A DNA stretch of 42,162 bases from Clostridiales bacterium (GTDB lineage: Bacteria; Bacillota; Clostridia; Christensenellales; CAG-138), in NCBI GenBank assembly GCA_012838425.1, contig DUPG01000005.1:1-42162 (forward strand), in the 5' to 3' direction. The notes under the pieces are model-generated. The model did not search any database and was not told the origin of the DNA. It was given only the letters and a program-made list of their open reading frames with translations. A program made the translations under genes and the position numbers. Within the stretch, counting starts at the first letter, position 1; every line of letters begins with the position of its first letter. This document shows positions 1 to 42,162 of the stretch, in pieces.

Positions 1-1
1 A

Positions 2-139
2 ATCGCCATTGTAGGCGATTATTCAAAATACGCAAGCAAGCCGCCAAAAGATTTTATTTACGGAAGCAACAACGGCAGCAGCATTTTCTTCGTGCCAAGC
101 ATAGATGATGCCTTGCGTATGTTAGACAACGCAAAATAG
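2..139 (+). CDS. 3' end of a DUF4180-like protein (partial)
   Basis: Only the last 45 codons are inside the window; the frame is open from base 2 to a TAG at 137-139. The visible tail contains IVGDYSKY, then a KDFIYGSNNG block, FFV, and a terminal DALRML helix. This matches my recollection of the C-terminal pattern of the small DUF4180 family of Firmicutes (IVGDFS.Y.SK..RDFIYESN.G....FV...EA...L). The function of that family is unknown. The gene ends 14 bases before the convergent stop of the LysM-GH18 gene. The assignment rests on a short C-terminal stretch, so it is tentative. Confidence 0.6.
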   Translation: MAIVGDYSKYASKPPKDFIYGSNNGSSIFFVPSIDDALRMLDNAK

Positions 140-153
140 TCTGCATTCTTACT

Positions 154-1569
154 TTATATTACCTTGTTCACCGTAAAATTATCTTGCAGCAATGTCCAGT
201 TTTGCGGGAAGGGATAGCCCAATGCCCAATAGCTGACTCCGCCCAAGCTATATTCTTTTACCATGTCAAACTTTGCCTGCGCACTTCTTGCATCCTCAAA
301 CCAAACCTCGTGTCGCCTGCCTTGCTCATCTGTGTATCTGAAAAAAGGCGACTGCGCTAATTCGTCATACTGAATTACAGTGCCAAATCTGACTGCTCTT
401 GAAATTGCCTCCTGCATGCTGATTGTTTCGGCTTCCTGACCTTCTACAAACGGAATCAGCCAATCCCTTGCATATATCTGAAACCCGAAGTAGATTTTTT
501 CTCTCGGAATAACTGTTACCGCATAATCAAGCACGCGTTTTATCTGATTCAATGGTGAAATTGCTTGCGGCGGGCCTTTCCTGTATCCCCATTCATATGT
601 CATAAGCACCACGAAATCGGCTATTCTGCCATGCGCCGGATAGTCATGCGCCTCATACAGCAAGCCCGATTGAGTCGCGCTTGTTTTAGGAGCCAAAGCC
701 GTTGATAAAAACAGCCACTCTGAATGCAGACGAGCCGCCGCCTCCTCAAGAAATGTATTGTAGTTCACCCTATCCGCCGGCAAAACATTTTCAAAGTCGA
801 TATTTACTCCGCCATAGCCCTTTGTTTTTGCGGTTGTTACGATGTTGTCAAGCAGTCTGCCACGGATTTCGGGACTGCTCAAAACGGTGTGCGCAAGGTT
901 TTCACCTACAAGGGTTGTTGTGAAATTCGTTACTGCCATCATAGGCATAATATTTTCTCTATATGCAGCGCTTATTGCGGGAGAGTCGTCAATCGGCTCC
1001 ATGTCTCCGTTTTCCGTAATGAGATAAGCAAAAGGAGCTAAGTAGGTCAAATCCTCCCCGCGTTCATTCACGATAGGCACCGCTTCTTCACCGAAAAAGT
1101 AGATATAGCCGTTCACATTCATAACCGGTCTTTGATTGCGGGGGATAACAAGTAACGTGCCAGCTATGATTCTATCGGGATTCTGAATATTGTTCGCTCT
1201 TATCAGCGAATCTACGGAAACACCGTATCTCTGGGCGATTTGAGTTAAATTCTCGCCCTCAGCCACACGATATCGGTTTGCAGGAATAATCAGCCTTGTT
1301 CCAACAGCAATACTTGATGGAGTGGCGATATTGTTTGCTTGTGCGATTGCCTGAACGGAGGTTTGGTACATTTGAGCTATTCTCCATAGCGATTCTCCCT
1401 CTCTGACTACATGGGTAGTGTCCTCTGTCGGAATAATTAGGGATTGACCGACTATTAGCCTGTTTGGGTACTCCAACCCATTCGCTTCAATAATATCTGC
1501 TACGGATACACTATACCTTGCCGCAATTCTATACAATGTTTCTCCCGGCACAACTACATGAATAAACAT
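154..1569 (-). CDS. LysM(x3)-GH18 glycoside hydrolase, SleL/YaaH-like spore cortex enzyme
   Basis: 471 aa. Three LysM repeats lie at about residues 2-47, 52-96 and 99-143, each ending in a LIIP/VIP motif. A family-18 glycosidase domain follows (about 150-465). The GH18 active-site strand reads GGVNIDFE (253-260), with Glu260 as the likely proton donor; MTYEWGY (323-329) is the second typical GH18 strand. There is no signal peptide or membrane segment, as in the spore enzymes YaaH and SleL, which act on spore cortex peptidoglycan and reach the spore from the mother cell. The ATG is preceded by AAGGAGG (1580-1586). The gene is monocistronic: a putative SigK promoter lies directly upstream, and the rplL terminator separates it from the ribosomal operon. 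A spore cortex-lytic or coat-associated N-acetylglucosaminidase is the likely role; the exact orthologue (sleL or yaaH) cannot be settled here. Confidence 0.9.
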   Translation of the reverse strand: MFIHVVVPGETLYRIAARYSVSVADIIEANGLEYPNRLIVGQSLIIPTEDTTHVVREGESLWRIAQMYQTSVQAIAQANNIATPSSIAVGTRLIIPANRYRVAEGENLTQIAQRYGVSVDSLIRANNIQNPDRIIAGTLLVIPRNQRPVMNVNGYIYFFGEEAVPIVNERGEDLTYLAPFAYLITENGDMEPIDDSPAISAAYRENIMPMMAVTNFTTTLVGENLAHTVLSSPEIRGRLLDNIVTTAKTKGYGGVNIDFENVLPADRVNYNTFLEEAAARLHSEWLFLSTALAPKTSATQSGLLYEAHDYPAHGRIADFVVLMTYEWGYRKGPPQAISPLNQIKRVLDYAVTVIPREKIYFGFQIYARDWLIPFVEGQEAETISMQEAISRAVRFGTVIQYDELAQSPFFRYTDEQGRRHEVWFEDARSAQAKFDMVKEYSLGGVSYWALGYPFPQNWTLLQDNFTVNKVI

Positions 1570-1598
1570 AAAGAAATAGCCTCCTTACTTTCTATGAT

Positions 1599-1627
1599 TA
1601 TGTTATGTAGAAGGGAAAAATAAGGTG
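1599..1627 (-). promoter_or_regulatory. Putative SigK-type (late mother-cell) promoter of the LysM-GH18 gene
   Basis: Read on the minus strand, CACC (1627-1624) is followed by 15 bases and then aCATAACATA (1608-1599). The published SigK consensus is mACm, 15-16 bases, gCATAnnnTA; only the leading g differs. The expected transcription start falls about 25 bases before the ATG, leaving just room for the ribosome site. No good SigA promoter is apparent in the same gap. This is inference from pattern only. Confidence 0.4.
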
Positions 1628-1704
1628 CTATTTTGTGATTCGCTTTATATATAAATCAGTTTTGGGTTACTTTATAAACTCAATGCTATGGAAAAACTGC
1701 AAAT

Positions 1705-1734
1705 AAAAAAGCGATACGCTGCCGTACCGCTTTT
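1705..1734 (-). terminator. Rho-independent terminator of rplJ-rplL
   Basis: A 12-bp stem (one G-U pair) is formed by 1707-1718 and 1723-1734 around a 4-base loop. On the minus strand it is followed by a T-rich run starting in the stem and continuing to about 1701. It sits 17 bases downstream of the rplL stop. Confidence 0.9.
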
Positions 1735-1750
1735 AATTCTACTGACTTTA

Positions 1751-2122
1751 TTACTTGATTTCGATTGTAGCGCCGACTTCCTTGAACTTCTCTGCGATCT
1801 TTTCGCATTCTTCCTTGGAGATGCCTTCCTTGATGGGCTTGGGAGCGCTGTCAACCAAATCCTTAGCTTCCTTCAAGCCAAGACCGGTTACTTCGCGAAC
1901 TACCTTGATAACCTTAACCTTTTCAGCGCCTACATCCTTAAGGATAGCGTCGAACTCGGTCTTTTCTTCAGCTGCTTCTGCGCCTGCTGCTGCAACGGGA
2001 CCTGCTGCTACAGCTGTAACTGCTGCTGATACGCCGAATTCCTCTTCGATAGCCTTAACTAACTCATTAACTTCCATTAAAGTCATGCTCTTTAATTCTG
2101 CGATAAATTGTTCGATATTCAT
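1751..2122 (-). CDS. rplL: 50S ribosomal protein L7/L12
   Basis: 123 aa, the normal length. The N-terminal dimerisation domain (about 1-32) binds L10. It is followed by an Ala/Gly-rich flexible hinge (about 34-52) and the globular C-terminal domain, which contains the conserved [19 protein letters not shown] segment that recruits GTPase translation factors. The start is an ATG with a TAGGAGG site. It lies 34 bases downstream of rplJ and ends at a strong terminator, so the transcript stops here. In many Firmicutes rplL is followed by rpoB; here that link is absent. Confidence 0.98.
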
Positions 2123-2156
2123 TATAATCCTCCTATAATTATTATGTGTTTACTGT

Positions 2157-2684
2157 TTATTCTGCTGCTTCTGCAGCGCCTTGACCTTCTGCCATCTTCT
2201 TCGACAAAGCGTCGAGCACGATAGCAAGCTTGGTAATCGGACCCATCAAGCTGCCAAGCATGCGTGCGATAAGCTGCTCACGCGAGGGCATATCTGCCAG
2301 CACTTCGATGCTTGCTGCGTCATTGATAACGCCGTCAACCACACCGCCCTTGATAGCGCACTTCTTAAACTTTTTAACAGCTTCTTTAAGAATCTTTGCA
2401 GGAGCGACCGGGTCATCATAACCGAATGCAAATGCGGAAGGACCTTTAAGCATTTCGTTGATTTTCGGATCCAAACCAGCCTCTTGAGCTGCGCGTTCAA
2501 CCATTGAGTTCTTAAGAACTACATATTCGACATTGGCTTTGCGCATATTGCTTCTGAGCTCTGTAACCTCGCTTACTGTAAGTCCGCGATAATCGAATAT
2601 AACTATCGATTGCGCCTTGCGGATTTTCTCAGCGATTTCAGCTACATGTTTCGCCTTTTGCTCGATAATATTGGGATTTGCCAA
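2157..2684 (-). CDS. rplJ: 50S ribosomal protein L10
   Basis: 175 aa when started at the TTG at 2684-2682. That TTG is preceded by CGAGGAGGTG (2700-2691), the best ribosome site in the region, and gives the typical N-terminus LANPNIIEQKAK. An in-frame ATG at 2753 would add 23 residues, but that stretch is the regulatory leader and its terminator hairpin, so I reject it. The protein shows the family's IVIFDYRGLTVSEVTELR segment, a GPSAFAFGYDDPVAPAKIL loop, and a C-terminal helix that docks L7/L12 dimers. L10 builds the base of the ribosomal stalk and, in complex with L7/L12, binds its own leader to repress the operon. Confidence 0.97.
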   Translation of the reverse strand: MANPNIIEQKAKHVAEIAEKIRKAQSIVIFDYRGLTVSEVTELRSNMRKANVEYVVLKNSMVERAAQEAGLDPKINEMLKGPSAFAFGYDDPVAPAKILKEAVKKFKKCAIKGGVVDGVINDAASIEVLADMPSREQLIARMLGSLMGPITKLAIVLDALSKKMAEGQGAAEAAE

Positions 2685-2704
2685 GTATTTCACCTCCTCG
2701 TTAT

Positions 2705-2818
2705 ATATAAAAAAATCCTCAGCCGCGCGCATGAGGAAACGAAGAATATTCATTCAACTTTTCATTTACCTCGGTAGGATTTACGCGTAAATTGCACCTA
2801 CTGTCTGCGGCACTAAAA
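2705..2818 (-). promoter_or_regulatory. L10 (rplJ) leader RNA with attenuator terminator
   Basis: Between the promoter and rplJ the transcript carries the hallmarks of the Firmicutes L10 leader: GCAGACAGTAGGTGCAA (about 2809-2793) and CCTACCGAGG (about 2779-2770). These pair as TAGG/CCTA around an inner palindrome, ATTTACGCGTAAAT. It is followed by a terminator hairpin, CCTCA...TGAGG (2736-2717), and a run of T (2715-2709) just before the rplJ ribosome site. In this RNA family L10-L12 binding favours the terminator and stops transcription before rplJ. The boundaries are approximate. Confidence 0.85.
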
Positions 2819-2819
2819 T

Positions 2820-2848
2820 ATTATAGTTAGATTTTTTTTGCTTGTCAA
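2820..2848 (-). promoter_or_regulatory. SigA promoter of rplJ-rplL
   Basis: The minus strand carries a perfect TTGACA (2848-2843), a 17-base A-rich spacer and a perfect TATAAT (2825-2820). It lies immediately upstream of the L10 leader and within 20 bases of the stop of the upstream gene, with no terminator visible between them. A consensus promoter fits strong expression of ribosomal stalk proteins. Confidence 0.9.
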
Positions 2849-2864
2849 CCGAAAAAATAATATA

Positions 2865-3527
2865 TTACTCGTTGAAATCTACTAAATTTACGGCTTTTCG
2901 GTTCACATGCCAAGCGCAATCTATATTCAAAACATTATTTAGCTGCGAAAGCAAGGCGTCAACATTAAGCGCGCCTGTGTTTTCAAGCCTGCCTACTATA
3001 TGTAGCTTTACAGGCTCTGCTTGAATCGCCTTCATCTCGTAAACATCGGGGCGGATATCTGCTTCAACCTCTATTTTCTTATTGCCTGATTTCTTTCGCT
3101 TGGTTACAATAATGCTTCCGCTCAACAGCGTATCAACCGCGTTTTGAAATTCAGCAAAATCTATGTGAATATCAGGGATAGCCTCGTATTCCGCAGAACG
3201 CATAAAGCTTGAGATTGCGGGGAAAGAATCCTCAACCGCATATGCGGATACCGCCTCAAAGCCTGCGGGCAGATTGGCATTCAGCTTTGCTATGAACTCA
3301 TCGGGGCTTATTTCCTCTTTCATCTTAATATCCACCCACTCACAGTCGCTGGTATAACCCAACGCTAAAGCTGTGGCAAAGCTGATTAACGGGTGCGGAC
3401 TGAACCCCTGCGAATACGCGACCGGAATTTCGGCACGCAAGATAGACCTTTGCAATACGCGCAAAGAATCAAGGTGCGAAATGTACTTCGCATTATCGGT
3501 TTTCCTAAGCCTTGCAACAATTCTCAT
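2865..3527 (-). CDS. TIGR03936/DUF2344 family radical-SAM-associated protein
   Basis: 220 aa, the usual size for this family. The N-terminus (RLRKTDNAKYISHLDSLRVL) and the AYSQGFSPHPLISFA segment are the family's signature. The gene overlaps the end of the radical SAM gene by 23 bases, so the two are translationally coupled; the pair is conserved in many Clostridia and is often followed there by RNase G and rplU-rpmA. Its molecular function is not established; it is thought to act with its radical SAM partner, possibly on RNA. The ATG has only a weak ribosome site, consistent with coupling. The next genes here are rplJ-rplL, not rng-rplU. Confidence 0.88.
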   Translation of the reverse strand: MRIVARLRKTDNAKYISHLDSLRVLQRSILRAEIPVAYSQGFSPHPLISFATALALGYTSDCEWVDIKMKEEISPDEFIAKLNANLPAGFEAVSAYAVEDSFPAISSFMRSAEYEAIPDIHIDFAEFQNAVDTLLSGSIIVTKRKKSGNKKIEVEADIRPDVYEMKAIQAEPVKLHIVGRLENTGALNVDALLSQLNNVLNIDCAWHVNRKAVNLVDFNE

Positions 3528-5358
3528 AAGCTTCGAAAGTCAAGTCAAAACAGCCTTGACAGCCCTTTCTGCAATCTTTCGTGGTAATGCCCTTTTGCGC
3601 GCGCTCATACTCACGCTTCAAGTAATTATCGGTAACACCTGAATCTAAATGCTCCCATGGCAGCTTTTCATCTAAACTGTATTCTCTGTGGGCTATGGCG
3701 TTAGTATCTATACCACATTCTAAAAAGCACTGCTCCCAAACATTCAGCTTGAAATGCTCATGCCATGAATCGAATTTCGCGCCCTTCATATACGCGCAGG
3801 CGACAACCGAAGCAAGCCGCCTGTCACCACGCGCGAACACTGCTTCTAATATGCTTGTGTCGGGCTCGTGATAGGAAAATGTTGCACCCCTTATTGTACG
3901 GAACTCGTTGCGCAGCAATGTCTGCTTGCGAACTATTTCATCTTTTGTATCCTGCGCAGACCATTGGAAAGGCGTATGCGGCTTCGGCACAAACACCGAC
4001 GCACTTACACTTATTTGAACAGAGCCTGCTCGCTGTTCTTTCGGAATGTCGTGAAATGCCTTAATTACCTTGCGCACTAAATCGGCTATTCCTAATATGT
4101 CCTCGTCTGTTTCTGTCGGCAGACCTATCATGAAATAGAGCTTTATCGACGACCAGCCTGCCAAGAACGCTTCTCGTGCTGAATTAAGCAAATCCTCTTC
4201 TGTAACGCCCTTGTTTATTACATCGCGAAGTCGTTGAGTGCCCGCTTCGGGAGCAAATGTGAGCCCTGTTTTCTTGCGGCTCGCTATTTCCTCCAAGCTA
4301 TCCTTTAAGTAACTGTCGATTCTCAGTGAGGGCAAGGATATAGAAACCTGCCTGCCCTTTAGCTTTTCTGCCAGTACGGGCACAAGCTCATGTATTTTTG
4401 AATAATCTCCCGAACTCAGAGAGAACAGCGAAACCTCGTCATAGCCCGTGGATTTCAGCATTTTTTCCGCTTGATTTATAAGCGTATCTACCTGCCTTTC
4501 TCTGACAGGGCGGTATATGAAGCCCGCTTGGCAGAACCTGCAACCGCGCGTACAGCCGCGAAACAGCTCGACAGGTACGCGGTCGTGAACAATAGATATG
4601 TTGGGCACTATGGGGTTGTCGTCAAAGCTCACTTTATCTAAATCTACGACTACTCTGCGCTGAATTTTATCAGGAGCGGATTCTTCCAGCTTGGTCAGCT
4701 TGACGAATCTGCCGTTTTCGTACTCGGCCTTATAAAAGCTTGGTATATATACGCCCTTTATGTCTTTTAGCGCAAGCAAGATTTCCCTTTTTGACAAACC
4801 CTTTTGCTTTGCTGACCTATATTTATCTATGAACTCGTGTATCATTTCCTCGCCTTCGCCATATAGAACGCAGTCGAAGAACTCCGCTACAGGCTCAATA
4901 TTGCATACGCTTGCCCCTCCGCAAATAATCAGCGGCATATCATCGCCGCGTTCCTTTGCAAAGAACGGAATGCCGCTTAAATCTAACATCATAAGAATAT
5001 TTGTATAGCACAGCTCATACGAAAGCGAAAAGCCTATTATGTCAAAGTCCTTCAAATGCCGCTTTGTTTCCAAAGTAAACATAGGTATATTGTGCTGACG
5101 CATTTGCGCTTCCATATCCACCCATGGAGCATATGCACGCTCGCATACAGTATCCTCCCTTGAATTCAATGCGGAATAGATTATGCGCGAACCCAAGTGC
5201 GACATACCTATTTCGTAAATATCGGGAAAGCATAGCGCAAAGCTGACTTCTGCATTTTCTTTAACTATCGAATTATACTCGCCGCCTGTATAGCGCGCCG
5301 GCTTTTCAACCAGCGGCAAAATTTTATCTAACTGTGCTTGAGACACTCTGTTTGGCAT
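3505..5358 (-). CDS. TIGR03960 family B12-binding-domain radical SAM protein
   Basis: 617 aa. The N-terminal half resembles a B12-binding-like Rossmann domain (about 35-190, including the CGGASVCN turn near 146-153). The radical SAM core starts around 255; its iron-sulfur motif CTRGCRFC gives Cys269, Cys273 and Cys276. A GLPTETDEDI loop is typical of the barrel. The C-terminus is Cys-rich (CRKGCQGC then CC), suggesting an additional metal or cluster site. The ATG is preceded by AAGGAAG. It is the first gene of a two-gene operon with the DUF2344 partner. Substrate and product are unknown. Confidence 0.9.
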   Translation of the reverse strand: MPNRVSQAQLDKILPLVEKPARYTGGEYNSIVKENAEVSFALCFPDIYEIGMSHLGSRIIYSALNSREDTVCERAYAPWVDMEAQMRQHNIPMFTLETKRHLKDFDIIGFSLSYELCYTNILMMLDLSGIPFFAKERGDDMPLIICGGASVCNIEPVAEFFDCVLYGEGEEMIHEFIDKYRSAKQKGLSKREILLALKDIKGVYIPSFYKAEYENGRFVKLTKLEESAPDKIQRRVVVDLDKVSFDDNPIVPNISIVHDRVPVELFRGCTRGCRFCQAGFIYRPVRERQVDTLINQAEKMLKSTGYDEVSLFSLSSGDYSKIHELVPVLAEKLKGRQVSISLPSLRIDSYLKDSLEEIASRKKTGLTFAPEAGTQRLRDVINKGVTEEDLLNSAREAFLAGWSSIKLYFMIGLPTETDEDILGIADLVRKVIKAFHDIPKEQRAGSVQISVSASVFVPKPHTPFQWSAQDTKDEIVRKQTLLRNEFRTIRGATFSYHEPDTSILEAVFARGDRRLASVVACAYMKGAKFDSWHEHFKLNVWEQCFLECGIDTNAIAHREYSLDEKLPWEHLDSGVTDNYLKREYERAQKGITTKDCRKGCQGCFDLTFEAYENCCKA

Positions 5359-5392
5359 TACTGCTTCCTTTTTTCAAAAAATAATTCAAGTA

Positions 5393-5421
5393 ATAATAAC
5401 ACATTTCACATTTAACGGCAA
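5393..5421 (-). promoter_or_regulatory. SigA-like promoter of the radical SAM operon
   Basis: The minus strand shows TTGCCG (5421-5416), a 17-base spacer and TATTAT (5398-5393), about 35 bases before the ATG. It is good but not perfect. Confidence 0.6.
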
Positions 5422-5483
5422 ACTACGGAATATTGAAATTATATCCTTCATATTAGTAAGTAATACGAGTTGGAGGAGTAAAA

Positions 5484-5900
5484 ATGAAGATGAGAGCAAG
5501 GAAAGTTAGGCGTAAGAAAACCGAGCCTGCAAAAATATGCTTATGGAAGCGGCTTATATACGGCACACTGCTTGCTTCGGGCATAAGCATTGTGCTTATA
5601 GTGCTTTACGCCTTGATTCTATACATGGGCTGGGCTAATGCAGATTCAATATCAATAGGAAACACTATAATAAAAATCATTGGCGCAGCGTTGGCGGCAA
5701 TATTCGTTGAGCGCGGAATATGCAATAACAGATGGCTGATAGGCGCATTGGCCGGCGTATGCTATATTGTTGTCGCGTTCTTCATATTCGCGATATTAGC
5801 CGGAGAATTTGCACTTAATATGTGCTTTGTTTACGATTTAGGCATGGGCGCATTGGCCGGTGCATTAACGGGAATGATAACAGGAATGTTTAAGAAGTAG
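5484..5900 (+). CDS. TIGR04086-like small membrane protein
   Basis: 138 aa. A basic N-terminus (MKMRARKVRRKK) is followed by four predicted membrane segments (about 25-48, 60-78, 83-105 and 112-134), with Gly/Ala-rich packing motifs such as GMGALAGALTGMITG at the end. Size and layout match the TIGR04086 (YrzE-like) membrane family of spore-forming Firmicutes, whose function is unknown. The ATG follows a strong GGAGGAG. The gene stands alone between a divergent radical SAM operon and the convergent SASP gene and ends at its own terminator. Confidence 0.7.
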   Translation: MKMRARKVRRKKTEPAKICLWKRLIYGTLLASGISIVLIVLYALILYMGWANADSISIGNTIIKIIGAALAAIFVERGICNNRWLIGALAGVCYIVVAFFIFAILAGEFALNMCFVYDLGMGALAGALTGMITGMFKK

Positions 5901-5931
5901 CAAGCACCCACTACCCTATTACCTATGAAAG

Positions 5932-5976
5932 CATGCCCCGTTTTCACTCGTTTTTGGCAGGGGGTATGTTATTTTT
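5932..5976 (+). terminator. Rho-independent terminator after the membrane-protein gene
   Basis: An 8-bp stem is formed by CATGCCCC (5932-5939) and GGGGTATG (5961-5968), one G-U pair, with a 21-base loop. It is followed by a T-rich stretch to 5976. Confidence 0.6.
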
Positions 5977-5990
5977 ACCTTTCAAAGAAT

Positions 5991-6017
5991 CACAGCCTCC
6001 CATACAGAGAGGCTGTG
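5991..6017. terminator. Hairpin, possible bidirectional terminator
   Basis: A perfect 9-bp inverted repeat, CACAGCCTC/GAGGCTGTG, has a 9-base loop. T-rich sequence follows moderately on both sides. It could end minus-strand transcription from the SASP gene about 115 bases after its stop, or back up the plus-strand terminator. The interval 6018-6132 holds nothing else I can support. Confidence 0.5.
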
Positions 6018-6132
6018 TTGTTTGGGCATAAGCGGAGCTAATTGGCTATCTGCCCTCAATATTTCGGGTTATGTTCTCGTTTACATTACGCTCCAAGTCT
6101 CCCATGCTTATACCCGCTTGCAGAACTTCGCG

Positions 6133-6351
6133 TTACTTCATCATATTGCTGCTACCGTTCATGTTCTGCTCTGCGTATGCGATCATGCGCTTTACCATTT
6201 CGCCGCCGATTGAACCAGCCTGACGGGAAGTCAAATCGCCGTTATAACCCTGCTTGAGGTTGATGTTAAGCGAGCTGGCAACTTCTGTCTTGAAGCTGTT
6301 CAATGCCTGACGCGCTTCAGGAATCAATGTCCTGTTATTTCTGCTTGCCAT
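6133..6351 (-). CDS. Alpha/beta-type small acid-soluble spore protein (SASP)
   Basis: 72 aa. These proteins coat and protect DNA in the forespore and are degraded on germination. The sequence carries the family's EARQALNSFKTEVASSLNI helix and the C-terminal GDLTSRQAGSIGGEMVKRMI helix. KTEVA is the GPR protease cleavage site (cut between Glu and Val), and the matching protease is encoded in this window at 30888-31838. The start is the ATG at 6351-6349, with AAAGGAGG about 6 bases before it; an in-frame ATG at 6465 would add 38 unrelated residues and is rejected. The gene is monocistronic. Expression is expected from SigG in the forespore, but I could not find a convincing SigG promoter. Confidence 0.95.
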   Translation of the reverse strand: MASRNNRTLIPEARQALNSFKTEVASSLNINLKQGYNGDLTSRQAGSIGGEMVKRMIAYAEQNMNGSSNMMK

Positions 6352-6515
6352 CTTCCTGCCTCCTTTCTTGGTTGATAGCTTTAATTTGTCCCGAAATCGC
6401 GAATTTATGAAAGGGAATGCATTGCATAACTTGAATTTCAATGTAAATGATATATTATCCGCCAATTTATGTGGAATTGCTATTAGTATTTGCTAAATGT
6501 TGCAGATTACTCAAT

Positions 6516-6537
6516 AAAAAACCCATCAAATGATGGG
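6516..6537 (-). terminator. Rho-independent terminator of the murF-ddl operon
   Basis: The stem CCCATC/GATGGG (6522-6527 with 6532-6537), with a 4-base loop, is followed on the minus strand by six T (6521-6516). It lies 34 bases after the ddl stop. Confidence 0.92.
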
Positions 6538-6570
6538 CATTGATGCTTAATATGTATTTACTAACAAATT

Positions 6571-7752
6571 TTATTTTGAACCAAATGTTTTCTGCATTGA
6601 AAGCACATTGGTTTCAAAGCTATATAATATCTCCTCGCGCATACGCTTTCTGCGCAAAGCCATTCGAATCAGCTGGTCTAACAATGCTTCATACTTCATT
6701 CCTATTGGCTCAAACAGATAAAACGCCAATGAACCCGGAATCGAATTGACCTCATTGAGATACACTTCACTATTACTCGTATCAATTATGAAGTCTATGC
6801 GAACTACGCCATTACAGCCTAATACGCCGAATGCCTGAGCTGCCAATCTTTGGATTTTCGAGCGCATATCGCTTGAAATATCGGCGGGAATACGCCTTTT
6901 CAAGCTCGCCATGCCTTGTGAAGCTGATGTACATTTTTTTGTTTGCCGGGACATATACTTGGCTTCATAATCTAATAGGTCGCCTGCGGTAATTGGCTCT
7001 TCACATTCTGAGACTGTGATATTTTTATCATCGCCCAGCACAGCGCAGTTTATTTCTTTAATATTTACTATTGCCGGCTCTATAATGACCTGCTGCGAAA
7101 ACCTGTATGCTAAATCGAGTGCGGCTATTAGCTCGGCTTCGTTGTTGGCCTTGCTTATGCCTACGCTTGAACCTAAATCTATGGGCTTGACTATTAACGG
7201 AAAGCTGAATTTTTCAAGCAGCTCAGCCAATTTTTGCTTTTCATTTTCAAAATAATCGTTTGCATACATCAAAAAGCAGTCTAATACGGGTATTGAATGT
7301 GCTTTGAGTAAAAGCTTCGAGGCGTACTTGTTCATGGCTAGTGCAGAGGGCAGCACATCGCTACCTACAAATGGAACATCTAACATTCGCAAAAAGCCCT
7401 GCAATGAACCGTCCTCAACATTCAGCCCATGCACTATCGGAAAAGCGACATGAATTACTGTTTGCTTCTCGCCATACAGCTTTTTATTATCTAATCGCCT
7501 GATATATACCTCTTTGCCGCCTTTGAACATAGTTATTTTATGACTTTTTTTGAGCAATGCGGGAATATCCTTGTATTCTGCAATATTTAGCATAGCCTCG
7601 CCTGAGTAGAACTCGTTTTGCTTAGTTATATATATAGGTATGGGATTGTATTTTTCTTTATTGAGGTTAGAAACAGCCTGCAAAGCCGAAATAATTGATA
7701 TTTCATGCTCTACGCTTTTCCCGCCGAATATTATGCCTACATTTATTTTCAT
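6571..7752 (-). CDS. ddl: D-alanine--D-alanine ligase
   Basis: 393 aa cytoplasmic ATP-grasp enzyme that joins two D-Ala for the peptidoglycan stem peptide. Visible motifs are the N-terminal GGKSVEHEISIISA, the VKPIDLGSSVGISKA ATP-grasp strand, the DYEAKY omega-loop with the Tyr typical of D-Ala-D-Ala rather than D-Ala-D-Lac ligases, and the metal-binding end LNEVNSIPG. It is longer than E. coli DdlB (about 306 aa), as is common in Clostridia, including VanG-like ligases. D-Ala specificity is therefore likely but not certain. The ATG is preceded by AGGAGG. It is the last gene of a hydrolase-murF-ddl operon; MurF uses the dipeptide Ddl makes. Confidence 0.93.
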   Translation of the reverse strand: MKINVGIIFGGKSVEHEISIISALQAVSNLNKEKYNPIPIYITKQNEFYSGEAMLNIAEYKDIPALLKKSHKITMFKGGKEVYIRRLDNKKLYGEKQTVIHVAFPIVHGLNVEDGSLQGFLRMLDVPFVGSDVLPSALAMNKYASKLLLKAHSIPVLDCFLMYANDYFENEKQKLAELLEKFSFPLIVKPIDLGSSVGISKANNEAELIAALDLAYRFSQQVIIEPAIVNIKEINCAVLGDDKNITVSECEEPITAGDLLDYEAKYMSRQTKKCTSASQGMASLKRRIPADISSDMRSKIQRLAAQAFGVLGCNGVVRIDFIIDTSNSEVYLNEVNSIPGSLAFYLFEPIGMKYEALLDQLIRMALRRKRMREEILYSFETNVLSMQKTFGSK

Positions 7753-7770
7753 ATTTCCTCCTGCGCCATA

Positions 7771-9312
7771 TCAATAATTGTCGGGCAAGTCGTTTTCTAT
7801 CAGAATTACCTTTTTCTTATCGCCTGTAATAAACGCTTTTGCCGCCGACATAGCGTCTTGAAAGCTCGGGACCACATACACATTATCCATGTTATAGCCT
7901 GCGCTGACTATGCCCTCATATATGCTTTGCGTTTGCGATTTTCCTACTAAGAACACAGCGTCGCAGGTTGCAGCTATCTGCTTTCCGAAGGCGAAATTCA
8001 GTTCATATTGCTTTTCGCCTAACTCCACCATTCCGGGCGTGATTATTATTTTATAGCCGTCAAAGCTGCTTAAAATCTCTAAAGCCATTTTCGCGCCCTG
8101 CGGATTTGAGTTGTAGGAATCGTCTATCACCGTATAATCTTTATTTCTCTGAATCTCAAGTCTGTGCGCAACGGGCTTCAGCTTCTTCACGCGCGCCACC
8201 AAATCTTTTAACGGAACACCTAATTTGTGAGAAACAGCTATTGCGCCCAGTATGTTCTGCGCGTTGTGCTCGCCGATAAGATCGGTTGTGAACTCTACTG
8301 CTTCGCCTGCCGATATGACAGTGAAGCTCATACCGTCTTCTGAATACCTTATGTTTTCAGCGTTGTAATCGTTTTCGGGGCTTATTCCATAGGTTATGCA
8401 GTTAGGAAAAAGCTGTTTTGCGTCTTTTATACTGTCGCCGTTCATAAATACCAAGCCGGTTGCGGCGCGGGCCAGCTCTAACTTGGTATTTTTTATGTTC
8501 TCCAATGTCTTGAAGGTTTCAAGGTGCTGTTCGCCTATGAAGGTTATTACGCCGATTTTCGGGTGCACAATATCGCATATCTCCTTTATGTCGCCAACAT
8601 GCCTTGCGCCCATTTCGCATACGAAGTATTCATGTGTGGGGCATAAGTTCTCGCGTATTGTGCGGACTATTCCCAAAGGTGTATTGTAGCTTTGGGGAGT
8701 CATCAAGACTTCGAATTTATCGCTCAACAATGTGTGCAGATAATGCTTTACGCTTGTTTTGCCGTAGCTTCCCGTAACGCCTATTACACTTAGATTAGGT
8801 GAATTCTTTAACTTTCTTTTAGCGTCAAGTATGTATCTGTTGCTCAACAGCTTTTCTAAAGGGTAGTTTATGAGATTAGCAAGCTCGGCAACGAAAGCGG
8901 ACAGCGCATAGGAAGCAAAAAGCAATAGCCCTGCAAGCCTGATGTTGCTTGCGAATAGCTTTGACAGCAAAAGTATTATTGCGATATTGATAATTGCGCA
9001 GGTTATGAAAAGCCTTTGCACCCTATGCGTGAACACGAGGGGCTTTTTTGCTTTATGAGGCAGTGAGAAAATGCCCACAAAAGCAAACATTACAGAAAAC
9101 AGTATCGCCGAAACATTGTCGGTAAATAGCAGGAATAATAAAGCAAACAGCAGCTCAACTATATGCGGAAAGAACCATTTTAGGTTCAATACGGTCTTGA
9201 AATATGAAGGTGCCTGATATGAGCTTAATTGCAGCATATGAATACTGCGCCTTAGCAAGTAGTATGCTGCGAACAAGTATGAACAGATAAGTATAATTGC
9301 GTATGCCTTCAT
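7771..9312 (-). CDS. murF: Membrane-anchored MurF-like UDP-MurNAc-tripeptide--D-Ala-D-Ala ligase
   Basis: 513 aa from the ATG at 9312-9310, which has GAGG 5 bases upstream; a GTG at 9318 would add two residues. The first ~150 residues form about five membrane segments (near 5-20, 49-63, 66-84, 101-117 and 126-145). A Mur ligase central domain follows, with P-loop GVTGSYGKTS (about 178-187), EMGARHVGDIKEIC and EQHLETF, then a C-terminal domain with the MurF-typical DDSYNSNP (about 397-404). The usual N-terminal UDP-MurNAc-peptide-binding domain of MurF is not seen; the membrane domain sits in its place. MurF adds D-Ala-D-Ala to the UDP-MurNAc-tripeptide. The ddl neighbour supports this role. 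The start lies two bases after the stop of the upstream hydrolase. Confidence 0.85.
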   Translation of the reverse strand: MKAYAIILICSYLFAAYYLLRRSIHMLQLSSYQAPSYFKTVLNLKWFFPHIVELLFALLFLLFTDNVSAILFSVMFAFVGIFSLPHKAKKPLVFTHRVQRLFITCAIINIAIILLLSKLFASNIRLAGLLLFASYALSAFVAELANLINYPLEKLLSNRYILDAKRKLKNSPNLSVIGVTGSYGKTSVKHYLHTLLSDKFEVLMTPQSYNTPLGIVRTIRENLCPTHEYFVCEMGARHVGDIKEICDIVHPKIGVITFIGEQHLETFKTLENIKNTKLELARAATGLVFMNGDSIKDAKQLFPNCITYGISPENDYNAENIRYSEDGMSFTVISAGEAVEFTTDLIGEHNAQNILGAIAVSHKLGVPLKDLVARVKKLKPVAHRLEIQRNKDYTVIDDSYNSNPQGAKMALEILSSFDGYKIIITPGMVELGEKQYELNFAFGKQIAATCDAVFLVGKSQTQSIYEGIVSAGYNMDNVYVVPSFQDAMSAAKAFITGDKKKVILIENDLPDNY

Positions 9313-9314
9313 AT

Positions 9315-10088
9315 TCACCTCGTAATATCGAAGAACGACTTCAAAACCAACATAAATTCGTACGGCTTATCTAAAAACGAAAAATGCCCTGCGTTTTCAA
9401 ATACCACAAGCCCCGAATCCGCGATATGCTTTTCCATTATTTTTGCGTGCGCTAACGGTGTTGCAGTATCCTTATCTCCCCATATTAAGAGCGTCGGCTG
9501 AGTGATTCTTGACAATAGCGGGGTTAAATCCTCATTTACCGAGTTCACTAATGTTTGACGCATAACGGGAGTTGCGTTTTTATAGTCTGAAGAACCGTAT
9601 CTTGAGCGTAGCTCCTCAATAGCGTCGGGATATATGCTTCGTATAATAGGAAGTGAATATATCGCCTTGCCTGTTTTGAAGCAAAGCTGTCTGAACCTTG
9701 TTTTTAGGCTGCGCCTCGACCTTAATCCCGCCGCATTCACAAGCACTATTTTATCGAATTCCACGGAAGAATTCGGTTTGCTTGCCAGCTTGATTATTAT
9801 TCTTCCTCCGTATGAATGACCGAGCACGGACAGCTTATTTATATTCAGCATATTCAAGAGCTTTTCTGTGAACGACACATAATCGTCAACACGCCATGGA
9901 GAGTCGAGAGCGTCGCTGCTTCCAAAACCCAATAAATCAGGGGCAATTACGCGCATATATTTCGATAACTCATCTATTATAGGCGAAAAAGCCTTATGAC
10001 TTGAGCCCCAGCCATGCAAAAGCAAGAGGACATCTCCGCTTCCCTTGTCCTCATAATAAACCTTTTTACCATCTATATATAATTCCAA
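9315..10088 (-). CDS. Alpha/beta hydrolase
   Basis: 257 aa. The fold markers are the oxyanion-loop HGWGSS (25-30), nucleophile elbow GHSYGG with Ser92, an acid in WGDKD (Asp205 or Asp207), and His235 in NAGHFSFLDKP. It starts with TTG (10088-10086), preceded by GAGGAG. It is first in an operon with murF and ddl and is tightly packed against murF. The substrate is unknown. The context suggests a wall- or lipid-related role, but that is inference only. Confidence 0.85.
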   Translation of the reverse strand: MELYIDGKKVYYEDKGSGDVLLLLHGWGSSHKAFSPIIDELSKYMRVIAPDLLGFGSSDALDSPWRVDDYVSFTEKLLNMLNINKLSVLGHSYGGRIIIKLASKPNSSVEFDKIVLVNAAGLRSRRSLKTRFRQLCFKTGKAIYSLPIIRSIYPDAIEELRSRYGSSDYKNATPVMRQTLVNSVNEDLTPLLSRITQPTLLIWGDKDTATPLAHAKIMEKHIADSGLVVFENAGHFSFLDKPYEFMLVLKSFFDITR

Positions 10089-10127
10089 GCGATACTCCTC
10101 AAAAATAAGCTATGCAGTACAGAGTGT

Positions 10128-10136
10128 ATTATACCA
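10128..10136 (-). promoter_or_regulatory. Extended -10 promoter of the hydrolase-murF-ddl operon
   Basis: On the minus strand TGGTATAAT (10136-10128) is an extended -10 element about 40 bases before the TTG start. A weak -35 (GTGGCA) lies 18 bases upstream. Confidence 0.6.
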
Positions 10137-10183
10137 TTATGCGCAAAACAATGCCACAACGAATGGAAAAAGGTTGAAAGCAT

Positions 10184-10213
10184 TTGACAAGGCGTCTCAT
10201 AAGTTCATATAAT
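10184..10213 (+). promoter_or_regulatory. SigA promoter of hisS-aspS
   Basis: Perfect TTGACA (10184-10189), 18-base spacer, perfect TATAAT (10208-10213). The untranslated leader is only about 28 bases, so there is no room for a T-box riboswitch. Confidence 0.88.
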
Positions 10214-10247
10214 TACCTTCGAAAACTTATAAAAAGGGGACAATCTC

Positions 10248-11510
10248 TTGAACATAAAAACATTAAAAGGAATGAAGGACATATTGCCATCTGAAAGCGC
10301 AAAATGGCAATACATTGAGGACACAATCAGGAAGATATGCGCTAAGAACGGATTTTTTGAGGTGCGTACTCCCGTTTTAGAGCACTCTGAGCTTTTTTTA
10401 CGCGGAGTCGGCGAAACTACGGACATTGTTCAAAAGGAAATGTACACATTTACGGACAAAGGGCAGCGTTCTGTAACATTGAAACCCGAAGGCACTGCCG
10501 GAGTAGTGCGTATGTTCTGCGAGCATAACTTAGGCTTTGAGCCGCAGCCTATAAAGATGTACTATCTGTATTCGCCCATATTCAGATATGAGAATCCCCA
10601 AGCGGGCAGACTGCGCGAGCACCACCAGTTCGGCGTGGAGCTTTTCGGAGCAAAATTGGCTGTGGCAGACGCGGAATGCATAGCGCTTGTGTTTGAGCTT
10701 CTGCGCACACTGGGCGTTAAGAATTTAAGCGTAAGCATTAACTCTATTGGCTGTAAGAGGTGCAGACCGACGTATAACGCGAAGCTAAAGGAGTATCTGC
10801 AATCAAGGGCGGATTGCCTTTGCGAAATATGCAAAACAAGGCTGAATCAAAACCCGTTGAGGATATTGGACTGCAAGAACCCGGAATGTAAATCGGTTTG
10901 CGCCGAAGCTCCGAAAACGCTTGATTTCTTATGCGAGGAATGTGACAGCCACTTTACCGGGCTGAAAACCTATCTTGACGCGTTGGAGATAAATTATATT
11001 GTTAATCCTTTCATTGTAAGAGGATTAGACTATTATACAAAGACTGTTTTTGAGGTCGTATCGAACGCGTTGGGCTCGCAGGACGCTGTATGCGGCGGAG
11101 GTCGATATGACGATTTGGTCAGCGAGCTTGGCGGACCCGATACCCCCGCCGTGGGCTTCGGTATGGGTATGGAGCGTCTAATAATGATGCTTGAGAACAT
11201 GGGTATTGAGCTTCCCGAGCAGAAGAAAACAGATGTGTATATAGCGTCTATGGGTAACGCCGCGCTGCTATCTTCTGTGAAATTGGCGTATGAGCTTAGG
11301 GATTTAGGCGTTTACGCTGAATTTGACCACGTGGGCAGAAGCTTAAAGGCACAATTCAAGTATGCCGACAAAGCAGGCGCAAAAAATGTTATCACCATTG
11401 GCGAAAACGAACTTGAAAGCAAGACAATAAAGCTTAAAAATATGCAAAGCGGCACAGAAACCGAATGCGGTTTATCTGCACAAAAGATAAAAGAAATGAT
11501 AGAAAAATAG
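10248..11510 (+). CDS. hisS: Histidine--tRNA ligase
   Basis: 420 aa class II synthetase, normal length, starting at TTG with AAGGGG upstream. It charges tRNA-His in the cytoplasm. Motif 2 is in FRYENPQAGRLREHHQFGVE, the histidine-binding signature is GLDYYTKTVFEV, and motif 3 is in GFGMGMERL. The C-terminal anticodon-binding domain begins near residue 325. A Cys-rich insert (CKRCRPTY, CLCEICK, CEECD) in the middle of the catalytic part resembles that of other Firmicutes HisRS. It is followed after 9 bases by aspS, the widespread hisS-aspS pairing. Confidence 0.97.
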   Translation: MNIKTLKGMKDILPSESAKWQYIEDTIRKICAKNGFFEVRTPVLEHSELFLRGVGETTDIVQKEMYTFTDKGQRSVTLKPEGTAGVVRMFCEHNLGFEPQPIKMYYLYSPIFRYENPQAGRLREHHQFGVELFGAKLAVADAECIALVFELLRTLGVKNLSVSINSIGCKRCRPTYNAKLKEYLQSRADCLCEICKTRLNQNPLRILDCKNPECKSVCAEAPKTLDFLCEECDSHFTGLKTYLDALEINYIVNPFIVRGLDYYTKTVFEVVSNALGSQDAVCGGGRYDDLVSELGGPDTPAVGFGMGMERLIMMLENMGIELPEQKKTDVYIASMGNAALLSSVKLAYELRDLGVYAEFDHVGRSLKAQFKYADKAGAKNVITIGENELESKTIKLKNMQSGTETECGLSAQKIKEMIEK

Positions 11511-11519
11511 AGGTGTAAT

Positions 11520-13328
11520 ATGGCTGAATTATTAAAGGGTTGGCAGAGAACTCACTATTGCGCGGAGCCCGACAGCGAGCAGGTAGGCAAGGAAGTATTG
11601 CTTATGGGCTGGGCTGCGACTTGGCGAAACCTTGGCGCGCTTATTTTCATAGGCTTGCGCGACAGAACAGGCGTTATGCAGCTTGTATTCGATTCCGGAG
11701 TGTTGACGCCCGAGCAATTCCAAAAGGCTGAGGACATTCGCACGGAATACGTGCTTGCAATAAAGGGCATTTTGCAGGAGCGCACTCCCGAAATGGTAAA
11801 CCCGAACATGAAGACGGGCAAGTATGAGGTTATAGTAAAGGACTTCAAAATACTTAGCACTTCACAGACACCGCCAATTTATATAAAAGATGATTTAGAC
11901 GCAGCAGAACAGCTGAGGTTAAAGCATCGCTACTTGGATTTAAGGCGTCCTGTCATGCAGAATATTTTCGCATTACGCCACAAAATTGCGATGCTTGCAA
12001 GAAATTTTTTCGCTGAAAACGGCTTCTTAGAGATAGAAACACCCATGCTCACAAAAAGCACGCCCGAAGGTGCGAGGGACTATCTTGTACCGTCGCGCGT
12101 TCACAAGGGCAAGTTCTACGCGTTGCCGCAAAGCCCGCAGCTTTTTAAGCAGCTTCTCATGGTATCGGGCTTTGACAGGTATATGCAGTTGGCGCGCTGC
12201 TTCAGAGACGAAGATTTGAGAGCTGACCGTCAGCCTGAATTCACACAAATTGACTTGGAGATGTCATTCGTTGATGAAAACGATATAATCGCATTAAACG
12301 AAGGCTTTATTAAGCGGCTCTTCAAAGAAACGCTTGATATAGATATTGAGCTGCCTATAAAGCGTATTCCGTATAACGAAGCTATGGAGCGTTACGGCTC
12401 GGATAAGCCCGACACGCGCTTCGGATTGGAATTGAAGAATATAAGCGACATAGTTGAAAGCTGCGGCTTTGGCGTATTCACAAACGCAATAGCGAATGGC
12501 GGAAGTGTAAGAGGAATAAAGGTCGAGAACGGCGTCGCGGCATTTTCAAGAAAAGCTATTGACGAGCTGACCGAGTTCGTAAAGATTTACGGGGCAAAGG
12601 GGCTTGCGTGGATGAGCCTGAAGCCCGAGGGCATACAATGCGCATTCGCGAAATTCTTAACCGAGGAGCAGATAAACGCAATCATTAAGCGATTAGATGC
12701 TAATACGGGCGACCTGCTATTGTTCGTAGCTGATAAAGATGAAACAGTATTTGCGGCATTGGGCGCTTTGCGTGTTGAAATAGCTAAAAGGCTTAACCTC
12801 ATAGACGAAAATGTTTATGACATACTGTGGGTAACGGACTTCCCGCTGCTTGAATGGGACGATGAACAGGGAAGATTCGTAGCGAGACACCATCCATTCA
12901 CAAGCCCGAAGGACGAGGACTTGGAGCTGTTGGAAACAGACCCCGGGCGCGTAAGGGCAAAGGCGTACGACATAGTAATAAACGGTTATGAAGCGGGCGG
13001 CGGCTCTATTCGTATTCATTCGCAGGAGCTGCAGGAGCGTATGTTCAAGGTATTGGGCTTTACCGAGGAACAGGCGTGGGCGCAGTTCGGCTTTTTGTTG
13101 GAGGCGTTCAAGTACGGCACACCACCTCATGGCGGAATTGCGTATGGCTTAGACCGCTTGGTAATGCTTATAGCAAAAACGAACAATATTCGCGATGTTA
13201 TAGCTTTCCCGAAGGTGCAGACTGCCGCGTGCCTGATGACAAAGGCTCCAAGCAATGTAGAGAAAAAGCAGCTTGACGAGTTGGGCATAGCTGTTATTGT
13301 AGATGAAAAGGAGGATGACGATGTATAA
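11520..13328 (+). CDS. aspS: Aspartate--tRNA ligase (bacterial type)
   Basis: 602 aa, the length of bacterial AspRS with the inserted GAD domain. The N-terminal OB-fold anticodon domain (about 18-110) includes GWAATWRNLGALIFIGLRDR. Motif 2 is CFRDEDLRADRQPEFTQID. A GAD insertion (about 285-410) and motif 3, GIAYGLDRLVML, follow. The ATG has AGAGGTG upstream. The last bases overlap the phosphomutase start by 8 bases, and its ribosome site lies inside the aspS coding end. Whether it is discriminating or also charges tRNA-Asn cannot be decided here. Confidence 0.97.
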   Translation: MAELLKGWQRTHYCAEPDSEQVGKEVLLMGWAATWRNLGALIFIGLRDRTGVMQLVFDSGVLTPEQFQKAEDIRTEYVLAIKGILQERTPEMVNPNMKTGKYEVIVKDFKILSTSQTPPIYIKDDLDAAEQLRLKHRYLDLRRPVMQNIFALRHKIAMLARNFFAENGFLEIETPMLTKSTPEGARDYLVPSRVHKGKFYALPQSPQLFKQLLMVSGFDRYMQLARCFRDEDLRADRQPEFTQIDLEMSFVDENDIIALNEGFIKRLFKETLDIDIELPIKRIPYNEAMERYGSDKPDTRFGLELKNISDIVESCGFGVFTNAIANGGSVRGIKVENGVAAFSRKAIDELTEFVKIYGAKGLAWMSLKPEGIQCAFAKFLTEEQINAIIKRLDANTGDLLLFVADKDETVFAALGALRVEIAKRLNLIDENVYDILWVTDFPLLEWDDEQGRFVARHHPFTSPKDEDLELLETDPGRVRAKAYDIVINGYEAGGGSIRIHSQELQERMFKVLGFTEEQAWAQFGFLLEAFKYGTPPHGGIAYGLDRLVMLIAKTNNIRDVIAFPKVQTAACLMTKAPSNVEKKQLDELGIAVIVDEKEDDDV

Positions 13329-14805
13329 GCATTTGCAGAACGGCAGCGATATTCGCGGAGTGGCTATAAAGACGCCTAATAGTGAAGTAACCTTAACAAA
13401 AGAGGTCGTAAAAAGCATTGGCGCGGCCTTGGTTAAGCACTTGGCAAATAAGCTTTATAAAACCGATTTGCGAATCGCTGTCGGGCATGATTCAAGGCTT
13501 AGCGCACATGATATGTTCGTATCACTTGCGAGCGGCATTGAATTCATGGGCGCAAAGGCGGTATATACCGGGCTATCCTCTACTCCTGCGATGTTTTTCA
13601 GCACAATATTGGAAGCGCATAATTACGACGCGGGCGTTATCATTACCGCAAGCCACCTGCCCTATGAGCGCAACGGGTTTAAGTTCTTTACCAAGAGCGG
13701 CGGATTCGAAAAAGACGACATTTCTACTATATTGAAATATGCCGAGGAATTTGACGGTGCAAGCATAAACACCAAGCCCATAGACGATTTTGAGCATATA
13801 GACATTATGCACGACTACGCGGATACGCTTCGCAACATAATCATTAAAAAAGCGAGTTTGGGCGATAAGCCCTTGAACGGACTGCACATAATTATTGATG
13901 CGGGCAACGGCGCAGGCGGCTACTTTGAAAAGCTGGTGCTTCAGCCCTTGGGAGCGAAAACAGAGGGCAGCGTATTCACAGAGCCTGACGGGAGATTCCC
14001 CAACCATGCGCCGAACCCGGAGGACAGCAAAGCAATGCACTTTTTCTCTGAAGCGGTTGTTAAAAGCGGTGCGGATTTGGGAATTATATTCGACACAGAT
14101 GTTGACCGCGCGGCTGTTGTGCTTAATAATGGCTTAGAGATAAACCGAAACAGGCTTATCGCGCTGATGACCGCTATTTTAACTCAAACCGAAAAAGACG
14201 CGGTGATAGTTACCGACTCTATAACTTCAACGGGACTTACTAAATTTATAAACAGCTTAGGTGCTACGCATATTCGCTTCAAAAGAGGGTACAAGAATGT
14301 CATAAACGAGGCGATTAGGCGCACAAATGCGGGTGAAAACGCCTGCTTAGCTATTGAAACCTCAGGGCATGGCGCAATAAGAGAAAACTATTATTTAGAC
14401 GACGGCGCGTACATGGCTTGCTTAATAGTAGCAGAGCTTGCTAAACGGAAAAAACAGGGCAAAACGCTTGAATCATTGATTGAGGATTTGGAAGAGCCTG
14501 CCGAAGCGAAGGAGATTCGCATAAAAATAAAGGAAGCGGATTTCAAGGCATACGGTCAAAGGGTTTTGGATACGCTTTCCGAGAATGTCGAAGCATGGGC
14601 GGGCTACTCAAAGGAAAAGGAAAACTACGAGGGCGTAAGAGTAAATGCAGACAAGGCAAACGGCGACGGCTGGTTCTTGCTGCGCCTGTCCTTGCACGAC
14701 CCCGTAATGCCGCTGAATATTGAGAGCAATTCTGTGGGCGGCGTTGAGAAAATCGAGAAAAGAATCATTGATTTCCTAAAAGGCTTTGAGGGCTTAGAGC
14801 TGTAA
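13321..14805 (+). CDS. Phosphohexomutase (phosphomannomutase/phosphoglucomutase-like), divergent subgroup
   Basis: 494 aa, alpha-D-phosphohexomutase fold. The phosphoserine loop reads TASHLPYERNGFKFF with Ser111; the usual TASHNP is altered to TASHLP. The metal loop is DTDVDR (258-263), where DGDxDR is usual. The sugar-binding loop is ETSGHG (346-351), and the C-terminal phosphate loop is LRLSLHDPVMPLNIES. The enzyme should interconvert hexose 1- and 6-phosphates, but specificity cannot be assigned. The start is the ATG at 13321, with AAGGAGG at 13306-13312; a frame start at 13303 would include its own ribosome site. It is cotranscribed with aspS and overlaps the next hydrolase by 1 base. Confidence 0.87.
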   Translation: MYKHLQNGSDIRGVAIKTPNSEVTLTKEVVKSIGAALVKHLANKLYKTDLRIAVGHDSRLSAHDMFVSLASGIEFMGAKAVYTGLSSTPAMFFSTILEAHNYDAGVIITASHLPYERNGFKFFTKSGGFEKDDISTILKYAEEFDGASINTKPIDDFEHIDIMHDYADTLRNIIIKKASLGDKPLNGLHIIIDAGNGAGGYFEKLVLQPLGAKTEGSVFTEPDGRFPNHAPNPEDSKAMHFFSEAVVKSGADLGIIFDTDVDRAAVVLNNGLEINRNRLIALMTAILTQTEKDAVIVTDSITSTGLTKFINSLGATHIRFKRGYKNVINEAIRRTNAGENACLAIETSGHGAIRENYYLDDGAYMACLIVAELAKRKKQGKTLESLIEDLEEPAEAKEIRIKIKEADFKAYGQRVLDTLSENVEAWAGYSKEKENYEGVRVNADKANGDGWFLLRLSLHDPVMPLNIESNSVGGVEKIEKRIIDFLKGFEGLEL

Positions 14806-15506
14806 TGCCTGTATTCGTTCACAACGATATAAGCCTGTATTACGAAAAAAGGGGCGCGTGGGGTACAACCGCACACCGCCCTATTTTACTTTTACACGGC
14901 AACGGCGAGAGCATGGATATTTACAATGCCGCAACTCAGCCGCTATACGATAAATACGCCTTTTTGGCGCTTGACACAAGAGGGCACGGCAAATCGCAAC
15001 AGCCTTGTGAGCTTTCGTATGAGCTTATGGCGGAAGATGCGTATTCGCTGTTGGAGCATGAAAGCATCTCCGAATGTGATGCTGTGGGCTTCAGCGACGG
15101 GGCGATAATTGCCTTCCTGCTTGCTATGGATGAGAAATACAGCAAAAGGTTGCGCAAAATCATTGCGATTGGCGGAAATACTAACCCAAGAGGGATGAAA
15201 CTATCCGTTCGCGCCGAAATATTTAAGGATATGAGGCGTTTTCAGAAGCAAGGCGATATGTTCACCGCTTCGCTTTATGAGCTTATGCTGAGAGAGCCTA
15301 ATATTAACGCAAAAGATTTAGCGAAAATAAAAGCTGAAACTATAATAGTTGTCGGCTCAAACGATATGATAAAGCACTCGCATACGAAAAAAATTACTAA
15401 GAGTATTCCAAGCTCAAAGCTGATAGTAATAAAAGGGGCTGGTCATATGATTCCGCAAGACCGCCCCGATGAGTTGAGGGAAATTATCCTTAAAGAACTT
15501 TGTTAA
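14805..15506 (+). CDS. Alpha/beta hydrolase
   Basis: 233 aa. HGNGES (31-36) forms the oxyanion loop, GFSDGA carries the nucleophile Ser97, GSNDM holds the acid and GAGHMIPQDRP the catalytic His. It begins at TAATG, sharing one base with the phosphomutase stop, so it is translationally coupled. It is the last gene of hisS-aspS-mutase-hydrolase. Its TAA stop overlaps the stop of the convergent thiT gene (TTAA, 15503-15506), and no terminator hairpin is visible between them. The substrate is unknown. Confidence 0.85.
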   Translation: MPVFVHNDISLYYEKRGAWGTTAHRPILLLHGNGESMDIYNAATQPLYDKYAFLALDTRGHGKSQQPCELSYELMAEDAYSLLEHESISECDAVGFSDGAIIAFLLAMDEKYSKRLRKIIAIGGNTNPRGMKLSVRAEIFKDMRRFQKQGDMFTASLYELMLREPNINAKDLAKIKAETIIVVGSNDMIKHSHTKKITKSIPSSKLIVIKGAGHMIPQDRPDELREIILKELC

Positions 15507-16423
15507 GCAAATAGCTGTTCTCGCACTCTGCCCAAAGCCTTTTTCACAGGAGGAATCACAAAAGCAATCAGGCAGAGTATAGTATCAATGCCTATGGTTG
15601 AGCCGTTATACGCTAAAGAATACACCCATGCGCTGTTCCAGCCGTCTGCCGCTCCCCAAAAAACCGCGCCTGCTATGGTCGAGAACACCATTCTTGCAAC
15701 TCCTGCCGTCAATATGCCCACTTCTGTTCTTTTGGGGAAGAATGACGCTAAGCCCAATGCCGTAAAAGCAAAAATATAATCGAGCAAGAACTGCGCCCAA
15801 TGTATTATGTACGCGCCCTGAACCACCTGCAGCAGCCCATAAGCGAATGCCGCTAAAAAGCCGTAGCCCGGACCTGCCCACGCTGCAAAAACCATTATGG
15901 GCAGCATGCTGAAAAGCGTTATTGAACCGCCCAAAGGCATTGAGAATAGCTTTATATAGCTTAATACGAACGCAAGGCTTATTGAAATTGCGCCATAAAC
16001 AAGCATTTTTACGGGATTAAGTCGGGTTTTGCGCACTTCGCCCTTGTCAAACGCACTCTTTATTATCAGATATGCAAGGCATGCAAATAATGCAATAACA
16101 AGACTTAATATCAGCCTTGTTGTGAACTGCGCAGGTGTGTATTGATATGAGAACACATCGCCTATTCCAAAGCTATCGCCCTCAAATTGCGCTGACAGAC
16201 TGCTGAATGACTGTATAAGCATAATAGCGAAGTATGATACCAGGAATGAAAATACATAGATAGTGCCTGCTACAATGAGCATTGAATGGTTTTTCCGCAA
16301 CTCTTTTCCTTTTGAAAGCACAAGCGCCGCAATCAGGGCTATTGCCGCGACGCCTGCGCCTATAAGCAGGTAAAGGTCGATTCCGCTAATGCCCGCTAGC
16401 TCCTCAAAAAGTTCAAATTTCAT
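15503..16423 (-). CDS. thiT: Thiamine ECF transporter S component (ThiT family) with N-terminal membrane extension
   Basis: 306 aa from the ATG at 16423-16421, preceded by TTGAGGAGG. Residues about 140-300 form the ThiT-type six-helix core, with LGGSITLFSMLPIMVFA, GFLAAFAYGLLQVVQG and IHWAQFLLDYIFAFTALG, which match the thiamine-binding S component. An additional ~135 N-terminal residues with about three membrane segments (16-36, 47-71 and 102-122) are not part of usual ThiT proteins of about 190 aa. The TPP riboswitch just upstream independently supports thiamine uptake. It would need the shared EcfAA'T module encoded elsewhere. An in-frame ATG at 16492 lies in the riboswitch terminator region and is rejected. 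Confidence 0.9.
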   Translation of the reverse strand: MKFELFEELAGISGIDLYLLIGAGVAAIALIAALVLSKGKELRKNHSMLIVAGTIYVFSFLVSYFAIMLIQSFSSLSAQFEGDSFGIGDVFSYQYTPAQFTTRLILSLVIALFACLAYLIIKSAFDKGEVRKTRLNPVKMLVYGAISISLAFVLSYIKLFSMPLGGSITLFSMLPIMVFAAWAGPGYGFLAAFAYGLLQVVQGAYIIHWAQFLLDYIFAFTALGLASFFPKRTEVGILTAGVARMVFSTIAGAVFWGAADGWNSAWVYSLAYNGSTIGIDTILCLIAFVIPPVKKALGRVREQLFA

Positions 16424-16441
16424 ATTGCTCTCCTCCTCAAA

Positions 16442-16492
16442 GTTTAGCAAATATAACGCTAAACAAAAATGCGCACCCAAGTAGGAACGCAT
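16442..16492 (-). terminator. TPP-riboswitch expression platform (terminator, then a hairpin near the ribosome site)
   Basis: The minus strand has an imperfect stem, ATGCGTTCC...GGGTGCGCAT (16492-16469), followed by a T run (16469-16465): a plausible intrinsic terminator controlled by the aptamer. A second 7-bp stem, GTTTAGC/GCTAAAC (16464-16442), sits just before the thiT ribosome site. Confidence 0.7.
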
Positions 16493-16499
16493 GCAATTA

Positions 16500-16580
16500 T
16501 TTGCCGCTTCCCTCCGTTGGTATTACCCAAATCAGGTTCAAAGGGTACATTCTCAGCAAGTAAACTTGCGCCCCTAGCGT
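16500..16580 (-). promoter_or_regulatory. TPP riboswitch (THI element)
   Basis: On the minus strand the aptamer shows the conserved order AGGGGCGC, CTGAGAAT, ACCCTTTGAACCTGAT, GGGTAATACCAACGGAGGGA. These are the diagnostic thi-box segments that bind thiamine pyrophosphate. It lies between a consensus promoter and thiT. By established knowledge of this class, high TPP turns expression off, here probably by termination at the hairpin that follows. Confidence 0.97.
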
Positions 16581-16599
16581 ATATATTCACTTTTTTCCC

Positions 16600-16628
16600 A
16601 TAATACCAGTAAAAATGCGCTATGTCAA
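16600..16628 (-). promoter_or_regulatory. SigA promoter of the TPP riboswitch-thiT transcript
   Basis: On the minus strand, perfect TTGACA (16628-16623), a 17-base spacer and TATTAT (16605-16600), about 20 bases upstream of the aptamer. Confidence 0.85.
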
Positions 16629-16673
16629 GCGTTAACTATATATCTTTCCTTAACAGGAAATACGGTTTATCGC

Positions 16674-16702
16674 TTTACAAAGCGACCCCCTTGTGCTATT
16701 AT
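16674..16702 (+). promoter_or_regulatory. SigA promoter of leuS-pyrG
   Basis: TTTACA (16674-16679), a 17-base spacer and TATTAT (16697-16702), with a ~30-base leader to the leuS ATG. It is divergent from the thiT promoter. The leader is too short for a T-box. Confidence 0.8.
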
Positions 16703-16738
16703 GGTTGTTGATTTTATTAGGGGGAGATTTCATAAATT

Positions 16739-19159
16739 ATGGCAAACAAGGTGTATGACCATAAAGCTATAGAAAAGAAATGGCAGGATATTTGGGAATC
16801 CTCGCGTTGCTTTGAAGCGAAAAACGATGCAACGCTGCCAAAGTACTATGCGCTGATTGAGTTTCCGTATCCATCGGGCGATGGTCTGCATGTCGGGCAT
16901 CCGCGCTCGAACACCGCGCTTGACATAATATCAAGAAAACGCAGAATGGAAGGCTATAATGTGCTGTTCCCCATTGGATACGACGCTTTTGGCCTGCCTA
17001 CTGAGAACTTCGCAATAAAGACAAAAACTCACCCCGCAATAATCACAAAACGCAATATTGACAGATTCAGAAGCCAGCTGAAGCGACTCGGCTTTTCATT
17101 CGATTGGTCGCGCGAGATTTCAACCGCTGACCCTTCATATTATAAATGGACACAATGGATATTCCTAAAGCTGTTTGAGCATGGCTTGGCATATAAAAAG
17201 GAAATGCCTATAAACTTCTGCCCCTCCTGCAAGATCGGTTTAGCCAATGAGGAGGTTGTTGACGGCAATTGCGAGAGATGCCACAATCCCGTTATCAGAA
17301 AGACTCTGAATCAATGGATGCTGCGCATAACCGATTACGCACAAAGGCTTATCGACGACCTTGATACAGTCGATTTTATTGAAAAAGTAAGGACACAGCA
17401 GATAAACTGGATAGGCAGAAGCGAAGGCGCGGAGCTGAACTTTAAGGTTGATGGCACAGATGAGGTTATACGCGTGTTTACAACGCGCCCCGATACGCTT
17501 TTCGGCGCAACCTACATGGTATTGGCACCCGAGCATCCGCTTATAGCTAAATTAGCTGACAAGATTACGAATATGCCCGAGGTACAGGAATACCAAAGAA
17601 GCGCCGCTAAGAAAAGCGATTTGGAACGCAGCGCGCTTTCAAAGGAAAAGACAGGCGTAGAGATAAAGGGCATAAAGGCAATAAACCCTGCGACTAAGCA
17701 GCCCATTCCTATTTGGATTTCAGACTATGTGCTGATAACCTACGGAACGGGCGCCATTATGGCTGTGCCTGCGCACGATTCGAGGGACTATGAGTTCGCG
17801 AAGCATTTTTCACTGCCAATAGTTCAGGTAGTAGCAGGCGGTAATATTGATGAAGAAGCCTACACCGACACCGAAAAAGGCACTATGATAAACTCGGGCT
17901 TTATAAACGGGCTTGAGGTAAAAGAGGCGCAAGCACGCATGATAGAATGGCTTGTTTCGGAAGGCATTGGCGAGAGAAAGGTAAACTTCAAGCTGCGCGA
18001 CTGGGTATTTTCGCGTCAACGCTATTGGGGTGAGCCCATTCCGCTTGTGTATTGCGAAAAATGCGGCTGGCAGCCCATACCCGAGAGTGAGCTTCCGCTT
18101 GAGTTGCCCGAAATAGACGACTTCTACCCTGCTGACGACGGTACTTCGCCGCTTTCACGCGCGACGGAGTGGGTAAATACCACTTGCCCCAAGTGCGGCG
18201 GAAAAGCAAAGCGCGAAACGGACACTATGCCTAACTGGGCAGGTTCGTCGGCATACTTTATAAGGTACTGCGACCCGCATAATGACAAGGAATTCGTTTC
18301 AAAGGAAGTTGCGGACTACTGGCTGCCTGTTGACTGGTACAACGGCGGTATGGAGCATACCACCCTGCACCTGTTGTATTCACGCTTCTGGCATAAGTTT
18401 TTATACGATATCGGCATTGTTTCAACACCCGAGCCGTATAAGAAGCGCACGAGCCATGGCTTAGTGCTGGGCGAAAACGGCGAGAAAATGAGCAAGTCCC
18501 GCGGGAATGTTGTAAATCCCGACACTATTGTTGACGAGATAGGCGCAGACGCTTTCAGGCTTTACGAAATGTTCATGGGGGCATTCGACCAGCCCATTCC
18601 GTGGAGCACGACAGGCGCTAAGGGCTGTAAGCGTTTTTTGGACAGAGTATGGCGTTTGCAGGATATGCTCATAGATAAGCATGCCGAAAACGGAATACGC
18701 GACTGCCTGAAAGTAAGCATACACTCTACAATTAAAAAGGTAAGCGAAGACTACGAGCGCATGAAGTTCAACACTGCTATTGCGGCTATGATGTCTTTGG
18801 TTAATGATATTTACAGCGTAGGCAGCGTAACCTATGACGAGCTGAAAACGCTTATTATACTGCTGTATCCCGTTGCTCCGCATATCTGCGAGGAAATAAA
18901 CGAGAATATGGGCTATACAGAGCCCTTGCACCATACGAAATGGGTAGAGTATGACGAGTCGGCACTGGTCGAGAACACAGTCGAAATGGCAGTTCAGGTG
19001 AACGGCAAGGTTCGCGGAAAAATAAATGTCGCAAGCGATGCCAAGCAAGACGAAATCGAGAAAATTGCGCTTGCAAGCGACGAGGTTAAGCCCTTCATAG
19101 AGGGCAAGACAATTCGCAAGATAATAGTTGTACGCAACATAGTAAACATAGTAGTTTAA
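16739..19159 (+). CDS. leuS: Leucine--tRNA ligase
   Basis: 806 aa class I synthetase, normal length for bacterial LeuRS. The HIGH signature is HVGH in [16 protein letters not shown]. The editing (CP1) domain spans roughly 215-400, with [13 protein letters not shown]. The zinc/leucyl-specific part has paired Cys (CPSC, CERC and CEKC, CPKC). KMSKS is intact in [10 protein letters not shown]. The C-terminal anticodon region ends with the [11 protein letters not shown] motif. The ATG has GGGGGAG upstream. It is cotranscribed with pyrG, 16 bases downstream. Confidence 0.97.
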
Positions 19160-19175
19160 TGAGGGAGATACACAA

Positions 19176-20801
19176 ATGGCTAAGCAAACAAAACTGGTGT
19201 TCATTACAGGCGGCGTAGTATCAGGCTTGGGCAAGGGAATAACCGCTGCGGCGTTAGGCAGGCTGTTAAAGTGCAGAGGGTATTCGGTGTCGATATGCAA
19301 GTTAGACCCATACTTGAATGTTGACCCCGGAACTATGAACCCGTATCAGCATGGCGAGGTATATGTTACCGACGACGGAGCGGAAACAGACCTTGACATA
19401 GGGCATTACGAACGCTTTATCAACGAGAACCTGACTAAAGCAAACAACGCAACCTCCGGACAGATATACTTAGAAGTAATAGAGAGGGAGCGCAGGGGCG
19501 GTTACAACGGCGGCACCGTTCAGCTTATTCCTCATGTTACAAATGAGATTAAGTCGCGCATACTGCAGGTTGCGAGCGTCGCAAACCCTGATGTGCTTAT
19601 CGTTGAAATCGGCGGCACGGTCGGCGATATGGAAAGCCAGCCCTTCTTGGAGTCAATTCGACAATTGAAGTGGAGTCAAGGCGTTGAAAACACCGCCTTT
19701 ATTCATGTAACGCTTGTGCCATACATAGCTTCAAGCGGCGAATTAAAGAGCAAGCCTACCCAAAACAGCGTAAAGGACCTGTTGAGCATAGGTATTCAGC
19801 CCGATGTAATAGTTTGCAGAAGCGAGGCACACCATCTCAGCCAAGAGATTCGCAATAAAATATCGCAGTTCTGCAATGTGCCGCCTGAATGTGTTATAGA
19901 GAACATGAACGCTCCCTCTTTATACAGCGTTCCCTTAATGCTTGAGGAAAACGGCTTATGCAACGTAATATGCAGGCGCTTGGGCTTAGACCCGAGAGAG
20001 CCTGACTTAAAGGAATGGACAGCAATAGTTGAACGCGAAAAGAACTCAACAGAAAAGGTAAGGATTGCTATTGTAGGCAAGTATGTTAAGCTGCACGACG
20101 CATATTTGAGCATAGTTGAAGCGCTTAACCATGCAGGAATCGCAAACGAAGTAAAGGTTGAAATTGATTGGATTTCCGCAGAGGCGGTCGACGACACAAC
20201 AGTTGGAAAGTATCTGAAAGACGCAGACGGTGTTTTAGTTCCCGGCGGCTTCGGCGAGCGCGGGCTTGAAGGAAAAATCACCGCTATAAAATATGCACGC
20301 CTGAACAAGATTCCGTATTTCGGAATATGCTTGGGTATGCAAATGGCAGTTGTAGAGTTTGTTAGGAATGTTATGGGGCTTGAGAATGCGCACACAACTG
20401 AGGTCGCGCCGCATACGCCCTACCCTGTTATAGATTTAATGCCCGATCAGGTGAATAACCTTGAAAACATAGGCGGCACCTTGCGCTTAGGCGGTTATCA
20501 ATGCAAGTTTATAGATGAAAACTCTATTTCTGCAAAGGCATACCAGTTGCCTGAGGTTCGCGAGCGTCACAGACACCGCTACGTGTTCAACAACCAATTC
20601 AGAACCGCAATAAACGCGGCTGGGTTAAAAGTAGTTGGCGTAAATGAGGAAAGAAATTTGGTTGAGGTAGTGGAATTGGAGAATCACCCATGGTTTGTTG
20701 GCGTGCAGTTCCACCCCGAATTCCGCTCACGCCCTGACGACCCGCACCCGCTTTTCAAGTCCTTCGTAAAAGCGGCATTGGATAATAAAGCGCGCAAATA
20801 A
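19176..20801 (+). CDS. pyrG: CTP synthase
   Basis: 541 aa, the normal length. It makes CTP from UTP, glutamine and ATP. The N-terminal synthase domain starts with [20 protein letters not shown] and has the [19 protein letters not shown] signature. The C-terminal class I glutamine amidotransferase domain carries PGGFGERG, the nucleophile Cys in YFGICLGMQ, and the His/Glu pair in VGVQFHPEF. The ATG follows GAGGGAG. It is second in the leuS operon and ends at a terminator 26 bases after the stop. I see no attenuator of the pyrG type upstream. Confidence 0.97.
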
Positions 20802-20827
20802 AGCGCAAAGAATCCAAAGCTAATCAA

Positions 20828-20854
20828 GAATGTGGAGCTTCTACATTCTTTTTT
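20828..20854 (+). terminator. Rho-independent terminator of leuS-pyrG
   Basis: A 9-bp stem, GAATGTGGA/TTCTACATTC region (20828-20848), with a 3-base loop is followed by six T. Confidence 0.85.
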
Positions 20855-20914
20855 ATTTGCTTTCTACTCATTATTCAATTTTTCTTTTCGGTGCTTTTGT
20901 AAGTTGATATGTTA

Positions 20915-21625
20915 TTAGAATTGAACTCTATTATCTTCCCAAGCTTCAAACATATAGCCAATGCCATATATGGTTTTTATCTGCCATTCGCGTTTGGTGT
21001 TTGGGAACTTGTTCCGCAGCCGCTTTATATGCGAATCTACTACACGAAGATGCCCATTATTCTCCCTGCCCCAAATCTCCTTCAACACTTCACGGCGGCT
21101 AATAACTCTTCCGGGATTGCAGACCAACAGCTGAAGAAGCTTAACCTCCTTAGGAGTTAGCTTTATATATCTGCCATCATACTTCACTTCGAAGTTCGTC
21201 ATATTTATTTCTAAGCTGCCGCGCCGAATTATCATATCCTGCTCGAAAAACTTAGCCTTATATCTTTTAAGCACGGCTTTTATACGAGCAACGATTTCTC
21301 TTGGGGAGCAGGGCTTTGTAATATAGTCATCAGCGCCCAATTCTAAACATATAACCTTTTCTATTTCATCAGTTACTTCTGAAACAATTATGAAAGGTAT
21401 GATATACTTGCTGCTTATTTCTCTGCATAGATCAAAGCAGCGACAGCTTGATGTAACACCGTCAACCAACAAGAGATGCGGGCAACACAGCTCAACCATG
21501 TGCAGCAAATCAGAATAGTCGCTAAAAGATACAACCTCATATTCATCTGCCGGCAATAATGGCTCAAGCTTATCGTATAATTCTAAATGTGTATCACATA
21601 TTAATATTCTTGACTTGCTTGTCAT
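20915..21625 (-). CDS. OmpR/PhoB-type response regulator with atypical receiver
   Basis: 236 aa from the ATG at 21625-21623 with TTGGAGG upstream; longer in-frame starts run into the promoter. The receiver domain is about 6-119: phosphoacceptor Asp55 in LLLVDGV, Ser82 and Lys104 (YITKP). Only one acidic residue (Asp11 in ILICDTH) fills the usual acidic pair, and the loop after Asp55 (SSCRCFDLC) departs from the usual LPxxDG. The winged-helix DNA-binding domain is about 130-230, ending in the family's IKTIYGIGYMFE. No histidine kinase gene is adjacent, so it is an orphan here. Targets are unknown. Confidence 0.88.
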   Translation of the reverse strand: MTSKSRILICDTHLELYDKLEPLLPADEYEVVSFSDYSDLLHMVELCCPHLLLVDGVTSSCRCFDLCREISSKYIIPFIIVSEVTDEIEKVICLELGADDYITKPCSPREIVARIKAVLKRYKAKFFEQDMIIRRGSLEINMTNFEVKYDGRYIKLTPKEVKLLQLLVCNPGRVISRREVLKEIWGRENNGHLRVVDSHIKRLRNKFPNTKREWQIKTIYGIGYMFEAWEDNRVQF

Positions 21626-21665
21626 TATAGTCCTCCAAATTACTGTAGATACGACCACTTTGTTA

Positions 21666-21694
21666 ATTATAGTAAACTGAATCAAAATATGCAA
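21666..21694 (-). promoter_or_regulatory. SigA promoter of the response regulator
   Basis: On the minus strand TTGCAT (21694-21689), a 17-base spacer and perfect TATAAT (21671-21666), about 40 bases before the ATG. Confidence 0.75.
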
Positions 21695-21775
21695 GTATAT
21701 TTACATCAGCTTCCATAATTTAAGACAGTTGCATTGTAAAATATTGCAGTGCTCTGAATTACATGAGCAAATATT

Positions 21776-23767
21776 TTAATTCAGTAATGCTTTTTCCTTC
21801 AAAAAGCTAAATCTTTCATAACACCTGTTTATCAGCTTTTCACTGTGCAAGAATTCACTATCCGTAACCTGCTTGGCTAAGCAAATGGTTTCATAATCAG
21901 CTTTAATCGCTAATGATTCAAGCTCGGTTTCGCCATGCTGTTTACCGCCTAATAATTCTCCCGCGCCTCTCAGCTCTAAATCCTTTTGCGCAATCTCAAA
22001 TCCGTTTGATGTGCTTGTTAAAGCTTTGAGTCTTTCACATTCGCTATCATTCGAGGATAACAGGAAGCAATAGCTCTGCTTATTGCCGCGCCCTACCCTG
22101 CCGCGCAGCTGGTGAAGCTGTGATAAGCCAAAGCGGTTTGCGGATTCTATCACCATGATATTTGCGTTTGGAATATCTACGCCGACTTCAATAACCGATG
22201 TTGAAACCAACACCTTTGTTTTGCCTGCCTTGAAATCTTCTATTGCGCTTTGCTTGTTTTTTGCGCTCATTTTGCCATGGAGCAATCCTACGGGAATATC
22301 CAACATGGCTTTTAATTCTTCGTAGGTGTCTATTACGGATATGGTAGAGTATTCGTCATCGCTGTCTATTTGCGGGCAAACCACATAGCACTGCTCGCCT
22401 GACTTCGCTTGGCTTTCTATATACTCATACATATCCGCGCGCTTACTGGTTTTTACTATATAAGTCTTAGTCTTTTGCCTGCCGTGCGGCATTTCGTTTA
22501 ATATTGATACATCTAAGTCGCCATACATAACTAATGCCAATGTACGCGGAATGGGTGTGGCGCTCATTACAAGCACATGGGGGTAAAAGTTTTCAGCGCC
22601 TTTCGATATAAGCGCGGCGCGCTGGGCTACACCGAAGCGTTGCTGTTCGTCGCAAACTATCAGAGCTAAATTGCGGAATGTAACGCCAGCCTGCAAAAGC
22701 GCATGAGTGCCTACAACATATTTTATTTCGCCACTTGCTATTTTTTCGTAGATTTTCAGCTTTTCGGCCTTTTTTACAGAACCGGTAAGAAGGCAAACCT
22801 CATCGTTGACGAACCTTTTTAGTGTTTGATAGTGCTGTGCGGCTAAAATCTCAGTGGGCGCTAAAAAAGCAGCCTGATAACCGCTAAACCCTGCGGCTAA
22901 CAGGGCGTATATAGCTATTACGGTTTTGCCCGAGCCTACATCACCCTGCACGAGCCTGTTCATAGGCATATGCTTTTCAATATCGGCTTTAACCTCGCTA
23001 ATAACTTTATGCTGACCATTTGTTAGTGAAAAAGCGAATCTTGATTGCAGGAATTCCAACACATTGCTTGTATTCAATGCCGGTGCGAACTTATTATAGC
23101 GAATTTGCCTTGCTAAGCTCTGAGCTATTCTGAATAATATAAGCTCTTCAAAAACCAAACGCTTCTTTGCTTGCTTTAACCTGTCGGCGCTTGTGGGATT
23201 ATGCAGCTCGCTTATTGCTTCGTAATATGACATAAGCGAATACCTTGCTAATATTTCCTTTGGGAGTGTTTCTTCGCACTCTGATTTGCATATGACTAAT
23301 GCTTGCTTGACTATGTCGCGCATCAATGCCTGCGAAATGCCCTTTTTCACGCTATATACAGGGAGTATGTCGGGCTTCTGTAAAAATACTGTAGGAGAAG
23401 CTAAGCGCTTGCCTTTTTTCGCATCAACTCTGCCATATGCGTAAATCCTCTGCCCTGCCGCATACTTGCCAGCCATATACGGTTGATTGAACCAATACAA
23501 GTACATTTCGCCCGTACTGTCCTTAACCTTGCATACGATTACACTTTTACCCAAGTATGAGCGCGCAAACTTAGGCGGATTTACTACTGTTAGCGTCAAT
23601 GCAGCCAACTCGCCGTCCTGCACTTCTGAAATCGTTTTTTGATTCGTGAAATCTATGTAGCTTTTGGGGAGCAGCTTCAACAAATCCATAGACGAATATA
23701 CGCCCATGGAGTTAAGAAGCGCTATACGCTTTTCGCCTAAGCCTTTTATGCTTGTAAGGTCTGTCAT
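21776..23767 (-). CDS. recG: ATP-dependent DNA helicase RecG
   Basis: 663 aa, slightly shorter than the common 680-690. It remodels stalled replication forks and Holliday junctions. The N-terminal wedge/OB domain is about 1-150, starting with a helix-hairpin-helix-like LTSIKGLGEKRIALL. Helicase motifs are GDVGSGKTVIA (Walker A), DEQQRFGVAQR (motif II), SATPIPRTLA (motif III) and QLRGRVGRG (motif VI). The C-terminus has the RecG-typical ELRGAGELLGGKQHG. Its ATG overlaps the stop of the upstream hydrolase by 4 bases (ATGA), so translation is coupled. Confidence 0.96.
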   Translation of the reverse strand: MTDLTSIKGLGEKRIALLNSMGVYSSMDLLKLLPKSYIDFTNQKTISEVQDGELAALTLTVVNPPKFARSYLGKSVIVCKVKDSTGEMYLYWFNQPYMAGKYAAGQRIYAYGRVDAKKGKRLASPTVFLQKPDILPVYSVKKGISQALMRDIVKQALVICKSECEETLPKEILARYSLMSYYEAISELHNPTSADRLKQAKKRLVFEELILFRIAQSLARQIRYNKFAPALNTSNVLEFLQSRFAFSLTNGQHKVISEVKADIEKHMPMNRLVQGDVGSGKTVIAIYALLAAGFSGYQAAFLAPTEILAAQHYQTLKRFVNDEVCLLTGSVKKAEKLKIYEKIASGEIKYVVGTHALLQAGVTFRNLALIVCDEQQRFGVAQRAALISKGAENFYPHVLVMSATPIPRTLALVMYGDLDVSILNEMPHGRQKTKTYIVKTSKRADMYEYIESQAKSGEQCYVVCPQIDSDDEYSTISVIDTYEELKAMLDIPVGLLHGKMSAKNKQSAIEDFKAGKTKVLVSTSVIEVGVDIPNANIMVIESANRFGLSQLHQLRGRVGRGNKQSYCFLLSSNDSECERLKALTSTSNGFEIAQKDLELRGAGELLGGKQHGETELESLAIKADYETICLAKQVTDSEFLHSEKLINRCYERFSFLKEKALLN

Positions 23768-24666
23768 TGTCCCATAGCGTTTATATATTTTTCGATAATC
23801 TTGTGCGCCTGCTGCGCTTCCGGCACATCAAATAACGGGAATGCGTGCCACATCTCCTCAAACTCGTATAGCTGCGCCTTGTTGCCATGAGAGATGAGGG
23901 CTTCGTAAATTCCGCGCGCGTCGTCTAATAATAATTCGTTGGTAGATGCGAATATTATAGACTCGGGCATATTCCGCAAATCGCCGAACATCGGTGAAAC
24001 ATAAGCTGCTTCCTTACTGCCCTGCGCGTATAGCGACGCGCCTCTTTCAAGCCCGAAATATGTTAGCGTGGGGTCAACATTTTCGTTTTTCTTGTATGAT
24101 GAGCCGGACAGAGTCAAATCCACCCAAGGAGAAATAGCTATTATAAGAGCAGGCAGAGAGATTTTTAGCTCTTTTAGCTTCAAGCACAGTGAAAACAGCA
24201 AACCGCCGCCTGCGGATTCTCCAAAAAGATAAATATTATTTGGCTCATAACCACACGAGAGGAGGTACTTATAGCCGTTCACAGCATCTTCCAAAGCGGC
24301 CGGGTATGGATTTTCGGGGGCTAACCTGTAATTCAGTCCTAACAGCTTCGTATTGAACCTGTATGAGAAGTAGCCGCCCATATTCCTAACATAGTTGTAG
24401 CCGCCTATTACATACGCTCCGCCATGCAGGTACAAACCAATTTTATTGGTGTTTTCGAGCACCTTTATCTTTTTAGGCGAAAACAATACAGCTTCAACAC
24501 CGTTTGCGTAGAGCTTTTCCATTTCAAGCGCGTTCTTTATCCGCGTGAATCTTTTGTGGCCGAAAGTATCCTGCACCTTGCGTTTAACCTTTATGGGAAC
24601 CTTTGAGTATATTGGCTTCACGAAATGCAGGAAACGACTAATCTTTTTGCTTTCTTCTGCTGACAA
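23764..24666 (-). CDS. Alpha/beta hydrolase (HSL/esterase, hydrolase-3 type)
   Basis: About 300 aa. HGGAYV carries the oxyanion HGG motif, GESAGGG the nucleophile Ser, and MWHAFPL the catalytic His of hormone-sensitive-lipase-type esterases. I prefer the TTG at 24666-24664, with AAGGGAGG 7 bases upstream. The frame extends to a GTG at 24705, but that codon abuts a TATAAT (24702-24697) that looks like the gene's own -10 box, so the longer form would start before transcription does. The gene is overlapped by recG. The substrate is unknown; a link to recG is probably only transcriptional. Confidence 0.85.
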   Translation of the reverse strand: MSAEESKKISRFLHFVKPIYSKVPIKVKRKVQDTFGHKRFTRIKNALEMEKLYANGVEAVLFSPKKIKVLENTNKIGLYLHGGAYVIGGYNYVRNMGGYFSYRFNTKLLGLNYRLAPENPYPAALEDAVNGYKYLLSCGYEPNNIYLFGESAGGGLLFSLCLKLKELKISLPALIIAISPWVDLTLSGSSYKKNENVDPTLTYFGLERGASLYAQGSKEAAYVSPMFGDLRNMPESIIFASTNELLLDDARGIYEALISHGNKAQLYEFEEMWHAFPLFDVPEAQQAHKIIEKYINAMGQ

Positions 24667-24696
24667 TGTAGCCTCCCTTAGTTTACTCCAAGTATT

Positions 24697-24702
24697 ATTA
24701 TA
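24697..24702 (-). promoter_or_regulatory. Possible -10 box of hydrolase-recG
   Basis: TATAAT on the minus strand, about 30 bases before the TTG start. No clear -35 is present at 16-18 bases, so this is only a candidate. Confidence 0.4.
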
Positions 24703-24749
24703 CACTATTTGAGAGAGATTTTTGGGACTTTGACAAATTCTTTACAATA

Positions 24750-24777
24750 TCAAAACAGACCTCATTCAAGGTCTGTT
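24750..24777 (-). terminator. Rho-independent terminator of the ferredoxin gene
   Basis: Perfect 9-bp stem AACAGACCT/AGGTCTGTT (24754-24762 with 24769-24777), 6-base loop, followed on the minus strand by a short T run. Confidence 0.85.
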
Positions 24778-24804
24778 CACTGTTAATGATTTGTACCTAG
24801 CTAA

Positions 24805-24978
24805 TTAGTCTTCCTCATGAGGAGCGTCAGTCGGGCAAACGCCTGCGCAAGCACCGCATGAAATGCACTTCTCAGGGTCGATTACATAACGCTCGTCGCC
24901 TTCAGAAATAGCTTCTGTGGGGCATTCGGGAGCGCAAGCACCGCATTTAATACAATTCTCATTGATAAAATAAGCCAT
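24805..24978 (-). CDS. 2[4Fe-4S] ferredoxin
   Basis: 57 aa clostridial-type ferredoxin. It has two CxxCxxCxxxCP clusters, [12 protein letters not shown] (near 10-21) and [12 protein letters not shown] (near 38-49), each binding one [4Fe-4S] cluster for low-potential electron transfer. The start is the ATG at 24978-24976; GGAGGT lies 7 bases before it. An in-frame ATG at 24993 would include that ribosome site and is rejected. The C-terminus is acidic (HEED). It is monocistronic with its own terminator. Confidence 0.96.
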
Positions 24979-25069
24979 TTGTTTTACCTCCAATTGTGAT
25001 TAGCTATATTTTAAGCGTCACAGCTTCAAAATGCAAGCAGAAAAAAGATATATTCGAATTTCAGTTTGT

Positions 25070-25098
25070 TTGACGGTACACGCTCTAAGTGCTATAAT
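25070..25098 (+). promoter_or_regulatory. SigA promoter of ylbF-mltG
   Basis: TTGACG (25070-25075), a 17-base spacer and perfect TATAAT (25093-25098), about 30 bases upstream of the first start codon. Confidence 0.85.
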
Positions 25099-25130
25099 CT
25101 CAAATAAATATTCGTGTGTGGAGGAGATAT

Positions 25131-25472
25131 ATGAATTACGATACAGCGAATAAATTGGCTCAGGAATTGAAAAACAGCGAAGAATATAGGCAATATCGCG
25201 AATTAGCCGATAAGATAAAGGAAAATGAAACCACTGTTGCCCTGCTTAAAGACTATCACAAGCTGCAGATAGAGGTGCAGTCTATGGCATTTACGGGCAA
25301 TAAAGACGAGGAAAAGATAGAAAGGCTCAAAAAGATTGGCGAGCTGCTGCAGATGAACCGCGAGGCTTCGGATTATCTGATAGCCGAATACAGGCTTAAC
25401 AGGGTTGTAAGCGATATTTATAAGATTATAGCAGACGCAATAGACTTAGATTTGAGCATGCTTGAGGCATAA
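25131..25472 (+). CDS. YlbF/RicF family regulator
   Basis: 113 aa, almost wholly helical and charged, without membrane segments or Cys. The N-terminal ANKLAQELKNSEEYRQYRELADKI and C-terminal NRVVSDIYKIIADAI segments match the YlbF/YmcA family. In Bacillus these form the Y-complex with YaaT that affects RNase Y-dependent mRNA maturation and development. Only this one member is present here. The start is the ATG at 25131, directly after GTGGAGGAGATAT. It is first in an operon with mltG, one base separating stop and start. Confidence 0.85.
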   Translation: MNYDTANKLAQELKNSEEYRQYRELADKIKENETTVALLKDYHKLQIEVQSMAFTGNKDEEKIERLKKIGELLQMNREASDYLIAEYRLNRVVSDIYKIIADAIDLDLSMLEA

Positions 25473-25473
25473 T

Positions 25474-26622
25474 ATGGACGATAAAAAAGCAAACGCAACA
25501 AAAAAAAGACTGAAAAAAGCATGGCTAACCATACGCCCTGCTGTGATATTTATATTAAGCATAACTATTGCGTTCGGCGGAATATACTTAGCCGCCTCTA
25601 TATTGATTCACAAGTACTTAGCTCCCGTTGACCCTAATGACGCGACACCTATTGAGTTCACAATAGAAAGCGGCTGGGGCGCTTCGACAATAGCAAAGCA
25701 CTTGTACGAAGCCTGCGGTGAAGGTCAAAAAGGTCTTATAACCAACAAGGCTGTTTTCAAAATATATGTTGACTTTATGGGCAAATCGAAGGAGTTGCGC
25801 GCAGGCACCTACTACTTATCCAAAAATATGGATATTCCTACTATAATTGATACGCTTTGCAAGGGCGCAAACATTCCCACAGCACGCGTTACAATACCCG
25901 AGGGCACTACCGTAGAGGGCATTGCCGAAATACTGAGCAAGAGCGATATACAGTTCAATAAAGACGAGTTCTTGGAGAAATGCAAAACCGGCGAGGGCTT
26001 TGCGAAGTACTCATTCATAAAGGAAGTGTTGGAGACCGACGCAGACAAGCGTTACTATGTGCTTGAAGGGTATTTGTTCCCCGATACATATGACTTCTTC
26101 ATAAACGCAACAACTGATGACATTATTACCCGAATGCTTGACAGGTTCGAAAACATATTCTTTGACGGCGAAATAGACTATTCAGAGTTAGCCGCGCAAA
26201 GAGGCTTAAGCATTGCTCAGGTAATATCATTAGCTACTATTATTGAGCGCGAAGCTGTAATAAAAGAGGACTTTTACAGGGTTTCAGCGGTGTTCAGCAA
26301 CAGGCTTAACAATGGTATGAAGCTGGAATCCGACGCGCCGCTTGCGTATATATTCCGCGATCAAGAAAGAAAGCTAATATATACAGAAGAAGAAAAGCGT
26401 ATTGACTCGCCCTACAATACTTATGTATATAAGGGCACATGCCTGCCAATATGCAATCCCGGTAAACTGGCGATAGACGCAGCATTGCGCCCCGACGCAG
26501 AGTATGTATCAGGCGGGTACTTCTACTTCTGCTTAATGGACAAAAAGACCGGTGCTCTTGCATACGCCAAGACATTAGAGGAGCACAACAAGAATATAGA
26601 GCTTTACAGCGGCAACTGGTAA
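25474..26622 (+). CDS. mltG: Endolytic murein transglycosylase MltG
   Basis: 382 aa. A basic cytoplasmic N-terminus is followed by one membrane segment (about 22-46), a LysM-like region (about 57-140) and the YceG/MltG catalytic domain. The catalytic Glu is Glu258 in LATIIEREA, and the fold ends with YVYKGTCLPICNPG and a typical YFYFCLMDKKTGALAYA strand. MltG cleaves nascent glycan strands at the membrane and may set their length. The ATG at 25474 is preferred; a TTG at 25462 is possible. GAGG lies 6 bases upstream, inside the ylbF end. Confidence 0.95.
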   Translation: MDDKKANATKKRLKKAWLTIRPAVIFILSITIAFGGIYLAASILIHKYLAPVDPNDATPIEFTIESGWGASTIAKHLYEACGEGQKGLITNKAVFKIYVDFMGKSKELRAGTYYLSKNMDIPTIIDTLCKGANIPTARVTIPEGTTVEGIAEILSKSDIQFNKDEFLEKCKTGEGFAKYSFIKEVLETDADKRYYVLEGYLFPDTYDFFINATTDDIITRMLDRFENIFFDGEIDYSELAAQRGLSIAQVISLATIIEREAVIKEDFYRVSAVFSNRLNNGMKLESDAPLAYIFRDQERKLIYTEEEKRIDSPYNTYVYKGTCLPICNPGKLAIDAALRPDAEYVSGGYFYFCLMDKKTGALAYAKTLEEHNKNIELYSGNW

Positions 26623-26631
26623 TAATATAAT

Positions 26632-26721
26632 AGCTGTGCTTTGACAACTCGACTACCCCGAGTCAAAGCAAGCTGTTTAATTGACAAAACGCAACATACC
26701 CCCTCTATGCCGGTATGTTGC
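26632..26721 (+). other. Two tandem intergenic RNA hairpins between mltG and pth
   Basis: Hairpin 1 (26632-26674) has AGCT/AGCT, GCTTTGA/TCAAAGC and CTCG/CGAG helices with small internal loops and a 7-base apical loop. Hairpin 2 (26691-26721) is a perfect 10-bp stem, GCAACATACC/GGTATGTTGC, with an 11-base loop, ending 21 bases before the pth ATG. Neither has a proper T run, so clean termination is unlikely. TTGACAA occurs twice (26641 and 26681), but without a good -10. An RNA-processing or attenuation role is possible; I recognise no known family. Confidence 0.55.
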
Positions 26722-26742
26722 TTATGGTGTTTGGAGAAATAT

Positions 26743-27390
26743 ATGTACTTAGTAGTTGGTTTAGGCAATCCCGGCAGGGAATACGAAAAGACCCGGCACA
26801 ACATGGGTTTTTTGACTATTGACTATTTAGCATACAAGCTCGATATTGATGTCGCGCGTGATTTCAAAAAGGCACTGATTGGCGAAGGCAGAATAAATGA
26901 TACGAAAATTGTTTTAGCAAAGCCGCAAACCTATATGAACCTTTCCGGAATCAGCGTTTCTGAGCTTATGAACTGGTACAAATGCGCCCCTGACGAGCTT
27001 ATTGTTATCTACGACGATATTGACCTGCCCGTAGGCAACATCAGAATACGCGAGCGTGGAAGCGCAGGCAGCCACAACGGTATGCGTTCTGTGATATACC
27101 ACCTTGAAATTGACGACTTTTTGAGAGTGCGCATAGGCATTGGAAAGCCCGAGAACGATCGCGACTTGGTTTCACATGTGCTTAGCGTGCCCGATGACGA
27201 GGAGTTTAAGCTGTTAATAGATTCTGTGAAAAATGCTGCTGACGCAGTTGAGCTGATTATAAAAGGCGATATTCAGAAAGCGCAGGAGCTATACAACAAG
27301 AAGCCAAAGAAGCAAAAAACAGAAGCGAACGAGGAAAATCGCGAGGAGAAAAACGAGGAACAAGCAAGTGCCGCTGACACTTCTCAATAG
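26743..27390 (+). CDS. pth: Peptidyl-tRNA hydrolase
   Basis: 216 aa. It recycles peptidyl-tRNA dropped from ribosomes. The protein starts MYLVVGLGNPG, with the catalytic His in TRHNMG (about residue 19), KPQTYMNLSG and the YDDIDLPVG strand. GSAGSHNGMRS and RVRIGIGKP complete the signature. The ATG at 26743 with TTGGAG is chosen; the frame extends 34 codons upstream through the hairpin region, but that part has no family similarity. The last ~27 residues are an unusual Lys/Glu-rich tail. Its end overlaps the mfd start by 23 bases. Confidence 0.96.
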   Translation: MYLVVGLGNPGREYEKTRHNMGFLTIDYLAYKLDIDVARDFKKALIGEGRINDTKIVLAKPQTYMNLSGISVSELMNWYKCAPDELIVIYDDIDLPVGNIRIRERGSAGSHNGMRSVIYHLEIDDFLRVRIGIGKPENDRDLVSHVLSVPDDEEFKLLIDSVKNAADAVELIIKGDIQKAQELYNKKPKKQKTEANEENREEKNEEQASAADTSQ

Positions 27391-30300
27391 CTTTGATAAA
27401 TTCAACAGAATAGCAGAGATGGCCAGCAAAGGCGAGGGGCCCGCAAGCGTATTCGGCTTAAGCGAAGCGCACAGAGCACATATAATAAGCGGGCTGTTTT
27501 TTAGTACTAAAAAAACTATTCTGTATTGCTTGCCTACCGATTCCGACTGCATAAAATTTGAGGAGAGCTTAAAAGCGTATTCGACGCCTGTTTTGCACTT
27601 TCCTGCAAAAAGCATGACACTTGATAATGTTTACGCTTTTTCGGGTGGCACGGTGCAGAAGCGCATAGAAGCACTTATGCAGCTGCTTTCTATGAAAAAT
27701 TGCGTTGTGCTTGTGAGCGCTGAAACGCTTATGCAGAAGTTAGCACCCAAGGACGCGCTAATTAGCAGCGTAATTGAGATAAAAACAGGCGAAAGCTATG
27801 ATTTATACCAGCTTATCAGCAGATTAGTAGCGGCGGGCTATTCGCGTAGCGATGTATGCGAGGCTAAGGGGCAGTTTACAGTAAGGGGCGGCAGGCTTGA
27901 TGTATTCCCCATTAACTATGACTTACCCTACCGAATAGAGTTCTTTGACGAAGAAGTCGATACAATGCGCACATTTTCTATAGATACGCAACGCGCAATA
28001 GAAAACGTTGATGGCTGCATTATTTACCCTTATTCAGAGGTTCCGATAAGTGACGAGGTGCGCATACAAGCCGCAAAAAAGCTTGCCCGAATTGATAAAA
28101 CAACTGCGAAGCACTTTGAGGATAACGATATAAGCGGCGATGTATCACGCTTTTTGCCTATATTGTATGAAAGAGATACATCGATATTGGATTATATTCC
28201 GAATGACAGCATTATTCTTATAGACGAGCCAAAAAGATTCGTTGACAGCCTGCAAACGGAGTATCAGATATTCACATCAAGCGTTGAAGCGGCATTAGAC
28301 GGGCAGAAGAGCCACACTTTTTTGTGGAAGCTGCTGTTTACGCCTAACGAGGCTATAAGCTTGATTGACAGCGAGCGGACAGTTATGTTCTTCCTGTTCG
28401 CACAGACATTCAATCAGATTCGCCCGAAAGAGATAATACAGTTCGAAGCAAGAAACGCAAACAGCTATTACGGCAACGAAAATATGCTGTACTCTGATTT
28501 GCTTTCATACAAGCATAATGGCTATAAGGTAATGCTTTTTGCAGGCGAACGCGCAAAGCGCCTGCACGAGCTGCTTACGGCAAACGGTATATTCGCTAAG
28601 TACAGCGAAACTCCCACAATATCTGATAATGAGTGTGTCGTAATACCGAAAACGCTTCCGCAAGGGTTTGAGTACAGCGAGTACAAGTTTGTAGTAATAT
28701 CAGAAGCGGAGCTTTTCGCGCAAGGATATAAGAAGCCTGCGCCTAAAGCTTCTAAGAAGTCCGCTGCTGAAAGACTAACGGTTGAGGCGCTGAACATAGG
28801 CGATTACGTTGTGCATGAGGTGCATGGTATAGGCAAGTACTTGGGCGTTGAAACCGTAACGGCCGCGTCAACGACAAGAGATTATATAGTGCTGCAGTAT
28901 TATGGCTCTGACAGACTGTATATCCCGACAGACCAGCTCGACAAGGTTCAAAAATACATAAGCGCTGATGACGGTGCTGCCCCTAACCTATCAAAATTAG
29001 GCACAGGCGAATGGCAAAGAACAGTCAGCAAGGTAAAAAGCAGCGTGAAAGCGTTGGCTTTTGACTTGGTAAAGCTGTATGCGGATAGACTGAACAAGCA
29101 GGGTTACGCGTTTTCTCCCGACAGCGTATGGCAGAGGGAGCTTGAAAATTCATTCCCATACGAAGAAACGCCCGACCAAGTAACCGCCGCAGAAGAAATA
29201 AAGCAAGATATGGAATCACCGAAGATAATGGACAGGCTGTTGTGCGGTGATGTAGGCTTCGGTAAAACAGAAGTCGCGCTGCGAGCGGCATTCAAGGCGG
29301 CTATGGATTCAAAGCAGGTGGCCTTTTTAGTGCCTACAACAATATTGGCGCACCAGCACTATAACACGCTGAAAACAAGGTTTATGGGCTTTCCGATAAC
29401 CGTTGATTACCTGTCGCGCTTCAAGACACATAAAGAACAGGAAGAAACGCTGAAAAAACTTAGAGAAGGCAAAATAGATGTGCTTATCGGCACTCACAGA
29501 ATGCTTTCAAAAGATGTTAAGTTCAAGGATTTGGGCTTGCTGATAATTGACGAGGAGCAGAGATTCGGCGTAGCGCACAAGGAGCAGATAAAGGAGCTTA
29601 AAAAAACAGTTGATGTGTTGGCGCTTACGGCAACTCCCATTCCGCGCACTCTGCATATGTCGTTAATCGGTGTTCGGGATATATCCGTTATTGAAACACC
29701 ACCCGAAACGCGCTACCCCGTGCAGACCTTCGTAATGGAATACTCGGAAGCGCTTGTAAAGGAAGCCATATATAAAGAGGTTGCACGCGGGGGGCAGGTG
29801 TTTTTCCTATACAACAATGTGAGAAATATGTCAAGGTTTCTCACTAGCCTTCAAAAGCTGCTGCCGGATATTAGAATAAAAATGGCCCATGGGCAGATGC
29901 CTAAAACCATATTGGAAAACACTATGCTTGAATTCTTAGAAGGCAGCTTTGATGTGCTTTTGTGCAGCACAATTATAGAAAACGGGCTTGATATGCCAAA
30001 TGTAAACACTATTATTGTTTATGACGCGGATAAATTCGGCTTATCTCAGCTATACCAGTTAAAAGGCAGGGTCGGAAGAAGCACAAGACTGGGGTATGCG
30101 TACTTTACTTTCCAGAAAAACAAGGTTTTCACGGAAGCGGCGCAAAAAAGGCTTATGGCTATACGCGAGTTCACACAGCTGGGCATGGGGCATAAGATTG
30201 CCTTGCGCGATTTGCAGATTCGCGGCGCAGGCAACCTGTTAGGTCCCGAACAGCATGGGCATATGGCTGCGATAGGCTATGAGATGTACCGCAGAATAAT

Positions 30301-30808
30301 GAGCGAAGCCATACAGGAAGCAAAGGGTAAAAAGCCAAGAGAGATTAAAAAAGCCGAAACCGTTATGGAAGTGCCCCTCGACGCGTATATTCCTAAAAAA
30401 TACATTCCTAATGAGGAATGGCGGCTATCCATGTATAAGCGCATAGCCGCGATAGAAAGCGCAGACGATGTATTTGATGTAAAGGACGAGCTGTTAGACA
30501 GGTTCGGCGACATTCCCGAAACGGTGAATAGCCTGCTTGATATTGCATTTGTGAAGTCAAAGGCGCAGATGTGCTTTATATCCAAGCTGCGCATAGTTGA
30601 TGAGGAGTTAAAGCTGACTTTTGCCGCAAATTCTCCTTATGATACGGAAAAGCTCATAGCACTCATAAACTCTCATATGAATTTGAAGCTGCTGCACGAG
30701 GAAGAAGAAACTAAGCTGCGCCTTATTAAGCGCGGCGCGAATGTAAAGCAGCTATTAAAAGAAGCGTCAAAGCTATTAGACGAGTTGAAAAGCTGCATAG
30801 AAGCATAA
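27368..30808 (+). CDS. mfd: Transcription-repair coupling factor
   Basis: 1146 aa, normal length. Mfd displaces stalled RNA polymerase and recruits UvrA. The N-terminal UvrB-like module spans about 1-340. A CarD-type RNA-polymerase-interaction domain lies about 470-540 (DYVVHEVHGIGKYLGVE). The translocase motor carries GDVGFGKTEVALRAAF, DEEQRFGVAHK, TATPIPRTLHMSL and QLKGRVGRS. The C-terminal TRCF/D7 domain begins with the PLDAYIPKKYI region. It starts at GTG (27368), inside the pth end, with GAGGA about 10 bases upstream. It is the last gene of ylbF-mltG-pth-mfd. Confidence 0.97.
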   Translation: MPLTLLNSFDKFNRIAEMASKGEGPASVFGLSEAHRAHIISGLFFSTKKTILYCLPTDSDCIKFEESLKAYSTPVLHFPAKSMTLDNVYAFSGGTVQKRIEALMQLLSMKNCVVLVSAETLMQKLAPKDALISSVIEIKTGESYDLYQLISRLVAAGYSRSDVCEAKGQFTVRGGRLDVFPINYDLPYRIEFFDEEVDTMRTFSIDTQRAIENVDGCIIYPYSEVPISDEVRIQAAKKLARIDKTTAKHFEDNDISGDVSRFLPILYERDTSILDYIPNDSIILIDEPKRFVDSLQTEYQIFTSSVEAALDGQKSHTFLWKLLFTPNEAISLIDSERTVMFFLFAQTFNQIRPKEIIQFEARNANSYYGNENMLYSDLLSYKHNGYKVMLFAGERAKRLHELLTANGIFAKYSETPTISDNECVVIPKTLPQGFEYSEYKFVVISEAELFAQGYKKPAPKASKKSAAERLTVEALNIGDYVVHEVHGIGKYLGVETVTAASTTRDYIVLQYYGSDRLYIPTDQLDKVQKYISADDGAAPNLSKLGTGEWQRTVSKVKSSVKALAFDLVKLYADRLNKQGYAFSPDSVWQRELENSFPYEETPDQVTAAEEIKQDMESPKIMDRLLCGDVGFGKTEVALRAAFKAAMDSKQVAFLVPTTILAHQHYNTLKTRFMGFPITVDYLSRFKTHKEQEETLKKLREGKIDVLIGTHRMLSKDVKFKDLGLLIIDEEQRFGVAHKEQIKELKKTVDVLALTATPIPRTLHMSLIGVRDISVIETPPETRYPVQTFVMEYSEALVKEAIYKEVARGGQVFFLYNNVRNMSRFLTSLQKLLPDIRIKMAHGQMPKTILENTMLEFLEGSFDVLLCSTIIENGLDMPNVNTIIVYDADKFGLSQLYQLKGRVGRSTRLGYAYFTFQKNKVFTEAAQKRLMAIREFTQLGMGHKIALRDLQIRGAGNLLGPEQHGHMAAIGYEMYRRIMSEAIQEAKGKKPREIKKAETVMEVPLDAYIPKKYIPNEEWRLSMYKRIAAIESADDVFDVKDELLDRFGDIPETVNSLLDIAFVKSKAQMCFISKLRIVDEELKLTFAANSPYDTEKLIALINSHMNLKLLHEEEETKLRLIKRGANVKQLLKEASKLLDELKSCIEA

Positions 30809-30831
30809 AAGCTGGTATCATATAAAAAACT

Positions 30832-30861
30832 GAATAATTTGTTCCTCTATTGCAAAAATTA
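30832..30861 (+). promoter_or_regulatory. Putative SigF/SigG-type (forespore) promoter of gpr
   Basis: GAATA (30832-30836, within TGAATA) matches the SigG -35 pattern GHATR. Eighteen bases later AAAATTA (30855-30861) matches five of seven positions of the -10 pattern CATnHTA. The expected start is about 20 bases before the gpr TTG. The gene content behind it fits forespore expression. Pattern-based inference only. Confidence 0.45.
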
Positions 30862-30887
30862 GATAAAAAACAAGGGGGAACAGATTC

Positions 30888-31838
30888 TTGAAAAACAAGT
30901 TCACAGGCAAAAAAATCAATGGCATTTATACTGATATGGCTTTGGAGGCAAGGGAGCTGCACCCTGATTTGCCGGGCATAGTCGAACAAAAGGAAAGCAT
31001 AGACGGTATTGAGATTTCACGAATCACAATTCAAGATGAAGCCTCAGGACAGCAGATAGGCAAGCTGCCGGGGCAATACATTACAATAGACGCGCCTAAT
31101 CTTATAACGCGCGACCCAGAGCTATTCAAAAAAGTAAGCCAGCAAATCAGTAAGGAAGTAGTTGCTTTGCTTACTAACATATCCGCGGAATCGACCGTGC
31201 TCGTAGTGGGGCTCGGCAACAGGTATGTAACGCCGGACTCATTGGGTCCGCGAGTTATCGAAAAGGTATATGTAACAAGGCATATTACTAATTACCTGCC
31301 AAAAGGCACTATCGATATGGCTTTGAAGTCCGTATGCGCGTTAGCTCCGGGCGTATTGGGCGTAACGGGCATTGAGACTTACGACATTGTTGAGGGCTTG
31401 GTGGCTAATCTGAAACCCGACGCGGTTATACTCATTGATTCTCTTGCTTCACGCCGCGCCGCAAGGATAAACACAAGCATTCAAATAACCGATACAGGAA
31501 TAAGCCCCGGCTCAGGCGTAGGCAACACACGCGCGGATTTGAGCCAAAAGGGACTTGGAGTGCCCACAATAGCGATAGGCGTGCCTATGGTGGTGTTCGC
31601 TTCAACTATTGCGCAGGATACTATTCACCTGATTGCAAACAAAACCGGCTTGCACAGCGACGAAGAAAAGCTTGTGCAATTAGCGCAGGAGGTTATATCT
31701 GAAAGCATGGGGGAATTCATTGTTACCCCTAAGGATATTGACAGCATTATAAACGATATGGCGCAGATTATCGCAGAGGGAATTAACTTTGCGTTGCATG
31801 GTGAAAACACTGAAACCTTAGGGGAGATACTCTCATAA
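30888..31838 (+). CDS. gpr: Germination protease GPR
   Basis: 316 aa aspartic-like protease of family A25 that degrades SASPs during spore germination; a substrate SASP is encoded at 6133-6351. The N-terminal propeptide contains YTDMALEA, which resembles the SASP cleavage site and is where the zymogen autoprocesses. Core blocks are VLVVGLGNRYVTPDSLGP, APGVLGVTGIET, LIDSLASRRAARIN and the TDTGISPGSGVGN loop. It starts at TTG with AAGGGGG upstream. It is first in an operon with a DUF2953 protein, ytfJ and a D,D-carboxypeptidase, and shares one base with the next start. Confidence 0.96.
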   Translation: MKNKFTGKKINGIYTDMALEARELHPDLPGIVEQKESIDGIEISRITIQDEASGQQIGKLPGQYITIDAPNLITRDPELFKKVSQQISKEVVALLTNISAESTVLVVGLGNRYVTPDSLGPRVIEKVYVTRHITNYLPKGTIDMALKSVCALAPGVLGVTGIETYDIVEGLVANLKPDAVILIDSLASRRAARINTSIQITDTGISPGSGVGNTRADLSQKGLGVPTIAIGVPMVVFASTIAQDTIHLIANKTGLHSDEEKLVQLAQEVISESMGEFIVTPKDIDSIINDMAQIIAEGINFALHGENTETLGEILS

Positions 31839-32461
31839 TGCTTTGGGGCATAGTCGCAGCTATTGTAGCATTTATAATAATCTGCCTGACTATGCCCATA
31901 AAATCAAAGACAATTATTCAGGTGCGGGGCGGCTTTACCAATATTGAAGTGCGCCCCTACATATTTTTTATGAACTTGGGGCTGAAGTTCCGCTTTAGAA
32001 TCGTATATACATTTGGGGAAGGGCTATATATAGCACGAGTTACAAAAACCAATCTGCCGAAGGTTATATACTTAGCGAAGCAGTTTACGAAAGAAAGCTT
32101 CAGAGAGCCATTCATAAAAACCGCACAAGAAACATCTAAGCTGTTTTCGATTGAAGAAATGAGTGTGTTTATAAAGTTAGGCGCAGAAAACGCTATAACG
32201 ACCGTGTATTTATGCGCAATAGTGCATACTGTATTTGACATTATGTTTTCACTGCAAAAGCAGACGAGCAAAAACCGGAACGCGAATTTCAACCTATATG
32301 TTACACCTGCATTTGAACCGCTGATAATACTAAATTTGGAAGGAATATTTAGGGCATATCCAACAAAAATTATTCGTAGGATAGTAAGAAGGGCTATCAA
32401 AAAACTAACTCATATGCAGGAAAGGAAGAAGAAACAATGCATCCAATCGAAAACATTATGA
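31838..32461 (+). CDS. DUF2953 (YtfI-like) protein
   Basis: 207 aa. One N-terminal membrane segment (about 3-20) is followed by a beta-rich part, a helical middle, and the family's IKLGAENAITTVYLCAIVHTVFDIMF block resembling the GxGDAAxT...G pattern of DUF2953. The C-terminus is strongly basic (RRIVRRAIKK). Its placement directly before ytfJ repeats the ytfI-ytfJ order of Bacillus subtilis, which supports the call. The function is unknown; a sporulation role is inferred from context. The ATG overlaps the gpr stop (TAATG), and its end overlaps ytfJ by 25 bases. Confidence 0.8.
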   Translation: MLWGIVAAIVAFIIICLTMPIKSKTIIQVRGGFTNIEVRPYIFFMNLGLKFRFRIVYTFGEGLYIARVTKTNLPKVIYLAKQFTKESFREPFIKTAQETSKLFSIEEMSVFIKLGAENAITTVYLCAIVHTVFDIMFSLQKQTSKNRNANFNLYVTPAFEPLIILNLEGIFRAYPTKIIRRIVRRAIKKLTHMQERKKKQCIQSKTL

Positions 32462-32982
32462 AAACAAGCATGGAACAGATAAAAGAAATGGTCGATGTGA
32501 ATACAATCATAGGTACGCCTATTGTATTGCAGGACGAGAACATGGTACTGCCCGTATCGAAGGTTTGCTTAGGCTTTTTCTCAGGCGGAGGGGAATACAG
32601 CGGCAGCATAAAATCACCTGTACGCAAAAGCGGTGATGAGGCGAAGGATTCAGAGGGCGGAAAATACCCGTTCGCAGGCGCTTCCGCCGCCGGCATGACT
32701 TTAACACCTGTGGCATTCTTATCCGTTAAGGATAGCTGTGTCAAGGTACTGCCCGTTCAAAACGGCAGCGCGTGGGACAGGGTTATCGATATGGCGTTTC
32801 CACTTATTCAGCATATCGTATCAAAAAAGCATAAACATAATATTGATGATGTTGATGATGTTGATAATGAAAGCGAAATGGAAATAATAATCGAGCAAGA
32901 GAGCGATGACAGGTATGAAAAGCGTGAACACGCCGAAAACAGCTTTAGAACGCCAAGATACAGGCGCATTAAACGGAGGTAA
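32437..32982 (+). CDS. ytfJ: GerW family sporulation protein YtfJ
   Basis: 181 aa. The core (about 1-130) has MHPIENIMKTSMEQIKEMVD, VNTIIGTPI, the glycine-rich GFFSGGGEY turn, and GASAAGMTLTPVAFL, all characteristic of YtfJ/GerW. The C-terminal ~50 residues are an Asp/His-rich then basic low-complexity tail (DDVDDVDNESEMEI and RRIKRR). In spore formers the family is expressed in the forespore, and in Streptomyces GerW affects spore wall and germination. The ATG follows AAGGAAG inside the previous gene. It ends 2 bases before the carboxypeptidase. Confidence 0.94.
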   Translation: MHPIENIMKTSMEQIKEMVDVNTIIGTPIVLQDENMVLPVSKVCLGFFSGGGEYSGSIKSPVRKSGDEAKDSEGGKYPFAGASAAGMTLTPVAFLSVKDSCVKVLPVQNGSAWDRVIDMAFPLIQHIVSKKHKHNIDDVDDVDNESEMEIIIEQESDDRYEKREHAENSFRTPRYRRIKRR

Positions 32983-32984
32983 AT

Positions 32985-34127
32985 ATGAGAGCTAATACTA
33001 TTTCGCGAAGATTAGCAATAATAGTCGCAATAGTATTTTTGCTTACGGCTTTTTTTGTTTTTCCAAGCGCAGCCAATGCGATAGAAAAGGTGCCTGATAC
33101 TTCTGCGCAGTCAATTGCGCTTTTGGAGTGCTCCACAAACACCGTATTATACGCACGCTCTGCGCACATAAGGCTGCCCATGGCAAGCACGACCAAGGTA
33201 ATGACTGCATTAGTGGCTATAAAATACGGCAATCTCGATGCTATGATTCAAATACCTGATGAAGCTGTGGGCATTGAGGGCTCAAGCATATACTTGCAAA
33301 AAGGCGAAAAGCTGACACTTCGTGATTTGCTTTATGGCTTGATGCTTAGAAGCGGGAACGACGCCGCTGTAGCAATAGCGCATTATATCGGTGGTTCTAT
33401 TGATGGTTTCTCTAAGCTTATGAACGAAACCGCTAAATCCATAGGCGCGTATAATACGAATTTCGTAAATCCGCATGGACTGCCCGCAGAAAACCACTAC
33501 ACCACAGCATATGATTTAGCTCTTATATGCTGTGAAGCTATGAAAAACGAAACCTTCAAAGCTATTGTAAGCTCACAGTATCATAGAACGACAACGGGCT
33601 TTGCGCCGCGTACTATGATGAACAAGAACAAGCTATTGTGGGAATATGAAGGCGGAATAGGCATAAAAACAGGCTTTACGAAGGCAGCAGGCAAGTGCCT
33701 GACATTTGCCGCAGAACGCAACGGAATGACTGTTGTAGGTGTTGTGCTAAACTGCCCCGCTATGTTTCCAGACGCAAAAGAACTGCTCAATTACTGCTTT
33801 GAGAACTACGAAATGTATAATATCGTGAAGAAAGGTACTGTCGCAATACGCGTTGAAGTGGGCAGGAGCAATGGTCAGCTATTGCCGCTTGTTACAACTA
33901 AGGATATTGTCGTTCCTGTAAAAAAGTCTGAGGGTGCTAAGTTTATTCCTAAGATATTTGTTGATAACGGAATTAACGCGCCGGTGTATAAAGGCACAGT
34001 ATTGGGCAGACTTGATATTTACTGCAGCGACAAGCTTGTATCTTCATGCGAGTTGGTATCTGCGCAGGATATTTTTGTACCAAGCATCAGTTACTACATT
34101 AAAAGAATATTGAGCTTTTGGTGCTAA
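32985..34127 (+). CDS. D-alanyl-D-alanine carboxypeptidase (PBP5/DacF type)
   Basis: 380 aa exported serine peptidase of family S11 that trims D-Ala from wall pentapeptides. The signal peptide spans 1-32 with SAANA before the cut. Catalytic motifs are STTK (68-71), SGN in LMLRSGNDAA, and KTG in IGIKTGFTKAAGK. A C-terminal beta domain and a last amphipathic helix (SYYIKRILSFW) should anchor it to the membrane. Its position as the last gene of gpr-DUF2953-ytfJ, 2 bases after ytfJ with GGAGGT, suggests a sporulation carboxypeptidase such as DacF. Motifs alone do not separate DacF from DacA or DacB. Confidence 0.92.
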   Translation: MRANTISRRLAIIVAIVFLLTAFFVFPSAANAIEKVPDTSAQSIALLECSTNTVLYARSAHIRLPMASTTKVMTALVAIKYGNLDAMIQIPDEAVGIEGSSIYLQKGEKLTLRDLLYGLMLRSGNDAAVAIAHYIGGSIDGFSKLMNETAKSIGAYNTNFVNPHGLPAENHYTTAYDLALICCEAMKNETFKAIVSSQYHRTTTGFAPRTMMNKNKLLWEYEGGIGIKTGFTKAAGKCLTFAAERNGMTVVGVVLNCPAMFPDAKELLNYCFENYEMYNIVKKGTVAIRVEVGRSNGQLLPLVTTKDIVVPVKKSEGAKFIPKIFVDNGINAPVYKGTVLGRLDIYCSDKLVSSCELVSAQDIFVPSISYYIKRILSFWC

Positions 34128-34202
34128 TGAGTGTATCACCTATTGGCTTTCGTTTTGATAATGAGAATGTATCGCCAAAGCAATTAAGTTAAGTTTACAA
34201 AG

Positions 34203-34226
34203 AAAAAGGGAGATTCCCCTTTTTTT
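34203..34226 (+). terminator. Rho-independent terminator after the gpr operon
   Basis: AAAAAGGG/CCCTTTTT stem (34203-34210 with 34217-34224) ending in seven T. The A tract on the other side makes it potentially bidirectional. Confidence 0.85.
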
Positions 34227-34233
34227 CTTATAA

Positions 34234-34259
34234 CAAAAACAAGCAACTTTCGTTGCCTG
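34234..34259 (-). terminator. Rho-independent terminator of the NlpC/P60 gene
   Basis: On the minus strand an 8-bp stem, CAGGCAAC/GTTGCTTG (34259-34252 with 34247-34240), is closed by a GAAA tetraloop and followed by TTTTTG. It lies 27 bases after the stop of the minus-strand gene. Confidence 0.85.
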
Positions 34260-34285
34260 CTTTGAAACCCCTATTTGCTTTTAGC

Positions 34286-36043
34286 TTAGCCAAACACCCT
34301 ATATCCACATATGAATTCGGACCTGCACCAGCTTGTTTTGAAGCTTCTTCTTACGACCTTGCCCTGCGAGCTTGAAGCGTCTATCATTTCATGGTCGTTT
34401 ATAATCAGACCTACATGACCATAGAACACTATTACATCGCCAGCTTTCAGGTCGTCAATATCGTTGATTCGCGGATAGTGCGACACGCTGCGCCAGCCGT
34501 ATGAAGTCAAGTACGATTGCTTAATGCCAACCTGATTCAAGCACCAATATACGAAGCCTGAGCAATCGAATACATTTGGTCCTTTGCCGCCGCGCACATA
34601 TTTTGAACCTAACTTGCTCTTTGCTATTTCAACGAGAGCTTGTACGGAGGGTCCGTCTGCCGGCGGGGTCGGAGTGCTGCCGCTGTTACCGCCGCTATTG
34701 CCGCCTGAGGAGCCGCCGCTTGAGCTGCCCGTATACATCTTATAGTCCTTCGGAGCGGACTTCGCGTCCTCTGAAGTGAGAACACTCATTGTCTTTTTAC
34801 CTACTCTGCCGTCAACAGTCAGACCGTTTGCCTTCTGGAAGGCGCGTACAGCATGGTTGGTAGCCGCGCCGAAGTAGCCTGTTACCATATCATCTGTTAA
34901 GTACTTCAGGTTTTTGAGCAGACGCTGAACGCTCTTCACATCCTCACCCCTCATGCCCATAGCAAGCGAGTTGGGGATAGCGTCTTCACTCATCAAAAGC
35001 TTCATGGTCTTAGGGCCTAAATATCCGTCAGCAATCAAGCCGTTGCGCTCTTGGAAACGCTTAACTGCCGCAACTGTTTCTTTTCCGTTGATACCGTCGG
35101 CTTCAGAGGTGAGGTAACCCAGCTCTCTCAGCCTTTCTTGATACGGAATCAAGCCTTCGCTTGAATCGCCATACATCCAAACATTCGGTACTGCTTCAGA
35201 GCTGTATAGAATTTCTCTTGTGCGCTCACCTATCATACCGTCAACGGTCAACCCGTTGTTAGTTTGGAAAAGCAATACGGCGTCGTGCGTGTCTGTACCG
35301 AAATAGCCTGTGGGAGACACTGTCATATAGCCCATTTCATATAAGCGGCTTTGCAGTTCATAAACATCGTCGCCCGAATCGCCTAACGAAACCATGTATA
35401 CGCGCGCATCTGAACTCATGAGCAAGCGATATGTAGCCTCGTCAATAACGCCGGTTACCTCTAAGCCGTTGCGGCGCTGGAACATCTCCGTAGCTTCCCT
35501 CGTGATAGGGCCAAAATACTCCGTAGGCTCGTCATAATCCATGTAATTAAGAGCCATGTAGCGCGTTTGAATCACAGATATAGCAGGATGTGTATCCTTG
35601 TATTTCAAAGTGCCGTCGAAAGGCAATGGCTCTAATGTAGGTTCGGGAGTAGCAACGGGAATAATAGAGACCTTTACAGGCACCTCGCTAATAGTCGCAT
35701 CGTTGTTAACTTCCTTCGCGCCTTCATAGTAGCTGCCGCTTTGCTCCGGAGGCTGAGTTGCGTAACTGCTGTTATCTGTAACGGGAACTTGAATTTGAAT
35801 ATCCTCAGTAGGGGCTGTTGTGCTGTTCTTCCCCTCAACCTTAACATCTTGAACGCCATTAGCATTGTTTGTTGAAGAGAATATCAAAAGCGCAGAAACA
35901 CCGAACAATACTAATGCCGCAAAAGCCAATATGCATATCCTGATCTTAGGCGACAGAACCACCTTTGTTTTTTTATTCGTATTAAGAGAGAAAGAGCGAA
36001 CTCTCCCCCGAATCTCCTTCTTATCATTAGTTTTTTCTTGCAT
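34286..36043 (-). CDS. Membrane-anchored NlpC/P60 peptidoglycan hydrolase with four PG-binding repeats
   Basis: 585 aa. A basic cytoplasmic N-terminus is followed by one membrane segment (about 34-55), then a Pro/Thr/Ser-rich spacer to about 140. Four PG_binding_1 repeats follow at about 147-209, 217-281, 291-352 and 362-425, each with a GYFG/G-x-T...FQ..NGL..DG pattern. A Gly/Ser/Pro linker (about 439-465) leads to an NlpC/P60 domain (466-585) with nucleophile Cys493 (FDCSGF) and His543 (YGHVGLI). Such enzymes cut stem peptides, commonly between D-Glu and the diamino acid. The ATG has AAGGTG upstream. It is monocistronic. Whether it acts in vegetative growth or in sporulation is not shown. 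Confidence 0.92.
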   Translation of the reverse strand: MQEKTNDKKEIRGRVRSFSLNTNKKTKVVLSPKIRICILAFAALVLFGVSALLIFSSTNNANGVQDVKVEGKNSTTAPTEDIQIQVPVTDNSSYATQPPEQSGSYYEGAKEVNNDATISEVPVKVSIIPVATPEPTLEPLPFDGTLKYKDTHPAISVIQTRYMALNYMDYDEPTEYFGPITREATEMFQRRNGLEVTGVIDEATYRLLMSSDARVYMVSLGDSGDDVYELQSRLYEMGYMTVSPTGYFGTDTHDAVLLFQTNNGLTVDGMIGERTREILYSSEAVPNVWMYGDSSEGLIPYQERLRELGYLTSEADGINGKETVAAVKRFQERNGLIADGYLGPKTMKLLMSEDAIPNSLAMGMRGEDVKSVQRLLKNLKYLTDDMVTGYFGAATNHAVRAFQKANGLTVDGRVGKKTMSVLTSEDAKSAPKDYKMYTGSSSGGSSGGNSGGNSGSTPTPPADGPSVQALVEIAKSKLGSKYVRGGKGPNVFDCSGFVYWCLNQVGIKQSYLTSYGWRSVSHYPRINDIDDLKAGDVIVFYGHVGLIINDHEMIDASSSQGKVVRRSFKTSWCRSEFICGYRVFG

Positions 36044-36077
36044 GCAGGTTTACACCTTCCTTTATTAAGCTACCATA

Positions 36078-36105
36078 AGTATAACATGGTTTCTTTCGAA
36101 TACAA
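36078..36105 (-). promoter_or_regulatory. SigA-like promoter of the NlpC/P60 gene
   Basis: On the minus strand TTGTAT (36105-36100), a 16-base spacer and TATACT (36083-36078), about 35 bases before the ATG. Confidence 0.6.
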
Positions 36106-36192
36106 TTAAACATTTTATGAATAAATCTATGTAGTGCTTCTATTTTTTGAGTAATTTATCGTTTTGCGATAATGATTCTTGTTATTGGCTTC

Positions 36193-36221
36193 TTGCTCAT
36201 TTATTTCTTATAGTTTATAAT
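36193..36221 (+). promoter_or_regulatory. SigA promoter of ftsK-rimO-pgsA
   Basis: TTGCTC (36193-36198), 17-base spacer, perfect TATAAT (36216-36221), about 48 bases upstream of the ftsK ATG. Confidence 0.75.
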
Positions 36222-36269
36222 ATGCGTATTCTGTGGTGCGGATTTGCCGCAACCTATAGGGAGAAATAA

Positions 36270-38711
36270 ATGGCTAAGGAAAAGGATAAAAAGCGCAAGG
36301 CAAACAAAAAAACGCCTAATAAGAACGGCAATGCAGTAAAGAAAAAGAACGAAAATAGCCCCCAATCAGGCAAAGGCTATGAGATTCTTGGCGTAGTATG
36401 GATAGCGTTGGGGCTATTGATTGGCGTTAGTATTTACTTGATTGAGCAGAGTCCATTCGGCAAGGGCTTATCGACCCTTGTGTTCGGGCTTATCGGCATA
36501 TTGGGCTATGCTTTGCCCCTGCTTATTGTTACATACGGCATTTTTATTATCGCAAAGTCTACTGTGAGGCTTACAAAGACTGCTGTTTGGATTTGCGTAA
36601 TGCTTTTCTTGGCACTTCTTTTTATAAATGTAAATTGGCTTGATGTTGGCGAACTCTCATTTTTCAACTACATCGGCAGCGCATTTCAAAAAAGCAACCA
36701 AAACCATTTGTTAGGCGGTTTCTTAGCGGCAATGCTCGCCTACCCTATGAGCGTATTCTTTGGCAAAGCGGCTTCGAATATTATTATAATCACTTTTTTT
36801 GTGATTTGCCTTTTAGTCGTTTCAAGCTTCTCACTCAAAAAGACTTTCTCTAAATTAAAAGAGGGATTGAAGCGTAAGCCCAAAGAAGAATACGATGACG
36901 ACGAAGAATACGAAGAGGAATATGAAGAAGATGATTCCTTTGAATTAGAATATGACGATGACGAGGAAGATGGAAACGAATACAGTTTTTTTGAGAACAT
37001 ACCTGAGCCTGACTTTGATTCATATTCCGATGATGATGAAGAATTTGAAGAAAAATATGCTTCTGAAGATGAAGCTGATAGCGACATTACCTTAATACAG
37101 CGTCCTAAGCTTGTTGATATTGACGCGTATTCTGAATTAGAGGAATACGACAAAATGGGTGTTGCCGAAGCTGACAGGGATATTTTTCAGCCAAACAGAA
37201 AGAATGTGGAAGCAAGGCTGAGCTGCACCTCTGATGTTGCGCCAAACCTGTTGGAGTATCAAAGACCGCCTATTACGCAGTTGAAATTTCCGACGGTAGC
37301 ACAGAGCAAAAACAATGAGCAGCCGGAGGTAAAAGCGAAAAAGCTGCTATCGACATTGGCGAGCTTTAGAATTCACAACGCGCAGATTACAAATATAACC
37401 GTAGGTCCTACTATCACAAGGTTTGAGCTTGTGCCGCCATCGGGAGTAAGCGTAAAGAGCATATTGAAATACGCAGACGATTTGGCACTTGCATTAGCGG
37501 CTGAAAAGCTGAGAATCGAAGCGCCTATACCGGGAAAATCCGCAATAGGAATAGAAGTGCCTAACAGGAGCGTATCTACCGTATATCTGCGTGAGATAAT
37601 CGAATCACAGGAGTTTAAGAACTCGCCATCTCCCCTTACCTTTGCATTAGGAAAGGACATAGCTGGCAAGAACATTGTTGCTGATTTAGCTAAAATGCCC
37701 CATCTTTTAATCGCGGGAAGGACAGGCTCGGGCAAGAGCGTATGCTTGAACACTATAATACTCAGCTTGGTTTATAAAGCATCGCCTGACGATTTGAGGC
37801 TTATACTCATAGACCCTAAGGTAGTGGAGTTCAGGTCTTACGCTAACCTTCCGCACCTGCTTGTAAAGGTGGTTACAGAAAAGAAGAAGGCGGCTTCCGC
37901 GCTGCGCTGGGCAGTATCAGAAATGGAGAACAGAAACAGAAAGCTGGCCTCAGCTGGCGCACGCGATATTAGGCGATACAATCAGCTTCAAGTGAAGCCT
38001 GAGGACAGAATGCCGCGCATAGTGATAATAATTGACGAGCTTGCCGAGCTTATGATGAGCACAGGCAAGGAGGTTGAGGAGTCTATAGTGCGCTTAGCAC
38101 AGTTAGGCAGAGCCTGCGGAATGCACCTGATTGTTGCGACGCAAAGGCCTTCTGCGGACATTATTACGGGCGAAATTAAGGCAAATATACCTGCAAGAAT
38201 AGCTTTCGCGGTAACCGACTATGTGAACTCAAAGGTAATACTTGATTCTACAGGTGCCGAACAGCTGTTAGGCAATGGCGATATGCTTTTCCACACCAAC
38301 CAGACTCCCAAGCCCATACGAATTCAAGGCGCGTTCGTTTCCGACGACGAGGTCGAAGGCGTAATGAGCTTCTTTGAGAAAACAAATATCGCTCCTAATT
38401 TCGATACTGTTGTGGATTCGCAAATCACAGCCGGCGTTAGCGCAAATGCAACACAGCTTTGCAACGAATTCGGAGACGACCTCTTAATAGACGCGGCAAG
38501 GCTCATAATTGAAACCAAGCGTGCCTCCGCTTCATACATACAGCAGAGATTGCGCTTAGGGTATAACCGAGCCGCAAGAATAATGGAAGAATTAGAGGAA
38601 ATGGGCATAGTATCGCCGCCTGACGGTGCAAAGCCCAGAAAAGTGCTGTGGAGCATGGAGAAGTTCGAGGCGACATTCGGAAGCGCGGAGCATACGGGGG
38701 AAGAAGCATGA
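36270..38711 (+). CDS. ftsK: FtsK/SpoIIIE DNA translocase
   Basis: 813 aa. A Lys-rich N-terminus is followed by four or five membrane segments (about 36-57, 67-97, 104-121 and 147-187). A strongly acidic linker (about 205-270, mostly Asp/Glu/Tyr) follows, then the alpha-beta motor with Walker A AGRTGSGKS (482-490), Walker B IVIIIDELAEL and ATQRPSADIITG. The C-terminal gamma winged helix (about 735-800) carries SYIQQRLRLGYNRAARIMEELE, which reads DNA polarity sequences. The protein pumps chromosomal DNA through the division or sporulation septum; FtsK and SpoIIIE cannot be separated by sequence alone. The ATG follows AGGGAG; the end overlaps rimO by 4 bases. Confidence 0.96.
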   Translation: MAKEKDKKRKANKKTPNKNGNAVKKKNENSPQSGKGYEILGVVWIALGLLIGVSIYLIEQSPFGKGLSTLVFGLIGILGYALPLLIVTYGIFIIAKSTVRLTKTAVWICVMLFLALLFINVNWLDVGELSFFNYIGSAFQKSNQNHLLGGFLAAMLAYPMSVFFGKAASNIIIITFFVICLLVVSSFSLKKTFSKLKEGLKRKPKEEYDDDEEYEEEYEEDDSFELEYDDDEEDGNEYSFFENIPEPDFDSYSDDDEEFEEKYASEDEADSDITLIQRPKLVDIDAYSELEEYDKMGVAEADRDIFQPNRKNVEARLSCTSDVAPNLLEYQRPPITQLKFPTVAQSKNNEQPEVKAKKLLSTLASFRIHNAQITNITVGPTITRFELVPPSGVSVKSILKYADDLALALAAEKLRIEAPIPGKSAIGIEVPNRSVSTVYLREIIESQEFKNSPSPLTFALGKDIAGKNIVADLAKMPHLLIAGRTGSGKSVCLNTIILSLVYKASPDDLRLILIDPKVVEFRSYANLPHLLVKVVTEKKKAASALRWAVSEMENRNRKLASAGARDIRRYNQLQVKPEDRMPRIVIIIDELAELMMSTGKEVEESIVRLAQLGRACGMHLIVATQRPSADIITGEIKANIPARIAFAVTDYVNSKVILDSTGAEQLLGNGDMLFHTNQTPKPIRIQGAFVSDDEVEGVMSFFEKTNIAPNFDTVVDSQITAGVSANATQLCNEFGDDLLIDAARLIIETKRASASYIQQRLRLGYNRAARIMEELEEMGIVSPPDGAKPRKVLWSMEKFEATFGSAEHTGEEA

Positions 38712-40018
38712 AGCGCGTCGGTGTAGTGTCGCTGGGCTGTTCGAAAAACCGCGTTGATACGGAAGTGCTATTGGGCTATCTGAGGGACTTGGGGCTAAGT
38801 ATAACGCCCGAGCCTAACGAAGCAGACGCAATAATAGTAAATACCTGCGGCTTTATTGACCCTGCAAAAGAAGAATCAATAAACACAATTCTTGAAATGG
38901 CTGCGTACAAGGCAAATAAGTGCAAGGTGCTTGCTGTGTGCGGCTGCTTATCTCAAAGATATTCTGATGAGCTAAAGAGCGAGCTGCCCGAAGTAGATAT
39001 TTTCTGGGGAGTGAAGGAGCAGGCAGGGTTAGCGCAAGAAATAGCGAAAATGCTGAATGTGGACAGCGAACGCAATGCTTGCGAAAAGTATTCGCGTATG
39101 CTTACGACTCCGCCATATTACGCATATCTCAGGATTTCCGACGGGTGCTCGAACAGGTGCTCATACTGTGCTATTCCGCTTATTAGGGGCGATATGAAAA
39201 GCGTTCCTATGGAAAAGCTGCTGCAAGAAGCGCAGGATTTAGCAAAAAACGGTGTAAAGGAGCTGAATATTATAGCGCAGGACACATCAGCGTATGGCAA
39301 AGACATATACGGCAAGCCTATGCTTTGTGAGCTGCTGAAGGAGCTGTCAAAGCTTGATGGTATCCATTGGATTAGGCTTTTATATCTATATCCCGATACG
39401 GTTACAGACGAGCTCATAGACACAATTATAAATAACGACAAGATAGTGAAGTACATAGACATTCCCATACAGCATATAAGCGACGAGCTGCTAATAAAAA
39501 TGAACCGCAGAGGGAATTCTGACTGTATTAAGCGCATTATTTCAAGCTTGCGAAATTCGTCAAAAGACTTTATAATACGAAGCAGCGTTATTGTGGGCTT
39601 TCCCACTGAAAGCGAAGCGGATATTGCCGAGCTTTTGGACTTTTTAGAGCACTACCCCATTAACCGCTTAGGCGTGTTTGAGTATTCAAAGGAAGAGAAT
39701 ACGCCGGCAAGCAGCTTTGAAGGGCAGATTGACGACGCGACTAAACGAAGAAGATATGATGCTGTTATGCGCGCGCAGGCAAAAATATCGAAGCGACTTA
39801 ACGCACAGCGCATAGGCAGCATTGTGAAAGTGCTTGTTGAAAACTTATCAAACGGTATAGCTGTTGGCAGGTCATATGCAGAAGCTCCCGAGGTTGACGG
39901 CAAAATAATCGTGAGCATTGGCGATAGGGTTGTTAAAGCCGGAGACTTTATTATGGCAAGGCTTGTTGCGGCGAAAGAATATGATATGCTTGGAGAGATA
40001 TATGAACCTTCCGAATAA
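38708..40018 (+). CDS. rimO: Ribosomal protein S12 methylthiotransferase RimO
   Basis: 436 aa. RimO adds a methylthio group to an Asp of ribosomal protein S12. The N-terminal UPF0004 domain holds Cys11, Cys47 and Cys80 (SLGCSKN, VNTCGF, CGCLSQRY), binding the auxiliary cluster. The radical SAM motif CSNRCSYC gives Cys147, Cys151 and Cys154. RLLYLYPD is typical of RimO rather than MiaB. A C-terminal TRAM domain (about 370-436) binds substrate. The ATG at 38708 overlaps the ftsK stop (ATGA), with GGGGGA upstream; a longer in-frame start at 38648 inside ftsK is rejected. Confidence 0.95.
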   Translation: MKRVGVVSLGCSKNRVDTEVLLGYLRDLGLSITPEPNEADAIIVNTCGFIDPAKEESINTILEMAAYKANKCKVLAVCGCLSQRYSDELKSELPEVDIFWGVKEQAGLAQEIAKMLNVDSERNACEKYSRMLTTPPYYAYLRISDGCSNRCSYCAIPLIRGDMKSVPMEKLLQEAQDLAKNGVKELNIIAQDTSAYGKDIYGKPMLCELLKELSKLDGIHWIRLLYLYPDTVTDELIDTIINNDKIVKYIDIPIQHISDELLIKMNRRGNSDCIKRIISSLRNSSKDFIIRSSVIVGFPTESEADIAELLDFLEHYPINRLGVFEYSKEENTPASSFEGQIDDATKRRRYDAVMRAQAKISKRLNAQRIGSIVKVLVENLSNGIAVGRSYAEAPEVDGKIIVSIGDRVVKAGDFIMARLVAAKEYDMLGEIYEPSE

Positions 40019-40559
40019 ATTGACGCTGGTACGAATCGCGCTTATTCCCTTGCTGGTAGCGAGCTTTTATATCGACACCACCTGCAAGGGCTTGATTGCA
40101 GCGGGTATATTCGTATTGGCATATATTACGGATATGTTGGACGGCTATATTGCAAGAAAGCGCAACCTTATCACCGACTTTGGCAAGTTTATGGACCCCA
40201 TTGCCGATAAGCTACTAACCGCATGCGCGCTTGTGTTTATGCTGGCTAAGGGTATGTTTGTTCCTATATTCGGCGAAGTATTTGTTTTTGTAACTATTGC
40301 GCGTGAGTTTATAATCAGCGGTCTGCGTCTTGTGGCTGCCTGCAACGGTGATGTTATAGCCGCAGGGAGCTTGGGCAAGCTGAAAACTGTGCTTCAATTC
40401 ATAACGCTGACATTTATTTTAGTTGACGGCTATGTGCTTCCCGAACTCATCAAGAATATAGTTGACTGCACGCTTATCTCCATAACTGCTATTGTAACGC
40501 TTTGGTCTATGATTGATTACTTCTGGAAGAGCAGACATATTTGCTTGAACAGTAAATAA
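40002..40559 (+). CDS. pgsA: CDP-diacylglycerol--glycerol-3-phosphate 3-phosphatidyltransferase
   Basis: 185 aa integral membrane enzyme that makes phosphatidylglycerol-phosphate. It begins MNLPNKLTLVR, a classic PgsA N-terminus. The CDP-alcohol phosphotransferase motif is intact: Asp44, Asp47-Gly48, Ala51-Arg52, Gly61, Asp65 and Asp69. Four to five membrane helices surround it. The ATG at 40002 has GGAGAG 5 bases upstream and overlaps the rimO end by 17 bases; longer in-frame starts fall within rimO. The rimO-pgsA order is common in Firmicutes. It is the last gene of the operon. Confidence 0.95.
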   Translation: MNLPNKLTLVRIALIPLLVASFYIDTTCKGLIAAGIFVLAYITDMLDGYIARKRNLITDFGKFMDPIADKLLTACALVFMLAKGMFVPIFGEVFVFVTIAREFIISGLRLVAACNGDVIAAGSLGKLKTVLQFITLTFILVDGYVLPELIKNIVDCTLISITAIVTLWSMIDYFWKSRHICLNSK

Positions 40560-40595
40560 ACAGTAAATACCAACTAATTAGAAATATTTTGCATT

Positions 40596-40625
40596 AACTG
40601 CTTGCATATGCGGGCAGTTTATTCA
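40596..40625 (+). terminator. Probable terminator of ftsK-rimO-pgsA
   Basis: A 10-bp stem with two G-U pairs, AACTGCTTGC/GCGGGCAGTT (40596-40605 with 40610-40619), ATAT loop, followed by a T-rich stretch. It starts 36 bases after the pgsA stop. Confidence 0.75.
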
Positions 40626-40940
40626 TTTGAAGAAACAGACATATTATTGACATAATATAGATTTGCTTCCAATTTATGTGTGATTTCCCATTAAAATTGT
40701 AGGAAATAATTTGTTTTAAGAAAATTTGCAAATAGTTAACACCGATTCATTATGTAAATAGACACTTCATAATCTACATACTAATTCGATTTCACATTTT
40801 AACTCTACACAAAAGAATATAAGAGCGCTTAATAGGCAGCTTTTAGACATTATTAATAAAATTTCGAACTAATAGTTAAGCATTGATTTAGTTCTACAAC
40901 GGAAATTGTTCAGGCTTGCTCTGACCCATAAATGCACCAC
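40626..40940. other. AT-rich intergenic stretch without recognisable genes
   Basis: I see no open frame with a ribosome site, no tRNA-like fold and no strong terminator on either strand. Base composition is clearly more AT-rich than the neighbouring genes. A TTGACA near 40648 lacks a convincing -10. It could hold regulatory DNA for the prepilin-like gene downstream, but nothing specific can be claimed. Confidence 0.5.
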
Positions 40941-40968
40941 TTGACAATCAGTGAAAATCCCTTATGAT
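40941..40968 (+). promoter_or_regulatory. SigA-like promoter of the prepilin-like gene
   Basis: Perfect TTGACA (40941-40946), 16-base spacer, TATGAT (40963-40968). It implies an untranslated leader of roughly 65-70 bases before the ATG. Confidence 0.65.
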
Positions 40969-41042
40969 ATATCTGTTGCGTTACAAACTGTGCGTAATTT
41001 TAATAAAACTTAATAAAAAAGAAAGAGGTTGAAAAATAATAT

Positions 41043-42162
41043 ATGAAAATGAAGAAGCGTGGTTTTACACTAACAGAAATGGTTGTAACTCTTGCAGTTA
41101 TCGGAATACTTATAGCTATACTGCTTCCTGTGTTTTCAAATGTAATAGCAAAAGCACACGCAAAGTCTGCGCTGTCTGACGCGCGCAACTCTTTGACTTC
41201 TTTCATTACTCAGAACATGGAGAAGATGGACGGTAAGATTGCAAAGAGCGTAGTTATATTCGTAAAAAAAGCGAATATGTACTATGTTTTTGGCTATCAT
41301 ACAACAGGCGAGGACAGGGGCAAGCTGATGCAGTCTGCCGGCAATCCGTATAACTACGATAGCCTTGCGAGCTTGATCTATGCCTTTAACTGTCCCGATA
41401 TAAATATTATAGGTACAGAAGAAGAAAGCAATTACGCATTCTACCTGTATCCGCATGACAAGCCTTCGGGGACTATCACATTGGGCACAAAGAGCGCAGA
41501 TCCCATGGAACGCGTTAACGCTCAATTCATCAATCTTACAGATAAGATTCCCAACATACCGTACTCAACTCAAGTTTTTGACGGCTTCCTTATCGGCATG
41601 GTAGTAGATACGCACACAAACAACGATAAGGTTACTAACGGCCCCGGCGGCAAGCTGCCCACAGGCTCATTCTCAGTTACATATCTGCCCGGCGCGCCCG
41701 AAAGCGAGGTAACTAATATGCCCGATCCGCGTTCATACACAGTGAAGGCAGGCGGCTCGCATGAAATAGTTTCTATGCCCTTGCGCGAAGGATATGATTT
41801 CGCAGGCTGGTTAGATGTTAGCAGCGGCGCAGTTTATACAGCAAGCGGTCAATATATACAGAACATTACAGGCAACATAATGCTTATCGCACAATGGACA
41901 AAATCCGAAGTGCCTGCGCAGGATCCTACATTGACTTTCGTTGCAAACGGCGCTACTCTCAACCTGTTTAACGGATTTACGAACGGTTCAAGCATACCGC
42001 GCGGCACTGATATTAACTACATAATCACGGGTTCGACAGCTTCAAAGCCCGGCGAGGAATTCTTGGGTTGGAAGTCGGGCGAAGCAATTTATAAGACCAC
42101 ACATACTGCCCCAATACTAATATTTGAAGATATGACGCTTACAGCAGTATGGAAGGAAAAGC
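41043..42162 (+). CDS. Prepilin-like protein with InlB B-repeat (Flg_new-type) modules, 3' truncated by window end
   Basis: 373 residues are visible and the frame is still open at the window edge. The N-terminus is a class III/type IV prepilin signal: basic MKMKKRG, then FTLTEMVVTL with Glu at +5 and a long hydrophobic helix (VIGILIAILLPVF), to be cut after Gly7 by a prepilin peptidase. A globular part follows (about 35-215). Two InlB B-repeat/Listeria-Bacteroides-type modules come next, about 225-285 (ending GYDFAGW...LIAQW) and about 300-370 (ending FLGW...LTAVW). Repeats of this type occur in surface proteins. A pseudopilin or surface-displayed pilin-like protein is likely. GAGG lies about 16 bases before the ATG, a long spacing. 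The complete length and partners are outside the window. Confidence 0.85.
   Translation, partial: MKMKKRGFTLTEMVVTLAVIGILIAILLPVFSNVIAKAHAKSALSDARNSLTSFITQNMEKMDGKIAKSVVIFVKKANMYYVFGYHTTGEDRGKLMQSAGNPYNYDSLASLIYAFNCPDINIIGTEEESNYAFYLYPHDKPSGTITLGTKSADPMERVNAQFINLTDKIPNIPYSTQVFDGFLIGMVVDTHTNNDKVTNGPGGKLPTGSFSVTYLPGAPESEVTNMPDPRSYTVKAGGSHEIVSMPLREGYDFAGWLDVSSGAVYTASGQYIQNITGNIMLIAQWTKSEVPAQDPTLTFVANGATLNLFNGFTNGSSIPRGTDINYIITGSTASKPGEEFLGWKSGEAIYKTTHTAPILIFEDMTLTAVWKEK

Follow-up and report, generated by a model that had tools for sequence, protein, structure and literature searches.

Modular pilins have been a described kind since 2021, when a survey reported more than 1,200 of them in 264 architectures, including a prepilin joined to IPR011493, and adhesion was demonstrated for PilB of Streptococcus sanguinis (Raynaud 2021, PMC8179133). 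Large modular minor pilins had already been proposed as adhesins in monoderms (Pelicic 2019, PMC6916266), and the question at stake is whether such pilins are confined to the tip or occur along the shaft, and how many sorts of them a pilus contains. Here we describe a modular prepilin from an uncultured Clostridiales bacterium (GCA_012838425.1), where what is new is a large set of paralogues with variable stalk length. As presented in the main text of the survey, PilB and PilC of S. sanguinis likewise consist of a class III leader and a pilin module linked to a bulky functional module. Compared with the modular pilins described in that main text (PMC8179133), the proteins described here have a putative repeat stalk between base and tip, reach total lengths of 1050-1879 aa as against 860 aa for the multi-domain extreme given there, and have about 20 paralogues in one 1.48-Mb genome. 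ComZ of Thermus thermophilus offers a further likeness, being a minor pilin with a beta-solenoid module (PMC8179133); in that account no B-repeat stalk is described for ComZ, nor is it a large gene family. The main text of the survey does not name B-repeats, and a literature search returned no paper describing a prepilin paired with a B-repeat or Flg_new. We thus found no description of a B-repeat stalk combined with an expansion to about 20 genes in a small genome, and the architecture itself may stand in the supplement of the 2021 survey.

Proteins with the InlB B-repeat, or Listeria-Bacteroides repeat (PF09479), share the repeat with the window protein, which carries it in tandem and above the curated cut-off. 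In contrast to InlB-type proteins, however, the window protein has neither leucine-rich repeats nor GW modules (Pfam gave no match to the leucine-rich repeat internalin domain or to GW modules in the 1050-aa protein at E ≤ 0.001), and its anchor is a prepilin rather than GW modules or LPXTG. GLUG repeats (PF07581, whose InterPro entry we take to be IPR011493) are common to the GLUG-motif proteins and to the C-terminal part of the window protein. The motif also occurs in the N-terminal regions of M26 IgA1 proteases, whereas the window protein has no peptidase domain and carries its GLUG repeats on a prepilin. Finally, other uncultured Clostridia of gut and rumen commonly encode proteins of 400-1600 aa with a prepilin leader (loci L080-L155), and the window protein therefore belongs to a wider, little-studied group; most of those proteins match it in the leader and helix only and not over the whole pilin module.

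A prepilin leader followed by tandem B-repeats

The window, by which we mean the whole stretch of DNA analysed (42,162 nucleotides), is the entire contig C17 of a genome of 1.48 Mb in 35 contigs that is 94.8% complete. Its last open reading frame starts at position 41043 and stays open for 373 residues up to the window end, with no stop (Table 1). The N-terminus, MKMKKRGFTLTEM, is a class III prepilin leader with a cleavage motif, followed by a hydrophobic helix with a glutamate at mature position 5 (E5), and the motif predicts cleavage by PilD between G7 and F8.

A first-pass annotation of this DNA had read the frame as a type IV prepilin leader joined to at least two B-repeat modules within residues 225-373. 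Both parts of that reading were confirmed by profile searches: Pfam N_methyl matches residues 3-28 (E = 1.4e-7, 31.2 bits, cut-off 21.2), Flg_new, the InlB B-repeat family, matches two stretches (E = 3.9e-10, 40.1 bits, cut-off 27), and the NCBIfam models TIGR02532 and TIGR02543 each score above their own cut-offs. The modules as mapped (residues 210-283 and 296-368) lie near the zone proposed. Furthermore, when a B-repeat HMM was made from further proteins of this genome, the window protein being left out, it gave the window protein 35.0 bits, far above the maximum of 10.0 bits among 1000 shuffled versions. The suggestion that the repeats take the place of the pilin domain has to be dropped, as a conserved pilin module of about 190 residues precedes them.

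Probable continuation of the gene on a second contig

The window ends in 127 bases that recur without a mismatch at the end of contig C19 (3015 bp), read on its reverse strand (locus L021), and this exact overlap suggests that the assembler worked with k=127. The joined gene measures 3153 nt and encodes 1050 aa, so that the frame, for which a stop shortly after the window had been considered, continues to residue 1050, and C19 adds the further repeats expected past position 42162 in the form of three B-repeats and a GLUG region. The order along the protein is a pilin module (residues 1-190), a linker, five B-repeats, a stretch at about 605-700 with no domain assigned, GLUG repeats and a C-terminal tail; leaving aside the contig join, this anatomy is near certain. 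Pfam assigns Flg_new (E = 2.6e-35), GLUG (E = 1.3e-8; 35.2 bits, cut-off 20.5) and N_methyl (E = 4.9e-7), and the domains fused C-terminally to the pilin part, Flg_new and GLUG, are not pilus-specific, as is the case for modular type IV pilins. The closest full-length relative, a protein of 1007 aa from the congener MAG Clostridiales bacterium AS10tlH2TH_161, likewise has five B-repeats, at much the same positions, and is 38% identical in an alignment that spans almost all of its length.

Upstream, a promoter-like site and a terminator-like hairpin stand between the prepilin gene and the genes that precede it, which by inspection of their translations are the housekeeping genes for FtsK/SpoIIIE-type, RimO and PgsA proteins. 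The first-pass claim that the gene has its own promoter and follows a housekeeping operon accordingly holds, for the promoter as a pattern match (11 of 12 positions of a sigma-70-like site). Its further proposal, that the gene marks the edge of an accessory region, is borne out in part: a second prepilin starts about 0.7 kb downstream and runs off C19, but prepilin places are scattered over the genome rather than gathered here. We also looked for pgsA, for the purpose of synteny, in the incomplete congener genome and did not find it.

Table 1. Coordinates of the features of the window and of the joined protein, and domain content of the prepilin places in the genome.
Feature	Window position	Strand	Residues	Location or basis
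Terminator-like hairpin after pgsA, closing the ftsK-rimO-pgsA group	40596..40619	+		consensus match only
Promoter-like site, TTGACA-16-TATGAT, 11/12 matches	40941..40968	+		sigma-70-like consensus match only
Modular prepilin gene, runs off window end	41043..42162	+	1-373 of 1050	
Leader peptide MKMKKRG, class III	41043..41063	+		N_methyl / TIGR02532 matches
Hydrophobic N-terminal part of helix alpha-1; mature E5 and P22 present	41064..41129	+		
Pilin module	41043..41612	+	1-190	32-59% identity to paralogues and congener proteins
Linker, pilin module to B-repeat 1	41613..41669	+	191-209	sequence
B-repeat 1	41670..41891	+	210-283	
B-repeat 2	41928..42146	+	296-368	
Exact overlap with end of contig C19, 127 bp	42036..42162	+		nowhere else in assembly
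B-repeats 3-5			375-440, 446-513, 524-595	on C19
GLUG region			~780-970	on C19
B-repeat arrays with or without GLUG, 5 prepilins				window, two on C2, C25:5989, C28
GLUG without B-repeat array, 5 prepilins				C20, C26, C33, C6, C25:95915
Big_2 passenger, 3 prepilins				C23, C30, C9
Periplasmic binding protein domain, 1 prepilin				C25:49765
No further Pfam match, 3 prepilins				two on C34, C7
Cut by contig ends, 2 prepilins				C5, C19
Short or fragmentary, 5 prepilins				four in C8 pilus cluster

A conserved base with varying passengers

N_methyl places number 24 on 16 contigs of the genome, a count to which fragments at contig ends and one duplicated leader contribute, and the true gene number may thus differ by a few. 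More pilin-like genes, which the first pass had proposed to look for, are thus present at about 23 other places. Relatives were detected by a profile scan of the genome_contigs collection; a scan of that collection with the single protein gave none. Across the paralogues the pilin module is kept and the remainder varies, taking the form of B-repeats, GLUG, Big_2 or a periplasmic-binding domain, and prepilins have 0 to 9 B-repeats each in this genome, with up to 12 in the congener. Base and passenger appear to behave as separate units, most clearly in the C20 protein, which lacks B-repeats and whose identity to the window protein is 59% over the pilin module and 37% over the C-terminal region. 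E5 was found in 44 of 44 prepilins examined, in a search whose pattern admitted only E or D there, and P22, which was free of such selection, in 42 of 44; the two residues are typical of filament-forming pilins.

In a tree of the pilin modules, in which several forks are weakly supported, the genes of the two congeneric genomes stand side by side as orthologous pairs. At least part of the set is therefore older than the species split, and the pairing suggests that the set is old and maintained. Gene conversion among the paralogues found no support, as the tree shows no sign of within-genome homogenising. In a sample of the order comprising 198 genomes with completeness of at least 90%, 147 have no prepilins, and none of the others exceeds 15, compared with 24 here. 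Numerous matches to the pilin module were confined, among 41 genomes, to this genome (22), the congener (19) and one more (14), a goat rectum MAG of the same family.

One prepilin place, C25:49765-51102 (L017:6766-8103), joins the leader to Peripla_BP_2 (E = 1.3e-35) and has a similar protein in the congener (G001:C235:3838); its predicted product is a substrate-binding protein mounted on a pilin base. Interruptions occur in two modular prepilin genes: in one an in-frame TAG at C28:65542 (L022:7249-10041), in the other a frameshift near C25:96287 that lies within the pilin module (L018:6916-8897). Decay, assembly error or variation are all possible for both. In addition, five contig ends (C17, C19, C2, C5, C9) fall inside prepilin genes, which suggests that the gene family helps to fragment the assembly.

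Pilus machinery and other possible display systems

The prepilin peptidase and the PilB/PilC-type assembly genes that had also been proposed as a check are found on contig C8, which encodes PilB (T2SSE, 447 bits), PilC (a T2SSF match) and PilD (above the Pfam cut-offs for both peptidase A24 domains) together with several small prepilins. PilT is encoded on C2 (TIGR01420, 409 bits, cut-off 319), about 100 bp behind a modular prepilin of 1056 aa, and PilB, PilC, PilD and PilT are thus all present in the genome of the window gene. The PilM/N/O families gave no match in the C8 cluster. At the right end of C8 (L011:17621-18779) the prepilin start MLHFSSKRGFTIIEIAIALIVISIL occurs twice in tandem, the second copy stopping after 27 aa, which makes the identity of the major pilin uncertain.

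Outside the prepilins, most B-repeat proteins have a dockerin type I domain, of which the genome has 26 places, and the dockerin/B-repeat proteins lie on C27:2012-6931, C29, C1, C33, C8, C28, C30, C11 and C6 (L029, L030, L022). This suggests two routes for the display of B-repeats, on a pilin base or by way of a dockerin. Cohesins are found on a small lipoprotein (C1, L170:1483-2253) and on a subtilase of 1721 aa with a PA domain and a C-terminal membrane anchor (C25, L171:2198-7360), and these proteins could form a small docking system, either cellulosome-like or based on the protease. We also considered whether cohesins are tied to prepilins and rejected this, as the cohesins are carried by the lipoprotein, the membrane-anchored subtilase and dockerin proteins, and by none of the prepilins.

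Structure prediction

AlphaFold gave a mean pLDDT of 47.5 for the window ORF (5 rows) and 35.4 for the full-length congener protein (3 rows), and the low-confidence model has a helix at residues 10-58. With the AlphaFold models, no Foldseek match reached E ≤ 0.001 and no VIA-align match exceeded Z 2.5; pilin chains were among the weak matches of a low-confidence model at Z 2.2-2.5. A profile match to the PDB covered the helix alone, and residues 207-1050 had no match in a sequence search of the PDB. These poor models and weak fold matches confirmed neither the pilin fold nor a beta-helix; the GLUG region is probably a beta-helix.

Discussion

We propose that the window gene encodes a large modular type IV pilin presenting a stalked adhesin tip. 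The probability that we attach to this, roughly 0.7, is for the whole chain of anatomy, PilD cleavage, entry into a type 4a pilus, B-repeat spacer and GLUG tip. In this scheme PilD would cut after G7, and a type 4a pilus would take up the pilin module, whether as a minor subunit, as a tip subunit or sparsely along the shaft. The B-repeats would act as a length-variable spacer, and the GLUG region, as a probable beta-helix, would form the adhesive tip. A variable number of B-repeats on a constant base, together with their absence from the C20 protein, fits a spacer better than a binding domain, and it is the GLUG region, at the tip, that probably binds. With about 20 proteins encoded that differ in passenger but have related bases, the pili of this bacterium would show varied binding modules. 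The first-pass picture of an elongated display or adhesion part on a pilin-like anchor thus stands as regards the elongated architecture, with its 1050 aa, five B-repeats and GLUG region; the adhesion is what we infer.

Points against this proposal are that the C8 cluster gave no PilM/N/O match, and protein size, as masses of 100-190 kDa may hamper packing or passage through the cell wall. The same large size, up to 1879 aa in the congener, favours an arrangement that we think unlikely, in which leader and module serve as a membrane anchor only and the B-repeat stalk projects through the wall with no entry into a pilus. The prepilin with a periplasmic binding protein domain, a domain usually found on membrane-tethered lipoproteins, would suit such an anchor, as would the display of B-repeat proteins by other routes in this genome, for example through dockerins. 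However, the genome has genes for type 4a machinery, among them one for PilT next to a modular prepilin, the prepilins retain E5 and P22 as filament pilins typically do, and a simple anchor would have no need of a conserved 190-aa module.

Nor does it seem probable that antigenic or phase variation draws on the paralogues as a recombination reservoir, with broken copies donating passengers to an expressed locus; we consider this very unlikely. The two interrupted copies (the C28 TAG and the C25 frameshift), the tandem placement of some genes and the five contig ends within prepilin genes are what such a reservoir might produce, but the pilin modules of this genome and the congener interleave as orthologous pairs and do not cluster by genome, DNA identity among the copies is just about 70-85% even in the leader region, and most copies have intact frames. 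That the window protein is instead a pseudopilin of a secretion system is scarcely credible. In favour of it, the leader also matches GspG/GspH models, below their cut-offs; against it, the genome's other ATPase besides PilB scores above the cut-off as a PilT-family retraction ATPase, of a kind that secretion systems do not have, the lineage looks monoderm (a SpoIIIAA-like gene and sortases were seen), and the B-repeat and GLUG passengers are display domains.

Returning to the modular pilin with a stalked tip, a bolder extension would make the type IV pilus the main surface-display platform of this genus, with about 20 giant pilins bearing interchangeable passengers on one machine and with B-repeats (0-12) tuning the stalk. 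We recognised no small major pilin of ordinary size, and the filaments might therefore consist largely of modular subunits; we regard this extension as doubtful, and put it forward tentatively. A set of about 20 modular pilins with a related base and graded stalk length would in any case make testable both their placement, at the tip or on the shaft, and the number of pilin types that a single pilus holds. The set also suggests that pili serve for display in uncultured Clostridia of gut and digester more than has been recognised.
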